Shown here piece by piece: positions 1 through 64,000 of a stretch of 64,000 bases of DNA. Under the pieces are notes generated by a model. The model ran no database searches. It worked only from the letters and a program-made list of their open reading frames with translations, and was not told the DNA's origin. Positions within the stretch are counted from its first letter, which is position 1. Each line of letters opens with the position of its first letter. Made by a program: the position numbers and the translations under genes. Source of the DNA: Proteiniphilum propionicum (GTDB lineage: Bacteria > Bacteroidota > Bacteroidia > Bacteroidales > Dysgonomonadaceae); assembly GCF_022267555.1 (NCBI RefSeq), contig NZ_CP073586.1, positions 1,426,001 to 1,490,000 on the forward strand. Direction: 5' to 3'.

Positions 1-38
1 TTGTTATATTTTATATTAATCTATAAATACAAAATGTT

Positions 39-871
39 ATGAGAAAATTTTTTTATGTTTTATCACTATTAATGCTATTTATTTTAGCAAGTTGTACTAA
101 TCGTGAAAATGCCTCCTCATTAGATGGAACGGAACAGACACCCCCTCAATGGGATGAACTGAAAACAAGAAGTCAGCAAGCATTTAAAGAGTCGGCAGAG
201 TTGCTTAAAACAATAACAGATTCTGAGTTTCTTCAAACAACAGAGCCAATGAGTGACAAACTACTGGAAATGTCTGACCCGGCAACGGAACTTAGAGAAA
301 AAAGAGCATACAATGGTGTTATATACTATAAAGCTTTGGAACGAGTAAGAAAACATTCGTTTGAAAAAGATAATCAAATATATACTACACTCAAGTCAGG
401 CTCGGAAGTGAATATTGCGGAAGACCTATTTAATTACATAACTGATACCCTATATGTTTTTTGGAATGAGTTGTTAAAAGACGGTGCTGCTGAAATTATT
501 TATGAAAATGAATTAATAACTATAGGAATAATACCCAAAAAAAAACAAGACAAACAGGTCCAGTAGATTTAAAATCGTTGACTAATTCACAAAGGTACAG
601 TGCAATTAAAAATGCTTACTGGCAAGCAAATACAGGTGAGCATATAGGGAAATATTTCTTCTTGAATTTCGGAGAAATGATAGAGGGAGGAAGTTACGAG
701 TACTCGGCAGGAGTGAGAAATTTGTGCGAATCATATGGGAATCCCGATGATCAATGTATTCATAATAGGTTTGCTCTTATAGATGGTGATTTTTATTCTA
801 GCACAAAATATAAATGGTATATTAAAAACACAAACCGATATGACATACTTTATTATGTGGGAGATTTATAA
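39..871 (+). pseudogene. Lipoprotein of unknown function, split by a frameshift in an A9 run
   Basis: I do not recognise the family. The ATG at 39 gives a lipoprotein leader with lipobox LASC around residues 16-19, so the product should be lipidated and cell-envelope located. The first frame ends at the TAG at 564-566, just after a run of nine A (537-545). Reading one base back inside the run gives KKTRQTGPVDLKSLTNSQRY and continues without a stop to 871. One extra A would therefore fuse both halves into a protein of about 277 aa. The second half alone has only a TTG at 578, a poor start. The frameshift may be real decay, polymerase slippage, or a sequence error. Confidence 0.6.
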
Positions 872-924
872 GCCTACACATTTAATTTAACTATATACAG
901 GTTTTGCAAGCCGTATAGGAGCCT

Positions 925-960
925 AAATAAAGAACGAGCATTCCCTCTCCTTCTTTATTT
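925..960 (+). terminator. Possible terminator hairpin
   Basis: Perfect 10-bp inverted repeat AAATAAAGAA (925-934) and TTCTTTATTT (951-960) with a 16-nt loop, about 50 bp after the stop of the first gene. The stem is AT-rich, so it may be weak. The stretch 872-1044 holds nothing else I can support. Confidence 0.4.
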
Positions 961-1044
961 ATTTGTTATTTAATCGTTGAAGCATAATTATCAGATAGGT
1001 GGCAAAAAGAAAAAGACCTTTTCAGGGTTTTTTTTCAGTTTTTA

Positions 1045-1332
1045 TCAAACGATGGTTACAATTTGTTTTTCATCGTTAACAACAAGTTTACCTTTGTATA
1101 ACTTGTTGTCTTTGGATTTAAAGTTAAGTGTTCGGGTTTCTCCATCGGAGCAAAGTTTCAAAACATCCTTAAAATTGAGGTTTGTTGCTCCGTTTTGATT
1201 CTTCCAAACGGTAAAATCTTTGTTGCTGCAGGCATAACATTTCTCCCAGATTTTTATAACACCTTCTCCACAGATGGGGCAGTTGCACAGTTCATTATTA
1301 AAAACAACTTTAAATTCATCATCAAAACCCAA
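1045..1332 (-). pseudogene. C-terminal fragment of a topoisomerase III-like protein (zinc ribbon and tail repeat)
   Basis: The product has a C4 zinc-ribbon, CPICGEGV..CYACSNKDFTVWKN, followed by LNFKSKDNKLYKGKLVVND. That order (Cys4 knuckle, xxWKN, then a K/F-rich strand pair) is the one seen at the C-terminus of type IA topoisomerases of the TopB type carried by Bacteroidetes conjugative elements. The frame stays open only to about 1356, then meets a stop. The only start is a TTG at 1332, so the whole catalytic part is missing. I read it as a scrap of a mobile-element topoisomerase cut at a rearrangement point near 1335. The family call rests on the pattern only. Confidence 0.5.
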
Positions 1333-1336
1333 TGCG

Positions 1337-1513
1337 AGGGTGCAAGGATTATTGTATCACGATGATATAATAAAAGAGCCCATTCATTTGTTAAAAAGCA
1401 GATACGACTGGTCGAACGTTGAAAGTCGCCTGAATGAAATGGTGAAAAACGAAGATGTGAAATTTATTTCATACCCTTTTGATGAAGGGCAAAATTTATC
1501 AAGAAAAAGATAA
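1337..1513 (+). pseudogene. C-terminal gene fragment, family unknown
   Basis: From about 1337 a plus-strand frame encodes LLYHDDIIKEPIHLLKSRYD and then a charged helical tail ending FDEGQNLSRKR at the TAA before 1514. The composition looks like real protein rather than a shadow. No start codon belongs to it: upstream the frame runs into the antisense of the topoisomerase fragment. It is probably the 3' end of a gene whose 5' part was lost at the same junction near 1335. I cannot name the family. Confidence 0.35.
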
Positions 1514-1521
1514 TCTGTAAC

Positions 1522-1542
1522 CGCAAAATCAAGTACCGGATA
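1522..1542. repeat. Left arm of a 21-bp hairpin split by IS21
   Basis: Starts CGCAAAATCAAGTACC and pairs with 4159-4179. Twenty of the 21 positions are Watson-Crick and the remaining one is a G-U pair in RNA. Without the IS21 element and its target duplication the arms would be separated by a 14-nt loop. Confidence 0.75.
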
Positions 1543-1584
1543 TCATTTGTAAATGGCAAATAAAAAATCGTCAATTTTTCGTAA

Positions 1585-2427
1585 TTAATTTTCATCAGTT
1601 TTGACTGTTGATTTCTTATAAGAGAGCGGTTGAAGCGAAGGTGGCGTAGCCACCGGAGCGAAACCGCTCTCTTCACACTGATCGCCAAATATATCTTTTC
1701 TGTTCTCCATTCTGTAGCTGTTGCCCTGTAGTTTTATTACCTGACAGTGAAACAGCAATCTGTCAAGCAGTGCCGTTACCAACACCTCATCATCAAGTGC
1801 TTCCGTCCACTGTTGTGGAGACTTGTTTGTGGTAATGATCACCGAACACTGCTCATGCAGATGATTTATCAGATTGAAGAAAGAACCTGCTTCTGCCTTC
1901 TGTACGGGGAACATCATTATATCATCAATGGCAACGAGATTGGCTTTGAGCAGACGATTGTAGGCTGCAAGAGAGGAAGCAACCATATCCTTTGTCCTTA
2001 AGATGTAAACCAAATCTTCCATTGTCAGAAAGTAGCCCTTGTAACCTTTGTTCACCGCATCATTCACCAAGCCCGAAGCAAGGAACGATTTGCCTGTACC
2101 GCTCGGACCCATCAGGATCAGGTTGTAAGCCTGTTCCACCCACACGAGTTCCCTTAATTGTTTCAGCTGACGGCGGTCTATACCGCAGGCAAAATTGAAG
2201 TCGTAATAATCCAGATCGCTGTTTTTAAGAAGTCTGGCGGCTTTGCGTCTGCGTTCCACATCCCTTTGCCTGCGTCTCTTCACCTCGCAGCCAAGTATGT
2301 CCAACACCAACTCAGAGGGTGTAGTCTCATCGATAAGAGCGCGATGAATGATGCTTTCGGCATTGTCACGCAGGTTCAGCAGTTTAAGTATTCCCGCATA
2401 TTCCTTTATTTGTTGTAAAACTTCCAT
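1585..2427 (-). CDS. istB: IstB-like helper ATPase of IS21
   Basis: AAA+ ATPase that assists the IstA transposase in target selection. The chosen start is the ATG at 2427, giving 280 aa starting MEVLQQIKEYAGILKLLNLR; the frame is open further upstream but that extension overlaps the end of istA. Walker A is GPSGTGKS and Walker B is LVAIDDIMM. The late sensor region ITTNKSPQQW is present, so the ATPase core looks intact. The usual IstB size is about 250 aa; here a C-terminal tail of some 25 residues (GFAPVATPPSLQPLSYKK) is added. It lies 7 bp after the istA stop, as in IS21 operons. Confidence 0.88.
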   Translation of the reverse strand: MEVLQQIKEYAGILKLLNLRDNAESIIHRALIDETTPSELVLDILGCEVKRRRQRDVERRRKAARLLKNSDLDYYDFNFACGIDRRQLKQLRELVWVEQAYNLILMGPSGTGKSFLASGLVNDAVNKGYKGYFLTMEDLVYILRTKDMVASSLAAYNRLLKANLVAIDDIMMFPVQKAEAGSFFNLINHLHEQCSVIITTNKSPQQWTEALDDEVLVTALLDRLLFHCQVIKLQGNSYRMENRKDIFGDQCEESGFAPVATPPSLQPLSYKKSTVKTDEN

Positions 2428-2434
2428 GATTTTT

Positions 2435-4015
2435 TTATTGATTGAGAATGGTTGTGTATGTATCCATATTGCTTGTATGAGGTACCATGTCGGTCGGTAT
2501 TGACACGGAACGGGGCAGAACGTCCCCCGAAAACAGTGACTTTGCCTCACTCTCCCGCCGATGCTGCTCAAGCATCCTGTCCGCTATTTGAACGGCGCCT
2601 CCGGCATTGAAGACCCTGTTCTCAAGGCAATAAGATACGGCCTTTTGCCTGATCTCCTCGGGTATGTGTTCAAACCCTTTTATCAGCATACGGACGTTGT
2701 CATGAAGGTAACGGGGCTTATCCCGTCGTATGGCTTCAACAAACTCTCGTGTCTGCTTGTCGGGATACTTGGAACAGAGCGTTTCGATGTGTTTTGATAG
2801 TGTCAAGGACTTATCCCTGCCGTGATCGCTTTTTTTAATGAATGCACCATGAAGACAACTGACGGCGTGATCGGCAATAACGCATCCTTGTGAGTCTCTT
2901 ACATGCAATCTGCCTTCTGCCTCATATACTCTGACACTCGTCCCTTGACCCTTGTAGGTACCCAAAGGCAACGAGTAAAAATTGCCCCGGTATGCGATAG
3001 TGTTGTTTTTAAGAACAAAGCGCAACTCACCATCCTCTTCTTTTCTGACACGTTGATGAGGCTTTACGGGAATGAGGAAAGGCAGTTATTTTTTCCACTC
3101 CTCTTTGGGAACAAGCCTTGTTGTGGAATGAACCTTGCCGTTGCCGGTACGCTCAAGCCAGCCGAGACATTCCTCGTTGAGACGCTCGTCACTAACGTAC
3201 TCACGACCTTTGAGAAAGTTGTTCTTTAAATATTTGACGCAGTTCTCAACCATACCCTTGCTTTCGGGATCGGCCGCACGACAAAATACAGGCTCAAAGT
3301 CCATCTGGGACACATACGATTGGAACGTGTCTGTAAGAATGGGATCACCCAGGTTCTCATTGTGAATGAATACGGAGTCTTGATCGTAAATAATCTTCCG
3401 GGGCTGACCGCCAAAGTATGCAAATGCAGCAGCATGAGCAACAACAGCACTCTCTGCCGTGAACGGCAGGCTCTGCAAGTAACAGAACTTGTGACGGCTG
3501 CGACAAAGAATCATGGTCATGAACCTCACCTTGTGCATTGAACCGCAGGGCCGTCGCATCCACTTCTCATCAAAGTCAACTTGAGCATATTCACCGTAAT
3601 CTCTCTCGCCAAGACGCTCATATATGCGAGGTACAGAACAGGCTTTCTTGGGAAGATCGTACAACTTTCTGCAACGCTCGACAAAATTGTAAACCGTCTT
3701 ATCGCTTACTTTGACCATGTCCGGAAATTTTTCTCTCAAACGATCGTGAATTGCCGCAGACGAAAGAGTGGCATCCCCCTCCAATAAACCCTTTACAGAC
3801 GACATATATACATCCAATTTGCCTCTGCGACGCTTGATCGAGGTCAACCAACGGAAGTATTCCGATTCATTCATCGAAAGGTATTTGGCAACGGTTTGTC
3901 GATGAATCCCCAATAGGCGGGCTATCTTACTGTTGCTGTAACCTTTGTCCTCTTTTAACATTTTAATTTTGCTCCACATGATTGTCTTGTCTTTGATAAT
4001 TATCCTCTCTTGCAT
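2435..4015 (-). pseudogene. istA: IstA transposase of IS21, interrupted by an in-frame TAA
   Basis: DDE transposase. The N-terminal helix-turn-helix is visible (NSKIARLLGIHRQTVAKYL), then the catalytic triad: D in AQVDFDEKW, D in IIYDQDSV, E in ESKGMVENCVKYLK. After VPKEEWKK the frame meets TAA at 3086-3088, then continues in the same frame as LPFLIPVKPHQRVRKEEDGE and the IstA C-terminal domain down to 2435. It is thus a nonsense mutation, not a frameshift. The second half has no ATG of its own (TTG at 3025). Full length would be about 526 aa. Start could be 4015 or the in-frame ATG at 3979. Confidence 0.85.
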
Positions 4016-4158
4016 TTTTTGACCTTTTTAATTCGACAAACTTCTGATATTGAAAAACAATATTAAAAGTTTACGACCATTTTTAGCCAAAAAATTGACG
4101 ATTCTTAATTACCAAAAATTGACGATGCAAAATTACCGTTTACATCATTAACCAAAAC

Positions 4159-4179
4159 TATCTGGTACTTGATTTTGCG
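4159..4179. repeat. Right arm of the hairpin split by IS21
   Basis: Reads TATCTGGTACTTGATTTTGC(G) and is the partner of 1522-1542. Short GATAA / TTATC extensions lie just outside both arms (1509-1513 and 4180-4184). Confidence 0.75.
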
Positions 4180-4210
4180 TTATCAAATAACAATTAGAAA
4201 TTAAAGAGAA

Positions 4211-4334
4211 CTAATTAATTATTGAAATCTTGAATTTCTTATTTTTTATATGAACTGCTATTTCATTATTTCTAAAACTCTCAATTTTATCAAAAATGGC
4301 AGGAAAAATAACATTTCCATTATTATCTGGATAA
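4211..4334 (-). pseudogene. C-terminal remnant of a WG-repeat protein
   Basis: Reading leftward from the IS21 tip near 4335, the minus strand encodes YPDNNGNVIFPAIFDKIESF and then RNNEIAVHIKNKKFKISIIN, ending at TAG 4211-4213. The pattern G-x-V-I-F-P..FDKIE.F..NEIAV...kkf.I matches the end of a WG (KWG) repeat unit, a beta-strand repeat found in many Bacteroidetes envelope proteins. Everything upstream was removed where the second IS21 element begins. The fragment is below the size of normal gene calls and has no start. Confidence 0.5.
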
Positions 4335-4657
4335 TCCGGAGCATACCCACCCAGATTCCGGTAAAAAAAGCGGAATTCAGAAAGAAGGTAAATTTTTAAA
4401 AATCTGACATTTCATCATGTATTTGTATTAAATAAGGAGCAAAATGTAAATAAGGTAAGCTAAAAATAAGGGTGAAAAAGGGCGCGCGCATCCTTTTCCG
4501 GAGCATATGCACCCAGGATGCCCCAGCGATGCGAAAATCCAAGGTTTTCCGGAGCATATGCACCCAGTTTTGCAATTTAAGACCCTTATATAAAGCAGGT
4601 TATTTACAGCGCAGCTACTTTTCAATCATCTTTCGTTTTCCGGAGCATACCCACCCA
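4335..4657 (+). repeat. Four IS21 terminal repeats
   Basis: Copies at 4335-4353 (TCCGGAGCATACCCACCCA), 4497-4515 and 4548-4566 (TCCGGAGCATATGCACCCA), and 4639-4657 (TCCGGAGCATACCCACCCA). The outermost copy is followed by GATTCCGG, as is the outer copy at the right end near 15950, so 4335 is probably the true tip. These are probably transposase binding sites, not CRISPR repeats. The stretch 4354-4713 holds no other gene I can support. Confidence 0.8.
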
Positions 4658-4713
4658 CTTGTTGATTATTTTTCTTATGATTATGTGATTCTTCAATTCA
4701 ATCGCATAATCAT

Positions 4714-6270
4714 ATGGCAGGAAAAATTATTAACATGAGTAAAGTAAAACAAGTGCTGCGCATGCATGCGCAAGGGTTTTCCAACCGTTGTATAGCCGAT
4801 AAACCGGGGCTGTACAAGGGGACAGTGAATAACTATGTGAACAGGGTCAAAAATCACGGATACCGTATAGAGGATTTGTTGGCTCTGGATGATCCTGTAT
4901 TAGAGAGCAAACTTTTTGCCGGTACCCCTGCTTATAAGGAAGAGCGCTTTGAGGCGTTCAAAAGCGAGATTGCATACTTAGAAAAAGAGCTTCAGCGGCC
5001 TCATGTGACACGCTACCTGCTGTGGCAGGAGTATAAGGAGAAATATCCGGACGGATATGGTTACTCCCAGTTTTGTTTTCATTTGGGGCAACTGCTGAAA
5101 GCGCGCAAACCGGAAAGCATCCTTGATCATTATCCGGGAGAAAAGCTTTTCGTGGATTTTGCCGGAGACACATTTTCATACGTTGACCGGGAAACGGGCG
5201 AGGTGATAGAGGCACAGGTATTGGTAGCCTGCATGCCCTATTGTAACCATGTTTTTGTCATGGCCGTTCCCAGCCAGCGCAGCGATGATTTTTTATATGC
5301 TCTGGGCTGCTGTCTGAACCACCTGGGAGGATCTCCCAAGATCGTAGTCACCGACAACCTGAAAGCATCGGTAGTCAGAGCCGACCGCTATGAACCCGAA
5401 ATAAACAGGATCATGGAGGATTTTGCCAATCACCACGGCTTCGTCGTTGTCCCTACGCGTGTGAGAAAGCCGCGGGATAAGGCCGCCGTGGAGAATGAGG
5501 TAAAGATCGCTTACCGGCGGATTTATGCCAAACTGCGCGACCGGACGTTCTTCTCCCTTGAGCAGGTAAATGCCGCTTTTGCCGAAAAAGCTCTGGAACA
5601 CAATCAGACCCGCATGCAACAGAAAGAATATTGCAGGCAGGAGAAGTTTTTGGCAGAAGAGCGTCCCTTGCTCAAAGAGCTTCCGCGTGAGGCATTTGAA
5701 GTAAAATATTATGCGTGTCTTACCGTGAGTGTGAACAATTGCGTCTATCTTGCCCGTGACAAACATTACTATTCGGTTCCCTATCATTACATCGGGGAAA
5801 AGGCTGAAATCATCTATACCCGCGCACTGGTGCGTATATTCGTCAGAGGGGAATGCGTTGCCACACACCGCCGTTCGCTGAAGCCGGGTTACACCACGGA
5901 AAAGGATCACATGGGATCCAGCCATAATTTCTACCGCAACCGCAGCCCCGAGTTCTACATCAAAGAGGCTTCAAAACGTTCACAGTGCCTGACGGAACTG
6001 TTTCGGCTGTTCTTTGACAAGTCCGAAGTTCCCGGGATACAGTATCGTCGCTGTGACGGACTGCTGAGCCTGCAGCGCAAAACAGATCCGGTTGTTTTCG
6101 AAAGAGTCTGCCGCTACGCCTTGGATAACGGCATATACACTTACCAGTCCATCAAGAAAATCATCGACACGAGGGTTTATCTGCTTAATATGTCGGCAGA
6201 TGAAATACCAAAGGGCAGTAACAATATAAAACACGGGAACATCAGAGGCAGGGAATATTATGCTGGATGA
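4714..6270 (+). CDS. istA: IstA transposase of the second IS21 element
   Basis: 518-aa DDE transposase, normal IstA length. It has an N-terminal HTH region (KVKQVLRMHAQGFSNRCIAD). The rve-type catalytic core shows D in KLFVDFAGDTFSY, D in IVVTDNLKASV and E in KAAVENEVKIAYRR. The C-terminal beta-barrel-like domain has NCVYLARDKHYYSVPYHYIG. No frameshift is seen. istB follows 36 bp downstream. It is distinct from the first IS21 IstA: different HTH, different terminal repeats. The intact transposase could still act in trans on related ends, although its partner istB is broken. Confidence 0.92.
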   Translation: MAGKIINMSKVKQVLRMHAQGFSNRCIADKPGLYKGTVNNYVNRVKNHGYRIEDLLALDDPVLESKLFAGTPAYKEERFEAFKSEIAYLEKELQRPHVTRYLLWQEYKEKYPDGYGYSQFCFHLGQLLKARKPESILDHYPGEKLFVDFAGDTFSYVDRETGEVIEAQVLVACMPYCNHVFVMAVPSQRSDDFLYALGCCLNHLGGSPKIVVTDNLKASVVRADRYEPEINRIMEDFANHHGFVVVPTRVRKPRDKAAVENEVKIAYRRIYAKLRDRTFFSLEQVNAAFAEKALEHNQTRMQQKEYCRQEKFLAEERPLLKELPREAFEVKYYACLTVSVNNCVYLARDKHYYSVPYHYIGEKAEIIYTRALVRIFVRGECVATHRRSLKPGYTTEKDHMGSSHNFYRNRSPEFYIKEASKRSQCLTELFRLFFDKSEVPGIQYRRCDGLLSLQRKTDPVVFERVCRYALDNGIYTYQSIKKIIDTRVYLLNMSADEIPKGSNNIKHGNIRGREYYAG

Positions 6271-6306
6271 ACCGTCATTCATAAACCAAATTGAATTACA
6301 AAAACA

Positions 6307-6720
6307 ATGGAACAGATTAAATCGGAAATCTCAGGCATGAGGCTTTCGGGCATGGCCGGAGCCTTGCAGGAAAGCAGGAAAATTCATGAACTCTCTTTTA
6401 CGGACGGCCTCAGAATCCTTCTTCAGGCGGAGCGGGATCAAAGGCAATCAAACCGATATGCAAGGTTGGTAAAGAATGCATCGTTTCGCTACCGGGCAAG
6501 TATTGAAGAGATAAATTTCGATGCTTCCGGAGGATTAGACAAAAATCTCATTCTTTCTTTAGCAAACGGCAGTTACATCCGTGATGCCGGCTCCATCCTG
6601 ATTACCGGGGCAACCGGTTGTGGCAAAAGTTTTATCGCCTCCGCTTTGGGAGATCGTGCTTGTCGACAAGGCTATAGTGTGATCTACTTTGGGATGCAAA
6701 AATTACTTTCCAAACTCTAA
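6307..6720 (+). pseudogene. istB: IstB ATPase, 5' part only
   Basis: Starts MEQIKSEISGMRLSGMAGAL, the normal IstB N-terminus, and contains Walker A TGATGCGKSF near residue 100. It ends after QKLLSKL at a TAA supplied by foreign sequence, so Walker B (IIDDFG) and everything after are missing. The last 322 bp are duplicated at 15277-15598, where the gene continues to its proper end. The protein is non-functional as it stands. Recombination between the two copies would rebuild a full istB. Confidence 0.88.
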
Positions 6721-7262
6721 GTTGAACTTAGAAGGCGATATTATGCATGTCGACCGACTCAAATTACAACATTCGGTTATGGAGGACTTTCCTAATATTA
6801 TAGTATGTAGCTGTTGGGAAATTATTTTTGGAAAAAACATTGCCAGAAGGATGCATGAACAAAAATTCTGCGGCTTGATTGAACAACCTTTGGTACAACT
6901 ATTAAACGATAATGTAAGGATTAGCCCCATATACATGATGCGCAAATCATTTATCGACGAAAAGAAAATACAATATGAAGATTACAGCTATGCGGAGGAT
7001 TACAAGTTATGGTCAGAAATAGCCAAGTCCAAAGGCGTTTTATACATGGACAGCCAGCCTCTTATTTATTCCAGAATTTGTGATATGAAAATTTCCAGAA
7101 AAAGGAGAGAGATACAAATACAAAACATTTCCAAAATTAAAAAAGAGATTGTGTTTTCCCTTTGCTATAAATTGAGTGAAGTTTATCCCATGCTAATTCC
7201 TTTATACCATACAAATATTGATTTGCTAAAAGAAGAACTAATATCAGAAAAGGATTTTTTCA
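6721..7262 (+). pseudogene. Glycosyltransferase family 2 fragment, both ends lost
   Basis: The frame starts inside the broken istB and reads GDIMHVDRLKLQHSVMEDFP, the region that follows the DxD motif in GT2 enzymes. It continues through SWEIIFG and then YEDYSYAEDYKLWSEIAK, the family's acceptor-side helix. The N-terminal nucleotide-binding half (about 85 residues) is missing at the istB junction. The C-terminal part is cut at 7263 by the IS4 element. GT2 enzymes usually build surface glycans at the cytoplasmic membrane. This copy cannot be active. Confidence 0.65.
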
Positions 7263-8591
7263 GTCACTGTTGTCCCGTTAAAATAATGTTTGTTGTTTGT
7301 AAATCTTTTATATTTAGCAATATATACTCTGAATTTCTTGTACACGATTTGAATTGGTTACTTTTACGTTTCCCTTCAAATAACGTACGAAATGAATTCC
7401 GGCAAAACAGTTTTCGCTCAAATTATGCAGCTCATTCCTCGTAGAGAATTCAACGAAATAGTTACCAGGTACAAGGGTGATTACCGAGTCAGGAATCTTT
7501 CCTGTCATGATCAGTTTCTTGTAATATGCATGGCTCAATATGCCGGCAAGAACAGCTTGCGTGATATCGAAGCAAGCCTGAATGCGCTGGCCATGGTAAA
7601 GAAGTTGTATCACTGCGGTATCAGCTATGCAGTTCCCCGAAATACGTTGGCGAAAGCCAACGAGAACAGGGACTGGCACATCTATGCCGAGTTGGGAGAA
7701 GTCCTGATAAAGAAAGTGCGGCCGCTGTATGCTAAGGACAAGTTCAGACTTGATATTGACAATATGGTTTATGCTTTCGACAGCACCACCATCAGTCTGT
7801 GCCTCAAACTCTGTCCATGGGCCAAGTTCCGTAAAAATAAGGGTGGCATAAAAATACATACACAAATTGACTTGAGAGGTAATCTCCCTGTCTTCATCCA
7901 TCTTACACAAGCATCTGTACATGACGTCAATGCAATGGATGAGATGTATATCGAGATGGGTGCCATCTATTTGATGGATAAGGGGTACATTGACTTCTTT
8001 AGACTCTTCAACAACATCCATAAGAATGGCGCATTCTTTGTGACCAGAGCAAAAGATAACATGCAATACAAAGTTGTTTCTTCCAGGGAGGTTGACTGCC
8101 AGACAGGTGTAGTCTGTGATCAAATTATCCGACTGACGGAAGAGGTATCCGTGAAAAAATATCCAGATGAATTTCGCCTGGTTGTCTATGAAGACTTTGC
8201 TACGGGAAACGTGTACCGTTTCATCACGAACCATACTGGTTATGAGGCACCCACCATTGCAGAACTTTACAGGGAAAGGTGGAATGTAGAACTTTTCTTC
8301 AAATGGATAAAGCAACACCTGCATATCAAATCGTTTTATGGCACCTCTGAGAATGCCGTCTATACCCAAATATGGATAGCCGTATGTGCATTCTTGCTTT
8401 TAGCATTGGCCAAGAAAAAGATGCACATCGAAGGAGCTTCTCTTTATATGATTTCTCAAACCATAGGAACTATGTTATTTGAGAAAATACCCGTACGTGA
8501 ATTGTTTAATAAACCAAACTTAAACGTCTCGTCTGATGACGGTCAACTCGAACTATTTCGAGACCTCAAATCTTAACGGGACAGTAGTGAC
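7263..8591 (+). mobile_element. IS4-family insertion sequence, about 1.33 kb
   Basis: Imperfect 22-bp terminal inverted repeats at 7263-7284 and 8570-8591, starting GTCACT and sharing TGTCCCGTTAA, 19 of 22 positions identical. They enclose one transposase gene. I see no convincing target duplication: the left side interrupts a glycosyltransferase, the right side interrupts an unrelated minus-strand gene. One flank has probably been rearranged since insertion. Confidence 0.8.
7392..8576 (+). CDS. IS4-family transposase (DUF4372 N-terminus)
   Basis: 394-aa DDE transposase, full length. The DUF4372-like N-terminus is visible around residues 12-80 (LIPRREFNEIVTRYKGDYRV, then SCHDQFLVICMAQYAGKNSL). 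Catalytic residues: D in VYAFDSTTISLC, D in IYLMDKGYIDF, and E in the YREK-type signature YRERWNVELFFKWIKQHL. The stop TAA at 8574-8576 overlaps the right inverted repeat. The upstream repeat supplies no obvious promoter. The frame is intact, so this is the most likely active element in the window. Confidence 0.93.
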   Translation: MNSGKTVFAQIMQLIPRREFNEIVTRYKGDYRVRNLSCHDQFLVICMAQYAGKNSLRDIEASLNALAMVKKLYHCGISYAVPRNTLAKANENRDWHIYAELGEVLIKKVRPLYAKDKFRLDIDNMVYAFDSTTISLCLKLCPWAKFRKNKGGIKIHTQIDLRGNLPVFIHLTQASVHDVNAMDEMYIEMGAIYLMDKGYIDFFRLFNNIHKNGAFFVTRAKDNMQYKVVSSREVDCQTGVVCDQIIRLTEEVSVKKYPDEFRLVVYEDFATGNVYRFITNHTGYEAPTIAELYRERWNVELFFKWIKQHLHIKSFYGTSENAVYTQIWIAVCAFLLLALAKKKMHIEGASLYMISQTIGTMLFEKIPVRELFNKPNLNVSSDDGQLELFRDLKS

Positions 8592-9061
8592 ATTTCCCTA
8601 ATATTTTGAGGCTTATTAAAGTCATTAATAATACCTAAATATCCTCTCTCGGAACACAAAGATAAAAAACTCTCAACATCATTTGTTTTAACAGCTTTTA
8701 AAATATCATCGTCTGCAAAAGCAATCAATAATCTACGTTCTGGCTCTTGAAGTTCAATATTAATCGACTTTTCCTTGGACGTAATATATTCATGTGGGTT
8801 TTTTGCAAAACGTCGTGCTTCTTTATTATCTTTAAGTATAACTTCTAAAAATTGTTGAATAAACTGCATTTTTGCAAGAAATTCATCAGATAAATTACTT
8901 TCATTTAAATCAAATAATGGTTTACTTTGATCTAAATTTTCCGCAAACGCCCCGTAATAACTATCTTCAAAGTTATAACCATTCAGGCACGAAGATAATA
9001 AAACACCAGTAGCAATGCTCCCAGTTACGGACTTAATAACAATTGGTTTAGGAGGTTTCAT
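8573..9061 (-). pseudogene. Small exported protein with leader-peptide-like helix, 3' end cut by IS4
   Basis: The N-terminus MKPPKPIVIKSVTGSIATGV has a weak signal with lipobox-like LLSSC. The middle, QQFLEVILKDNKEARRFAKN followed by PHEYI, resembles the helical region of NHLP/Nif11-type peptide leaders (D-x-x-x-R-x-F-x-x-N-P). The last eight codons (REMSLLSR) come from the IS4 end, so the native C-terminus is lost beyond 8592. It lies 11 bp after another truncated gene and is co-directional with the NVEALA operon. Family not recognised; the leader-peptide reading is a guess from pattern. Confidence 0.45.
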
Positions 9062-9072
9062 AGTTATAAAAT

Positions 9073-9360
9073 TTATTTATTAATTTTTAAAGAAGCCTTT
9101 CTTATTGAATGCCTAAAAATAATGCCTGGCAACTCGGTTTCAAAAAGTTTTATCATTACTTCATAATTCTCTTTATTATGGACTAATTCTATACAATATT
9201 GACATTCGTGGGGGAAAAACTCTCTCTCTATTCCACGAATATCCGCAACCTTATCATAAATTAAAGCAGGACCATCAACATGTAACCAAAATTTATATAA
9301 ATCTGAAAATTGGCTATAATACAATTCCGAGATGGAATTTCCATTGTTCTTGTCAATCTT
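9073..9360 (-). pseudogene. C-terminal fragment of an unidentified protein
   Basis: The frame is open from the IS3 junction near 9360 (reading ISELYYSQFSDLYKFWLHVD) to the stop at 9073. It contains a CxxC pair (HECQYCIEL) and ends HSIRKASLKINK. There is no true start: the only candidate is a TTG at 9324 and the coding pattern continues upstream of it. The 5' end was removed by the IS3 remnant. A late CxxC in a gene next to a leader-like peptide would suit a peptide-modifying enzyme such as a radical SAM or pseudo-rSAM protein, but the sequence is too short to say so. Confidence 0.4.
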
Positions 9361-9362
9361 CC

Positions 9363-9861
9363 CTAACTTAAGATACTTCCGATCTGTTTGCGATCAAAAA
9401 GATCCAACACACAGGTCAGATAAAGAAATCCATCCTTACACGGAATATAGGTCAGGTCAGAGATACACGCTTTCACAGGCTCATTTTGATTAAACCTGCG
9501 ATTCAGCAGATTTGGTGCAACCTTATAGTTGTGAGAGGCATCCGTCGTCACTTTGAATCGTCTCGAGAATTTGCTGCGCAAGCCCATTTCTTTCATATGG
9601 CATGCTACAGTGGTTCTCGAGACAGCAGTTCCGGATGCCTGCAAATCCTTCGCCAGCCGGGGGCTTCCATTGCGTCCCTTGGCAGCAAATATGCATCCAT
9701 GATCTTTTCATCCAGCTCCATATATTTGCGCCTGCGTTGGCCCTCCGGATCTTTAAGCCAGCGGTAATAACTGCTCCTGGGGACTTTCAGCACTTTACAC
9801 ATCACCTCGATCGTCCATTGTTTCGAGTTGTATTCCTTTATAAAGAGATAGATTAACGATC
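9363..9861 (-). pseudogene. IS3 OrfB (rve integrase) remnant, frameshifted and truncated
   Basis: Two frames together give the start of an IS3 OrfB: MCKVLKVPRSSYYRWLKDPE, then after a shift near 9690 the HTH_21-like piece KGRNGSPRLAKDLQASGTAV. The first catalytic Asp lies in KACISDLTYIP and the second near LDLFDRKQ. The rest, including the catalytic Glu, is missing because the gene stops at 9363. It follows orfA with the usual overlap of reading frames. Confidence 0.75.
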
Positions 9862-10152
9862 TCTCTTGGAGATGATGCTCAAAGCTTTTTTTAATATGTC
9901 CCGCTCCGTTTCAGCCTCGCCAAGACGTTTTCCCAGTTCAGCAATCCTTTTGGAGTCTTCAGTTAATGACTGGACTCCGTGTCCGGGGAAACAGGCTTCC
10001 CCTTTCTGCCGGTATTCTTTCCGCCAACGATATAAAAGAAAAGGGGCAATACCCAATTCCTGCGCAAGCTCGGAAACATTCTTGCGTTCTAAACTGAGTT
10101 TGACCGCATTCTCTTTGAATGCCTTGTCAAAATGTGTCCTTTGTTTTCTCAT
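9853..10152 (-). CDS. IS3 OrfA, HTH transposase subunit
   Basis: With ATG at 10152 the product is 99 aa, normal for OrfA. The HTH_Tnp_1 region reads FKENAVKLSLERKNVSELAQ and ELGIAPFLLYRWRKEY. The C-terminal leucine-zipper-like helix is RIAELGKRLGEAETERDILK. In intact IS3 elements it is joined to OrfB by programmed frameshifting. Here OrfB is decayed, so OrfA is a leftover, possibly a repressor. Confidence 0.82.
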   Translation of the reverse strand: MRKQRTHFDKAFKENAVKLSLERKNVSELAQELGIAPFLLYRWRKEYRQKGEACFPGHGVQSLTEDSKRIAELGKRLGEAETERDILKKALSIISKRDR

Positions 10153-10220
10153 ATTACACAAAAATAAGCTTTTATGCTTAACTCTGTGTCCCGGATAAGT
10201 TAGTAATTCCACGGTAATGT

Positions 10221-11300
10221 TTATAGATCTCTAATGTCATAACTAACAATAACCCATTCGGAACTTGAAGAATCAATTACAGCGGCATATAGTTTTTCCG
10301 CACTTTCATTTACACATATGTAAAAGGCGTTTTGATTCAGTTCTATTTTTTTCACAGGATACCCTTTCCAATCAAAAACTAATACAGTTTTTGAGTTATA
10401 ATCATTTCTTATATTATTTGTGAATAGTTTTTTATCTGTGTGTAATGCATACACATATTTTTCTGTAGCACAGAGATCTATATAGCCGATAATATTATTA
10501 TCAGATGGCAAAACCCTGTTCAAATTATTATCGCTAATGGGCTGATAGTTTGGATTGTGCAATCTCAATGATTTGATCAGTTGAATCTTATTTTCTTTTA
10601 GTTCTAAAAAGTCTATGTTTGAAGAAAAATTGAGTGAGTAGACAAATTGATCCTGATTGGGCCGTTTTCTTAAAACTCCCTGATTAGACAGAAATTTATG
10701 ATACTTGTTGAATGTCTTCTCACTGGCATTGTAAATTTCCACGTTATAATCGAGAACATTACTATACTTATCAAAGAGAACAAATTGAAATTTTGACATA
10801 TACGTCCCGGCTCCGATAAATAGTGAATCATTTATCGGTATAGCTTGGGAAAGCTGTGCGTCAATAATTTGATATCTCACCATTTGACGGGGAGTTGTAT
10901 TTATATCCTTATTTAAAGAACTTATAGCGTATTTTCCTATAAAACCTGTTTGGTCATAAAAAAGATAAAAGTTATCTTTTTCAATTTGTCCGTATGTGCC
11001 AAGAGCCAATTCATCAGGTCCTTGTCCTATTGCTCCAAATCTCCCTACTAATTTGCAGGAATCAACGTCGAAAAGAGTAAAACTATAACCGGAATGATAG
11101 TCTAGCACGATAATATTTTGATCATTACAACAAATTCCCTCTATTTGAGCTAAATCATCTCCATCAATAAAAGTTGCACTCTCTTTTAGGATGATCTTTT
11201 CAGAGAATGTATCATTGATTGATTTTTTCTTGTTATTTGTACATGAGATCAGCGCAAAAAAGAAAAAAAGGGTATATAGTAATATTTGTTTCTGCATCAT
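10221..11300 (-). CDS. 6-bladed beta-propeller lipoprotein (BF3164/TolB-like family)
   Basis: 359 aa. Signal and lipobox LISC near residue 20 place it as a lipoprotein. After the leader come repeated beta-propeller blades: IVLDYHSGYSFTLFDVDSCK, GRFGAIGQGPDEL (the G-x-G-P-E/D signature typical of this Bacteroidetes family), and a closing blade ending KLYAAVIDSSSSEWVIVSYD. It is the last gene of the leftward NVEALA operon, 94 bp after the second peptide gene. Members of this family are routinely found beside NVEALA peptides; the function of the pairing is unknown to me. An IS3 remnant sits just after its stop. Confidence 0.8.
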   Translation of the reverse strand: MMQKQILLYTLFFFFALISCTNNKKKSINDTFSEKIILKESATFIDGDDLAQIEGICCNDQNIIVLDYHSGYSFTLFDVDSCKLVGRFGAIGQGPDELALGTYGQIEKDNFYLFYDQTGFIGKYAISSLNKDINTTPRQMVRYQIIDAQLSQAIPINDSLFIGAGTYMSKFQFVLFDKYSNVLDYNVEIYNASEKTFNKYHKFLSNQGVLRKRPNQDQFVYSLNFSSNIDFLELKENKIQLIKSLRLHNPNYQPISDNNLNRVLPSDNNIIGYIDLCATEKYVYALHTDKKLFTNNIRNDYNSKTVLVFDWKGYPVKKIELNQNAFYICVNESAEKLYAAVIDSSSSEWVIVSYDIRDL

Positions 11301-11394
11301 TGTAATTTATTATTAAATTGTAGCACAAAAAGATAGGATAATCAGTTTGTGCTACAATTATAGAAATAATCATGTAAAAATTTTAGTTGTATAC

Positions 11395-11634
11395 TTATGG
11401 GCATGGAGAACTTTGGAATTTACCTTTTATTTCAAAGTTATCTCCTTTCACACAGGTTCCTGTATTTCCACAACACCAATAGTGATCCACGCTACTTTCA
11501 GTGTCTGCGAGTGCTTCAACATTCATCAATGTTAAGGAGGAAAGATATGATCTATCATTTCCATTATTCTGAGAATATAGATAACTAAATAATGCTATTA
11601 TACAGAGTGCGGTTGAAATATATAATTTCTTCAT
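11395..11634 (-). CDS. NVEALA-family secreted Cys-rich peptide (second of the pair)
   Basis: 79 aa. A basic start (MKKLYIS) and hydrophobic segment (ALCIIALFSYLY) form an export signal. The family motif NVEALA is at residues 38-43. After it comes a short mature-like tail of about 36 residues: DHYWCCGNTGTCVKG, F-E-I-x-G, and a final SSPCP. The tail matches the neighbouring peptide at 11674 in the CCGNT..C.KG and SPC positions (four Cys here, five there). The gene is 39 bp downstream of that peptide, in the same operon. The length and motif fit the NVEALA family; its role is not established. Confidence 0.85.
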   Translation of the reverse strand: MKKLYISTALCIIALFSYLYSQNNGNDRSYLSSLTLMNVEALADTESSVDHYWCCGNTGTCVKGDNFEIKGKFQSSPCP

Positions 11635-11673
11635 GTTGCTGAATATTTAATTAAAATAGCTTATATTGAGGTT

Positions 11674-11931
11674 TTATTGACAAGGTGATGTATGCAAATG
11701 TCCATGAATAACAAATTCGTTTCCGTTTTGATCTGTTCCTTTAGCACATGTGCATGTGTTTCCACAACAATAGAAAGTACTACCTCCACTTTCTCCATTT
11801 GCCAATGCCTCCACATTACTCAACGCCAAATCACTCAGATTGGCATTACTTTTCAAACTTTTGTTCACTCCGAAACCTGCGGTTGCCAGGAGTGCGAGGG
11901 CGAACAGGCCCGAAAGAATTTTCTTCTTCAT
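11674..11931 (-). CDS. NVEALA-family secreted Cys-rich peptide (first of the pair)
   Basis: 85 aa. The N-terminal signal is MKKKILSGLFALALLATAGF. The spacer LKSNANLSDLALS precedes NVEALA at residues 40-45. The C-terminal part is Gly/Ser-rich and carries five Cys in FYCCGNTCTCAKG and TSPCQ, probably disulfide-bonded after export. The ALA in the motif looks like a processing site but that is inference. It lies 58 bp after the thioredoxin-DUF1573 gene and 39 bp before its sister peptide. Related in sequence to the peptide at 11395, so likely a tandem duplication. Confidence 0.9.
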   Translation of the reverse strand: MKKKILSGLFALALLATAGFGVNKSLKSNANLSDLALSNVEALANGESGGSTFYCCGNTCTCAKGTDQNGNEFVIHGHLHTSPCQ

Positions 11932-11989
11932 TCCTTTAAAAATTTAATTGTTTAAAACTATTGATTTCTGCCTCTTTTGCAGAGGATTT

Positions 11990-12871
11990 TTATTCCGTAT
12001 TTCCTTTTAGCCGTATAATCAACGACGAGTTGTCCATATTGCCGTACACCGAAACGGTTTTATTGAAATTCCCCCGGTCGTCGGCATTGTAGGTGATGCT
12101 TATCCGGGTTGTGCTGTCCGGAAGTATCGGTCTCTTTTCGTATTCAATATGCGTACATCCGCACGAGGCACGGGTATCAAAAATCATAAAAGGCGATTCA
12201 CCTACATTTTTTATGGAAATGCTAACCGTTTTAGCCTCTCCTTTTGGAATGGTTCCCAGATCAAACTCCGTGTTATCTACTTCAATTTGTGTGTTGCGAG
12301 ATGATAATGTTCCTCTGCTTTGATATGCATTCTGTGATATTTCGGATAAATACATCTCCTTAACCCGCAAATTATGTACCGGGTTTCCGATAAACACGAC
12401 TTTATTCTCATCGTCGAGCAAAAAAGTCTGAAACTGCTGATGTGTCGGAAAATGATTCACCGCATTCAGTTTATCTTCCATATCAATACAAATCGGGATG
12501 TCAATGCCATCTCTTTTCAAGAGATAGGATATCTCCCGTAAATCTTTGGAATGGAATACGAAGATAACGGGAACGGTACCGTGAGTCATGGAATCTATCT
12601 CTTCTATAAATTCTTTCCACTTATGCAGTTGCAGTTTACAACTGGTGCAACCGATGGAATCCACATACACCAATATTTTGTGTGATGCCGGAGGAATGGT
12701 GTAATCTGTGGTGTCTCTGCCGTGCAGCGTAAAAACAAGACCTTTCGGGAAAATTATTTCCCTGTTCTGCCATTCGGTAACGACTTTGGCAATTTCTTTT
12801 TGCGGATTATTTTTACAAGAAAGCATCAATCCGCTTACTCCCATCAACAATAAGAAATAAGGTAATCTCAT
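11990..12871 (-). CDS. Lipoprotein with thioredoxin-like and DUF1573 domains
   Basis: 293 aa. Lipobox LMLSC near residue 19. Residues about 65-180 look thioredoxin-like: ILVYVDSIGCTSCKLQLHKW carries a CxxC (CTSC) after a beta strand, followed by a peroxiredoxin-like stretch (DIPICIDMEDKLNAV). Residues about 195-293 are a DUF1573 immunoglobulin-like domain: FDLGTIPKGEAKTVSISIKN, then ASCGCTHIEYEKRPI. The gene starts 1 bp after the upstream propeller frame and precedes two Cys-rich NVEALA peptides. A role in the oxidation or folding of those peptides is plausible but inferred from context. Confidence 0.82.
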   Translation of the reverse strand: MRLPYFLLLMGVSGLMLSCKNNPQKEIAKVVTEWQNREIIFPKGLVFTLHGRDTTDYTIPPASHKILVYVDSIGCTSCKLQLHKWKEFIEEIDSMTHGTVPVIFVFHSKDLREISYLLKRDGIDIPICIDMEDKLNAVNHFPTHQQFQTFLLDDENKVVFIGNPVHNLRVKEMYLSEISQNAYQSRGTLSSRNTQIEVDNTEFDLGTIPKGEAKTVSISIKNVGESPFMIFDTRASCGCTHIEYEKRPILPDSTTRISITYNADDRGNFNKTVSVYGNMDNSSLIIRLKGNTE

Positions 12872-12872
12872 G

Positions 12873-13921
12873 CTATGAATGCTCTAATTTAAATTTCACG
12901 ATGGGTAGATTGGAATTTACATCAACGGCATACAGCTCATTTGTCTTTTCATTTACATCAATACCATAAATAAACCGATCCAATGTGTACCTGACAAGCG
13001 GTTCTCCTTTTACCGAAAAAACGTAGATATATTGACCGCCATCTATCGCGGGTTGCTGTTGTTCGGCAATCTCCTTAAAGCTTCTGCCATGAAAAACGGC
13101 ATAAATATATTTATCCGTTACCTGAATGTCGCTGAATCCCATAATTCCCGAAGGGATTGCCATTCCTTTCGCCTCATTATATTCCGGCTCTCCGTGAGGG
13201 CCAAACTTCACGATATGCGTGCCGTCTTTTAAGTTAAAAATTTCCAGCACTTCTCCCAGTTGGGTTACCATAGCCAGAATTCCGTTATCTGGGTTATAGT
13301 CTATGAAGGAACGCCATGCCTGGGCTAAAGCTATGTCTTTGTTTTTATGTTCTACGCTTGGTATTTCGCCACGGCTGGATTTATATCCCCATTCATATCA
13401 ATAATATGAAAACGGTGTTTGCCGGAATAGTCGGGAATGATAAAGCAGGAATCATCATACAAAGCAAAATCCAATGCGCGAATAATCTCTTTGTCTAAAG
13501 ATATTTCCTTTGTACTCGTCTTTTCATGAACACGTTGCAATGACAAATTCGTAATCAAGTGCTTGTTCGCATCCAATCCCCACATCTTTCCCCCGGCTAA
13601 TCTGAAATTTTCAACTGACAGATTCTCTTCGGGTGCTTGACCACGCTTTCCAAAAGAGGAGAGATATCTGAACTGTGGATAGGTGAAAGAATGGTAGAAA
13701 TAGTCGGGGTGATGCAAGTCCATAACAATGGCTAAACTGTCTTGATGCTTAATCCTGAACGGATAGCGCAACATGACAGAATCTGTTTCAATACTCTTTC
13801 CTGTAAGTGAGATGTTGACGGGAAACGAGTCATAAGAGAGGTTGTTGTTGGTGTTCTTACACCCTATGGCAACCGTAAGTAAACAGCAGATAAGAAGATT
13901 GTGGCTTAGGTACTTCCTCAT
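12873..13921 (-). pseudogene. 6-bladed beta-propeller lipoprotein, single frameshift
   Basis: The first frame (from ATG 13921) has a lipobox (AIGC) and propeller blades including FRYLSSFGKRGQAPEENLSV. It runs out at TAG 13352-13354 after INPAVAKYQA. A second frame picks up there as IPSVEHKNKDIALAQAWRSF and continues to 12873 with IVKFGPHGEPEYNEAKGMAI and YGIDVNEKTNELYAVDVNSN. The two frames together give the normal length for this family (about 350 aa). The shift near 13360-13375 is not in a homopolymer longer than three, so it may be a real mutation. Neighbouring genes overlap or abut (5 bp and 1 bp), which fits one operon. Confidence 0.75.
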
Positions 13922-13926
13922 TCCGA

Positions 13927-14148
13927 TTAAAGTATTCTAATAAAGGCAACTTTGGTGGAAATCTGCGGACAGTCTAAGCTGCCAAGCCCCAAACACCGAT
14001 AATTTTCTCCATCTTCTCCTGATGCCAGCGCTTCAATATTTGAAAGCACCAATTCGGATTTTATGCCGTTTCGTTGGCTTTTTAAATACACAAGAGACAA
14101 TACTGATACTGCCATAAATAGTGACAAAATTACTTTTTTCTTTTTCAT
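13927..14148 (-). CDS. NVEALA-type peptide (NIEALA variant), first gene of the operon
   Basis: 73 aa. Signal MKKKKVILSLFMAVSVLSLV, then SELVLSNIEALASGEDGENY: the family motif is present as NIEALA at residues about 38-43. The tail RCLGLGSLDCPQISTKVAFI has only two Cys and no resemblance to the CCGNT tails of the other two peptides. It is 5 bp upstream of the frameshifted propeller gene and appears to lead the operon. The three peptides therefore share a leader and motif but differ in their mature parts, as expected for a common export or processing route with diverse products. Confidence 0.8.
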   Translation of the reverse strand: MKKKKVILSLFMAVSVLSLVYLKSQRNGIKSELVLSNIEALASGEDGENYRCLGLGSLDCPQISTKVAFIRIL

Positions 14149-14175
14149 GATCTTGAGAAATTAATCTTAACCGGA

Positions 14176-14275
14176 CGAAGATAGAATTTAATAATCAATT
14201 AATAAAAAATGCTGGCTCATTTATAACTCATTTCGTGTAATTGTGTAAAAATGAGCGGCATATATTGTTTGCTCA
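14176..14275 (-). promoter_or_regulatory. Likely control region of the NVEALA operon
   Basis: On the minus strand TATCTTCG (14176-14183) matches the Bacteroides -7 box TAnnTTTG at 7 of 8 positions when n is free; the -33 box is not clear. Just upstream, 14206-14275 is rich in short inverted repeats: ACTCATTTCGTGTAATTGTG with AAAATGAG, and TGAGC...GCTCA. These could be operator half-sites. No gene lies between 14149 and 14394. Confidence 0.3.
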
Positions 14276-14394
14276 TGTCCGATTTTGTCGTGAATTTTGT
14301 GTCTTTCAAGATTATTTCTACCTTTACGGTTCAAAACCAAGAGCGATGTTTTTCACCGATTCAACATATGAGTCCCCTCCTAAAACCTCATTTT

Positions 14395-15023
14395 TCAAAA
14401 ACATGAAAAATCGAGATATTTCGGACGGGGAGCGTTTAGAAAAATTCTTATTGCTAAATTTACATTATATTTAAAATATATCCATTTATTAATGGAAAAA
14501 ACGAGTTCCTTTTGACTCGAAAGCGATCTTTTACTTGTTTGCATAACGTGTTTCAGTATTCTCCTGAAGTTTATCCACGTCGCCCGGGAGTGCGCCCATA
14601 GCCTGTTGGCGGCAATCTCGCGGTAGCGTGTCTTGCCGTTATTACAGTTGAAAACGAGCTGGAAGATGGAAGCCTCAACATTGTTTCGCTTCCATTTCTC
14701 CTTGAAGGGAACGTTCCCCAGCTTTTTCCTGAGCATGGACGTGCGGACGTTTTCAGGCGTGAAGTAATAATATTTCCCGTCTCCCGTCTTAATACGCAAC
14801 TTTTTCAATGGCTCACCGGGGCGTAGGGAGTGCCGTTATCGGATGAATAAAGGACCTTGAAAATATCTTCGTTTACACGCGCCACGACGTGCTCGCGGAA
14901 GATATTATGCCAGGAGTCATTTTTCAAGTAATCTTTCAACGAGGAGCCTCGTAGCATTCCGGAAGGGGATGAAAACATGTCTAGTTGTGGGTTCTTTCCG
15001 GACTCTTTAAACATTATTTGCAA
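14395..15023 (-). pseudogene. IS1182/IS5-like transposase with a large internal deletion
   Basis: The N-terminal frame (from about 15023) reads FKESGKNPQLDMFSSPSGML and KDYLKNDSWHNIFREHVVAR, the start of a DUF772-type transposase, and breaks off at GTPYAPVSH. A second frame, shifted by one base, follows directly with the C-terminal section NNVEASIFQLVFNCNNGKTR and YREIAANRLWAHSRATWINF. The catalytic middle, several hundred residues in an intact enzyme, is missing. This is an inactive deletion remnant. Family assignment between IS1182 and IS5 groups is not certain. Confidence 0.65.
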
Positions 15024-15276
15024 GCTTTAAGTTTTGCTCCAAGTTGCTGAAATATATACTGATATGCAAACAATTAAGGTGCTGTTTTTCAGCGCCGTTT
15101 TGAAATATTAATCATCACTTCCGAATGGTCAGGAATTTTCATGAATAAATGCCAGGGACTTTTCGGAGTGGACTCATTATTCAAATTCATAAATAGATAT
15201 TTCAGAAATAACATCATTAGATAGATAGCTATCTAAAGGTGTATGAAATAGGATTTTTTTATTTTCTTCATCAATA
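15024..15276. other. Non-coding stretch between the transposase remnant and istB fragment
   Basis: No gene seen. It contains a perfect 14-bp palindrome TAGATAGCTATCTA at 15222-15235 of unknown meaning, and probably the outer end of the transposase remnant. Confidence 0.4.
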
Positions 15277-15902
15277 CTTTTACGGATGGCCTCAGAATCC
15301 TTCTTCAGGCGGAGCGGGACCAAAGGCAATCAAACCGATATGCAAGGTTGGTGAAGAATGCGTCGTTTCGCTACCGGGCAAGTATTGAAGAGATAAATTT
15401 CGATGCTTCCGGAGGATTAGACAAAAATCTCTTTTTTTCTCTGGCAAACGGCAGTTATATCCGTGATGCCGAGTCCATCCTGATTACCGGAGCAACTGGT
15501 TGTGGCAAAAGTTTTATCGCCTTCGCTTTGGGAGATCGTGATTGTCGACAAGGCTATAGTGTGATCTACTTTGGGATGCAAAAGTTACTTTCCAAACTAA
15601 AGATTGTAAGGCTGGAAGGAGTTGCCGTACGATTTTTTGAAAAGCTGGCCAAAACCGATTTGCTCATTATTGACGACTTCGGAATAGGGACAATGGACAG
15701 ACAGCAGCAACTGCACTTTTTGGAAATTATCGAGGACAGACATGCACGAAAATCAACCATAATAAGCAGTCAGCTCCCGCCCGCAAACTGGTTCGATCTT
15801 TTTTCGGACGAAACAATTGCGGATGCGTTTATGGACAGAATGATCCATACTTCTCACAGAATAGAATTTAAAAATAGAGAGAGTTTGAGAAAAAAGAAGT
15901 AA
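15277..15902 (+). pseudogene. istB: IstB ATPase, 3' part (second copy)
   Basis: Begins in mid-gene at the sequence CTTTTACGGATGGCC and lacks the N-terminal 30 residues. It carries Walker A TGATGCGKSF, Walker B DLLIIDDFGIGT and the proper C-terminus ending FKNRESLRKKK. The first 322 bp repeat 6395-6716 at roughly 95 percent identity. The longest open stretch with a plausible start begins at 15348 (184 aa). It is the missing end of the second IS21 element and is followed 26 bp later by that element's right terminal repeats. Confidence 0.85.
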
Positions 15903-15928
15903 TTTTGTCAAAATGATAGTTTAACAAG

Positions 15929-15969
15929 TGGGTGCATATCGCCGGAATCGCTGGGTGCATATCACCGGA
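15929..15969 (-). repeat. Right terminal repeats of the second IS21 element
   Basis: Two copies at 15929-15946 and 15952-15969. Read inward they are TCCGGCGATATGCACCCA and TCCGGTGATATGCACCCA, the counterparts of the repeats at 4335-4657. The outer copy is followed inward by GCGATTCCGG, similar to the left tip. Confidence 0.8.
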
Positions 15970-16012
15970 ATATTCACGCTTATTTCATTGATTTTAAATA
16001 CTTTAACTTTTT

Positions 16013-16084
16013 ATGTCAAAAGAAAGGAAGAAACACACGATTAAGGATCGTATTAAGTACATCAAGTTACTGGAGGAAGGATAT
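16013..16084 (+). pseudogene. First codons of a transposase
   Basis: ATG at 16013 starts MSKERKKHTIKDRIKYIKLL and EEGY, the typical opening of an HTH transposase subunit (basic start, then a helix before the HTH). The frame is lost after about 24 codons, where the sequence passes into the tail of a minus-strand outer-membrane protein gene. Only a scrap remains. Confidence 0.35.
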
Positions 16085-16099
16085 GTATATACTTTTTCG

Positions 16100-16349
16100 T
16101 TAAAAAAAGGTTGAAAATCCCAGGAACCAGCCCCTAGGATAATGAGAGTTAGTGTGTTGTGCCAGATCGTAGTTCAGCGTAATGTGGGAACGACCCAGCC
16201 TCAGGCCTCCCCCTACCTGCAATGAAGGCACAAAACCGCTACTTTTGGTCACCTAACCCGTTATTTCGTCGGTTTGGTTCGCCCACAAATGGTTTATTTC
16301 AGGCTGGGCCAACAGAGCCATAAACCTCGCCGCACTTTCCTCGCCGGAT
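16100..16349 (-). pseudogene. Outer-membrane beta-barrel C-terminal remnant
   Basis: Leftward reading gives FVPSLQVGGGLRLGRSHITL, then NYDLAQHTNSHYPRGWFLGF and STFF followed by TAA at 16100-16102. Alternating strands and a terminal Phe are the signature of a barrel's last strand. Upstream in the same frame the sequence is FLSGEESAARFMALLAQPEI up to DEITG, then an in-frame TAG, so the gene is dead as well as truncated. It sits about 40 bp downstream of the fumarase-type genes and has no start. Confidence 0.45.
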
Positions 16350-16388
16350 AAAAATATCCAAACCAATATGCTCCTCTTACGACAAGAT

Positions 16389-16955
16389 TTAATCTAAATG
16401 GTTTAACGGATTTATGATTTCCCTCGCCAGCTTATACACATCGTTTCCCCGACAGTCTATCGCAACAACCACGGGAAGTTCTTTCACTGTTAACCGGCGA
16501 ACAGCCTCCGTACCCAACTCTTCAAAAGCGATAACCTCTGCACTTTCCACGCATTTTGCCATAAGGGCGGCGGCGCCACCGATTGCAGCAAAATAAACGC
16601 CTGTGTATTGTTTCATGGCATCTACCACTTTGGCACCGCGCGTTCCTTTACCGATCATCACCTTGAGGCCGTGGGCAATGAGGGTGGGCGAATAAGCGTC
16701 CATCCGCCCACCGGTAGTGGGGCCTACCGATCCTATGGGCTTGCCCGGTTTGGCAGGAGCCGGGCCGGCATAGTAAACGGCCTGCCCTTCAATATCAAAA
16801 GGCATCGGCTCACCCCGGCGGATCATCTCGCACAATCGTCTGTGCGCCTCATCGCGGGCTGTATAAACAGTTCCCGAAATGTAGACCATATCGCCCGTTT
16901 TCAACGAACGGATGGTTTCGTCGGAAAAGGGGGCACAAAGAATTTTTTTATCCAT
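16389..16955 (-). CDS. Class I fumarate hydratase-type beta subunit (probable mesaconase)
   Basis: With ATG at 16955 the product is 188 aa (MDKKILCAPFSDETIRSLKT). An alternative GTG at 16982 overlaps the upstream stop as GTGA. It matches the C-terminal/beta domain of class I hydro-lyases: GDMVYISGTVYTARDEAHRR, GPTTGGRMDAYSPTLIAHGL, and MIGKGTRG. Together with the alpha subunit it adds water across a fumarate-like double bond. In this operon the natural substrate would be mesaconate, giving citramalate, because the genes upstream make mesaconate from glutamate. Fumarase activity is also possible. It is the last gene of the operon. Confidence 0.85.
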   Translation of the reverse strand: MDKKILCAPFSDETIRSLKTGDMVYISGTVYTARDEAHRRLCEMIRRGEPMPFDIEGQAVYYAGPAPAKPGKPIGSVGPTTGGRMDAYSPTLIAHGLKVMIGKGTRGAKVVDAMKQYTGVYFAAIGGAAALMAKCVESAEVIAFEELGTEAVRRLTVKELPVVVAIDCRGNDVYKLAREIINPLNHLD

Positions 16956-16978
16956 AATACGTTTTTGTTGGCTTCTGT

Positions 16979-17824
16979 TCACAAACTTCCCTCCGCATGC
17001 CGGGTGGCGTGGCAGCCGATATTTACCGAAACCGGAAGCCCGGCGATATGGGTAGCATAGGTCAGTATATTTACCCCGAGTGCGGTTGTGGTTCCTCCGA
17101 AACCGGCAGGGCCTATTCCCATCTTATTGATTTCTGAAAGCAATTCTGCTTCCAAAGCGGCAAGTGCGGAATCGGGGTTTTGTGTATCCAGCGGCCGCAA
17201 CAACGCTTTCTTGCTTAAATAAGCCGCCCGTTCCATCGTCCCGCCAATGCCCACACCCACGATAATGGGCGGGCAGGGATTTCCTCCGGCAGCCGAAACA
17301 GTCTCCAGTACAAATCGCTTCACGCCTTCAACGCCTTCGCTTGGTGTGAGCATTTTTAATGCACTTTTGTTTTCGCTGCCAAACCCTTTGGGAGAAACAG
17401 TTATATGAAAAACATCACCGGGGACGATTTCGTAATGAATAACGGCCGGTGTATTGTCCCGGGTATTTTCGCGGTGGAGCGGGTCTTTCACTACCGATTT
17501 GCGCAGGTATCCTTTTTCGTATCCCTGCCGTACACCCTGGTTAATGGCATCTTCGATGAATCCACCCGTAACCTGCACGTTTTGCCCTATGCGTACAAAA
17601 ACGACGGTCATTCCCGTGTCCTGGCACATCGGGCTGCTCTCTTCCCAGGCAACACGGGCATTTTCAATGAGCGTGCCCAGAATTTCTTTCCCTAAGGGCG
17701 ACGTTTCGGTTTGCAGGCAGCTTTTAAGTTTGCTGTTTATGTCTCCGGTAAGCACACAGCAAGCTTCAATGCATAGTTGTTCAACCAGAATGGTGATTGC
17801 AGGTGCGGATATTTTTCTTGTCAT
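16979..17824 (-). CDS. Class I fumarate hydratase-type alpha subunit (probable mesaconase)
   Basis: With ATG at 17824 the product is 281 aa ([20 protein letters not shown]), the usual size for a separate alpha subunit. Three candidate Fe-S ligand cysteines are visible: [27 protein letters not shown], and [14 protein letters not shown] at the C-terminus. These are the positions used by class I hydro-lyases to hold a 4Fe-4S cluster, making the enzyme oxygen-sensitive and suited to an anaerobe. The gene starts 1 bp after the P-loop gene and ends 23 bp before the beta-subunit ATG. Substrate inference as for the beta subunit. Confidence 0.87.
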
Positions 17825-17825
17825 G

Positions 17826-18785
17826 CTATTGTTCACTATTGTCACCGCCACATTTCCGGGTAAGGAAATATTGTGTATTGCGGTTGTCGAGGTTGTCGGT
17901 CTGTTTGTCAATCAATCCGACCAGACAGTGGGTATTGGTTTTTGTGTCAAATATAAAACGCTTGACCAGCGAAAAATCGGTAATATCCGATGTGTTTCTC
18001 ACATGAAGCCGTGAGCCGTCGCACGGGATAACTTTATCTCCCAGTTTAATGTGGGCTTCGTCAAAATAAGATACATCGAGATGCCTGGCCAGGCGTTCTT
18101 TTACTTTCTGCTCCAGCTCGTCGAGGTTGATTTCGGGTTTCTCCTTGAATTTCAGTACAAAGCCGTTGCGCACGTCGGATGAGAAATATCTATTTTCGGC
18201 AATCCCGTATTCATCTTCCAAAGTCTGCATCGTAACATCTTCGGCTGTATGAGCCATTTTGCGGAATTTAAGCGAAGTGTGCACAATTTGATAAATACTT
18301 TCGGGAAGCGGCCCAAAAACACTGGGGCGCGACACAATAATCTCTTCCCCGATTCCCAGTATAATGTCGGCATTTCTTCCCAGTGCCGGATAGAGGAGAT
18401 TAAAATGCTCCACGATAACCCTCCGTTTGTGGGCCAGCAGGTCCTGCACCCATGCTACAATTTCAAACATTTGTGTAAAAGCGGTTTGGAAACGCATGTC
18501 GATATGAAAGGTGGTAGAATCGTGCCTATCCTCGGAAAGCGAGCGTACCTGCATTATTTTTCGGGAATTGATAACATCATCGTCGTTCGCCAGTTCCAAT
18601 CCGGGAAACATTCCTTTGATAAGCGATGATTTCCCCGAGCCGGCATCGCCCACGATGCCTATCAGCCGGTCGTTGTACGAAAGATGCCGTTGAGCAATCT
18701 GCTCGCCAAGAAACATCAACCGTTCTTTTCCGCGCGGCGCAAAATATTGCGACGACACCATGTATTCCTGAATCAGTGTACGCAT
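17826..18785 (-). CDS. P-loop NTPase, alanyl-tRNA-synthetase-editing-domain-like, methylaspartate-cluster type
   Basis: 319 aa. Walker A is GIVGDAGSGKSSLIKG near residues 43-58. The C-terminal half (LARHLDVSYFDEAHIKLGDK, and SRLHVRNTSDITDFSLVKRF) resembles the second additional domain found in alanyl-tRNA-synthetase-related proteins. Such a P-loop protein is a regular companion of glutamate mutase and AtuA/DUF4387 genes in anaerobes; its biochemical role is not established as far as I know. No anticodon-binding or aminoacylation core is visible, so it is not a tRNA synthetase. Spacing to neighbours is 19 bp and 1 bp. Confidence 0.7.
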   Translation of the reverse strand: MRTLIQEYMVSSQYFAPRGKERLMFLGEQIAQRHLSYNDRLIGIVGDAGSGKSSLIKGMFPGLELANDDDVINSRKIMQVRSLSEDRHDSTTFHIDMRFQTAFTQMFEIVAWVQDLLAHKRRVIVEHFNLLYPALGRNADIILGIGEEIIVSRPSVFGPLPESIYQIVHTSLKFRKMAHTAEDVTMQTLEDEYGIAENRYFSSDVRNGFVLKFKEKPEINLDELEQKVKERLARHLDVSYFDEAHIKLGDKVIPCDGSRLHVRNTSDITDFSLVKRFIFDTKTNTHCLVGLIDKQTDNLDNRNTQYFLTRKCGGDNSEQ

Positions 18786-18804
18786 GAAACCGGGGATTTG
18801 AAGT

Positions 18805-19122
18805 TTATAATTCGAACGTCATATTCATCAACGGCGCATGCTGTTGCGCTCCGTACACATCGGTCTCACCCAATGCCCCGGAAGGGATGGGACGAACAAC
18901 CGTGATTTTCACCGCCTTGGCCGGATCGAAGTGCACCAGGCTGATAATCTGCGATTCGGGAATTCGGTAAAGGAGAGCGAACATTTGCGCGGTAAACACT
19001 TTTGCCGATTTCACCTTCTGATACATGTCCACCTCCTTGAAAATAATGTCGAACGTGAGTTCGTAAGGACCTGAATTCTTGCTCCGGATAACGGAAGCTA
19101 CGTCGGTTAGGTTGTATTTCAT
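18805..19122 (-). CDS. DUF4387 protein (AtuA-associated small protein)
   Basis: 105 aa. Recognisable as DUF4387 by VIRSKNSGPYELTFDIIFKE and SQIISLVHFDPAKAVKITVV plus GETDVYGAQQHAPL. Some AtuA-family proteins carry this region as a C-terminal fusion; here it is a separate gene 12 bp after the AtuA-like gene, which suggests a heteromeric complex. There is no signal peptide, so it is cytoplasmic. Function unknown. Confidence 0.85.
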   Translation of the reverse strand: MKYNLTDVASVIRSKNSGPYELTFDIIFKEVDMYQKVKSAKVFTAQMFALLYRIPESQIISLVHFDPAKAVKITVVRPIPSGALGETDVYGAQQHAPLMNMTFEL

Positions 19123-19134
19123 TTCGTTTGAAGT

Positions 19135-20493
19135 TTAAAATTGAACATACTCGATCGGGAAAAGTTTTTTGGGGTCTTCCACTTTCATTAAATGGTACAC
19201 ATTGAACTCGTATACCTCGCCCATCTTGCAATCGGACGGCGAAAACGGGAACGCCAGGTTTCCGGCAGTGGCTATCCGGCCTTCGTAACCAAAGTGCAGC
19301 ATAGTACTGCGTGCGAACCCGCAAATGGTATCGGCTTGCTCTTGAGTGGGTGCGACAGCTTCGATGATGATAAGAAGCTCGTCGCCGGTACGTTGTGGCG
19401 CATCGGGGAACATGCCCATGACCCCGTTTCGTCCGTAAATCTTGAAATCTAGGAAGAAGTCGGTAATTCCGTATGTTTCAAAATTGTTTTGCACGCGTTC
19501 TTTTACGCTTTGGGTAATGCTGTCGATTTTCGAAATCATAATCGGATCTTTCACCCCTGCACACGAAATAGTTCTGTATCCCACACGCTTAACCCCTTCC
19601 AGTTTCACAAAATACTCCTCGGTCGGCACAAAACGACTTCCGCTTACGCGTACTTTATTGTCGTCTATCTGCTCGAATTTTGATTCGTGCAAATTGATGG
19701 CTCCCCCCGGCCCGGGTAGAACATAGGGATTGGTTTTTTCGTACAGCGTGTGTGCAGCTACCGATAGCGTGGTGCATTTACGCAGGGGCGAGAGCGGTTC
19801 GAGAACGAAATTGTCTTCGTGCAAATAACCGAACATACAATCACTCCCGCTACCGGGCAAGGCGGCAATGGCAGCGCACTCCAAGATTTTACCCAGATGA
19901 ATGGCCAATCCTTTGTTGAAACCGTTTTTAATGGCGAGCGCCGAAAAAACCGACGGGTCGTAGCTCCGTCCGGCAAGTATAACATTGGCTCCGTTCTCCA
20001 AGGCTTCAATGAACGGCTCTTCGCCCATCTGGGCTACGATATGCACCGATTCGTCCACATCGGCTCCGGTTATTTCGGGAGCCGGATAAAGCGGCGAAAT
20101 GTTCCCTTTGCGCAGGTTCTCTTTTACAAATTCCTTATCGAACTCCGATTGTATAATGGCGAGTTTAAACGACAACCTTTTCTCTCGGGCGATCTCCTTC
20201 ACGATATCCAAGGCAAACTCCACGTGAGGACGCGCACCCGAACCGCCGGCCGTACCTACGATAACCGGAATTCCGGCTTTCAGTGCGGCAGGTATCATAA
20301 TCTCAAGGTCACGTTTCACCGAATTCCGGTCTGTAAACGATTTCCCTGCACCTAGGTAATAGGGGCCCGGATCGGTTGACCCGGCATCTACCGCAATAAC
20401 GTGCGGTTTGCGTTTCATTCCTTCCACAAACGATTCCATCGGAAATCCGTATCCAAGGATAGCAGTGGGCGAAAGTATTCTAAGTTCTTTCAT
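19135..20493 (-). CDS. AtuA-family (DUF1446) protein
   Basis: 452 aa. N-terminus LRILSPTAILGYGFPMESFV, then VIAVDAGSTDPGPYYLGAGK and VGTAGGSGARPHVEFALDIV are the conserved loops of the AtuA/DUF1446 family named from the acyclic terpene utilisation operon. A central GRSYDPSVFSALAIKNGF loop and GPGGAINLHESKFEQ are also typical. In this operon it sits between methylaspartate ammonia-lyase and the mesaconase-type genes. A role in handling mesaconate/citramalate or their CoA forms is conceivable but unproven. Full length and intact. Confidence 0.82.
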   Translation of the reverse strand: MKELRILSPTAILGYGFPMESFVEGMKRKPHVIAVDAGSTDPGPYYLGAGKSFTDRNSVKRDLEIMIPAALKAGIPVIVGTAGGSGARPHVEFALDIVKEIAREKRLSFKLAIIQSEFDKEFVKENLRKGNISPLYPAPEITGADVDESVHIVAQMGEEPFIEALENGANVILAGRSYDPSVFSALAIKNGFNKGLAIHLGKILECAAIAALPGSGSDCMFGYLHEDNFVLEPLSPLRKCTTLSVAAHTLYEKTNPYVLPGPGGAINLHESKFEQIDDNKVRVSGSRFVPTEEYFVKLEGVKRVGYRTISCAGVKDPIMISKIDSITQSVKERVQNNFETYGITDFFLDFKIYGRNGVMGMFPDAPQRTGDELLIIIEAVAPTQEQADTICGFARSTMLHFGYEGRIATAGNLAFPFSPSDCKMGEVYEFNVYHLMKVEDPKKLFPIEYVQF

Positions 20494-20523
20494 TTTTTCA
20501 GCTTTTAGTAATTTTTGGGTGAA

Positions 20524-21762
20524 TTAAGGGTTAAGTGCCAGTATCCGGCTCATTTCGTTGTAAACGATCATATACCCTTCATCCACTCCCATACCGGGTT
20601 TGGCAAGGTATTGAACAGGTGAAGTAGCCATGGCAATGTGTGCTCCAATTTCGGCGGAACGGTTGGTTTCGTTGCAGGTTCCGCCCAGGTAGGCGCCCAT
20701 ATGGTGTTGCTTGCAATACAGCACAGCCTCTATGCTGTTGTTGATTCCGCCCAGATCGGGCGTTTTGATTTGCGCCATGTGTCCAGCTTTGTTTTCGGAG
20801 AAGTCGATGACATCCTGGAGCGTGTTACACCACTCGTCGGCAACAATCTCTGCCGTAATTCCCATTTTTTCCATCTTCTGGCGGATAATGCGGAGCGCGT
20901 CGATCTGAGCCGCTTTCTCTCCCATATCCACCGGGCCTTCGACGCGCAGGTGAAACGGTTTTGCTATTTCTGCCAGCTCGCCCACATAACGGGCAATGGC
21001 TTCGAAATTGTTATCGAAGACAATACCCAATGTTCCGTAAACGTCTATGTGGATAACCGGATTGTAGCTGTCGAAAGGCTTCAGCTTCAGGATTCGCTCC
21101 CTGAGCCACTGGATATACGCTTTGATTTTTTCTCCCTTCAGGCCCACTTTGGTCTCTACGTGGTTGAAAAGCGCATGAGGCAACACATCGGCAGCTTTCA
21201 TAATCATTTTATCGGCATTGAGGTAACGGTCGTCTCCCGACTGTGAAAAAACAGGAATAAGGGTTTTCGATATTTCCGTTCCGTATTCATCGGCAATCAC
21301 CTGCGCCATCAGCTTCCCTTTGCTTTTTGCTACGGCATCCAAACAGGCCTGCGTGACCCCATAGCGGATAGCTGTATGGTAAATTTTCCCAGTAGATGGA
21401 CTGATGGCTTTATCCACGCGATCTGCCATTTCACGGAAAGTAGTGACCTCTTTGCCTACATAAAGCGGCGCAATTTCTTTTTCGATAATGGGAATGAAGT
21501 TTCCGGCAAGGAAAAGCGGATCGCGGCCACCGGCCCCCGAATATTGGACAGCAGCACAGTCACCGTGTGCGAAAGCACCGTTTTCGAGCACAAAAATAAC
21601 CGAGACGGACTCCCCGGCCTGACGCACCGCGGTGAATCCCTGTGTTACGGGCGCGCCTTCATAAAATGCCCCGTCGTTTTTTGCTCCTTGCTTGATGGCT
21701 TTCTGGTCATCGAAGAAGAAGCCTGTTTTCCCGGGTGCACAGATAAGTTTTGTAATTTTCAT
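20524..21762 (-). CDS. mal: Methylaspartate ammonia-lyase (3-methylaspartase)
   Basis: 412 aa, normal length (family about 413). It eliminates ammonia from (2S,3S)-3-methylaspartate to give mesaconate; the family belongs to the enolase superfamily and needs Mg and K. The known catalytic His lies in ALFNHVETKVG and the catalytic Lys in MAQIKTPDLGG. Metal ligands fit VIHIDVYGT, HLRVEGPVD and EIVADEW. The gene follows glmE with a 74-bp gap that contains a triple 7-bp repeat, and precedes the AtuA-like gene by 30 bp. It is the second step of the pathway encoded here. Confidence 0.95.
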   Translation of the reverse strand: MKITKLICAPGKTGFFFDDQKAIKQGAKNDGAFYEGAPVTQGFTAVRQAGESVSVIFVLENGAFAHGDCAAVQYSGAGGRDPLFLAGNFIPIIEKEIAPLYVGKEVTTFREMADRVDKAISPSTGKIYHTAIRYGVTQACLDAVAKSKGKLMAQVIADEYGTEISKTLIPVFSQSGDDRYLNADKMIMKAADVLPHALFNHVETKVGLKGEKIKAYIQWLRERILKLKPFDSYNPVIHIDVYGTLGIVFDNNFEAIARYVGELAEIAKPFHLRVEGPVDMGEKAAQIDALRIIRQKMEKMGITAEIVADEWCNTLQDVIDFSENKAGHMAQIKTPDLGGINNSIEAVLYCKQHHMGAYLGGTCNETNRSAEIGAHIAMATSPVQYLAKPGMGVDEGYMIVYNEMSRILALNP

Positions 21763-21815
21763 ATTTTTTTGAAACTGTTAGACATTAGACAGATAGGCAT
21801 AAGGGTTTTAGCCTT

Positions 21816-21836
21816 TAGTAATTAGTAATTAGTAAT
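21816..21836. repeat. Three tandem copies of TAGTAAT
   Basis: Perfect 7-bp units at 21816-21822, 21823-21829 and 21830-21836, right after the glmE stop in the glmE-mal gap. Slippage here could change the spacing between the two genes. Confidence 0.7.
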
Positions 21837-23288
21837 TTATTTCGGCCTTCCAACAAGAAACCCTTTGCCGATGGCATACACGTCATCGATAACCATCTGG
21901 AAACTGACGGCCCGTTTTTCGTACCGGGCACGTTCTTCGAGTTTCTGACGGTGGAAATCGATCAGGTCTTGCGTAAACGGCATATTGCCGGTTTCGAGAA
22001 AACGGACGGCTCCCACGTTATCGCGTGCGGGCATAACTTTTCCAGCATTGTAACGGTTTGGCGCAAACGGGATATCAATAACTCCGGCTTCGAATGCGGC
22101 GACCGTACCCACAGCATAGTCGCCTTTACCCAATTCCTCCACTTTTTCAAGGATGCAGCGCATCTCCTTCATGATGATCTCGCTTTCTGACACAACAGCC
22201 GGAATAGAGCGGAAGTCCTGGTCCTTAAGCATCGATACCAACTGTTTTGTAGCCCGCAATCCTGCGGCATTAGCTTCTTTGGTGGGTACTCCCATGGCTT
22301 CGTGCGGCGTCTTCACAATCACCTTGGTCGCTTTGGCCAGCACTGCAGCGGCAGCACCCCACGAAATTACCCCGAAAGCCTTGGCCTCATCCTGTGGAAA
22401 TCCGCCCATCCATTGATGGAAAACGGTAGTGACGCGCACATCGTTGAACCCGAATTTATCGAGGTACTCGCGTGTTAGGATATTCAGCGAACGGATGGCG
22501 GCGACATCCTGAATAAGGTTCCCACACTGCCCGTAACCTACTGTAATATCTTTCACCCCCTGGGTGGCGGCAAGCAATGATTCGATGATGGCCACCGAGT
22601 TGGATATGCAGGGTGATATAAGTGTTCCCGTAAGAGGTCCGAACGGCTCGCGGTTGATCGACACACCCGCCTCTTCATAGAGCCCGACAAGCCTGTCGGT
22701 ATATTGCCAGTACGCAATGGTTTTTTCAATCGAATGATTTTTAGAATAGGGTATGTTGTAGGAAATTCCACCACCTTCGAACGAGGTAAACCCGCCGGCA
22801 ATACTGATTTCAGTAAGCAACCGGGCATCGGGAGTACCGTGGCGGACCTGAACCGGATTTTTGAGCGATGAGGTAACCTTGCGACATATATCAACTCCGT
22901 AGTTCACGATAGGGAAGCCGTTCAACATGGAACGTCCGGTTTCTTTGCTTTTCTCAATTCCCGTTTCGGCTTCGTTGTAGCGGTTTAAGCGTGTGTAGCT
23001 GTCCACGGTTGTAGGGAGCAGGTCGGCTTCACCTTCATTCTCAAGAAACCTGAGCAACTTAATGTGCTCCTCGTAAAGCGCTACTCCTGCACGGGGCTGA
23101 ATGAGTGTGACGTTTTGCCCGGCAGCTTTTGCCAGCTTCAAGCCAAAACGTTTTGCTTGTGGAATAGACCGTTGATAGGCTACGGCTTCGTCGAAATCGA
23201 CACTTTTACCCGTTTGCCAGTGTCCGAGAATTTCTTTTCGCTCGGCAAAGAAAGCATCGTTTGAGAGTTTTTTATTGGTAATTTCCAT
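21837..23288 (-). CDS. glmE: Glutamate mutase (methylaspartate mutase) subunit E
   Basis: 483 aa, usual size. It is the TIM-barrel catalytic subunit of adenosylcobalamin-dependent glutamate mutase, rearranging L-glutamate to (2S,3S)-3-methylaspartate. Recognised by [40 protein letters not shown] (Arg-His-Gly-Thr substrate pocket) and [20 protein letters not shown]. Also [20 protein letters not shown] and [20 protein letters not shown]. It starts 20 bp after glmL. Intact, no frameshift. Confidence 0.96.
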
Positions 23289-23308
23289 TATGAGTTATTT
23301 GTTATCAG

Positions 23309-24703
23309 TTATGTGGTAGTTGTCAGATCTATTGTCTCTTTTTTCATCAACTCTAACGCCAGATCTGGATAAGCTGAGCCGAGCAATCCCATAGACGCAA
23401 AAATATATTTTTTATCGATTAAATAACCGGGCTGTTCGGGTTTGGCAAACACGAAATCGTCCGGTTGCCGTTTTGCTCCTTCCAGAATAGCCTGTGGTTC
23501 ACTGGCATTGATAACAACACCTCCGATACCGATAATAAACGGCACAGCGGAAAGATCTTTCCCAGTGAGAGTATACACCTGCCCGAAGGGTGTATATACT
23601 GGGTGGTAGGTCCCTGCGTGCCGTTCCACGGCAATTTTTACGGCATTACGTGCTATCAACTCCTCAATCTTCTGTTCCCGGGATTCAGCTTCAACCAACA
23701 AGCCAGGATGCTGCGTACAGGTTTTTACCCAATCAATCACCTCTGACCTGTCGATGCTTAATTCTTCCGAAAAGGTATCCAGATCCAGCTCTTCCACCAG
23801 CGACGCAAGGCTGTAGCGCATTCCCAGATCGCCCTCAACGGTACGTTTGCTAACCGGCTCAGGGAGCCCTTTCAAGGTGACGTTTTCGAGGGTGGGCCTG
23901 CCATCGGAAATGGAGTAAACATCCGTAGTTGCCCCGCCGATATCCACTGCCAGCAAATCGCCTAAACCCGGTGTGTTTTTAGTGCCTTTGCTCAACAACT
24001 CACAGGCATTCAACACCGCTAATGGTGTAGGAATTATATCAGTTTTGCACATTCTCTGAATACCGCCAAGTCCTTTGGCTTCGATAATGCGGCTGATAAA
24101 GAGTTCTTTTATTTTTCTCCTGGCAGGTTCGATGTTTAACTTGTTGAACTCAGGCATAACATTTTCGGTTATTACAAACGGTTTTCCCGAAGCCCTGAAA
24201 ATCTCTTCCAGCTCAAACGATGCGCATTTGTTGCCTGCAACAACAACGGTGAACGGACAATCGATCTGACATAACCGGCGCGCATTGGTAAGAATCACAT
24301 CCTTATTTCCGCCATCGGTCCCGCCACAGAGTAACACCAGATCGGGGCGGATATCAAAAATTTCTGCCTGTTCCGCCTGCGATATTTCAAAAGCATATGT
24401 TTTGACCACTTTTGCTCCCGCACTGGCTGCGGCAAGTTTTGCCGCCTTAGCGGTAAGTTCGGGAACCAACCCCAGTGAAACCATTTTAAGTCCCCCGGCA
24501 GCGCTGCTGCAACAAAGCAGCTCATCGTAGAGGAACTCTCCGGCATGTTGTCCCAACTTGTTATAAGCAGCCATAAAACCCTCTTTCACGTTGGTGCCGA
24601 TGGTGGTAAAGGCGGCAGAAGTTGCCACAATCTCCCTCTTAGCGGTATCAATCGCTGTCAGCTTGGTATATGTGCTGCCGATATCTGCAGTGAGAATGTT
24701 CAT
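23309..24703 (-). CDS. glmL: Methylaspartate mutase accessory protein GlmL (reactivase)
   Basis: 464 aa ASKHA-fold ATPase, believed to reactivate damaged cobalamin in glutamate mutase. The phosphate-1 loop is NILTADIGSTYTKLTAIDT at the N-terminus; a second nucleotide-binding loop LLAVDIGGATTDVYSIS lies near residue 255. VLLCGGTDGGNK is also typical. It sits between glmS (133-bp gap) and glmE (20 bp), as in clostridial glm operons. No sign of decay. Confidence 0.93.
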   Translation of the reverse strand: MNILTADIGSTYTKLTAIDTAKREIVATSAAFTTIGTNVKEGFMAAYNKLGQHAGEFLYDELLCCSSAAGGLKMVSLGLVPELTAKAAKLAAASAGAKVVKTYAFEISQAEQAEIFDIRPDLVLLCGGTDGGNKDVILTNARRLCQIDCPFTVVVAGNKCASFELEEIFRASGKPFVITENVMPEFNKLNIEPARRKIKELFISRIIEAKGLGGIQRMCKTDIIPTPLAVLNACELLSKGTKNTPGLGDLLAVDIGGATTDVYSISDGRPTLENVTLKGLPEPVSKRTVEGDLGMRYSLASLVEELDLDTFSEELSIDRSEVIDWVKTCTQHPGLLVEAESREQKIEELIARNAVKIAVERHAGTYHPVYTPFGQVYTLTGKDLSAVPFIIGIGGVVINASEPQAILEGAKRQPDDFVFAKPEQPGYLIDKKYIFASMGLLGSAYPDLALELMKKETIDLTTTT

Positions 24704-24836
24704 TATTATGCTGCGCGTTATTCAATAGTCATTCGTTTCGTATAGTTCAATTATAATTGGCAGCTTCGTGGAAAAAATTAACGAAACTTCGAATTACAGT
24801 TGAATTACAAATCGCCCCTGGACAATTACAATAGGA

Positions 24837-25247
24837 TTATATTTTAAGAATTTCTTTTAAATCGGAAATACTTTTTTCCACGGCCGTACCCGGAGGATAA
24901 ACCCGGGTGAACCCCATAGCCAGGAAACGCTTTTCCACCTCATCGAAGTTTTGTTTTCCCACTACCAGGTTTCCCCCTGCCAAAAGCGGAATGTCTTTAA
25001 GTCCGGCTTCATCGCATTTTTCGCGCAAACCCTGGCAGTCAATCTCGCCATGCCCGTAGAGCGAAGAGACCAAAATAGCATCGGCATTGGTTTCCAGTGC
25101 GGCTTCGATGTATTCTTCCTGCGCAACCATGACACCCAGGTTGACCACTTTAAAACCCGCCTGCTCCAGTGCAAAAGCAAGAATCTTATTGCCTACGGCA
25201 TGTACATCAGCGCCAATCACTCCGGTTACAATAGTTTTTTCATTCAT
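24837..25247 (-). CDS. glmS: Glutamate mutase subunit S (B12-binding)
   Basis: With ATG at 25247 the product is 136 aa, matching the roughly 137-aa family. The DxHxxG cobalamin motif is in [15 protein letters not shown], where the His replaces dimethylbenzimidazole as the lower ligand. The partner motifs are SSLYGHGE (SxL) and [10 protein letters not shown] (GG). It is the first gene of the leftward glutamate fermentation operon, so the promoter should lie just to its right. The minus strand has AAACTTTG near 25303-25310 as a weak -7 candidate. An open frame extends further upstream but has no family similarity. Confidence 0.95.
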
Positions 25248-25304
25248 ACAGTATTTTTCATTAATAGTACGATGCAAAATTAATGCTTTAAAACACATCC
25301 ACAA

Positions 25305-25732
25305 AGTTTAAATGAAAATAACTTTTTTACTTTACTGACATTACTGACTTATTCAGCCATTGACATGAAGAATTTAGTGAAACAAGTAATGAGTGGCCGA
25401 TTGTGTGAATATTAGCAGAGAGAAGGAAATCAAAGAGCTTGATGCTGAAATCAAGCTCAAGAGAGCAGAAGCGAAAAAATGCCCAGTCTCGAATAAAAAG
25501 TAGCGGCACAATGTGAAATAATGGAACTCGAAAAATAGCGTAAAGAGAAGAGGTAATAATTATTTACTTCTAAGAATGAAATTGATGACAAGGAAGAGAA
25601 CCTGTTGACGGATATTGAAAAGATGCTGAATCAAAAAAACTGTTTAACAATGATGTGTTCACGTCCTATAGAGGGTAATACAAAAGAACATCATCACCAA
25701 AGAGATTATTACCTAAAAGTCTCAAATAAAAG
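25305..25732. other. Degenerate stretch with scraps of a coding sequence
   Basis: No intact gene. The plus strand has short coding-like pieces: SREKEIKELDAEIKLKRAEA ending at a TAG near 25503, and NEIDDKEENLLTDIEKMLNQ near 25575-25635. Both are charged helical segments that could come from one decayed coiled-coil gene. Family not recognised. Confidence 0.3.
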
Positions 25733-25803
25733 TTGCATGTGTCAGATAAAGTATTTATCTTTAAGGTGTTAAATAAAAAATAACACTCACCCGACACATG
25801 CAA
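25733..25803 (+). promoter_or_regulatory. Hairpin over the transposase start codon
   Basis: TTGCATGTGTC (25733-25743) and GACACATGCAA (25793-25803) are perfect inverted repeats; the second contains the transposase ATG at 25798-25800. A smaller hairpin AGATAAA-GTA-TTTATCT sits inside. Transcripts entering from outside would fold with the start codon in the stem, a known way for IS elements to block transposase made by read-through transcription. A transcript starting inside would lack the left arm. Confidence 0.5.
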
Positions 25804-27129
25804 TACAAAAATAGTAAAAAAATCTCATTTACTGCCAGTTCAGTAAAGAAAGAGTTCAGTTCAGAACAATTAACGTCATATTCAGGGTTAAGCGTAACCT
25901 CTGATTTTATCAACCATTGCGGCATTTATCGTCGGTTGGAACATCTTTTCCCAACCACCCGGCACAATGCAAGCCGTTTCAGTACAGCCCAAATACTCTC
26001 AAGTGTCCTGTTGGCTTCGTTGTGCGGTGTTCACCGTTTGAAGCGGATTGAAAATTTCACCTTTGACGCCTTGGTTTCCCGCTTGTTGAAGTTACCCAAG
26101 AACATTGACGAGGACACCATACGCCGCCATTTGACAGGTTTGGGTGAAAGGGGCGCCCGTTCGCTTCACGAGTTGTTATTGGATTTTACCGGCTTGCAAG
26201 TTTCCCGTTGCGGGTTAAAACGCGTGACGCTTGATTGCGACTCAAGCACATTTACCGTTTACGGCAACCAACAAGGAGCTGAAGTGGGTTACAACTCGCA
26301 TAAAAAGGGCGCGAAAAGCTATCACCCCATCTTATGTTTCGTCACGGAGATGAAACTGCTTGTCAATTCGTGGCTCCGCCCGGGTTCAAGCTACACCTCA
26401 AACGGCGTTTGTGAATTTGTCAAAGAAACCTTGGCCGCTCTTCCCCCAAAAGGTGGAGAAGGTTTTTTTCAGGGCAGACAGCGGCTTTTTCAATGGTGGA
26501 TTGTTTGATTTGCTGGAAGAGGGCAAACATGAATATTTGGTGAAAGTAAAGCTGAAAAACCTGAAAGATTTGCTTGCCGGGCAGACATGGCAACCGGTTG
26601 ACCCACGGACGGCGACCTGCCGGTTTATACATCAATGTAGCGGTTGGAGGAATCCCCGCATGTTTTATGCCGTGCGCATCATAAAGCAAATGGTTGAAGT
26701 CGATTATTTTGGCGAAAAAACAATTTGTACCCGAGTATGAGTACTTTTGCTATTGCTCGAACCTGAAAGGATTGGATGCCTTGCAGCTCCATACCCTTTA
26801 TGGATCCCGATCAGAGAGTGAGAATTGGATCGAGCAAACCAAAAAACTCGCTTTGTGCGGGAAAAACCATCACGCATGATTTTTGGGTAAACGATATTCT
26901 TTGGCAACTTTCGTCATTTGCCTACAGTTTATCGGTGCTCATGCGATACCGGGGCGACTTTTGGGTTTGGCGCCAAGAGCACTCTACCTTCCGAGAATGG
27001 TTTATCCGAGTGCCGGGTAAAGTGGTGAAATCCGGCAGGCAGGTCACGGTAAAAATGCCTAAGGAGTATTACCGAAAAGCGGGGTGGCGTGATTTTGAGC
27101 AGCGAATAACGACAACGATGACCGGATGA
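25798..27129 (+). pseudogene. IS1380-family transposase with three frameshifts
   Basis: The frames together give a complete IS1380 protein of about 440 aa. Part 1 holds the first catalytic Asp in VTLDCDSSTFTVYGNQQGAE. Near 26445 an extra C in a CCCCC run moves the frame. Part 2 has the second Asp in FFRADSGFFNGGL. Near 26710, at an A6 run, the frame moves to AKKQFVPEYEYFCYCSNLKG. Near 26860 it moves again to THDFWVNDILWQLSSFAYSL and the C-terminal part. Three separate lesions make slippage-regulated expression unlikely; I read it as decay. Terminal inverted repeats were not identified. Confidence 0.82.
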
Positions 27130-27449
27130 CGGATTTTCACTTAATCGTCCATCGCCATCTTTCGTGTCGTAAAAGGGTTTATGACAAGGAATTGCCATGC
27201 CTTGGAAGAGTGATAATGTTAATATATATAAAAATGCCACCATAAAAAGTAAATCAACACGTTAAACGTGCAAGAAACAGTGAAGATGAAAAGAAAATAA
27301 AACGGTATCTCTCGAAAAAAAGAGAAATTCCGCTTTGAAAACTATTAATTTGAGTTGGGAATTTTAAATGAGATTTTTAAGTATTAAATTATTGAAGATA
27401 TTTGCTGCTATCAGCTACATAAATAAATTATTGAAACGTATTTCATCAA

Positions 27450-27483
27450 TTTGACTGACTGTAAAACTTTTTCTATATCTTTA
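27450..27483 (+). promoter_or_regulatory. Candidate Bacteroidetes promoter for trkH-trkA
   Basis: TTTG at 27450-27453 and TATCTTTA at 27476-27483 resemble the -33 (TTTG) and -7 (TAnnTTTG) boxes, 22 bp apart, about 160 bp before the trkH ATG. Apart from this, 27130-27641 shows only the end of the IS1380 element and a small hairpin near 27308-27325. Confidence 0.35.
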
Positions 27484-27641
27484 CCATGTTTTATTTATTG
27501 AAAGTAAATAACAGGAATAAAACATTTGAGCGAAACTGCAAGGAAGCACTCCTTTCATGTTTTTCAGTCTTTCAGTAGTGAAAAAAGTATTGATCCGGTA
27601 ACGACTTACGATACGAAACTTTGCCTCTAAAACAGACAGCA

Positions 27642-29411
27642 ATGCAAAATAAATTCACTATACAGAAAATGCTTAAAGTTGTCAGCAGGACATCTTTTGT
27701 CATTGGTACCATATCATTTTTTTTAGCTGTCTTCGAATTGGGCTTTCCGTATGAAAACACATGGGATAATTTTGTTTTTATCTTCTTCAACCTTACGCTT
27801 TTAACCGGTTTTTTATCTATTCTTTTCAGAACTGTTTACAAAACAAATGCATATGGTATTGTAGGGCTTATAACAGATTGGATCTTAATCTTTATCCTTT
27901 TTTACACTCTTGTTTTAAATGCGGTGCGTTATTTTACAACCTCATCTGTGTTTGAGTGGAATAATATGTGGACATATATCGGTTTGTTTATTGTCTTTTT
28001 TAGAGAAATTTATAATATACGGTTCCGCTTTCGTAACAAGTCGTTTAATCCGGCAATAATTTTCATTGTCAGTTTTATGACAACTATTTTCATAGGGAGC
28101 CTTCTGTTGATGCTGCCCAATGCATCTAATAACGATATAGCTTATGTTGATGCGCTATTTACTTCAACCAGCGCTGTATGCGTAACGGGGCTTACGGTTC
28201 AAGATACCGGCGTGTACTTTACTCGCTTTGGGCAAGTGGTTATTATGATGTTAATTCAGGTGGGGGGATTGGGGATTATGACTTTTACAAATTATTTCAG
28301 CCGTTTTTTTACCGGACAGGCTTCGTTTAAAAGTCAGGTGATTATTGCTGAAACAACTGCTGTTGATAAATTTGACAATGCATTTCGTACCCTACGGAAT
28401 ATTATTTTGGTTACTTTCAGTATCGAATCAATCGGGACTTTAATACTTTTTTTTTCAACAGGTTCAACAGTTATTCCTGAGTCCGGTGAACGCCTTTTTT
28501 TTTCGGTTTTCCATGCTGTTTCATCTTTTTGTAATGCAGGATTTTCAACGCTTTCGAATAATTTGTATGAAGAACCTTTCCGTTTCAACTATTCTGTTTT
28601 ACTCACCCTGGCATTTTTAATTATTTTGGGGGGTATAGGATTTCCAATTCTGTTTAATTCGCTTCAGTTTTTGAGGTATAAAACTAAAAGTCTGATTGAA
28701 AAATTTTTTCTTAAGAAACGTGATATTTATAAATCGTGGGTACTTAGCCTGAGCACAAAAATTATTCTGACAACTACTTTAGTTTTAATAATTTCAGGGA
28801 CCATTATTTTATTGTTTTTGGAGTATAGCAATACATTGGCTGAGCATAAGACATTATGGGGAAAATGTGTAACATCGTTTTTTGGGGCTGTTACACCACG
28901 TACTGCCGGATTTAATTCAGTAAACACGGCAGAAATACTAATGCCGACAACTTTGTTTATTGTTTTATTGATGTGGATAGGTGCCTCACCGGCATCTACT
29001 GGCGGAGGAATAAAAACTAGCACTTTCGCACTAGCTGTAATAAATGTGGTAAATTTAATACGCGGACGCCGTAGCAATGTGTTTGGCAGAGAAATTAACC
29101 AGGGGACAATGAACAAAGCTTTTGCCATCATTTTTCTTTCGCTGTTAGTAATCGGCATTTCTACTCTTGTCATTTTGCTGATTGAACCGCAGCAGAGGGT
29201 GATTAATGTTGTTTTTGAAGTAGTATCGGCATACGGAACTGTTGGCCTGAGTAGAGGAATTACTCCAACTCTGGCAGATGCAAGTAAAATTGTTATTGTA
29301 ATAACTATGTTTCTCGGGCGCGTTACAATGTTTACGTTTTTGATGGCAATTTTTAAACGTTCTTCCGGCTCTTATTACTACTTTCCGAGAGAAGATCTGT
29401 TAATAAACTAG
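27642..29411 (+). CDS. trkH: TrkH/KtrB-type potassium uptake channel subunit
   Basis: With ATG at 27642 the product is 589 aa. It is an inner-membrane K+ transporter with four pseudo-repeats, each with a pore helix and filter Gly: STSAVCVTGLTVQDTG, VSSFCNAGFSTL, FGAVTPRTAGFNSV, VSAYGTVGLSRG. Several further TM helices precede repeat one (residues about 15-130), an N-terminal extension usual in Bacteroidetes TrkH. The regulatory TrkA gene follows after 18 bp. A TTG at 27621 would add seven residues; ATG is preferred. Intact. Confidence 0.95.
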   Translation: MQNKFTIQKMLKVVSRTSFVIGTISFFLAVFELGFPYENTWDNFVFIFFNLTLLTGFLSILFRTVYKTNAYGIVGLITDWILIFILFYTLVLNAVRYFTTSSVFEWNNMWTYIGLFIVFFREIYNIRFRFRNKSFNPAIIFIVSFMTTIFIGSLLLMLPNASNNDIAYVDALFTSTSAVCVTGLTVQDTGVYFTRFGQVVIMMLIQVGGLGIMTFTNYFSRFFTGQASFKSQVIIAETTAVDKFDNAFRTLRNIILVTFSIESIGTLILFFSTGSTVIPESGERLFFSVFHAVSSFCNAGFSTLSNNLYEEPFRFNYSVLLTLAFLIILGGIGFPILFNSLQFLRYKTKSLIEKFFLKKRDIYKSWVLSLSTKIILTTTLVLIISGTIILLFLEYSNTLAEHKTLWGKCVTSFFGAVTPRTAGFNSVNTAEILMPTTLFIVLLMWIGASPASTGGGIKTSTFALAVINVVNLIRGRRSNVFGREINQGTMNKAFAIIFLSLLVIGISTLVILLIEPQQRVINVVFEVVSAYGTVGLSRGITPTLADASKIVIVITMFLGRVTMFTFLMAIFKRSSGSYYYFPREDLLIN

Positions 29412-29429
29412 TTTTAAAGATAAAAACAT

Positions 29430-30122
29430 ATGAAATTCATTATTATAGGATTAGGCCATTTTGGTTCGGCATTGGCCGAAAAACTTACGAATATCGGGCA
29501 CCAGGTAGTGGCGGTTGATAGCAATATGCGATTGGTGGAACTAATAAAAGATCGCGTTACCCATGCTATTTGTTTGAACTGCAAAGATACGCTGGCAATT
29601 AAAAACCTGCCACTTGAAAATGCCGACGTTGCAATAGTTTGTATTGGGTCAAGCGAAGGTGATAACCTAATGACTACGGCTTTACTGAAAAAGATGAACG
29701 TTAAACGCATTATTAGCCGCTCAGTATCTCCTTTGCAGGAAAATATTCTGGAAGCTATGGGAATTAATGAGATTATTCGTCCCGAAATTGAGACTGCCGA
29801 ACGATGGGCATTGAAGTTGTCGGCGACCGCTTATGTTGATCTTTTTGAAGTGACCAAAGATTTTAACATTGTGGAAATGCACGTACCGAAGCGATTGATA
29901 GGTAAGTCGTTGAAAGAAATTGAATTTAACAAAAAATACAACGTGATTGTGCTTACAAAGCTGAAACAGATAAATGTTATCAATAAATTGGGAGTACCCA
30001 CTACCATATTAAAAACCGGAGATATTATTACTGCAGAAAGTATTCTTAATCACGATGATGTAATTGTCGTATATGGTCACCGTAAAGATATTCAACGACT
30101 GATAGAGTCAAATGACAATTAA
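29430..30122 (+). CDS. trkA: TrkA-family regulatory subunit (RCK protein)
   Basis: 230 aa. Rossmann NAD-binding start MKFIIIGLGHFGSALAEKL (GxGxxG), acidic end of strand 2 in VVAVDSNMRLVE, then the RCK core through IGSSEGDNLMTTALLKKMNV. The C-terminal TrkA_C domain is at residues about 140-220 (EMHVPKRLIGKSLKEIEFNK). One RCK unit, so KtrA-like in size. It gates the TrkH channel encoded immediately upstream in response to nucleotides. Confidence 0.95.
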   Translation: MKFIIIGLGHFGSALAEKLTNIGHQVVAVDSNMRLVELIKDRVTHAICLNCKDTLAIKNLPLENADVAIVCIGSSEGDNLMTTALLKKMNVKRIISRSVSPLQENILEAMGINEIIRPEIETAERWALKLSATAYVDLFEVTKDFNIVEMHVPKRLIGKSLKEIEFNKKYNVIVLTKLKQINVINKLGVPTTILKTGDIITAESILNHDDVIVVYGHRKDIQRLIESNDN

Positions 30123-30274
30123 TTAAACAGTGAGTCTGCTTGAAAAAGTCTCAAATTAGAAGATTTGACATCATAATCACTTGAAAATCAAATATCATAT
30201 TTTACAAAACGACTTGTTAAAGTGGGCTCAACAGTACTTTCTAATGTTATATATATGCGGAAGTAAGAGCAGAC

Positions 30275-30664
30275 TCATTGCTTATTCACCATCTCTTTTC
30301 TGTATTCACTTGGAGATACTCCTTTATAACCTCCTTGGAATTTCTCCCCTTGTTTCTTTAAAAATCCACTAATCTGTTTGGGTGACCAATCGTTGCGAAC
30401 GTGGCGGAACACTTTCTGTTTGATCCATTCCGGGGTAGCCCTGTTCCCGGGCAGACGCTCCTTCCTCTCATCAGCCATCTCCTGTGCCAAACGCCATGAG
30501 TAGCCTCCATTCTTTTTTTTGTTACGTCTTACTTCCCTGGACACCGTGTAAGGGCTGACACCTATCAAGTTTGCAATGGTTTTCCGGGTATCACCATTTT
30601 TCATACCCAAATAAATTACGTATCTATGTTCCGAAGTTAACCGTTTGTATTTCATAAGCAACAT
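30275..30664 (-). pseudogene. IS30 transposase N-terminus fused to the tail of an AraC regulator
   Basis: Residues 1 to about 110 are the start of an IS30 transposase: YKRLTSEHRYVIYLGMKNGD, HTH region ANLIGVSPYTVSREVRRNKK, and NDWSPKQISGFLKKQ. The frame then changes character to GGYKGVSPSEYRKEMVNKQ, which is the signature last helix and end of an AraC/XylS DNA-binding domain (G-x-S-P-S-E-Y-R). The catalytic DDE domain of IS30 and nearly all of the AraC gene are missing. A deletion has joined the two in frame. Neither function should survive. Confidence 0.7.
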
Positions 30665-30677
30665 GATAGTTAATTTT

Positions 30678-30701
30678 AAGGAGACTTCGATCTCCTTTTT
30701 T
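30678..30701 (+). terminator. Small intrinsic-terminator-like hairpin
   Basis: AAGGAGA, loop CTTCGA, TCTCCTT followed by a short T run and TA. It sits just upstream of the IS30 fragment's start, in the end region of that element, and could block transcription entering from the left. Confidence 0.45.
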
Positions 30702-30821
30702 ATTAAATTATGTTGCCGGTTGACACTCTTTTTGGGGGCGCACCCCTAACCGCTTGGCAACCCCCCCGCGGTGTTTTTAATGGTTTTGTTTAAAAAACCT
30801 ATATAAAACTTATCGGGAAAG

Positions 30822-31358
30822 TTGCGTGAATTGAAAGATGAGAATATGCTTATGACATGCGCAGTGGTGAGCAACTGGTTGAACTACTCTTCAGATTGGC
30901 AACGCTATTTTGATTACATCAATGTTATGAGTTACGATCACGATTCATTTACATCCACACCGGTACAGCATGCTTCGTATGATCATTTTGTCAGTGATTT
31001 GAATTATTGGGTTAACCAATATGGAACACCTAAAAACAAAATTATCGGAGGGCTTCCATTCTATGGATACACATGGGACGAAGGAGTGCAACCAGATGCA
31101 GTTCGTAGCATTCGTTTTCATGGAGTAATTAGCGCCTTTGACGGGAAATACAATTTGACTGCCACAGATATAGCTGATAAAGATAACGTAAGTAAAACAT
31201 ATTATAACGGCAGAATAACCATTGGCAGAAAATGCATGTATGTCCTGGATAACGACTTTGCGGGAGTAATGATCTGGCAATTGTTTCAAGATGCCTATGA
31301 GGATGACCTCCAGTTAATTAAAGTTGTAGGAGAAAAAATAGGAAGTGAGCGCTTATAG
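30822..31358 (+). pseudogene. GH18 chitinase-like C-terminal fragment
   Basis: 178 aa. The second half of a GH18 TIM barrel is clear: WQRYFDYINVMSYDHDS, NKIIGGLPFYGYTWDEG, and a last strand with FAGVMIWQLFQDAYEDD. The catalytic DGxDIDWE strand and everything before it are absent. The only start is a TTG at 30822 and coding continues upstream to about 30810, where foreign sequence begins. It lies beside the IS30/AraC junction, so the same deletion probably removed its 5' half. Not functional. Confidence 0.75.
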
Positions 31359-31483
31359 GAATGATACTATTTCATATCTTGAACTGAAAAATACCGATTG
31401 TAGTTGGCACAATACTCTTATTTGCGTTTTTTGATGATAATTATACGTAAAAAGTAAAAGTAGGAACAGTTTATTTTTATATG

Positions 31484-31515
31484 TTTGTCCTTTATTGAAA
31501 TATTTCGCTAGTTTG
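31484..31515 (+). promoter_or_regulatory. Candidate promoter upstream of the first PUL gene
   Basis: TTTG (31484-31487), 21 bp, then TAGTTTG (31509-31515), close to the Bacteroides consensus. It would leave a leader of about 230 nt before ATG 31753. The rest of 31359-31752 shows no gene. Confidence 0.35.
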
Positions 31516-31752
31516 AAGCTGAAGCACGGTTAATTTTGAGTTTTTTCAATAATCAATAGGCAGAAGATGTGTTTACTCTTAATATACCGTCGATTGAACT
31601 TTTGAGTTATGCTCTGCTAACAAAAAAGAAGCGTCTGATGCTTTTCATTGGCGGTTAAAAACAGGATTAAATTCAAGAAAACATATTTGTCCTGAATATG
31701 TGAATAGGGATATCTTGATTTAATTGAACGTTGATTTATACAAACAAATACT

Positions 31753-33096
31753 ATGACTACAAGAAGAGGATTTATTAAAAATGTAGCAATCGGAACAGCT
31801 GCAGTATCTGTAGGAGGAATATTGCCTGGTTTTAGTGCAAAGAGCTATAAAAACATTGCCGGTGCCAATGATAAAATAAAAATGGGTGCCATAGGTGTAA
31901 ACTCGCGTGGAAATGCATTGGCAGGAGGTTTCGCAAGGGAAAAAGGGTGTGAGATAGCTTATGTTTGCGACGTAGATAAACGTGCTATGGAAAAATGTAT
32001 TGCCAATGTAAAAAATATTGCAGGCAATACACCAATAGGAGAGAAAGATTTAAGAAGGTTGCTTGAACGCAAGGATCTGGATGCTGTTATCATTGCCACG
32101 CCCGAACATTGGCACGCACCGGCCGCCTTGATGGCAATGAAAGCCGGGAAACATGTGTACTTGGAGAAGCCTACGAGTCATAATCCTGCAGAAGATGAAA
32201 TACTAATGCAGGCTGTGAAGAAATACAACATTGTTGCAGCAACCGGTATGCAGCGTAGATCGTGGCCTAATGTTATTAAAGCGGTACAGGAAATAAGAGA
32301 TGGCATCATAGGTAAGGTTTATTTCGGTAAAGCCTGGTACGCAAACAACAGGCCGTCGATAGGTACAGGAAATATTACTGCCATACCTGATTGGCTCGAC
32401 TGGGAACTGTGGCAGGGGCCGGCACCGAGAGTAGCCAGCTACAAAGACAACTATCTCCACTATAACTGGCACTGGTTCTATAATTGGGGTACCGGTGAAG
32501 CCGGCAACAATGGCGTACATTTTCTTGATATTCTCCGCTGGGGTATGGATTTAACCTATCCTACCCATGTTGATTCCTCAGGAGGCAGATACCTTTATAG
32601 CGATGACTGGGAATTTCCGGATACACAGATCGTGAACCTCGAATTTGGAGGCAACAAGCTGATCACATGGGAAGGCCGGAGTTGCAACGGCCGCAATATT
32701 GAAGACTCTTCGGTAGGTTGCGCATTCTACGGCGAATCTGGCACTTTGGTCATTGGAGGAGGTAACGCCTATAAAGTATATGATCTTAAAAATGAGCTTG
32801 TTGAAAATGTAACCAGTGAAATGAGTTTCAAGGCAGGTGATACTATAAATCCCACACAGCAACTGGATTCGTTCCATTTTTCCAACTTTCTTGACGGCAT
32901 CAGAAAAGGCTCTCCGTTAAATGCCGATATCAATGTGGGATGTATCAGCACAACACTGGCACATTTGGGAAATATTGCCCAGCGCACAAAAACTACATTC
33001 AGAACAGATGCTTTAAATGCTCATATCCTAGATAATCCAGCCGCCTCCAAATTATGGAGCAGGAAATATCAAAAAGGTTGGGAAATGAAGCTGTAA
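31753..33096 (+). CDS. Tat-exported Gfo/Idh/MocA oxidoreductase
   Basis: 447 aa. The N-terminus MTTRRGFIKNVAIGTAAVSV is a twin-arginine leader (RRGFIK). The Rossmann domain follows: IKMGAIGVNSRGNALAGGFA. Then the family's EKP motif in GKHVYLEKPTSHNPAEDE (catalytic Lys), and the (beta/alpha) substrate domain with HYNWHWFYNWGTGEAGNNGV and HFLDILRWGMDL. Such enzymes use bound NAD(P) to oxidise or transiently oxidise sugars; export through Tat lets it carry its cofactor to the periplasm. It stands alone, followed by a strong terminator. Substrate unknown. Confidence 0.88.
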   Translation: MTTRRGFIKNVAIGTAAVSVGGILPGFSAKSYKNIAGANDKIKMGAIGVNSRGNALAGGFAREKGCEIAYVCDVDKRAMEKCIANVKNIAGNTPIGEKDLRRLLERKDLDAVIIATPEHWHAPAALMAMKAGKHVYLEKPTSHNPAEDEILMQAVKKYNIVAATGMQRRSWPNVIKAVQEIRDGIIGKVYFGKAWYANNRPSIGTGNITAIPDWLDWELWQGPAPRVASYKDNYLHYNWHWFYNWGTGEAGNNGVHFLDILRWGMDLTYPTHVDSSGGRYLYSDDWEFPDTQIVNLEFGGNKLITWEGRSCNGRNIEDSSVGCAFYGESGTLVIGGGNAYKVYDLKNELVENVTSEMSFKAGDTINPTQQLDSFHFSNFLDGIRKGSPLNADINVGCISTTLAHLGNIAQRTKTTFRTDALNAHILDNPAASKLWSRKYQKGWEMKL

Positions 33097-33130
33097 TAAT
33101 ATTCCATTTGTAAATTCTCTCATTCTTTCC

Positions 33131-33182
33131 TTCCGCCGGGTATTAGTGATATTGACGCACGAAAAATCCCGGCGGAATTTTT
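33131..33182 (+). terminator. Intrinsic terminator
   Basis: Perfect 10-bp GC-rich stem TTCCGCCGGG (33131-33140) / CCCGGCGGAA (33168-33177) followed by TTTTT. It ends the oxidoreductase transcript and separates it from the convergent ROK gene. Confidence 0.85.
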
Positions 33183-33271
33183 ATTTCCTGAAATTTTCGG
33201 CTACTATAAGCAAGTATGAATGAAAGATAGATTGTTCCAGCTTTTTAGGATTTGTTGATATGAGGATGATA

Positions 33272-34102
33272 TCAATAACAGAGGGCAGAAGCACCTAAGA
33301 TGCCGATGTCCTGCAGCTGCGAACGTAAAATCTTTAATTTTCTGATAGAGTTTGGAAAAGGGAAGTCTTTCAGGTTTTCGACCATCTTCATTTCAAAAAG
33401 ATGGAATGATTTGGAGATTGCACCGCCAAAAATAATTGCCTGTGGGTCAACGGAGAGAACAATCATCTTCACCAGTACGGCTAGGTGCATTGAATATTCG
33501 TTCATGATTTCTGTGGCCTCTTTGTCGCCCGTCTCCACTCTCTGCATAATTTCATAACCAGTGCTGTTATATTTTGAGAAGAAAAAGCTACCGCAATATT
33601 CTTCCAGTTTACCATCCAGATAAGGCATTTCTCCAAATTCACCTGAACCGCAATTGGCATCGGCCAGTAGTTGGCCTTTTTGGATTATTCCACCCCCAAC
33701 ACCGGTCCCTAACGTTATTCCCACAAAATTTTCGTAATCTTGTCCCAAACCATAGATACGTTCACCCATGGCAAAGCAGTTGGCATCGTTGTTGATATAA
33801 ACGGGCAAATCAAACTCCTTTTTAAGAATTGATTTCAGATGGACCTCATCCCAGTTTCTTATATTCTGAACATGATATACTATTCCCTGTTCGCTATCGA
33901 CAACACTAGGTACCCCAATACCTATTGCTGTGGTATCTACCGTCGTTAGCTGGCGGATCACATCCTTTAAAACGTTCAGTGTTGTCTCTCCCCCCTCAGA
34001 GGCTTTTGTATCACGTACAATCTGCCTGATCAGATCCTTACCTTTTATTAACCCTCCTTTGATGGTTGTCCCTCCGATATCGACACCTATGAGATAGTTC
34101 AT
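33272..34102 (-). CDS. ROK-family sugar kinase
   Basis: 276 aa. Phosphate loop IGVDIGGTTIKGGLIKG at the N-terminus. DNA-binding HTH is absent, so it is a kinase rather than a regulator. INNDANCFAMGE has the catalytic Asp, followed by FVGITLGTGVGGGII. The zinc signature is atypical: GSGEFGEMPYLDG and LEEYCGS have Glu where many ROK kinases have His (GEIGH) and only one Cys. It phosphorylates a hexose, probably one released by the locus. It is the only leftward gene in the PUL region and has its own promoter region at 34103-34400. Confidence 0.88.
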   Translation of the reverse strand: MNYLIGVDIGGTTIKGGLIKGKDLIRQIVRDTKASEGGETTLNVLKDVIRQLTTVDTTAIGIGVPSVVDSEQGIVYHVQNIRNWDEVHLKSILKKEFDLPVYINNDANCFAMGERIYGLGQDYENFVGITLGTGVGGGIIQKGQLLADANCGSGEFGEMPYLDGKLEEYCGSFFFSKYNSTGYEIMQRVETGDKEATEIMNEYSMHLAVLVKMIVLSVDPQAIIFGGAISKSFHLFEMKMVENLKDFPFPNSIRKLKILRSQLQDIGILGASALCY

Positions 34103-34408
34103 ATTTTAGATTTTCAGTGATTTATGATATGATAATTTATCGCTTTGTTATTTCAATCAATAATGTTAAGCATAAAGATATTTATTGAATTTCAGAACAA
34201 CAAAACAATTTACAGATATTTTCTCGCATTTGCGCTTTTTGAAAGATGATTTGCGTAATTTTAAAGTATTATATGGTTTATCATAACGAACTTTGATAAA
34301 ATGAAAATCGTGGACTCCAATAGATTTCATCGAATGTTCACAGGTTATGATATACAATAATTAAACAGATGAGTCTACTTGAATAAATAATTTTTTAATG
34401 TAAATATT

Positions 34409-35791
34409 ATGATACTTCGCAAAAGCTTGAGATACGTATTTATGCTTCTGTCTTTAATCTTGATTTCTCATGTAGTAAAGGCTGAAAATCAAATATCCCC
34501 TGCCGACACCTCTTTAAAAATATCTGTTTTCGACCTCGATGCTACACCTCCTGTTGGTACAGCACTGGCTTATGGTGTAATGAACAATAGCTGGGATCTG
34601 GGACTCCGTGCCCGCGGAATCGTGATAATGGGATCAGGAAAACCTGTTGTCTTATGTGCAGTTGACTGGATTGGTATTGCTAATGAAAGCCATGTTGCAT
34701 TCAGAGAAGCATTGGCTGAAGCAGCCGGAACTACCCCCGACAGAGTCGCTTTGCACACTCTTCATCAACACGATGCTCCACGTTCAGATTTTGGCGCGGA
34801 GAAGTTGTTGATTGAAGCTGGCCTTGATCCCGGTGGATATGAAAGTGAATATGACCGGAAACTGATGAATAAATTGGCAGAAGCCGTTAAAGAATCATTA
34901 AAGAAATTTTTCACAGTTACGCATATCGGTCTTGGAAAGTCTGAAGTCTCCCAGGTTGCTTCCAATCGTCGTATTTTTGGGAGCGATTCACTTGTCAAGG
35001 CTTCTCGTTTTTCAGCCTGCGGAAATATAAAGCTGAGGGAAGAACCCGAGGGTTTGATAGATCCCCTGGTCTCTCTGATCAGTTTCTGGGATAACGAAAA
35101 GCCGGTGGCTGTCCTAAGCTTTTATGCAACTCATCCGCAAAGTTATTACCGTACCGGTATTGCTAATCCCGATTTTCCCGGAATAGCCCGCTTTCTCAGG
35201 CAGCTGGAGGTCCCTGATGCTTTGCATATCCATTTTAACGGAGCCGGCGGTAATATTGCTGCAGGAAAATATAACGACGGCTCCAGGATAAACAGGTGGA
35301 TCCTCGCTCAACGCCTGGCAGATGGTATGAAAAGAGCCTGGGAAGCTACAGAGAAAGAAGCTGTTTCGGCAGCATCGGTCGAGTGGCTGGTTCAGCCGGT
35401 ACGTCTGTACCCTTCTGACAAGAGTCTTGAAGAGATAAAAAGATGGGAGAATTCCAAAGATAAAGAGACACTTGCTTCAATTGTTCCTGCAGTTGCATAT
35501 ATTCAACGATACAGGAATGGAGGAGAAATTAATATCACTTGCTTGAAGATAGGTAAAGCTAGAATGATTGGACTTCCAGGAGAGTGCTTTGTGGAATTTC
35601 AACTGTTTGCTAAAAATGTACGTCCCGATTTGTTCGTGACTGTTGCCGCTTATGGAGATTATGGACCGGGATATATAGCTCCCCGGGAAGCTTATAAACA
35701 GGGTGGCTATGAAGTTGAGGTGTCGGGCGTTTTCCCCGGAGCAGGTGATGTTTTGATGCAGTCAATGAAAAATTTACTCAATCATAAATGA
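34409..35791 (+). CDS. Neutral/alkaline ceramidase N-terminal domain-like protein
   Basis: 460 aa with a Sec signal (VFMLLSLILISHVVKAEN). The family markers are DLDATPPVGTALAYG near residue 47, GIVIMGSGKPVVLCAVDWIG, and the metal/active-site region LHTLHQHDAPRSDFG corresponding to HTHSAP in ceramidases. SFYATHPQSYYRTG and HFNGAGGNIAAGKYNDG supply further His/Asn ligands. In PULs such proteins are probably hydrolases of glycan-linked groups rather than ceramidases. The next gene starts 7 bp later, so they share a transcript. Confidence 0.72.
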   Translation: MILRKSLRYVFMLLSLILISHVVKAENQISPADTSLKISVFDLDATPPVGTALAYGVMNNSWDLGLRARGIVIMGSGKPVVLCAVDWIGIANESHVAFREALAEAAGTTPDRVALHTLHQHDAPRSDFGAEKLLIEAGLDPGGYESEYDRKLMNKLAEAVKESLKKFFTVTHIGLGKSEVSQVASNRRIFGSDSLVKASRFSACGNIKLREEPEGLIDPLVSLISFWDNEKPVAVLSFYATHPQSYYRTGIANPDFPGIARFLRQLEVPDALHIHFNGAGGNIAAGKYNDGSRINRWILAQRLADGMKRAWEATEKEAVSAASVEWLVQPVRLYPSDKSLEEIKRWENSKDKETLASIVPAVAYIQRYRNGGEINITCLKIGKARMIGLPGECFVEFQLFAKNVRPDLFVTVAAYGDYGPGYIAPREAYKQGGYEVEVSGVFPGAGDVLMQSMKNLLNHK

Positions 35792-35798
35792 TAAGAAG

Positions 35799-36827
35799 AT
35801 GACAACAAGAAGAGATTTTTTACGCAATCTGGCAGCAATAGGTGCTGTTGCCGGCTCACCTAAATTGCTTTTTTCCAATCCAAAGTCTTTGACTGTTGCA
35901 AGTATGCAATCTGGCGCGAAAAATAAAATGTGGGCATGCCTGATGCATCTGAGCGTAAACATGTGGAGGGCCTATTATTATGATCTGCAATGGAACGAAT
36001 CTCTCTGGAATGAAGCCTTGGAGAGTATGACAGCTGCAGGAATGGATACGGTAGTGATTGATCTGGGTGATGCTGTGCAATACCGGAGTCATCCTGAAAT
36101 AGCTGTAAAGGGTGCCTGGTCAACCGAAAAGCTGCAAGAGGAACTGGTTAAAATTCGCAAGATGGGGCTTCGTCCAATTCCGAAGTTGAATTTTTCCACC
36201 TATCACGATTCATGGTTGGGGCCCTATAGCAAAATGGTATCTTCAGACGCTTATTATCAGGTATGCAAGGATCTTATAGCTGAGATATGCTACCATTTTG
36301 AAAAGCCTGATTTTTTTCATCTGGGTATGGATGAAGAGTATGAACCCAATCATCTAACCTTCGATTCCATCTCAATCAGACAGAACAAGCAGTATTGGGG
36401 CGATTTTTATTTTTTAATTGGAGAGGTGTTTAAAAATGGATCCCGTCCATGGGTCTGGCAGGATTATATCAGGAAATATCCGGATGAATTTGCGAAAATG
36501 ATGCCCAAATCGGTGTTGCAGAGCAACTGGTATAACAGAAACAATTTTAATCCCGAAAACAATCCCTCTATCAAGGCTTACCAAACGCTTAACGAGCTCG
36601 GTTATGAACAGGTGCCCGGTGGTAGTAACTATTATGAAGGTACCGATGAAAACTTTATGAATAATGTGAAGTTTTGCACAAAGAATATATCTGATGAGAA
36701 GCTTCTGGGTTTCATCCAATCGTCATGGAGATTCACTACCGAGGAGAACAGAACGCATATACTAAACGCCATAGAATTGGCAGGAAAAGCAAAGAAATGG
36801 TACAATGAGTACACATCATCTCATTAG
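35799..36827 (+). CDS. Tat-exported TIM-barrel-like protein (GH20-like HLGMDEE motif)
   Basis: 342 aa. Tat leader MTTRRDFLRNLAAIGAVAGS. The body has alternating strand/helix pattern with MDTVVIDLGDAVQYRSHPEI, GLRPIPKLNFSTYHDSWLGP and, near residue 177, FFHLGMDEEYEP. H-x-G-x-D-E is the layout of the catalytic Asp-Glu pair in GH20 hexosaminidases, but the rest does not let me assign that family. SVLQSNWYNRNN is another conserved block. The paralogue at 37196 shares all of these. Function: probably glycoside-active, unproven. Confidence 0.7.
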   Translation: MTTRRDFLRNLAAIGAVAGSPKLLFSNPKSLTVASMQSGAKNKMWACLMHLSVNMWRAYYYDLQWNESLWNEALESMTAAGMDTVVIDLGDAVQYRSHPEIAVKGAWSTEKLQEELVKIRKMGLRPIPKLNFSTYHDSWLGPYSKMVSSDAYYQVCKDLIAEICYHFEKPDFFHLGMDEEYEPNHLTFDSISIRQNKQYWGDFYFLIGEVFKNGSRPWVWQDYIRKYPDEFAKMMPKSVLQSNWYNRNNFNPENNPSIKAYQTLNELGYEQVPGGSNYYEGTDENFMNNVKFCTKNISDEKLLGFIQSSWRFTTEENRTHILNAIELAGKAKKWYNEYTSSH

Positions 36828-37195
36828 ATATCATAACTTGTTCCGTCTGGAAATATGTTGATCTATGACTTTCGCATGTGTTTCGGTTAGAACTGACAAG
36901 TTTACTTAAAAAACCAGAACGCTCTTTGTATTCCACCGGTACCACTTATCATAAACATTTTTTATGAGCTAATGTGAATTGTTGGGCAAGAGGGACTGGA
37001 TAAATATGAAAGATGACATTATTGCCGATAAACTCGATTTTTACATGCTGGAGAATGTGGAAATCAATATTCTCTCAGTAAACAGGGTTGAAATGGATGC
37101 CGAGGCACTGCTGACAATGTTTTAATTTATATATGCGAAACTTGAGTAAGAGATAAACAGTTGTGAACACAACTACAATTTAAACAATTTCCAAA
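36828..37195. other. Intergenic region with a 39-codon orphan ORF
   Basis: An ORF with ATG at 37006 and TAA at 37123-37125 encodes MKDDIIADKLDFYMLENVEI and then NILSVNRVEMDAEALLTMF. It is open upstream to about 36974, so it may be the tail of a lost gene. No family recognised. Nothing else seen. Confidence 0.3.
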
Positions 37196-38265
37196 ATGAT
37201 AAAAAGAAGAGAATTTATTCAGAGCATAGCTGCTGCGGGTCTGATGGCCAATTTGGCAGGATCTGCTTTTGCGCAACCTGCCAAAAGAAAGAAAGAGGAG
37301 TTTATCTGGGCAAATCTGCTACATTTGAGTTACAATATGTGGGAGGATCATACCCCTTCGCCCTATCAGGACACTGTATTCAAAGGTAATGATTGCAGGG
37401 AGGCTTATCTTTGGGCTCATAAATATCATCCCGACCTTACATTCGATAAAAAGATGTGGAACAGTCTATTAATCAGAATGGCCGATAAGGGCATGAATAT
37501 GGTTATAATCGATTTGGGAGATGGTGTAAAATACGACAGCCATCCTGAAATTGCTGTCAATGGTGCATGGAGCACATCCCAATTGAAGAAAGAATTAAAG
37601 ATTATTCGTGGGCTTGGGTTGGAACCCATACCCAAACTAAACTTTTCAACTGGGCACAAAGCGTGGTTAGGGCCCTATCAGAGAATGGTATCCTCCGATA
37701 CTTATTATCATGTATGTTCCAACCTGATTAATGAAGTTATCGACCTGTTTGATAAACCCCGTTTTTTCCACCTCGGCATGGACGAGGAAACCGCTGACAA
37801 TCAGAGGACGCATCAGAATGTGGTGGTTAGGCAGGGCGACCTTTGGTGGCATGATTTCTATTATCTGACAGAACTGGTTGAAACACAAAACGTACGCCCC
37901 TGGATCTGGTCTGACTATGCATGGAGTTTCCCGGATGAATTCTTTAAAAAGATGCCAAAGTCGGTTCTCCAGAGCAACTGGTATTATGGGACACAGTTTG
38001 AAAAGTTTGCCAACCCTTTGCATGAAAAATATGTAAGAATATACGATCAGCTTGAAGAGCACGGTTTTGATCAGGTGCCGACTGGCAGCAACCACAGTAA
38101 CGATATTAATTTCAGAGAAACAGTCAAATATTGTGAAAAAAAATAGCGCCAGAGAGGCTCAAAGGGTTTATGCAGACCGTATGGAGGCCAACTCTTCCCG
38201 CCTGTCAACAAAAACACACCGATGCCATTGATCAGGTTTCAGAGGTGATCCGTAGCAGGAGCTGA
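37196..38265 (+). pseudogene. Second Tat TIM-barrel-like paralogue, frameshifted at an A8 run
   Basis: Tat leader MIKRREFIQSIAAAGLMANL ending SAFAQ. It aligns throughout with the protein at 35799: NMVIIDLGDGVKYDSHPEIA, LEPIPKLNFSTGHKAWLGPY, FFHLGMDEETAD, SVLQSNWYYG. An insert of about 20 residues (TPSPYQDTVFKGNDCREAYL) is unique to it. The frame stops at TAG 38144-38146 just after a run of eight A (38136-38143). With one more A it would continue as IAPERLKGFMQTVWRPTLPA to the TGA at 38263-38265, matching the C-terminus of the paralogue. As sequenced it lacks the last 40 residues (316 aa). Confidence 0.75.
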
Positions 38266-38355
38266 GACGAAAAAAGCTCAACAGACGTTAAGATGCTTCA
38301 ACGTGCGATCTTTGCGTATCTTGAGAAATGGGTTGCTTAAATAAAAAACATTTTG

Positions 38356-38389
38356 TTTGCTTTCGAAAACATTTATGTCGATAGCTGTG
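38356..38389 (+). promoter_or_regulatory. Candidate promoter before the DUF4861 gene
   Basis: TTTG (38356-38359) and TAGCTGTG (38382-38389) 22 bp apart; the -7 box has the same TGTG ending as the susC promoter. Weak evidence on its own. Confidence 0.3.
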
Positions 38390-38541
38390 GTAAATAAGAA
38401 TTAATCAGCAATCAATACAGGGGAGTAACCATTGATGTACATTTGAACCCGGAGAATAATTGTTAAGCCACGTTAAAGAAAAAGATTTCCATGCCAATCC
38501 TTTTCAAACGTCCGGACAAGCTATTAAATTTATCTAAAAAT

Positions 38542-41136
38542 ATGAAAACAGCTTTATTTGGAGCTATTTTGTGTTTCCTGCTTACTGATGTTCAGGCAGC
38601 AAATCTGACAGAGAAAGAGAAAAAACAATTGGCTTTTGAATGGGTTTTTGGAGATCTGGCAAAGTTCGACCAGGTGATAGTGCAAAAAGTACTTTCTGAT
38701 ACGCACGGAAAACGTTACTACATAGATCATGACTGTGATGGAAAGCCGGAGGAAGTGTGGTTTATTGATATTGATCCCCGTCATAACGAAAGTAAACGGC
38801 CCATATTGGTTCGTGTTATTGATGAAGATGGTGATTTGGAGATGGGCGGTGAACCTGATCTGGACAGTGATCTATATTTGGCAGACTGGAATGCAGATGG
38901 GCAGGTAGATGCAGTTGTTGATTACGAAGATATAGATGGCGATCGTGATGTTGACCTTATGTCAATGTTCTTTTATGATGCCAGGTATGGTTTAAGGGCC
39001 TGGTGGGGCCGCGATGACGGAGATGATAATTTGTTGTGGTACGATGTTGATTACTACTATTATCAAAACCCATGTCAAAACAACACTCATTTCGGTGGAG
39101 ACGAAACATTCTTTGCTTTTTATATAAAACCCGGTGAAAAATATTGGACACCTTTCTTTGAAAATCCGTTCCTATTTTATGATCTTGATGGAGATGGCAT
39201 TACGGAGGAGGTGCTACGGGTGTCAGGGCAGGAAGACGTGGTGCATACTATACGATGGAGCTTTGACCTGGATAACGATGCAACCGTCGTCAACCCCAGA
39301 GATTTCGACGTTTCCTTATCCGCATACGCTCCCGGGCTGGAAATTGGAAATAGAGTAACCACATGGGCTTCCGATGAACACAGTGAGGTGGGCAATATTT
39401 TGCGTGTAGAGAAAAAGCAAAGTGAAACCATTGTTATCAGGGATATACCTTCGCACCTAGTATTAAAACGAAGTGAGGCAATTTCTTTTTTCTCCGATAT
39501 AAAATGGTCGAAAGTTTTAATGACCTGGGACGAAAATGATTTGAATAAAGCCTGGGACGGTAAGCGTACCGATATTGAGAGATGGGAGGGAATTATTGCA
39601 GCGCCCTCTACCGAAAAGGGATTTGAATTTCCTGTTATCGGAGGCCCCGATTGTGGCCCATACAACAAACGCTATCAGGTATTGACAAAGCCATCCCTGC
39701 CAAATGAGTTTTATTTCAATCCTGCCGAAGGTCGGCTTCATATCAAAAACAGCGACAAGACATGGCTGAGAGTTGATTATGACTACGACAACAAAGAAGA
39801 TATGTATTATTTGTGGACGGATACCAATAATGATGGGTTTTTGGATAAAGTAGAAGTCGATATCAATGGAGATGGCAGGTTTGATGACAGCTGGCAGTTT
39901 GATGTGTCAGAGGTAAAGTCTGTCCGGTGGCGTTTTGAAGAGCTTGGTCCTGTCTATTCACCTGTAGTTGCTGATTTCCCCTCACAACTCTATTTGCTGA
40001 ACAATATGTTGATAGGTGCATTGAGATCTCTAAAGCCTGGATTGGAACAGGACGAGGTGTGGAATATGATAGAAAAAAGAATACAGAACGATATCCTTTC
40101 GAAAAATCTGTCCGAACGCCTTGTTAACAGCGATGAATCCATGCTTTATTACCTGAGGATTGCTGCAGATCGGAGGATGTTTAATCTGAAAAAGCAATAT
40201 AAAAAGAGAGACTTTTGGAAAAAAATAGATGCGGAGCGGACAAAAGGGGATTTTAAGAAAATGATACAGCTGATACGGGAGGAGTTTAAGCTGCAAAATA
40301 CCGTGCAAGATTACTCTTCCTGGGTGGCAGGATTAAGGGCTCTACCTGATAAAAATGGGGTTGCATGGGATAATACGTGGTTTCCCCCGAACTGGGGATG
40401 GGAGTCTGAGAAAGCTGCTTTTCGTTGTTATGACGGACACTTTGACCTGTTTGGAAAGCGAACTGATACATTGATATATAAGAATATCTCAAAAAGCGGC
40501 AATTATCACAAAGATACAAACGGTTGGGGAATGGATATTCTGCATGTCGGAAAAACAGGCGGATGCGGGGGATTGGTTTTGTATGTTGATGGAGTTGCCT
40601 ACCCTGTAAGGAACGAGAAAGAAACCGGAGACCCGGTGTTTACGGCACGGCTATTAAAAAAAACCACTGATACGGTTACCTTAGAGTTTGTAGCTGAAAA
40701 TGTTGGGCCCGCAGATAGTCCATATACAGTCTATATCCGCCCTTCCGCCATTGCCGGAAGAAAAGACTCTCCCATTGAGATTTTTGTCGAAGGAGGCGAA
40801 AGAGGGCGGACCTTAGCTATTGGTCTTACCTTAACCACATTGGGCACCGAAGGCTTCTTCTGTGACAGGGAAGCTGGGGTGATGGGTAGCTGGGGGTTTC
40901 AAGACCCGGAGATCGGCTGGATAGGAATAGGGATTATTTTCCCTTCCGACAGGTATCTTTTTTTAGACAAACAACCGGAAGAACGCCGGGTGGTGCTTCG
41001 ATACAATCCTGGAGAATCGCTGCGGTACAATATACAGGGCGATTGGCTTAGAGCTCATCAATTTCCCCGCTCACCAGGTATTAGGGAATGGAAAAATGTA
41101 TTGAAGAATACAGCATTAAAAAAATCCTGTAAATAA
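38542..41136 (+). CDS. Secreted DUF4861 protein with EF-hand/dockerin-type calcium loops
   Basis: The start at ATG 38542 gives the signal MKTALFGAILCFLLTDVQA and a mature protein of about 845 residues; an ATG at 38491 would spoil the signal. The N-terminal 460 residues hold many Asp-rich loops of the DxDxDG type: DHDCDGKPEE, DEDGDLEMG, DWNADGQVD, DIDGDRDVD, DLDGDGITEE, DTNNDGFLD, DINGDGRFDD. The C-terminal third (GWGMDILHVGKTGGCGGLVL, YPVRNEKETGDP) matches DUF4861, a domain found in PULs. I infer a calcium-stabilised glycan-binding or glycan-active protein. Confidence 0.65.
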   Translation: MKTALFGAILCFLLTDVQAANLTEKEKKQLAFEWVFGDLAKFDQVIVQKVLSDTHGKRYYIDHDCDGKPEEVWFIDIDPRHNESKRPILVRVIDEDGDLEMGGEPDLDSDLYLADWNADGQVDAVVDYEDIDGDRDVDLMSMFFYDARYGLRAWWGRDDGDDNLLWYDVDYYYYQNPCQNNTHFGGDETFFAFYIKPGEKYWTPFFENPFLFYDLDGDGITEEVLRVSGQEDVVHTIRWSFDLDNDATVVNPRDFDVSLSAYAPGLEIGNRVTTWASDEHSEVGNILRVEKKQSETIVIRDIPSHLVLKRSEAISFFSDIKWSKVLMTWDENDLNKAWDGKRTDIERWEGIIAAPSTEKGFEFPVIGGPDCGPYNKRYQVLTKPSLPNEFYFNPAEGRLHIKNSDKTWLRVDYDYDNKEDMYYLWTDTNNDGFLDKVEVDINGDGRFDDSWQFDVSEVKSVRWRFEELGPVYSPVVADFPSQLYLLNNMLIGALRSLKPGLEQDEVWNMIEKRIQNDILSKNLSERLVNSDESMLYYLRIAADRRMFNLKKQYKKRDFWKKIDAERTKGDFKKMIQLIREEFKLQNTVQDYSSWVAGLRALPDKNGVAWDNTWFPPNWGWESEKAAFRCYDGHFDLFGKRTDTLIYKNISKSGNYHKDTNGWGMDILHVGKTGGCGGLVLYVDGVAYPVRNEKETGDPVFTARLLKKTTDTVTLEFVAENVGPADSPYTVYIRPSAIAGRKDSPIEIFVEGGERGRTLAIGLTLTTLGTEGFFCDREAGVMGSWGFQDPEIGWIGIGIIFPSDRYLFLDKQPEERRVVLRYNPGESLRYNIQGDWLRAHQFPRSPGIREWKNVLKNTALKKSCK

Positions 41137-41259
41137 TAAATCAAGGGTATATAATTTCAGGAAAAAATATTGCCCCCCAAAAAAAATCACCAATTACTTA
41201 ACGCTTTTTGAGGATTGGTTTACGTAAATATAAGATTTATGCATTTATTTTAATTTTAC

Positions 41260-41290
41260 TTTGCATATTATATGATATTACATAATTGTG
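41260..41290 (+). promoter_or_regulatory. Promoter of the susC operon
   Basis: TTTG at 41260-41263, exactly 19 bp, then TAATTGTG at 41283-41290. This is the Bacteroides sigma-ABfr layout with one mismatch in the -7 box (TAnnTTTG). Predicted transcription start near 41296, giving a leader of about 85 nt. Rest of 41137-41381 is AT-rich non-coding. Confidence 0.6.
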
Positions 41291-41381
41291 TTTTTGAAAT
41301 AATCCTTGTTGGTTGTTAACTTTTCAAGTGGTAACTATCTGTAAATAAGGAAAAGCAGTGAGTATTCGATAAAAGATTTAA

Positions 41382-44300
41382 ATGATTAAAAAAGTAAATC
41401 CAAAACAGATGAAAGGGAAAAGAACGTTAAATTTATTTTTCATCGTAATTGTTATGATGATCTTAAGTCCACTTTTTGCTGCAGGTAACGTCACTTCGGA
41501 CGGCAAAGAGTCAAAAGGTTTCAAAGAAAAAGCAACAATCATTGAAACTAAATTTGCACGGGATGTGGCACAACAACGAGTGAAAATTTCCGGGCGTGTG
41601 GTTGATCAGGATGGATTCCCTTTACCCGGGGTTGCTATATCGGTGAAGGAAAGAAAAGGAGTGGGAGTTGCAACTGATGCGGAAGGGAAATATTCCATTG
41701 AATGTGGTGCAAAGGAGACTCTGGTCTACACCTATGTCGGGTTTCTTCCTCAGGAACAGCTCGCCGGAGAAATTAACGGCGTAACCGTCACCCTGAAAGA
41801 AGATATCCTCACATTGGATGAGGTGCAGGTGGTTGCTTTCGGTAAACAAAAGAAAGAGAGTGTGATCAGCTCTATATCGACAGTTACACCCGGTGAATTA
41901 AGAGTACCATCAAGCAACATTACGACAGCTTTTGCTGGTAGAATGGCGGGAATTATCGCATACCAACGTTCGGGTGAGCCAGGATTGGACAATGCTGAGT
42001 TTTTTATTAGGGGTGTTACCACATTTAGTACTTACGGGAAAAAAGACCCGTTAATATTGATTGACGGAATTGAAATGAGCTCCACTGATCTGGCACGAAT
42101 AAACGTAGACGACATCTCGTCGTTCTCTATAATGAAAGACGCAAATGCCGCTGCTCTGTATGGTGCGCGCGGTGCAAACGGGGTTATCCTGGTTACAACC
42201 AAAGAAGGTTCGCCCGATAAGATTTCAGTGAATATCAGGGCTGAATTATCATCCTCAGGTAATACAGAACTTGTTGATATTGCCGACCCTGTTACTTACA
42301 TGAAACTTCGTAACGAAGCGGTAAGGACAAGAGACCCCATGGTGGCACTTCCCTATTCTTCAAACAAAATACGAAATACCGAACTGGGTATTGATCCCAT
42401 TATGTATCCTTCAGTAAATTGGTACGATTACCTTATTAAAGACCGTACATCAAATCAGAGGGTAAACCTTAATATAACCGGTGGTGGAAAAGCAGTGCAA
42501 TATTATCTTGCTGCAAATTACCAGCACGACACCGGAATTATTAAGGAAAGTAAGGAAAACATGGTGAATAACAATATTGATGTTAATCGTTTTCAGGTTC
42601 GCTCCAACGTGACTATCAAGTTTTCACCCACCACAAGTGGAATTGTGCGTGCCTACGGATCGTTCGATGATACAAGCGGCCCTAGGCCCGGTTGGATAGA
42701 CGGCAAGGAGGTATCTGGCGGGATTTATACTTTTCACTTGGCACGCAATGCCACACCTGTAGAATTCCTGCCATATTATCCCAAAGATGAAGCAAATATG
42801 GAAACAAAACACCTTCTCTTTGGTATGGGCAGCGAACTCGGATCATTTATCAATCCTTATGCTGAGATTGTTAGCGGATACATAGAGGATAGTAAATCTA
42901 TGATGTTGCTGCAGTTGGAAATTGAACATAAATTTACCGGACTATTGGATGGATTGTTTGCCAAGGGGATGTATAATACAAAACGAGATTCATATTATGA
43001 TATTAGACGTACCTATTCCCCGTTCTATTATACTCCTGCTACAACACTGGACGGCTCTTATAAATTATTCCCGCTTAATCCGGATTCAGGTACGGAATAC
43101 CTGACTTATAGCGAGGGCAAAAGAACGGTAACCTCTACCCAATATGGTGAGCTTAGGTTGGGATACAACAAGAAAATAAATGAGATACACGATATTAACG
43201 CGGTATTAGTAGGGACGTTAAGATCAGAAACCGGGGTTATCAGTATTGATGCTCGTGTTTCCGACAAGCTTCAGGCATCTTTGCCCAGGAGGAATATCTC
43301 CACAGCCGGAAGGTTGGCATATGGATACGATAGCCGCTATTTTATAGAGTTGAACTTCGGCTATAATGGTAGCGAGCGTTTTGCCCAAAACAACCGTTAC
43401 GGGTTTTTCCCTTCTGTCGGAGGCGGCTGGATGGTAAGCAATGAAGAGTTCATGTCTGCTACCAAAGATATTATTACCACATTGAAACTGAAAGCTACAT
43501 ACGGTAAGGTGGGTAACGACCAGATAGGTTCAAACTATGACCGCTTTTTTTATTTGTCTCAAATTGATATGTCTGGTACCGGTTACTGGTTTGGTATGGA
43601 CAGGGCCTACAGATCGGGTATAACAATAGGCAGGTATGCCAACGATCAGATAACCTGGGAAATTGCCAAAAAAACCAATCTGGGAATAGAACTCGGTTTA
43701 TTCAATGATCTTACTCTTCTGACTGATTACTTTACAGAAACCCGTGAAAATATTTTGCAAACCCGCACAGATATTCCAACAACAATGGGGCTCCGTGCAG
43801 TGCCACAGGCAAACGTGGGTGTTGCAAAAGGACATGGATTTGAAGTGGAGCTGAAATATCAGAAAAACTTCAATAAAGATTTCTGGACAGTGGTAAACAG
43901 TAATTTCACCTATGCATCAAGCAAATTTAAAGAATACGAAGAACCGGATTATAGCGATGTTCCGTGGAAATCGTACATTGGATATAAAATAAATCAACCA
44001 AGAGGATACATTGCAGAACGACTTTTTATCGATGAAGAAGATGTGAACAACTCCCCTAAACAGACTTTTGGAGTTTATATGGCCGGTGACATCAAATACA
44101 AGGATATAAACAACGATGGACAAATAACAACGGATGACATGGTGCCCATTGGATATCCGACTGTACCGGAAATCATTTACGGAGCAGGGTTTTCCATGGG
44201 TTATAAAGCATTCGATTTCTCATGTTTTTTCCAGGGTTCAGCACGTTCTTCATTTTTTATAGAACCTTCAAAAATTACACCATTCCTTAACAGAGGGCAA

Positions 44301-44648
44301 CGGGCACTATTGTCATATATTGCCGAAGATCATTGGTCGGAAAATAACCGGAATATCTACGCTTTTTGGCCGCGCTTATCAGAAACACAGATTAGCAATA
44401 ATAATCAGAATAGTACCTGGTGGTTGCGTAACGGTGCTTTTGTACGCTTGAAAACAGCGGAATTAGGATATACACTGCCCGCAAAACTAACGAAAAAATA
44501 CTATGTGAATATGTTCCGTATATATGTAAGCGGTAGTAACCTGCTGCATTGGTCCAAATTTAAGATGTGGGATCCCGAAATGGCAGGTGAGGGTTTGGGA
44601 TACCCAATACAGAGGGTGTTTAATATTGGAGTAAATATTAATTTTTAA
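41382..44648 (+). CDS. susC: SusC/RagA TonB-dependent outer-membrane transporter
   Basis: 1088 aa. After the signal (FFIVIVMMILSPLFAAGN) comes a carboxypeptidase-regulatory-like domain (ISGRVVDQDGFPLPGVAISV), then the plug: LDEVQVVAFGKQKKESVISS and PLILIDGIEMSSTDLARIN with DANAAALYGARGANGVILVT. The 22-strand barrel follows and ends VFNIGVNINF with terminal Phe. It imports oligosaccharides across the outer membrane together with the SusD lipoprotein encoded 12 bp later. No N-terminal STN domain, so regulation by an ECF sigma/anti-sigma pair through this receptor is unlikely. Confidence 0.97.
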   Translation: MIKKVNPKQMKGKRTLNLFFIVIVMMILSPLFAAGNVTSDGKESKGFKEKATIIETKFARDVAQQRVKISGRVVDQDGFPLPGVAISVKERKGVGVATDAEGKYSIECGAKETLVYTYVGFLPQEQLAGEINGVTVTLKEDILTLDEVQVVAFGKQKKESVISSISTVTPGELRVPSSNITTAFAGRMAGIIAYQRSGEPGLDNAEFFIRGVTTFSTYGKKDPLILIDGIEMSSTDLARINVDDISSFSIMKDANAAALYGARGANGVILVTTKEGSPDKISVNIRAELSSSGNTELVDIADPVTYMKLRNEAVRTRDPMVALPYSSNKIRNTELGIDPIMYPSVNWYDYLIKDRTSNQRVNLNITGGGKAVQYYLAANYQHDTGIIKESKENMVNNNIDVNRFQVRSNVTIKFSPTTSGIVRAYGSFDDTSGPRPGWIDGKEVSGGIYTFHLARNATPVEFLPYYPKDEANMETKHLLFGMGSELGSFINPYAEIVSGYIEDSKSMMLLQLEIEHKFTGLLDGLFAKGMYNTKRDSYYDIRRTYSPFYYTPATTLDGSYKLFPLNPDSGTEYLTYSEGKRTVTSTQYGELRLGYNKKINEIHDINAVLVGTLRSETGVISIDARVSDKLQASLPRRNISTAGRLAYGYDSRYFIELNFGYNGSERFAQNNRYGFFPSVGGGWMVSNEEFMSATKDIITTLKLKATYGKVGNDQIGSNYDRFFYLSQIDMSGTGYWFGMDRAYRSGITIGRYANDQITWEIAKKTNLGIELGLFNDLTLLTDYFTETRENILQTRTDIPTTMGLRAVPQANVGVAKGHGFEVELKYQKNFNKDFWTVVNSNFTYASSKFKEYEEPDYSDVPWKSYIGYKINQPRGYIAERLFIDEEDVNNSPKQTFGVYMAGDIKYKDINNDGQITTDDMVPIGYPTVPEIIYGAGFSMGYKAFDFSCFFQGSARSSFFIEPSKITPFLNRGQRALLSYIAEDHWSENNRNIYAFWPRLSETQISNNNQNSTWWLRNGAFVRLKTAELGYTLPAKLTKKYYVNMFRIYVSGSNLLHWSKFKMWDPEMAGEGLGYPIQRVFNIGVNINF

Positions 44649-44660
44649 TTCACGAGTAAA

Positions 44661-46634
44661 ATGAAAAATTTAATAAAAATAATAACAGCTTTTTTTCTTT
44701 TGGGAATTGCAAGTTGTGATTTTTTGGAAGTGGTGCCGAACGATACGGCAACGCTCGATCATGCTTTCTCAAACCGGTCCGTGGCTGAGAAATTTCTGAG
44801 GACATGCTACTCCGGCCTGCCAGATCCTACCGACCCATTATATTATCCGGCCTATTTTACCAGCAAAGATGAGTTCGTTTGTGAGATGGACACCCGGGCG
44901 AAAAAATCAATGGCGGGACAAATTGCAGATGGGCTGCAAAATAGCAATAATCCATTTCAGAATTACTGGTCGGGAATAAACGGGGGTAAAAACCTGTACA
45001 TAGCTATACGCGACTGCAATATTTTTCTGAACAATATTCATCTTCCGAAAGATATCGAATCTATGGAAAGAGCAAGATGGATAGCAGAGGTGAAATTTCT
45101 GAAAGCCTATTATCACTTCTTTTTAATGCAGCTCTACGGGCCTATCGTTATAGCTGATAAAGAATTGCCTCTGTCAACTGCTCCCGCAGACTTGATGGCA
45201 TACCGCGAACCGGTGGATGAGTGTGTGGATTATATCGTAGGGCTTTTGGATGAGGCTATACCCGATTTACCTTTGGTACTTCCGGATCCGGCTACTGAAC
45301 AGGGCCGCATTTCACAGACCATTGCCCTTTCGGTAAAAGCGAAAGTGCTGGCATGGGCTGCTAGCCCTTTGTTCAACGGTAATCCCGATTACAAAGATTG
45401 GGTTGATAACCGGGGTAAACATTTGATTTCCGATACTTACGATGTAAAAAAATGGGAAAGAGCCGCCAAAGCAATTAAAAACGCAATCGATACCTGCCAC
45501 CTTGCAGGGTTGAAGTTGTATGTTTTCAATAAATACAGCGGAGGGCCGCAAACATTTAATATGAACGATACGTTGGTGCAGATGATGACAATCCGAAAAG
45601 CTATTACCGAAGATTTAGAGCGCAATACAGGAGTAATTTGGGCTACCCAGGAGGCTTTTGCCGACGGTAAAGGTGGCGGATCTGGACTGGGATTCAGCGT
45701 TTTAGGGAATATGTTAAGGATGCTAATGCCCTATATGTACACTACAGATCAGCCTTCTTATCCAAATTATTATCATGCATCATGGCATATGGTTGAGCTG
45801 TTTTATACGAACAAAGGAATTCCGATGGACGAAGATAAGACCTTTAATTATGCCGGGAGATTCGGAGTACGCCGTGCAACACCTGGTGACAAACACGAAT
45901 TTTACATTGCTACAGGTGAAATAACATCAGAGATGCACTTTAACCGCGAGCCCCGATTTTATGCGGATTTGGTATTCGACAGGGGATATATGGAGCTTGC
46001 CACTGCCACAAATAATGGTGGAGCAACATTTTCCCCATTTATGAGATGGAGGTATGGAGAAATACAACAGCAAAATAATCAGGCTAGCGGTATGTATTCT
46101 CCCAAAAAAATAATTGCTTTTGAGACTTCAAATAGTCAGGGTGTAAGTGGAAAATATTATAATCCCTGGGATTACCGTTTCCCGCTGATTCGCCTTGCGG
46201 ATCTATACCTGCTTTACAGCGAGGCGCTTAATGAAATAAAGGCGCAGCCCGACAACGAAGTGTATTACTGGATTGATAAAGTGAGGGAAAATGCTGGTTT
46301 AAATAGTGTTGTATCATCATGGATGGATGCCTCTGTTAATCCTGACAAACCGAGTTCCAAATCGGGTATGCGCGAGATTATTCAACGGGAACGGTTAATA
46401 GAGTTGGCTTTTGAAGGGCAACGTTTCTGGGATGTTCGCAGATGGAAAATAGCCGATAAGTATTGGTCGCTTCCTCCTACAAGATGGTCATATCCCTATT
46501 TAAATCCTGAGCAGTTTTATGTCCCTCTTGTCTATGGCCCGGCTCGTCAGGTAACTTTCAGAGATTACTTATACCCGCTAAGGGACTACGATTTACGGGT
46601 TAATACAAACCTGGTACAAACCTATGGCTGGTAG
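44661..46634 (+). CDS. susD: SusD/RagB glycan-binding outer-membrane lipoprotein
   Basis: 657 aa. Lipobox GIASC near residue 19 and the SusD start DFLEVVPNDTATLDHAF. Helical TPR-like segments are typical: WIAEVKFLKAYYHFFLMQLY, VKAKVLAWAASPLFNGNPDY. The C-terminal RagB signature is FPLIRLADLYLLYSEALNEI and ERLIELAFEGQRFWDVRRWK. It forms the lid of the SusC transporter and captures the glycan. The length is on the long side for the family. Followed 39 bp later by the DUF4959 lipoprotein. Confidence 0.96.
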   Translation: MKNLIKIITAFFLLGIASCDFLEVVPNDTATLDHAFSNRSVAEKFLRTCYSGLPDPTDPLYYPAYFTSKDEFVCEMDTRAKKSMAGQIADGLQNSNNPFQNYWSGINGGKNLYIAIRDCNIFLNNIHLPKDIESMERARWIAEVKFLKAYYHFFLMQLYGPIVIADKELPLSTAPADLMAYREPVDECVDYIVGLLDEAIPDLPLVLPDPATEQGRISQTIALSVKAKVLAWAASPLFNGNPDYKDWVDNRGKHLISDTYDVKKWERAAKAIKNAIDTCHLAGLKLYVFNKYSGGPQTFNMNDTLVQMMTIRKAITEDLERNTGVIWATQEAFADGKGGGSGLGFSVLGNMLRMLMPYMYTTDQPSYPNYYHASWHMVELFYTNKGIPMDEDKTFNYAGRFGVRRATPGDKHEFYIATGEITSEMHFNREPRFYADLVFDRGYMELATATNNGGATFSPFMRWRYGEIQQQNNQASGMYSPKKIIAFETSNSQGVSGKYYNPWDYRFPLIRLADLYLLYSEALNEIKAQPDNEVYYWIDKVRENAGLNSVVSSWMDASVNPDKPSSKSGMREIIQRERLIELAFEGQRFWDVRRWKIADKYWSLPPTRWSYPYLNPEQFYVPLVYGPARQVTFRDYLYPLRDYDLRVNTNLVQTYGW

Positions 46635-46673
46635 TGGTTGCATTAGAATGTTGAAATTAAAATAAATTATTTT

Positions 46674-47954
46674 ATGAAACGATATGATCTTATAATATCT
46701 ATTATTTTTACGGCTTTGTTTTTCTTTGCCTGCGACGATGTCAATACAGGCCCGTCAGAGCCGAAAGGACCGTGGAATCCTGGTCCGTTAGCAGAATGTA
46801 CCGTTACGCCAATTAATGGTGGTGCAATAATTACATATACTATCCCCAAAGATCCGGATATATTGTACATTATGGCAGAATATGAGAGGAACGGAAAAAT
46901 TTTCACCGATAAATCTTCTGTATATAATAATTCACTGACTATAGAAGGTTTTCACAGAGTAAATAAGGTGAAAGCCAAACTTTATAAGGTGAACAAACAT
47001 GAGCAACGCTCTGAACCTATTGAAGTGGAATTCGAACCATTGGAATCACTTATCGATATTGCATGTAATACCTGGGAAATGATACCTGGCTTCGGTGGTG
47101 TTATAGGTTCCTGGTACAATCCAAAACAAACAGAACTGGGAGTGCGGCTGATGGTTGAGAATGAAGGCAATATCATGGAAACTAGAGATATGTATTATAC
47201 TGCACTTAAAAACGATAAACATGCTTTCAGGCCATACGAAGCTGTACAAACTAATTTTGGTATTTCGTTTGAAGATAAATGGGGGAACATTTCGGATACG
47301 ATAAGATTCACGACCACTCCTCTTTATGAAGTAATGATACCGAAGCCTTATGCCGATTTCCGTGCAAATATTCCATGGGACAATACCACGAATCTTTCTA
47401 CCCGTCAATTGAGCTTGCTTTGGGATAACACAGTGAATACTTCAGGGCATGGATGGCTGACAAATCCAGGTGGAAGCGGATTGTCCATTACCATAGATCT
47501 GAAACGAGTAGTTAAGCTCAGCCGTATTGTGAGACACCCTTATCATATAAATTCTCTTTATGGACAGGCAAATATTACAGATTTTGAAGCATGGGGAATT
47601 GATGAGATCGATTATGATTTACTTACAGACAAATCTTATTGGCTGGATTCACTGAGTGTACGCTGGGGAGCTATTAAAACAGTTGATCCTATGACTGAAA
47701 TTCCAAGCAGGACGTTTAAGGACGACTGGACGTACCTGGGACGCAATATTGTCCCTGGTGGACTCAGTAATGCAGATATATATGCTTTATCTGCCAGTGG
47801 AGTTGAGAGTGAAGTGCCGTTAGAAGCAAAACCTGTGCGATATGTCAGGATTTTTGTCAGATCAATCACGTTTATTAGCCCACCTCCATCCAGTAACTAT
47901 TTTTCCTGTTCGGAGTTAACTTTTTATGGTGATACATCGATTCCACAAGATTAA
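46674..47954 (+). CDS. DUF4959/DUF5126/DUF5000 surface lipoprotein
   Basis: 426 aa. Lipobox FFAC near residue 20. Domain order as seen in many PULs: an N-terminal Ig-like DUF4959 (residues about 35-125, GGAIITYTIPKDPDILYIMA), a middle DUF5126 (about 130-225), and a C-terminal DUF5000 galactose-binding-like domain (LLWDNTVNTSGHGWLTNPGG, and SRIVRHPYHINSLYGQANIT). It probably binds glycan at the cell surface next to SusCD. Same operon; the next gene starts 15 bp later. Confidence 0.85.
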   Translation: MKRYDLIISIIFTALFFFACDDVNTGPSEPKGPWNPGPLAECTVTPINGGAIITYTIPKDPDILYIMAEYERNGKIFTDKSSVYNNSLTIEGFHRVNKVKAKLYKVNKHEQRSEPIEVEFEPLESLIDIACNTWEMIPGFGGVIGSWYNPKQTELGVRLMVENEGNIMETRDMYYTALKNDKHAFRPYEAVQTNFGISFEDKWGNISDTIRFTTTPLYEVMIPKPYADFRANIPWDNTTNLSTRQLSLLWDNTVNTSGHGWLTNPGGSGLSITIDLKRVVKLSRIVRHPYHINSLYGQANITDFEAWGIDEIDYDLLTDKSYWLDSLSVRWGAIKTVDPMTEIPSRTFKDDWTYLGRNIVPGGLSNADIYALSASGVESEVPLEAKPVRYVRIFVRSITFISPPPSSNYFSCSELTFYGDTSIPQD

Positions 47955-47969
47955 AAAAACGAAACAGAT

Positions 47970-49376
47970 ATGAAAAAAATGAATAAGCTTCTTACATTAA
48001 TGGTAACCCTGCTGGCAATCCTCATTGTTGGAATATCCTGCGACAGCATAAACGATATTCAGAGTGAATTTGCCGGTATGGAAGAAAAGGCCTATTTGGG
48101 GAAAGTGGATTCTCTTAAAGTACAGCCCGGATTTGGCCGTGCAAAAATAACATGGTATATCGGCACTGATCCGAAGATTGAACAAACAGTTATTTACTGG
48201 AATATGAGGCGCGATTCTATTGTTAAAGATTTTGTCCGCACTACTCCGGGTATACAGAAAGATTCAATTATTATTGAAAACCTGACCGAAAGTTCAATAC
48301 TGTATGAGTTCCGCAATAAGAACAGTAAGGGGGAATCATCATTGTATTCCTCAATTACTGTAACTGCCTGGGGTGAAAATTTTGCCAGCAATCTGTTTGA
48401 AAGAAAGCTGACAATGAGAGAGTATGACTTCGCTTTATCACAATATAAGTTAGGCTTATCCCCGGCAATAACTGGAGATAGTGTTGTCTATTCCCAAATA
48501 AATTATAAGGATAAAGACGGAGTCAATAAAACGGTAAAGATTGAAAGGAATACCGATATAATTGAGTTGGCCAACTTTCCTGATGGAGCAGAATTTCAGT
48601 TTCGGAATGTGTTTTTCCTGCCTCAGGGATTGGATACGGTTTATGGCAATTATCAAACGTTTAAAGCCCCCACTGCTAAATTCGAAAATGGGAAAAAATT
48701 ATCTCTCAAAGGGAATATCTCCAGCAGATATTTTGAACGTGACGGGGATAAGCTGTATGAATGGAATGCCGATGGCGACGTGATTGTATATGCTTTGAAT
48801 GAAGATGGTTCATTCTCTCAAGCCGAAACTTACTTATCGTTAGTGCCAAGGAGTAACTACAGGGAATTCTTCTTTTACAATGACGATAAGTTCATCTGTG
48901 TTAATACAGGTAATCTGGTGTCTATGCACCGGATTGTGGATGGACGGCTTGTTACTGTTAAAACGCCATCGGGAGCGGAAACTTTCGGTTCCAGCTTTAA
49001 CATGATAAAATTCATACCGGCAAAAGGATTCTTCTATTCAATTGCTCCAACTACGGGGGATCTGCGTACCTGGTTTGCAAACAATGATGCAACATGGGGC
49101 TCCTCAAACGGGACTACGGTCACTAAAGGTTTTTTTTATGATCCGGTTATACTGTTTAATTATCAATACCTTGTATGTGTTGACCAGGATGGCTATTTAT
49201 GGAGTATCCCAATCACAACTTCCGGAACGTTTGGAAGCAAGAATAAAATTGGTACGGGGTGGAGTAAATTTGTAAAAATAATTAACGTTGGAAATAAAAT
49301 ATTAGGGCTAGATGCTAACGGCGATTTTTACGAATTTGATTTTAATGTAACCGATAATTATTGGATATTAGATTGA
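47970..49376 (+). CDS. DUF4998 lipoprotein with C-terminal propeller-like region
   Basis: 468 aa. Lipobox VGISC near residue 24. Residues about 35-240 are two Ig/FnIII-like units of the DUF4998 type: VDSLKVQPGFGRAKITWYIG, IIIENLTESSILYEFRNKNS. From residue about 250 the pattern changes to repeated aromatic strands with DGDVIVYALNEDGSFSQAET and QDGYLWSIPITTSGTFGSKN, resembling tachylectin/beta-propeller blades that bind sugars. It is the last gene of the susCD operon and probably a surface glycan-binding protein. Confidence 0.72.
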   Translation: MKKMNKLLTLMVTLLAILIVGISCDSINDIQSEFAGMEEKAYLGKVDSLKVQPGFGRAKITWYIGTDPKIEQTVIYWNMRRDSIVKDFVRTTPGIQKDSIIIENLTESSILYEFRNKNSKGESSLYSSITVTAWGENFASNLFERKLTMREYDFALSQYKLGLSPAITGDSVVYSQINYKDKDGVNKTVKIERNTDIIELANFPDGAEFQFRNVFFLPQGLDTVYGNYQTFKAPTAKFENGKKLSLKGNISSRYFERDGDKLYEWNADGDVIVYALNEDGSFSQAETYLSLVPRSNYREFFFYNDDKFICVNTGNLVSMHRIVDGRLVTVKTPSGAETFGSSFNMIKFIPAKGFFYSIAPTTGDLRTWFANNDATWGSSNGTTVTKGFFYDPVILFNYQYLVCVDQDGYLWSIPITTSGTFGSKNKIGTGWSKFVKIINVGNKILGLDANGDFYEFDFNVTDNYWILD

Positions 49377-49400
49377 ACGATTGATGTTGTTGTATTAAAC

Positions 49401-49546
49401 TGACGTGAGTTCGGAATAGCTCCAATTTATATATCGTGGATATAAATGGGTTTAGGACTGAAGATTGAAATTAGGTATCTCATATATGGGTATTCAATTA
49501 AAAATTATGAAACGGTAAATAGTTGTCGCTATTCCGGCTTACGTCA
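49401..49546. repeat. 146-bp MITE-like or structured element
   Basis: Ends are imperfect inverted repeats of about 19 bp: TGACGTGAGTTCGGAATAGC (49401-49420) against GCTATTCCGGCTTACGTCA (49528-49546), pairing almost fully if G-U pairs are allowed. An inner hairpin ATTTATAT/ATATAAAT (about 49425-49447) lies inside. No coding capacity. It follows the DUF4998 stop by 24 bp, so it could be a miniature transposon or a 3' RNA structure. The rest of 49377-49685 shows nothing. Confidence 0.5.
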
Positions 49547-49685
49547 TTTGATCAAGAAATTATCAGTTCCGCGCGAAAAGTCTTTTTTATCGCAAACAAA
49601 TGAATATACATGTTGATATTCAATGTAATAGGATCGTCGCCTCTTTAGTGGGAAAATAAAAATTATTCACATAAATATTTACAGT

Positions 49686-51437
49686 ATGATTGAAATGATG
49701 GTAAGAATTAAGAAAAGGTTGTGCCGACATAAAGTAAACCTCTCTTCAATCATTCAGATTCTTTTGGTTTCGATCATTTTTCCGGGTTGTGCCGGGATTA
49801 TAAACAAAGGATCTGATGTACCACAATTTCAAACACGTGCCCTTTGGGTGGATCCTCCGGGATTCAAAGACCGTGAAACTGTTGACAACCTGATTGAAAA
49901 ATGCCGTAAGGCGGGTATAAATACTATTCTGCCCGACATTATGTTAAGAGATGAAGTCTGGTTCAAATCAAAGAAATTTATTGGAAAAGTAAATGCTGAT
50001 GATGAGTATGATCCACTTGCCTACCTTATTAAGAAAGCACATGCAGCTGGAATTATGGTTCAACCGTGGAGCTGCACTTATTATTCTAAACCCAGGCAAC
50101 CGGACTGGATAAGTAAGCCTTTTATTGACAATAATTATGATCACGTATTCTTATCGGCAGCACATCCTGATGTAAATCCTTACCTGTTGTCGGTATTAGA
50201 AGAATTACTTGAATATGACATCGATGGCATTCATCTCGATTATGCCCGTTACTGGAATGCCGCTTTTGATTATTCGGAAACGGCAAGGTATCGTTTTAAG
50301 GAAACCTGCCATTTCGACCCCCTTGATTTTTTTGATTATCCCGAACGGATTGTTCCTCCTGAAGAAGATAGGTATCCGGTCAGGATGTTATGTCCCGATG
50401 CTATCACTTCAAACGTGGCTACATTGGGAACGATTGAACGTAACCTTAACCGTACCGGTGTTGGATATGCCTATATTTCTGAAAAACCGGCCAATGTTGA
50501 CGAATTAAGAACCCCGGGATTACTTATCATCTCCTTTTACAATAAAATGACCGCTGAAATGGGGCAGGCACTGGACAGATATGTGAAAAGGGGTGGCGAT
50601 ATAATCTGGATCTCTCCTGATAACAGCTTGTTTACAAATGAGATGTTAACGGGGCTTACCGGAGTATCGGGAACAAAGGGTTTCAAAACCGAACGGATAA
50701 ACCTTCAGGTTTCGAATGTTATGTTCGGTCAATCTATTGATAATATGCAGGTTAGAATTGGCGGAAGCTCATTGGTTACCAGGCAGGCGAATGTAATTGC
50801 CCGATTGGACACAGGTGATCCTGTGGTGACAATCTGCGGAAAGAATAAAGGGAAGGTTGTACTGTTTGGTTTCCAGCTGATGTATAGTGATTCCCCGCAG
50901 GTGATGGATTACTTTAAGGATGCGATTACCGGGCTCCGGGAACAGGCCGGAATAAATGGTATCGACCCGATGGGTGAAAAACGTAAAGAGTGGATCGATT
51001 GGCGAGCCAGCCATCTTAAAGAGTTATTCCGTGAAGTGAACAGGATGGTGAAGAAAACGAATCCGAAATTGCTGGTCACAGCCGCTTCCGGAGTCGGACC
51101 CCAGCAATATTGCGGTATCTATCGCGACAGCAGGGATCTCCTGTCAGAAAATATTGTTGACTATATTTTCCCGATGAATTATACCGACAGGTTGGATATA
51201 CTGAAAGATATACTTGATGAACAAGCACTTTATACACCTGGAGGAATGACGGAACGAATATTTCCGGGATTAAAACTCTATACCAGGAAAAATGACACCA
51301 CTGTACCCATGGATGCTGAGATTGTTGATCAACAACTTAAAATGGTAAAACAGTACGGTTACCGTGGGTTTTGTCTGTTTGCATATTCCTATTTTTCAGA
51401 CGAAATGATAGATGTGATTCAAAGATACAGCCAGTAA
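49686..51437 (+). CDS. Glycoside-hydrolase-like GHL10 protein with an inserted GATase-like domain
   Basis: 583 aa lipoprotein (lipobox PGC near residue 35). Barrel strands of GHL10 (DUF187): ALWVDPPGFKDRETVDNLIE, GINTILPDIMLRDEVWF, AAGIMVQPWSCTYYSKP, and DIDGIHLDYARYWNAAF. A segment of about 170 residues is then inserted (TPGLLIISFYNKMTAEMGQA, DRYVKRGGDIIWISPDNSLF) that looks like the GATase-like trimerisation domain of GH42. The barrel resumes with WIDWRASHLKELFREVNRMV, PKLLVTAASGVGPQ and YIFPMNYTDRLDILKD. The split barrel is unusual. Likely a glycan hydrolase of the PUL; substrate unknown. Confidence 0.75.
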   Translation: MIEMMVRIKKRLCRHKVNLSSIIQILLVSIIFPGCAGIINKGSDVPQFQTRALWVDPPGFKDRETVDNLIEKCRKAGINTILPDIMLRDEVWFKSKKFIGKVNADDEYDPLAYLIKKAHAAGIMVQPWSCTYYSKPRQPDWISKPFIDNNYDHVFLSAAHPDVNPYLLSVLEELLEYDIDGIHLDYARYWNAAFDYSETARYRFKETCHFDPLDFFDYPERIVPPEEDRYPVRMLCPDAITSNVATLGTIERNLNRTGVGYAYISEKPANVDELRTPGLLIISFYNKMTAEMGQALDRYVKRGGDIIWISPDNSLFTNEMLTGLTGVSGTKGFKTERINLQVSNVMFGQSIDNMQVRIGGSSLVTRQANVIARLDTGDPVVTICGKNKGKVVLFGFQLMYSDSPQVMDYFKDAITGLREQAGINGIDPMGEKRKEWIDWRASHLKELFREVNRMVKKTNPKLLVTAASGVGPQQYCGIYRDSRDLLSENIVDYIFPMNYTDRLDILKDILDEQALYTPGGMTERIFPGLKLYTRKNDTTVPMDAEIVDQQLKMVKQYGYRGFCLFAYSYFSDEMIDVIQRYSQ

Positions 51438-51537
51438 TAGCGATATTGATCACACCTTACAAAATAATCGAAAATTGTAAATTTTTATATAGCTGTATAG
51501 CATCAAAAAACAATGTGTAATTTTTAATAAAAATAAT

Positions 51538-52911
51538 ATGAAAAGTAACAATATCAGTCGTCGCCGTTTTATAGGTACGGCAGCAGCCGCTACTGCAGGA
51601 GTTGCAGTTTCAGGTTTCAGTCCCGTTTTTGGAAATTCGAGAGAAACTTCAGATAAACTTGCACTTTTAGGTGGAACTCCTGTTAGAGGCAACAAGAAAT
51701 GGCAAAGCTGGCCGCAGTGGGATGCTGAAAAGTTCAATCCCAGAATGAACGAAGTGATGGGTAACCGGGTTTGGTCACGTAGTAAAAAGGTTACCGAATT
51801 TGAAACAAAATGGGCAGAAATGCACGGTTCGAAGCATTGCCTCACGACGGTGAACGGGACCAACGCCCTGAGCGCCGCATGGATGCAATCAAATATCGGC
51901 CCGGGCGACGAGGTGATCTGCTCTCCCTATACGTTCAGTGCTTCGGTTTTCGGAATACTCTACAAAGGTGCCATGCCAGTTTTTGCAGACATTGACCCGG
52001 AGACCTTCCAAATAGATCCCAAGCAGATCATCAAGAAAATAACTCCGCGGACCAAGGGCATCCTGCCGGTTCATATTTGTGGCTATCCATCAGATATGCC
52101 CTCGATTATGAAAATTGCAAAGGAACACAATTTGTTCGTTGTGGAAGACGCATGTCAAGCACACCTTGCAGAAATTGGCGGCAAAAGAGTCGGAACTTTC
52201 GGCAATGCCGGGTGTTTTAGCTTCCAGGCATCGAAAAACCTTCCCATTGGCGAAGGAGGCGGAATTCTGACCGACGATACCGAATATTACGACCGCCTAT
52301 ATTCCTACCACAATTTCGGTTACGCATCGGGTTCGGTATCAGGGCAAATAAGTTCAATCACAGCACTTATTCTTGCTAACAAGATTCGTATGGCAGAGTA
52401 CCAGGCTGTTATCGGATTGTGCCAGTTGGAAAAACTCGAAGAACAACACAAAATAAGGAACGAAAACGGAGCATACCTGAATGAAAAGCTCGCCGCTTAT
52501 CCAGGTGTCACACCGGTAAAATTACACAAAGGGGCAACTGCGGCATCATATTACATTTATGCTATGGTGTACAATCAGGATAAGCTTGACGGACTACCGC
52601 GTGAAAGGTTTATCGAGGCGCTCAAAGCTGAAGGAGTTCCGATGGGGACAGGTTATCCGAACGATCCGCTTTATGGTCAACCGATGCTCCATGAGGTGTT
52701 CAAATCCGATATTTATAAAAAGTTATACACGGCAGAAGAACTGGATTTTGAAAAATATAAAAAGAATAATCACTGTCCAGCTTTGATTAAAACGTATAAC
52801 TCGGCGCTTTGGATGTGGAACGGCGGACTCATGCTCGGCTCTAAGTCAGATATGGATGACATCATTAACGCTGTTGATAAAATACATAATAACGTTGCGA
52901 AGCTCAAATAA
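51538..52911 (+). CDS. Tat-exported DegT/DnrJ/EryC1/StrS-type aminotransferase
   Basis: 457 aa. The leader NISRRRFIGTAAAATAGVAV is a clear Tat signal. The rest is a full PLP-dependent sugar aminotransferase: LALLGGTPVRGNKKWQSWPQ start, HCLTTVNGTNALSAAW cofactor phosphate site, VVEDACQAHLAEIGGKRVGT with the ring-stacking region, and the Schiff-base Lys in CFSFQASKNLPIGEGG. Relatives aminate keto-sugars on nucleotides in the cytoplasm. An exported copy among periplasmic sugar oxidoreductases suggests it acts on keto-sugars or their amino derivatives outside; direction and donor are unknown. Confidence 0.87.
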   Translation: MKSNNISRRRFIGTAAAATAGVAVSGFSPVFGNSRETSDKLALLGGTPVRGNKKWQSWPQWDAEKFNPRMNEVMGNRVWSRSKKVTEFETKWAEMHGSKHCLTTVNGTNALSAAWMQSNIGPGDEVICSPYTFSASVFGILYKGAMPVFADIDPETFQIDPKQIIKKITPRTKGILPVHICGYPSDMPSIMKIAKEHNLFVVEDACQAHLAEIGGKRVGTFGNAGCFSFQASKNLPIGEGGGILTDDTEYYDRLYSYHNFGYASGSVSGQISSITALILANKIRMAEYQAVIGLCQLEKLEEQHKIRNENGAYLNEKLAAYPGVTPVKLHKGATAASYYIYAMVYNQDKLDGLPRERFIEALKAEGVPMGTGYPNDPLYGQPMLHEVFKSDIYKKLYTAEELDFEKYKKNNHCPALIKTYNSALWMWNGGLMLGSKSDMDDIINAVDKIHNNVAKLK

Positions 52912-53067
52912 GGGAAGCACCTGTTTATTTAAGGATAAGTATCTACAAACCTACGATAGTCCCTTCAAGGATTCTCCTTGCCAATTAATGGATGCCGGAG
53001 CCCTTGAGTGAGAAATATCTTTGTTGGGATTCTATCAGCCGATAATAGCAAAATGAAATAAAAACCA

Positions 53068-56000
53068 ATGAAGAGATCAATAATATTTTTTTTCTTTCTT
53101 GCATCCATAATAACAGGAACATTACACGCACAAAAGATAATAAAAGGGAAAGAGTCTCCCCTTGAGATTGCCCATACACGTAATATAGAAGTAAAATGGA
53201 AAGGGGAAATTCTGATTTGCAGCGACTCTCTGTCCTGGATAACAGACCAAACGGTTGGTGACCACGCTGATACTTTTATGGTCACACGTGAAAATGGCTG
53301 GCAAACCGTTAATGTTTGGAATAGTAAAGCTGTTGCTCCATACCGCAGAGAGATGGGACTATCTCCTGACAGTAAGAAGATAGAGCTGACTTTTCAGGTA
53401 CATCAGGATGCCCTGATGGACAGTTACCCTTCTCCAGACATTACTTATAAAATTCTGGTACCTGCTGCTACATTGGCAAATTCAACATGGGATGCTTTGA
53501 CGGGACGTTCACAAAACGCCCGCTGGAGCAGCGGTAATTTTGATGTTGCCATGCCCGATGGGATTATCACAACCGGAACCCGGTGGATCACTTTCAACAC
53601 CCCGAAAGGAGCAATTACTTTCGATTTTAATCCGCACGGAGTTGGCACTTATTATGTAGCTGGTATAAATACTATGGTGGCGCAATGGACAGTAGCGAAA
53701 AAAGGAGATGCAATTGAACTTTCATTTTCTACTTCCGCCACGCAATATGGTGGAGATCTAACTAGTAAGCTAACTCTTTTTGAGGGAGGTAAAAATGATT
53801 ATGCAAACCATCATGCAGCCACCTTTTATCACTATTTTTCGGAACTTAAGAAAGAGAAACTGTTCTCATTTAACGACAGGGCAGGTAATGATTTTACCAA
53901 CGCTGGAACAACACGGTATGATTCCGGGGCAGGTTATGGATGGCAAATTACCAAAGGGATCTCTATCGAAGGAGACGGGCGACCCGGGGCATTATATGCC
54001 GCTTGCTCCTCTTCAAGCCCCAACACTTTTACTACCGATGGATTGCGCCCGGGATTATACCTTATCACAATAAAATCAAGCGCATTGCATAAGGGAAAGG
54101 GCCCTTTTTCTATCATATTCGACGGGGAACCAATTTACAATGACATTACAATTAACAAAGGTAAAATGTCAGAAATCACCCTTGTTCAATGGATAGAGGA
54201 TGGTAACGCTGACATCAGTTTTGCAGGTGATTGGGCAGTCAGCGTCATTGGGTTTCAATTGTTTTTGCATCGTGAAGAAGATTATCAGTTCAGACGGGGG
54301 AACTGGTTGAAAAAAGAGGGTTTTTGCCCGGGTATCCTCTTTGCAAATTATTACGACACTCCTCCTGTTTACGGTAAAGCGCTTGCATTTTCCTCGCTTG
54401 CGGGTGAGATAGGTGAATCGGCAGAGATACCCCCATTTCCGGATCTGGGTACGGCATTGCCAGATCAGCAGGCAAAGGAACTGGCCTGGAGGTTCAATAG
54501 CCCGTTGGGAACGATGGGGCCTGACAACTGGGGCACCTTTAATGAATTTAATACACCTGAAAAAATCAAGAAAAGGTTAGAGCAGGTCAAAAACAGTGGA
54601 GTGAACGCGGTGATATTGAATGGGTTCCTTTCAAGACACACCTATTCAGCACATTTGAAACGGGTGGAGGAAAACATCAGGCAAACTGTGGAAATAGCTC
54701 ATCAAAAGAGAATGAAGATTATCGATCACCAGGACCTCACCATCTTATGGAATGCCGATATGGGATTCCGGTTTCTGGCTGCAAATCCAGGTTACCTGCA
54801 GCATAATCATACCAATGGGTTGCCTACATGGGGATTGTGTCCCGTAAATACCGATTTTAAGTATGGATACTTCTTCCCCTATATCTCTGAGCATATTAAA
54901 AATACCAATATCGATGGTTTTATGCTGGATGAGACGGCGTTTCATTTTGCGAATTTTTGTAATTGCTCCCATTGCAGGAAATCATTTACCGATATTACCG
55001 GATTGGTATTGCCGGATGATGAAACCAATCCGCTGTTGCATAATAAATCATCAAAATTATGGAAAACCTGGATTGAATGGCGAAAATATGCCATGGCTCA
55101 ATGGAGGATTGATCTGAGCAACCTTACTCACCGCATCAACCCCTATTTTTCAAACCTGGAATACTACTCTGAAGGGGGGTTTTTAGCCAATTCAGCCTCT
55201 TACGGACAGGGGGGGGACCTGCCCTTGAGTGCCAGGTCGAAAGACTTTTTAGGCACCGAGATCATGAGCCGCGACGTATGGGACGACTACCGTTATAATT
55301 TCACCAGCAGGAATATGTATAACAGTTTGAGGGAAACATACGGATCCCCTGTTTTTGGGCTGGTCTATCCAGTAGGAGTATTTAACTATGCACTTATTGG
55401 ATGGGCGATGAACAATATGTTCGGACAAGTAACCTGGTCCTTGGTCGATTTTGAAGAGAATGAAAAGATGAATCCATATACTGGCTGGGAAGAAAATATG
55501 AATAAGGTAACATCTGTCCCCTATACCGATATTGCAGTGGTGTTTTCACGATCGACAAGGGATTGGTCTGCAAAAAACACGGGCAATTATCCCAAAGAAA
55601 TAATGGGAACCGGTCAATTCCTGGCTTCAAGGCATATACCCCATACTTTTATTCTGGATGATGCGATAACCAGTCAGGATATTTCGAGGTTCAGGGTACT
55701 GTTGGCACCGGGAATGGATTGTATTTCCGATGCACAGGAAAGTATATTAAAACAATTTATCTTTAACGGTGGCACCCTACTCCTTACGGGAGAGTCGGGA
55801 GTGCTGACACCGTACGGTGAAGTCAGGGATAAACGGGCATTTTGCGATATCCTCACCGAAAGACTCTTAGCTGAAACCACTAAAACAGATTTGATGGAAG
55901 TGAAATATGGCAAAGGGAGAATAATATATAGCATGGATAAAAGTATGATGAACGAATTTTGCCCGTCGATCAGAGATACCGATATGATTTACCGCTTTAC

Positions 56001-56397
56001 CCCTGATCCGAAAATAACTGCATTCAACGAAAGAATAATAGAGAATACGGTTGGAACGATGAAGTTCAAGTCGATATCAATTCCATCAAAAGTGCTTGTA
56101 ACAGCTTATAAGGATACAGAAAAGGGCGCTGTAATGGTTCATTTGCTGAATGCTACGGGAGTAAAGTCAAAGCATGGTGATGTGCTTCCCCTTGCTGCTC
56201 CAGCTTGGGAGCCGATCAATGAAGATATAAGTTTCGAGATTACATTGCCGTCTTTCAAAAAGGCCTATTATACTTCGCCCGATGCGGAAGGACACAAAAA
56301 AGTGGATGTTGAAAAAACAGGAAAGAACCGTTACAAAGTTATTGTGCCCAGAGGCACAGTGGATAAATATGGTATTGTATATCTTCTTCAGGAATAA
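53068..56397 (+). CDS. Large GH42-like multidomain glycoside hydrolase
   Basis: 1109 aa with a Sec signal (FFFFLASIITGTLHAQ). Residues about 20-400 are beta-rich (carbohydrate-binding-like; GLRPGLYLITIKSSALHKGK). A TIM-barrel-like part from about 480 includes NSGVNAVILNGFLSRHTYSA, KIIDHQDLTILWNAD and DGFMLDETAFHFANFCNCSH; the cluster CNCSHCRKSF is typical of GH42-type proteins. From about 850 a GATase-like trimerisation domain follows (RFRVLLAPGMDCISDAQESI, FNGGTLLLTGESGVL). I infer a periplasmic or surface exo-glycosidase. The exact GH family is not certain. Confidence 0.65.
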   Translation: MKRSIIFFFFLASIITGTLHAQKIIKGKESPLEIAHTRNIEVKWKGEILICSDSLSWITDQTVGDHADTFMVTRENGWQTVNVWNSKAVAPYRREMGLSPDSKKIELTFQVHQDALMDSYPSPDITYKILVPAATLANSTWDALTGRSQNARWSSGNFDVAMPDGIITTGTRWITFNTPKGAITFDFNPHGVGTYYVAGINTMVAQWTVAKKGDAIELSFSTSATQYGGDLTSKLTLFEGGKNDYANHHAATFYHYFSELKKEKLFSFNDRAGNDFTNAGTTRYDSGAGYGWQITKGISIEGDGRPGALYAACSSSSPNTFTTDGLRPGLYLITIKSSALHKGKGPFSIIFDGEPIYNDITINKGKMSEITLVQWIEDGNADISFAGDWAVSVIGFQLFLHREEDYQFRRGNWLKKEGFCPGILFANYYDTPPVYGKALAFSSLAGEIGESAEIPPFPDLGTALPDQQAKELAWRFNSPLGTMGPDNWGTFNEFNTPEKIKKRLEQVKNSGVNAVILNGFLSRHTYSAHLKRVEENIRQTVEIAHQKRMKIIDHQDLTILWNADMGFRFLAANPGYLQHNHTNGLPTWGLCPVNTDFKYGYFFPYISEHIKNTNIDGFMLDETAFHFANFCNCSHCRKSFTDITGLVLPDDETNPLLHNKSSKLWKTWIEWRKYAMAQWRIDLSNLTHRINPYFSNLEYYSEGGFLANSASYGQGGDLPLSARSKDFLGTEIMSRDVWDDYRYNFTSRNMYNSLRETYGSPVFGLVYPVGVFNYALIGWAMNNMFGQVTWSLVDFEENEKMNPYTGWEENMNKVTSVPYTDIAVVFSRSTRDWSAKNTGNYPKEIMGTGQFLASRHIPHTFILDDAITSQDISRFRVLLAPGMDCISDAQESILKQFIFNGGTLLLTGESGVLTPYGEVRDKRAFCDILTERLLAETTKTDLMEVKYGKGRIIYSMDKSMMNEFCPSIRDTDMIYRFTPDPKITAFNERIIENTVGTMKFKSISIPSKVLVTAYKDTEKGAVMVHLLNATGVKSKHGDVLPLAAPAWEPINEDISFEITLPSFKKAYYTSPDAEGHKKVDVEKTGKNRYKVIVPRGTVDKYGIVYLLQE

Positions 56398-56594
56398 TAT
56401 ATGAAACCGACATCGTTTAAAATAATCACCACTATTGATTGTGAATTAAATTCGCTTGAAATTCGACAAAAGTCGATTAATAATGATAAATGGTGAGTTC
56501 GTCAACAAAAGAACAATTCTCTTGTAGCTATCCTGTATTTTAACATTTTTAATTAAGAATAAAAATCACTCGGAAATTTGGACGTTGAAAAAGC

Positions 56595-58010
56595 ATGAAA
56601 ACAAACAGACGACATTTTTTAAAACAGATAACAGCAGGAGGCATTGGCTTCGGTTTTATCCCCGGCCTATATGCTGAAGGATCCATTTCAGATAGATTTG
56701 AAACCTTATCTAAGGGGACAGGAAGAAAACAATATTTTAATATGTGCGGTTACCGGGCTCCCAAGCTGGATATTGTACGTTTAGGATTTATTGGGATAGG
56801 GAATCGCGGTTATTCGAACCTGAATCATATGACCTTCCTGGAAGGCGTGCAAATAAAGGCGGTTTGCGATATTGTACAATTCCGTATTGACAGTGTTCAG
56901 CAGTTGCTTAGAAAACGGGGATTACCGGAAGCACAGGTATATACCGGAAGTGAAGATGCCTGGAAAAAAGTATGTGAAAATCCTGATATTGATTTAATTA
57001 GTATTGCCGTTCCAAGAGGCCCGCTCCATGCACTCATATCTGTGTATGCGATGAAATGTGGTAAGCATGTGGCTGTTGAGGTACCAGCCATATCCACCGT
57101 TGACGAGGCCTGGGAAGTGGTTGAGGTATCAGAGAAGACAAAAAAGCATTGCTACATGATGGAAAACTGTTGCTATGATTTCTTCGAGCTGCTAACATTA
57201 AACATGGCGCGGCAAGGATTTTTCGGAGATATTATCCATGCCGATGCTGCTTATATTCATCACCAGTCAATTCATGAAAAGACAAAAGATTTAAACATGT
57301 GGCGTTTGGAAGAAAGCCAGCGTCATAACGGAAATCTGTACCCCACACACGGATTAGGTCCCGTTTGTCAGATCATGGACATTAACAGAGGAGATAAACT
57401 GAACTACATGACCTCGATGTCTTCAAATGATTTTATGCTTGGGAAGAAAGTTTCTGAACTGGCAAAAAACGATCAGTTTTATAAAAAGTATGATACCAAC
57501 TCCTACAGAGGAAATATAAATACCTCTATAATCAGAACGGAGAAAGGGCGAACCATAATGCTTCAGCACGATACTACCAGTCCCCGGGTCTATTCCCGTA
57601 TACACATGATCAGTGGTACAAAAGGTGCTGCCCAAAAATATCCTGAGCCAGGCAGGATTTCACTTGGTAGTAAATGGCTTGATGATGAAGAGATGAATAA
57701 AATTAACGACCAGTATAAGCCGGAGATAGTAAAACGAATTGGAGAAATGGCCCAAAAAGTGGGGGGGCACGGTGGAATGGACTTTTTAATGACATGGCGG
57801 CTTATTGATTGTTTGAGAAACGGGCTTCCGATGGATATTGATGTGTATGATGCTGCTGCCTGGAGCGTGATTATTCCGTTAAGTGAAAAATCAGTGTCAA
57901 ACCATTCAAAACCTGTTGAAATACCCGACTTTACACGCGGTGCCTGGAGAACAAATTATCCTGTGGACATATCCTTATTGGAAGGAAATACAACAACTAT
58001 AAGATTGTAG
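56595..58010 (+). CDS. GH109-like NAD-dependent glycosidase, Tat-exported
   Basis: 471 aa. Leader MKTNRRHFLKQITAGGIGFG is Tat-type. GYRAPKLDIVRLGFIGIGNR is the GH109 entry to the Rossmann fold, followed by ENCCYDFFELLTLNMARQGF and NLYPTHGLGPVCQIMDINRG, blocks that distinguish GH109 from general Gfo/Idh/MocA proteins. The usual EKP position is EVP (HVAVEVPAIST), as in GH109. The family removes terminal alpha-N-acetylgalactosamine through NAD-assisted oxidation, elimination and re-reduction. With Tat export the NAD is carried along. The actual sugar here could differ. Confidence 0.82.
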   Translation: MKTNRRHFLKQITAGGIGFGFIPGLYAEGSISDRFETLSKGTGRKQYFNMCGYRAPKLDIVRLGFIGIGNRGYSNLNHMTFLEGVQIKAVCDIVQFRIDSVQQLLRKRGLPEAQVYTGSEDAWKKVCENPDIDLISIAVPRGPLHALISVYAMKCGKHVAVEVPAISTVDEAWEVVEVSEKTKKHCYMMENCCYDFFELLTLNMARQGFFGDIIHADAAYIHHQSIHEKTKDLNMWRLEESQRHNGNLYPTHGLGPVCQIMDINRGDKLNYMTSMSSNDFMLGKKVSELAKNDQFYKKYDTNSYRGNINTSIIRTEKGRTIMLQHDTTSPRVYSRIHMISGTKGAAQKYPEPGRISLGSKWLDDEEMNKINDQYKPEIVKRIGEMAQKVGGHGGMDFLMTWRLIDCLRNGLPMDIDVYDAAAWSVIIPLSEKSVSNHSKPVEIPDFTRGAWRTNYPVDISLLEGNTTTIRL

Positions 58011-58128
58011 ATTAAGCAGATAAGATTACAAAACATATAGGTTATTTTTTATCAATTCGACAAGCAAAAAATTAATTGGTAAAAGCTATAATCTAAATTG
58101 TTATGAGTATGCACTATTTAAAAAATAA

Positions 58129-58368
58129 GTTCATAATTATTCTTCAGAGGATATCGCTGTAGCTGCCTTATTTTTTGAAAACGGCGCTATTGCCACTGTG
58201 GATTCCTATTTTTGTATTCCGGATAACAGCAGTAAAAATATTTTTGAACTTTATGGTTCTAAAGGAAGTATTCTTGCCAGAAAAACAATTGGACAAGGTG
58301 AGTTTGGAGAAATAATTGCTTCTTGTTGCGAAGCTGCAAAAAGCAAGGAAGTTAAGGATATTGTCTAA
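58129..58368 (+). pseudogene. C-terminal remnant of a Gfo/Idh/MocA oxidoreductase
   Basis: From the stop at 58126-58128 the frame is open to TAA 58366-58368 and reads EDIAVAALFFENGAIATVDS, then YFCIPDNSSKNIFELYGSKG and SILARKTIGQGEFGEIIASC. This is the beta-sheet end of the Gfo/Idh/MocA substrate domain (A-x-x-x-F-x-N-G-A, F-E-L-Y-G-S-K-G). There is no start codon and the Rossmann part is missing. It is followed directly by a PIG-L deacetylase remnant, an arrangement suggesting an old sugar-modifying operon now lost. Confidence 0.6.
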
Positions 58369-58385
58369 TATAAAAGTTTAAACAC

Positions 58386-58670
58386 AAATCAATGGGAAAA
58401 AAGTATTAGCAATTTTTGCACACCCGGATGATGTTGAAATGATGTGTGCCGGAACGCTCTCTTTATTGAAAAATGCAGGTTGGGATAATCATATGGCAAC
58501 GATGACTCCCGGAGATAAAGGCAGTGCCGTGCATACAAGAGAGGAGATAGCTTCCATTAGAAGATTAGAGGCCAAAACTGCCGCAGAAACTACAGGGGCA
58601 TCCTATTATTGTCTTGGCTTAGAAGATTTGTTTGTTTTTTTACAATGAAGAATACATGTAACCATCGGCG
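58386..58670 (+). pseudogene. PIG-L/LmbE-type deacetylase remnant
   Basis: The frame encodes KKVLAIFAHPDDVEMMCAGT, with the family zinc motif AHPDDVE, then SLLKNAGWDNHMATMTPGDK and YYCLGLEDLFVF. The natural ATG at 58392 is one base out of frame because the A run at 58397-58402 has six A where seven are needed. At the other end a T7 run (58635-58641) shifts the frame so that YNEE becomes a stop at 58646-58648; the alternative frame stops within four codons. Two indels plus loss of the last two thirds show decay. PIG-L enzymes deacetylate N-acetyl sugars. Confidence 0.65.
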
Positions 58671-59257
58671 GCATAAAAAATATTCACGGACTAATACCCA
58701 CAACTTCCACATGGATGTTTGCACATAATGTATATAATCTGGTGAGTTATCTTGTATTCACTCTGTCAAACCCCGAAGCTCGTGATTGAAATATCCTCCG
58801 ATGGGTCATTTCCCATATATTGGTTATATATTTACTTTTCGAATCGAAAATATACGATGTCTCGCTATCCCAGGTACTAATATAATATCAATGATAAATT
58901 TTATATGGATAAATTGACGTTTTTTGAGGGGAATTCAACGTGAAGATAGATTTATAGAGTAATTTATGTGATAAATTTGTAGTTGTAATTTATATTTTTT
59001 TGTAAATGGCCTTGGGTTTATAAAAAAAAACATAGTTTTGTAAAAAAAAGTTTTTTATTATACAGGAATATAGTTTTCGACTAAGTAAGTGAAGTAAGAT
59101 CTCATCACTATGTATGATGAAAGTAGAAAGGCTGAAAGCCGGCAGTTTATGAGAAAAATGAATTGAAACAACCTTTTAGGGTTACTTGTAAAATGGGTAA
59201 ACAGATAGGACTCATTACTATTTAGAGCTTTAAATAATTGCTAATCAGTTAAATCAA
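58671..59257. other. Long non-coding stretch
   Basis: No gene seen. It probably contains the last decayed parts of the PIG-L gene at its left and the leader of the DUF4468 gene at its right, a promoter candidate at 59011-59040, and several A/T homopolymers. Confidence 0.4.
59011..59040 (+). promoter_or_regulatory. Candidate promoter for the DUF4468 gene
   Basis: CTTG (59011-59014), 18 bp, then TAGTTTTG (59033-59040), a perfect TAnnTTTG box. The leader to ATG 59258 would be about 210 nt. Confidence 0.45.
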
Positions 59258-59866
59258 ATGTTTATGCGTAATATTTCAAAATTTTTATCAAGAAGAGGTT
59301 TTATCGCTAAGCTTTGTTTGTTTTTCATCTTTTTCCCCTCTTCAATGGGATTTGCACAGTCTATTCAATTCTCAAAAGATTCGATCCCTGTGGTTGACGG
59401 AGAAGTTGTTTTTTTAGCTAAGTTTGAATACGAGTTAAATAAAAATGAGTTCTTTAGAAGAACATATTCTTATTTGAATGATAAGCTGGATCCGTATTCC
59501 GGTGCGTTTCTTATAAATAATGAAGATTCCACCATTTGTCTTATAACAGATTATCTCGAGATATCGTCTAATCCTATAGCTGTATTTGGCATGTATATAA
59601 CCTATAACATGCACTTGACATATAATGAAGGAAATTGTACTATGGCTATCAGTAACATTTCTTATATGGAGAAGGGATATTTTGAATCACAGGAGAAAAG
59701 TAAACGCAAACTGAACATGCCCAAATACTCTGGAAAAGATATTATGGTCGATAAAAACTACACCAGGTTAATGACGCAAAACGCTTCAGGAAAAATTACA
59801 GAAGCAACAGTTGAAAGAGTTAATGAAATTATAAAAAATTTAGATTTATCTTTTATGAGAAAATAA
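59258..59866 (+). CDS. Exported DUF4468 (TBP-like fold) protein
   Basis: 202 aa. The leader SKFLSRRGFIAKLCLFFIFF ending SMGFAQ has a Sec-like hydrophobic core and also a Tat-like SRRGFIAK box, so the route is uncertain. The body FSKDSIPVVDGEVVFLAKFE and YLEISSNPIAVFGMYITYNM fits DUF4468, a domain with a TBP-like fold found in secreted Bacteroidetes proteins of unknown function. The conserved ending includes MAISNISYMEKGYFES. It precedes the beta-propeller lipoprotein by 34 bp. Confidence 0.72.
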   Translation: MFMRNISKFLSRRGFIAKLCLFFIFFPSSMGFAQSIQFSKDSIPVVDGEVVFLAKFEYELNKNEFFRRTYSYLNDKLDPYSGAFLINNEDSTICLITDYLEISSNPIAVFGMYITYNMHLTYNEGNCTMAISNISYMEKGYFESQEKSKRKLNMPKYSGKDIMVDKNYTRLMTQNASGKITEATVERVNEIIKNLDLSFMRK

Positions 59867-59900
59867 TTAAATATATAGTATTAATAAAAAACTAACGAAA

Positions 59901-61274
59901 ATGAAGAAAACTATTTTTATTCCTATTTTAATGCTGCTTTTTTTGGCCGGTTGCAATAAAAGTCAGACCAACTCTGCCGTTAATAAAAGTGCAGATAAGT
60001 CTGAAAACCCAGCCACACTTGTTGCAAAGAGGTATTTTTCAGGATTTGATGATGCACATGATACCTACAATGCGATATCAAAAGCAAGTGACGGAAAAAT
60101 ATACTATGTATTATCTTCTACCAGGCACGATGTGGGAGGACAATTCTATAGCTACGACCCACTGACTGATAAAACAGAATTTGTGGCAGATTTATCCGAA
60201 GCTTTAGGCGAAAAAGAACAAAAATATATTGCACAGGGTAAAAGCCACGTAGAATTCTACGAGAAAGATAATAAATTGTATTTTGCTACTCACCTTGGAT
60301 ATTACCAGATGATTGACGGAGCAGAGAATGTACCAACAGTGGCTCCTGAAGGTTACCAATTATACCCCGGAGGACACTTTCTTTATTATGACTTAAATAC
60401 AAAAGAGATTAAGAGCCTGTCGCTGGCTCCCGAAGGTGAGGGTATAATTACCATGGTAATGGACAAGGAACGTGATCAGTTATATGGACTCACATGGCCG
60501 AAAGGATTGCTGATTCATCATGATATAAAATCAGGAACCCTTCGTAATTTAGGGCCTGTGACTAAAGCCGGAGAAACGAAGTTGGGTACAGATGACTTCA
60601 GGGTAATATGTCGTTCGATGTTTGTGGATCCACGCGATGGAAATGTATATTATTCTACTGCAGAAGGGGATATATATTACTACAACCCGTCTCTGGCTGC
60701 TCCGGAAAAACTTGAAGGTGTTGATCTGCGGATTGACTACTTTGGTTCCTATGATCCTAAAGATGCGGGCAGCATGGGCTACAACTGGAGAAAAATATAT
60801 TGGTATGAACCGGAAAACAAAGCATATGGGGTACATGGTAATTCCGGCTACCTGTTCACTTTTGATCCGAAAGAAAAGAAAATTGAGGTAATAGATCGTA
60901 TCACTTCCGAGCCGTCAAAGAAAAGTGGAATGTTTGACCAGTTCAGCTATGGATACCTTGGTTTCACGATAGATAAAAACGGAATAATCCATTACTTAAC
61001 CGGAGCCCCTATCTATGAAAACGGAAAAAGAGTTACAGGGCTTGATAAAATTAACATGGGAGCGGCAAAAGGACTGGAACATCTCCACCTTGTTACTTAC
61101 GATATTACGAAAAAAGAATATAAAGATATGGGACCGGTGTTTTATGAAGACGGAGCCTATCCCACTTATGTAAACTCTATTGCTATAGACGATGCCGGAA
61201 ACGTATATACACTGGCACGTTTCATGCACGATGGAAAAGAGATAGAGGATTTGATTAAAATTCAATTACCGTGA
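59901..61274 (+). CDS. Beta-propeller lipoprotein
   Basis: 457 aa. Lipobox FLAGC near residue 18, then a Ser/Asn linker (NKSQTNSAVNKSADKSENPA). The rest is repeated four-stranded blades: SKASDGKIYYVLSSTRHDVG, GQFYSYDPLTDKTEFVADLS, FVDPRDGNVYYSTAEGDIYY, VNSIAIDDAGNVYTLARFMH. Such YWTD/SMP-30-like propellers in PULs can bind or cleave sugars; some oligouronate lyases share the fold. No catalytic residues can be named. A strong terminator follows, so this ends a two-gene unit with the DUF4468 gene. Confidence 0.68.
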   Translation: MKKTIFIPILMLLFLAGCNKSQTNSAVNKSADKSENPATLVAKRYFSGFDDAHDTYNAISKASDGKIYYVLSSTRHDVGGQFYSYDPLTDKTEFVADLSEALGEKEQKYIAQGKSHVEFYEKDNKLYFATHLGYYQMIDGAENVPTVAPEGYQLYPGGHFLYYDLNTKEIKSLSLAPEGEGIITMVMDKERDQLYGLTWPKGLLIHHDIKSGTLRNLGPVTKAGETKLGTDDFRVICRSMFVDPRDGNVYYSTAEGDIYYYNPSLAAPEKLEGVDLRIDYFGSYDPKDAGSMGYNWRKIYWYEPENKAYGVHGNSGYLFTFDPKEKKIEVIDRITSEPSKKSGMFDQFSYGYLGFTIDKNGIIHYLTGAPIYENGKRVTGLDKINMGAAKGLEHLHLVTYDITKKEYKDMGPVFYEDGAYPTYVNSIAIDDAGNVYTLARFMHDGKEIEDLIKIQLP

Positions 61275-61370
61275 CTTGAATAATCCGCAGTATTGAATTT
61301 CAGACTATAAGATTTATTGACACTTTTTGTGCAAAGTCTTAAGTGATTTGAAATTTTTCAGCCTGATTAT

Positions 61371-61405
61371 GGATTGTGCAAAATACTCTTTGCACAATCC
61401 TTTTT
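61371..61405 (+). terminator. Strong intrinsic terminator
   Basis: Perfect 12-bp stem GGATTGTGCAAA (61371-61382), loop ATACTC, TTTGCACAATCC (61389-61400), then TTTTT. About 95 bp after the beta-propeller gene. Confidence 0.92.
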
Positions 61406-61963
61406 GGGTTAATATATAATTAAAATTGTTACTCAAGCAAAATGCCCGGTCGGTGAAATATTTGTTTGATTGAAGATGTCAAAAAACACATTATAACCTT
61501 ACTTTATCGATACGCTTACCGAAGAGGTAACATTATAATGTTCAATACAGAATGCCAAGCATTGTTTATTCTCACAGTAGTATTTTTTAGGGAGAATTCC
61601 GGTGATATCTTTATTAACGGGATAAAGGTTCTGTTGATTAAATGGATCAGATAATTTGTTAGAATAATTAATGACTTTAAATTATGTTTTTGCGATTTAT
61701 GAGGAAGAAAATGCGGTAACTCAAACTCCTATTTCGTTATTAATTTTTTTCTTTGTACATAGTGTGTAATTTAAAAACAACAAATTTACAAATTGACCCG
61801 GATGTTATTTTATAATTTGCATCAATCGTCACAGAGATAGCTATAAGAGTAGTAGAAGTCCCGGCTCTTATAAAGTTTTGCAAAACCGGGAGTTAATGCT
61901 CTGTAGAGTGTTCGTGATTATAAGAAAATTCCCTGGTGATGGATGGATAAATTTTACAACATA
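61406..61963. other. Leader region of the alpha-galactosidase gene
   Basis: No gene I can support. TATAATTTG near 61811-61819 may be a -7 box. Downstream, two overlapping stems can form: TAAGAG (about 61844-61849)/CTCTTA (61865-61870), or CCCGG (60-64)/CCGGG (86-90 of the 618xx block) around the palindrome GTTTTGCAAAAC. They compete for the same bases. The meaning is unknown. Confidence 0.35.
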
Positions 61964-64000
61964 ATGATTATCAGATTAGTCACCTTATTGTTTTTGCAAC
62001 TAGCTGCTTTTCAGCTGGTAGCAGAGACATCTATCTGTTACCGTGATTGCATTGTCATGCAAAAAGGGGATTCCCTAGTGGTCGAAAATTCACAGATAAA
62101 ACGCGTATATCATTTAAATCAAGGGAATCTGATTACCAGGTATATTCAGAATAAAACGAACCGGTTTGTATGGCAATCACAGTCTGAGTCACCCGATATG
62201 AGCCTTCCGGGATATAATAGCTCTTCTGCCCTTGTATCTTTCAACAGCTATGTGGTAGCTGAAAGCTCATTAAGAGAGGCGTATGTGGAAGTTGAAATCA
62301 TATATGACATCAAAAAGTTGCTCATAAAGCGTGTAATCAGGCTATATCCCGAGTCACCTGTAGTGGGGAATGATTTCTATTTCAAGGGCAATATGTCCAA
62401 TATCGGATGGTATGATAAACAGTTTATAGATAATGAACTGACGGATGTGAGATTTGTCGCTTCCCGTAAAACGGCAAATCGAATACCAGTACTGGAAAGT
62501 GTATCCTTTCAGGGAAAACATTGGCAGTATAGGATTATAAGTCTGTTTGAGATGACAGATCATCTGAACAGCCTGGTAATGGTGAACGACTATCAGTCTT
62601 ACAATGAGAGGCTTTATAAGGGGAATCTGTTGTTTGCCCTCAATAATGAAAATGAACAGGGTTTCTTTATTCTTAAGGAATCTCCCTCTTCTCTTGCGCA
62701 GTTGAAGTATCCTTCAGCCGATTATCTGGCTTCATTCGGAAATGTTAAGGCCATTGGCCTGGGAATAGATGAGAATGATATTAGTACAGACAAATGGACC
62801 CGTGGATATTCGACCGTTTTCGGTATTTTTTCTCAAAATGAGTATAATGCTCTTGTTAATCTGAAAGCATATCAGTCAAAAATAAGAAAGATTATCTCTG
62901 ACAGAGACGAAATGATTATGATGAATACCTGGGGTGATCGCGGGGTTGGAAAACGCATCAATGAAGAATATATCCTCAGTGAGCTGGAGTTATGTCATAG
63001 GTTAGGGATAACCCATTTTCAGATTGATGACGGATGGCAAGCTGGTAAAAGCCCTGCTACAACAAGTGGCGGTTCGTTCGATAAAATTTGGGAGAGGTCT
63101 GACTATTGGATTCCCGATCCGGTCAATTTCCCAAAAGGATTGAAAAATGTTGTTGAAAAAGGGCGAGAGCTTGGAATAGAAGTATGTTTGTGGTTTAATC
63201 CGAGTTATACCGATAATTATGATGACTGGTTGCAGGATGCAAAAGTTCTGATCTCGTTAAACAGGAAATATGGAATCAGGACTTTCAAAATTGACGGATT
63301 AAGAATTCATAACAAACTCTCTGAAGAGAGGGTAGACAGCCTTCTTTCCACAGTTTCGGAGGCATTAAATCATGATGTGGTTTTTAATCTGGACGTTACT
63401 GCAGATAAACGATTCGGTTATTTCTACAAGAACAGTTTTGGAAATATTTTTCTTGAAAACAGATATACCGATTTAGGAAATTATTTTCCTTACTGGACTT
63501 TGAGAAATTTATGGACATTGTCGAAATATGTTCCTTCCCGTAATTTGCAGATTGAGTTTTTGAATAAATGGCGTAATAATGAAAAATATGGAAACGATTC
63601 TTTTGCCCCCGGAAATTACGATTTTGAATACCTTTTTGCGATTACTATGATGGCACAGCCCCTTGCGTGGATGGAAGCACATAATCTGCCGGAAGAGGCT
63701 TTTGCACTTAAACATATATTGAATGTGTATAAGAAAATCCAATATGATTTGCACAGTGGTGTAATACTGCCAATCGGCGATGTACCGTCCGGAAAATCAT
63801 GGACAGGTTTTCAAAGCATTAAAGATGGATACGGTTATTTTTTAATATTCAGGGAAAACAACAAAAATAAAACTATGCAATTGAATACATGGTTAAAACC
63901 AGGGACAAGCATTGAATTGGAAAGGATTTTGGGTGAAGGTGATAATTTTCACGTAAAAGCGGGTGAAGATGGACAAATTAGTTTTAAATTAGTAACGGAG
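61964..64000 (+). CDS. GH36-type alpha-galactosidase, 3' end beyond the window
   Basis: ATG at 61964 opens a frame that runs without a stop to the last base (679 codons seen). A signal peptide is present (IIRLVTLLFLQLAAFQLVAE). The N-terminal beta-sandwich covers about residues 25-300. The clan GH-D barrel follows: MMNTWGDRGVGKRINEEY, LGITHFQIDDGWQAGKSP, ELGIEVCLWFNPSYTDNYDD, and YGIRTFKIDGLRI, where the Asp in KID is the expected nucleophile. NLDVTADKRFG may hold the acid/base Asp. Most of the C-terminal sheet domain is present. It should release alpha-galactose or a related sugar. It starts a new transcription unit after the terminator at 61371. Confidence 0.85.
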   Translation, partial: MIIRLVTLLFLQLAAFQLVAETSICYRDCIVMQKGDSLVVENSQIKRVYHLNQGNLITRYIQNKTNRFVWQSQSESPDMSLPGYNSSSALVSFNSYVVAESSLREAYVEVEIIYDIKKLLIKRVIRLYPESPVVGNDFYFKGNMSNIGWYDKQFIDNELTDVRFVASRKTANRIPVLESVSFQGKHWQYRIISLFEMTDHLNSLVMVNDYQSYNERLYKGNLLFALNNENEQGFFILKESPSSLAQLKYPSADYLASFGNVKAIGLGIDENDISTDKWTRGYSTVFGIFSQNEYNALVNLKAYQSKIRKIISDRDEMIMMNTWGDRGVGKRINEEYILSELELCHRLGITHFQIDDGWQAGKSPATTSGGSFDKIWERSDYWIPDPVNFPKGLKNVVEKGRELGIEVCLWFNPSYTDNYDDWLQDAKVLISLNRKYGIRTFKIDGLRIHNKLSEERVDSLLSTVSEALNHDVVFNLDVTADKRFGYFYKNSFGNIFLENRYTDLGNYFPYWTLRNLWTLSKYVPSRNLQIEFLNKWRNNEKYGNDSFAPGNYDFEYLFAITMMAQPLAWMEAHNLPEEAFALKHILNVYKKIQYDLHSGVILPIGDVPSGKSWTGFQSIKDGYGYFLIFRENNKNKTMQLNTWLKPGTSIELERILGEGDNFHVKAGEDGQISFKLVTE

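What the first reader, a model, noticed from the sequence alone, without database searches (positions are those of the whole stretch)
10221..14148. Seven-gene NVEALA operon: three secreted peptides, two beta-propellers and a thioredoxin-DUF1573 lipoprotein
Seen: three small ORFs share a leader and the (N)(V/I)EALA motif but have different tails, two of them Cys-rich. They are interleaved with two beta-propeller lipoproteins and one CTSC-containing lipoprotein, with gaps of 1-94 bp on one strand. Known: the NVEALA and BF3164-type propeller families exist but I know of no assigned function. Inference: the peptides are exported, perhaps cleaved near EALA, oxidised by the thioredoxin-like protein and bound by the propellers. 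It could be a signalling, toxin or surface-coat system.
Basis: partly seen in the sequence, partly recalled or inferred. Interest (0 to 1): 0.8.

Follow-up and report, generated by a model that had tools for sequence, protein, structure and literature searches.

The report
Swappable secreted peptides with matching propellers
The window holds a damaged satellite copy of an apparently undescribed gene system of Bacteroidales bacteria, in which small disulfide-type peptides share one export leader but carry swappable tails, each tail matched to its own beta-propeller lipoprotein, which suggests a diversified peptide recognition or self-protection system.

Summary
Three NVEALA (PF14055) peptides, two TolB/NHL-type propellers and a thioredoxin-like DUF1573 lipoprotein lie on one strand. 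This is a satellite between insertion-sequence remnants; the genome has 22 NVEALA matches, 18 in one 57-kb array. Module copies stay about 96% identical, then identity collapses at the EALA codons: a constant leader before a variable tail plus a variable propeller. In 59 non-redundant pairs tail similarity tracks downstream-propeller similarity (r 0.75; leader 0.05). A second set of other genomes repeated this (53 pairs, r 0.82; leader -0.07), although there the upstream propeller also gave a weaker signal (r 0.30). Tails have even cysteine numbers in 69 of 80 and 73 of 79. Recurrent partners are signal peptidase I, a Wzy_C protein, a transglutaminase-like lipoprotein, a divergent membrane-bound regulator and, in a minority, an orthologous RND adaptor; my models found none of these in 20 control regions. 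Most likely the peptides are exported, cut at EALA, oxidised and bound by cognate propellers, probably in the periplasm. Their use (antagonism with self-protection, signalling, matrix) is inferred, not shown.

The parts
13927..14148 (-). core NVEALA peptide (73 aa; leader to EALA, presumed mature part from residue 43, two Cys); first gene of the module
   Evidence: PF14055 E 9.7e-14; the DNA is 222/222 identical to two of the three other copies in the genome, 220/222 to the third
12873..13921 (-). core propeller lipoprotein, broken by a frame shift into ORFs 13921-13352 and 13271-12873; open 349-aa copies exist elsewhere in the genome
   Evidence: PF15869 in both pieces; span 1049 against 1050 nt; open copies
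11990..12871 (-). thioredoxin-like (CTSC) + DUF1573 lipoprotein
   Evidence: PF07610 E 1e-27; weak StoA-type matches; CxxC and CxC invariant in the 13 relatives aligned
11674..11931 (-). variable NVEALA peptide 1 (85 aa, tail with 5 Cys, an odd number)
   Evidence: PF14055 E 5e-15
11800..11811 (-). EALA codons of peptide 1 = seam: alignments to paralogues and to Petrimonas sp. IBARAKI end on it or up to 18 nt past it
11395..11634 (-). variable NVEALA peptide 2 (79 aa, tail with 4 Cys); its tail resembles that of peptide 1, its leader does not
   Evidence: PF14055 E 5.4e-8; tail similarity 0.37 (empirical p 0.012), leader 0.25 (p 0.60)
10221..11300 (-). variable propeller lipoprotein (359 aa), presumed partner of the two peptides above; only remote relatives (31% identity or less) among the other matches in 393 order and 39 genus genomes
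   Evidence: PF15869 E 4e-19; model m341047b32463 matches NHL propellers, moderate confidence
14241..14369 (+). 5' remnant of the divergent membrane-bound regulator (OmpR-type wHTH) whose long copy is at G000:C1:2960130-2961275
9853..10212 (-). IS3-type transposase ORF (HTH_Tnp_1) directly downstream; further pieces of the same kind run on to 9363 by eye

Best explanation
A modular peptide system. A constant leader (membrane segment plus a spacer of about 19-25 residues ending in EALA) takes a variable, cysteine-rich tail across the inner membrane; a locus-encoded signal peptidase I cuts after A-L-A; the Trx-DUF1573 lipoprotein closes the disulfides; the mature peptide (28-80 residues) is bound by the cognate propeller lipoprotein encoded next to it, probably anchored facing the periplasm. 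Tail and propeller travel as one cassette and new cassettes join at the leader. A core peptide/propeller pair sits beside a membrane-bound regulator that controls the locus. Transglutaminase-like, Wzy_C and, in some lineages, RND partners modify or export the product. I favour use against related strains, with the propeller as self-protection (about 0.37 within this explanation, signalling close behind). SHOWN: gene content, leader/tail seam, tail-propeller covariation, even cysteines, neighbourhood conservation. INFERRED: cutting, oxidation, binding, export and biological role. The window copy is a satellite with a broken core propeller and only a remnant of the regulator; its downstream cassette may still work if the processing genes of the main array serve it.
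For: Tail similarity tracks downstream propeller: r 0.749, p 2e-4 (the floor of 5000 permutations), 59 pairs; leader r 0.047, p 0.14; without core peptides r 0.60, 50 pairs; tail against upstream propeller r -0.02, 23 peptides. Second set of genomes, peptide, propeller and Trx models unchanged: 53 pairs r 0.82, leader -0.07; non-core 45 pairs r 0.70. Seam: 17 genes selected for a leader at least 75% like the window's have mean DNA identity 0.47 in the 30 nt after EALA and 0.31-0.32 beyond; 47 of 48 pairs with leaders 85% alike have tails under 50% alike. Even Cys 69/80 (strict 55/64, p 3.5e-9) and 73/79 (strict 49/52). Next gene after a peptide is a propeller in 72 of 96 and 66 of 95. Core peptide next to a divergent regulator: 12 of 12 outside the window (8 long, 2 truncated, 2 kinase/response-regulator pairs) and 13 of 13. 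Strong transglutaminase-like gene in 22 of 26 NVEALA genomes, 37 of 366 others, p 1.6e-16. Partners in 11-38 of 40 regions against 0 of 20 controls for P, T, G, W, S. Bacteroidetocin loci also encode a thiol oxidoreductase, explained there by the lack of a general disulfide machinery in Bacteroides (PMC6671954, passages).
Against: No peptide, cut, disulfide or complex was observed. Tail and propeller are neighbours, so co-inheritance alone gives some covariation; in the second set the upstream propeller also correlated (r 0.30, p 0.003, 25 peptides; with both neighbours, 17 peptides, 0.44 up against 0.89 down). In the first non-core set the leader had a weak but significant correlation (with propeller r 0.114, p 0.002; with tail 0.085, p 0.04). 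Not followed by a recognised propeller or peptide: 17 of 96 in set 1 (16 other, 1 edge; 4 of the 16 are propellers by a broader model) and 25 of 95 in set 2 (17 other, 8 Trx). The EALA site lies 19-25 residues past the hydrophobic stretch, much further than in ordinary signal peptidase I substrates (recalled). Proteins with CxxC can reduce as well as oxidise. Of 127 propellers of 250 aa or more, 56 do not follow a peptide. One of the window's own tails has an odd number of Cys. The AlphaFold model of the Trx protein failed (pLDDT 38).
Confidence: 0.6

Rival explanations
1. Antagonism with immunity: the peptides are bacteriocin-like and each propeller lipoprotein protects the maker from its own peptide.
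For: Cassettes of variable peptide plus matched neighbour, an array of 18 in one genome; 56 of 127 propellers stand without a peptide directly before them, as unpaired immunity genes would; 4 of 7 tandem peptide pairs have tails alike at empirical p under 0.05; predicted periplasm-facing propellers (weak); size and cysteines like bacteroidetocins.
Against: No killing data; leader is not of the double-glycine kind; 25 of 95 peptides in set 2 have no recognised propeller or peptide next, which a suicidal toxin would not tolerate unless protected elsewhere; a conserved core peptide across families is odd for a weapon; Wzy_C and transglutaminase partners unexplained.
Confidence: 0.33
2. Peptide signalling: the mature peptides are ligands, propellers are periplasmic binding proteins that pass the state to the membrane-bound regulator (ToxR-like or histidine kinase).
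For: The core peptide is divergent from a regulator in 12 of 12 and 13 of 13 cases; the regulators scanned have Trans_reg_C, and L089 has a histidine kinase and response regulator instead.
Against: Divergent regulators are common for any operon; few regulators against up to 18 or more peptides.
Confidence: 0.3
3. Envelope or matrix building: the peptides are glycosylated or cross-linked by the Wzy_C and transglutaminase-like proteins into an extracellular or envelope material.
For: Transglut_core in 5 of 10 family members (E up to 5 allowed, best 2.1e-5) and F5/8C-type domains in 7 of 10; Wzy_C with weak TPR; genome-level link of the transglutaminase-like gene with NVEALA.
Against: Tail diversity and tail-propeller matching are not expected of a coat; propellers lack a surface-export signal (weak).
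Confidence: 0.15
4. Linkage only: tails and propellers merely hitch-hike together as duplicating cassettes with no physical partnership.
For: Array growth by duplication, with copies of the 3' end of the Trx gene before other peptides; upstream correlation in the second set.
Against: Pairing persists across genera and without core peptides in both sets (r 0.60, 0.70), while the leader, which is equally close, shows little or none.
Confidence: 0.2

Closest known systems
NVEALA family PF14055
   Same: all three peptides pass the curated cut-off
   Different: the 62-position model covers mainly the leader; no function is attached in the description shown, and diverged leaders (L155, L157) are missed by it
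Bacteroidetocins (class II-like peptide toxins of Bacteroidales; PMC6671954, passages seen)
   Same: 35-50 aa Cys peptides, locus-encoded thiol oxidoreductase
   Different: there: 15-16 aa leader ending GG, peptidase-containing ABC transporter, no immunity protein found; here: about 44 aa membrane leader ending EALA, signal peptidase I, matched propeller
Bacteriocin/immunity and polymorphic-toxin cassettes (recalled)
   Same: constant export part, variable effector part, matched neighbour gene
   Different: neighbour is a six-bladed-type propeller lipoprotein; antagonism untested
NHL-type propellers (Brat, TRIM2/3/71, PAL lyase, Drp35)
   Same: profile and fold matches
   Different: lipoprotein of Bacteroidales, 9-12% identity in these fold matches; no catalytic claim
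B. thetaiotaomicron BT0662-BT0669 (O-antigen ligase, 6-bladed beta-propeller, lepB, RND adaptor named in tables of PMC10434189, passages seen)
   Same: gene names like those of the locus within one small interval of locus tags
   Different: sequences not checked here; the passages seen only list the genes

Membership tests
NVEALA PF14055 | score over the curated cut-off 27 bits | tested here: met
   32.9, 55.4, 51.3 bits
TolB_like PF15869 propeller lipoproteins | score over cut-off 29.2 bits; lipobox | tested here: met
   69.5 bits (second propeller), 119.2 and 102.6 bits (two pieces of the first); ISC and IGC lipobox-like starts in the translations, by eye
Thioredoxin-fold oxidoreductase | CxxC in a Trx domain | tested here: inconclusive
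   CxxC invariant in the 13 aligned; StoA matches weak; fold model failed
Bacteroidetocin / double-glycine class II bacteriocin | leader ending GG, cut by a peptidase-ABC exporter | tested here: not met
   leader ends EALA, exactly so in 75 of 87; the exporter was not searched for specifically, none showed among the recurrent neighbours printed
Bacteriocin-immunity system | peptide inhibits relatives, neighbour protects | not testable with these tools
   needs co-culture
Peptide quorum-sensing system | peptide changes transcription through its regulator | not testable with these tools
   regulator adjacency only
Signal peptidase I substrate | A-x-A before the cut, short distance from the hydrophobic core | tested here: inconclusive
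   EALA in 75 of 87, but 19-25 residues from the hydrophobic stretch

The most novel reading that the evidence does not exclude
A polymorphic recognition system of Bacteroidales: an open-ended repertoire of disulfide mini-proteins built on one leader, each read by its own NHL-like propeller, with a conserved core pair reporting to a membrane-bound transcription factor, so that cells tell strains with the same cassettes from others and act on it (by killing or by signalling).
Probability: 0.35. Interest if true: 0.93.

Novelty: new variant of a known kind. Interest (0 to 1): 0.8.

Why it matters
Families with no assigned role that I know of (NVEALA, BF3164-type TolB_like, DUF1573) become parts of one testable system, present in 26 of 392 Bacteroidales genomes sampled (23 over the Pfam cut-off) and 37 of 65 of one family. 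The tail-propeller matching gives a direct binding experiment, and the modular leader gives a way to find many unknown secreted peptides in Bacteroidales.

Tried and rejected
Double-glycine leader reading: rejected, the leader ends EALA and many loci have signal peptidase I. Known defence system: no PADLOC match at E 0.01 for the 7 proteins given. Surface coat as first choice: weakened a little. RND/TolC exporter as a fixed part: adaptor orthologue in 8 of 40 regions against 0 of 20 (p 0.03), pump 7 of 40 against 1 of 20 (p 0.18), TolC 4 of 40 against 0 of 20 (p 0.19), so an accessory at most. NVEALA as full marker: rejected, diverged leaders occur with the same partners. Direct test of the window's own cassette: its propeller has only remote relatives, so pairing could not be tested on it alone. 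AlphaFold of the Trx protein: unusable. Literature in the held library: no paper holds 'NVEALA'; BF3164 one (listing); DUF1573 with Bacteroid one (passages); PF14055, PF15869, TolB_like or 6-bladed beta-propeller 75 papers, 25 seen as listing, one by passage; system terms two (listing); BT066x tags three (two of them maize papers); peptide, pheromone, propeller, lipoprotein and Bacteroid together one, on Parageobacillus (listing); the RiPP-mining paper PMC10352776 holds none of six terms. (Petrimonas) gave nothing on this locus. Most subscription papers and bioRxiv were not searchable.

Rows dropped before counts: pairs with broken or under-250-aa propellers, gaps of 500 nt or more, tails under 18 aa, peptides without an EALA-like site (96 to 87 with tails of 18 aa or more in set 1; 95 to 89 with a site in set 2), and near-duplicates (62 pairs to 59; 87 tails to 80). 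Strong transglutaminase matches were taken by me from the genome table at E 1e-50 or better (59 of the 148 matching genomes); the weaker ones printed are mostly partial. At most three candidates per genome were scored, and 15. The core-peptide pattern was written after seeing set 1 and used unchanged on set 2. Regulator, transglutaminase, Wzy_C and signal-peptidase models include members from set 1 genomes of the family used for set 2; the peptide, propeller and Trx models come from the own genome alone.
Full report
OBSERVATION. The minus strand of 14148-10221 encodes, in order, a 73-aa NVEALA peptide, a propeller lipoprotein, a Trx-like DUF1573 lipoprotein, an 85-aa and a 79-aa NVEALA peptide, and a second propeller lipoprotein. 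Insertion-sequence remnants lie on both sides.

THE GENOME. The window is G000:C1:1426001-1490000 of a 3.9-Mb chromosome with 22 NVEALA matches at E 1 or better: 3 here, 18 between 2955256 and 3011860, and one at 420899 with an internal stop. The nearest named relative found is Petrimonas sp. IBARAKI (Trx protein 94% identical; Dysgonomonadaceae), so the window is probably from that family (inference). The module core peptide - core propeller - Trx - leader of the next peptide occurs four times; the window copy is 95.6-96.2% identical to the other three, one of which stops before the leader. In the IBARAKI record one locus of about 13 kb holds: regulator (divergent), core peptide, core propeller, Trx, peptide, propeller, peptide, a propeller in pieces, and then, by DNA similarity to the own array, transglutaminase-like, Wzy_C-like and signal peptidase I genes, a further peptide and a lipoprotein-like ORF.

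THE SEAM. Ten of the eleven window/array alignments that reach or approach peptide 1 stop at window 11782-11801, that is on its last EALA codon (11802-11800) or up to 18 nt past it; the eleventh, an interrupted copy, stops at 11985. The IBARAKI alignment stops at 11785. I then took genes of this genome and its genus whose leaders are at least 75% like the window's over the last 100 nt (17 genes, 8 from the own array). Their mean identity is 0.84 and 0.85 in the two 30-nt bins before the end of EALA (high by selection), 0.47 in the bin after it and 0.31-0.32 beyond. The two tandem peptides of the window show the reverse: alike tails (0.37, p 0.012), unlike leaders (0.25, p 0.60). Leader and tail are therefore separate modules.

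SAMPLES. NVEALA occurs in 11 of 61 relatives, 26 of 392 order genomes (23 over the cut-off) and 37 of 65 genomes of the family of G135. Set 1: 40 regions that I chose around hits, with the window, the array and L028; 20 control regions from the same set of genomes (one only 5.4 kb). Regions vary from 3 to 20 kb and several come from one genome, so the region tests treat related places as separate.

PAIRING. In set 1 the gene after a peptide is a propeller in 72 of 96, another peptide in 7, something else in 16, contig edge in 1; 4 of the 16 reach E 1e-3 with a broader propeller model. In set 2: 66 of 95 propeller, 17 other, 8 Trx, 4 peptide. Mantel tests: tail against downstream propeller r 0.749 (59 pairs), genus only 0.839 (27 pairs); leader against propeller 0.047 and 0.045, not significant. 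Without core peptides: 0.60 (50 pairs), with a weak leader signal 0.114, p 0.002; upstream propeller -0.02 (23); non-core peptides with both neighbours (18): up -0.02, down 0.86. Set 2: 0.821 (53), leader -0.07, non-core 0.698 (45); upstream 0.301, p 0.003 (25); both neighbours (17): up 0.44, down 0.89. The upstream signal in set 2 is a result against a clean reading; conserved gene order among close relatives may explain it, but this was not tested.

CYSTEINES AND PROCESSING. Even cysteine counts: 69 of 80 tails, strict set 55 of 64; 73 of 79, strict 49 of 52. One of the three window tails is odd (5). Exact EALA in 75 of 87; Glu at +3 or +4 in 76 of 80 and 76 of 79. CxxC and the CxC of DUF1573 are invariant in the 13 Trx proteins that I aligned, out of 40 matches, fragments included. 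The peptides thus look like exported, disulfide-closed mini-proteins; which way the Trx protein works is inferred.

PARTNERS. Regions of set 1 with at least one: propeller 38, Trx 23, transglutaminase-like 15, signal peptidase I 12, Wzy_C 11, regulator 9, RND adaptor 8, RND pump 7, TolC 4 of 40; controls 0 of 20 for all but the pump (1 of 20). Set 2: propeller 38, Trx 32, regulator 29, transglutaminase-like 24, signal peptidase I 21, Wzy_C 19, RND adaptor 10 of 40. Representatives were identified with Pfam and NCBIfam; the transglutaminase assignment is weak (Transglut_core in 5 of 10, best E 2.1e-5) but one Cys and one His are invariant in the 9 aligned. Genome level: strong transglutaminase-like gene in 22 of 26 NVEALA genomes and 37 of 366 others. 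Of twelve loci fetched from such NVEALA-negative genomes, two showed, by a simple filter and by eye, peptides with diverged leaders beside several of the same partners (L155, L157). A core peptide with the pattern C-x-G-x-G-S-[LIV]-[DE]-C, loosely written, sits divergent from a regulator in 12 of 12 cases outside the window (8 long, 2 truncated, 2 with a kinase first) and 13 of 13.

LOCATION AND FOLD. Of the propellers of set 1 (125 over 200 aa) 85 gave a lipobox by my pattern; none has 3 or more acidic residues at +2 to +6 (about 2 of 37 control lipoproteins do, a fraction of 0.05). By the export-signal rule of PMC5080379 (passages) they should face the periplasm; as controls are also mostly negative, this is weak. 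The window's second propeller was modelled from four sequences (pLDDT 60, pTM 0.66) and matches NHL-type propellers first (E 3e-9, TM 0.51/0.63, rmsd 6.4); a profile of 18 propellers matches NHL chains (best E 3e-16).

HOW IT MOST LIKELY WORKS. See best explanation. The rivals differ mostly in use, not in anatomy. I hold antagonism with self-protection slightly above signalling, because unpaired propellers are many (56 of 127) and cassettes accumulate; but a quarter of set 2 peptides lack a recognised propeller or peptide next to them, and the constant core pair beside a regulator speaks for signalling. Both may be true.

KNOWN OR NEW. The parts are known families; the system was not found described in the searches named under Tried and rejected. 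The nearest described thing that I found in the same order is the bacteroidetocins, whose leader is not met here. A table in PMC10434189 names a B. thetaiotaomicron gene group that looks like the same system (passages); its sequences were not checked.

Noticed in passing
L155:6677-7150 and L157:11518-11823: Peptides with diverged leader ends (IEALGQ, NVAMADAE) beside transglutaminase-like, Wzy_C, signal-peptidase, Trx and propeller genes; PF14055 undercounts the peptide family.
   Followed up: partly
L159:11561-13269: Near a member of the transglutaminase-like family: an ORF with a CxxxCxxC radical-SAM-like motif (by eye) and a short Cys-rich peptide with a leader-like start: possible RiPP locus.
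   Followed up: no
G000:C1:3010343-3021112; L110; L112; L113: Peptide-propeller cassettes sit inside an RND operon, between adaptor and pump in the own genome, with other cassettes or positions in relatives of the genus.
   Followed up: partly
L089:10889-13711: One transglutaminase-like protein (941 aa) has a long insert; 1 of 10 family members matches a ricin-type lectin domain, taken to be this one.
   Followed up: no
window 8573-9061: 162-aa lipoprotein-like ORF with no Pfam match at E 10 and no NCBIfam match.
   Followed up: no
G000:C1:3814738-3815667 (L167): A third, partial transglutaminase-like match in the own genome with a Wzy_C-type gene in the same 20 kb.
   Followed up: no
contig ends in G010, G021, G015: Several NVEALA hits lie on very short contigs or near contig ends, as expected if the repeated leaders break assemblies; draft genomes may undercount arrays.
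   Followed up: no
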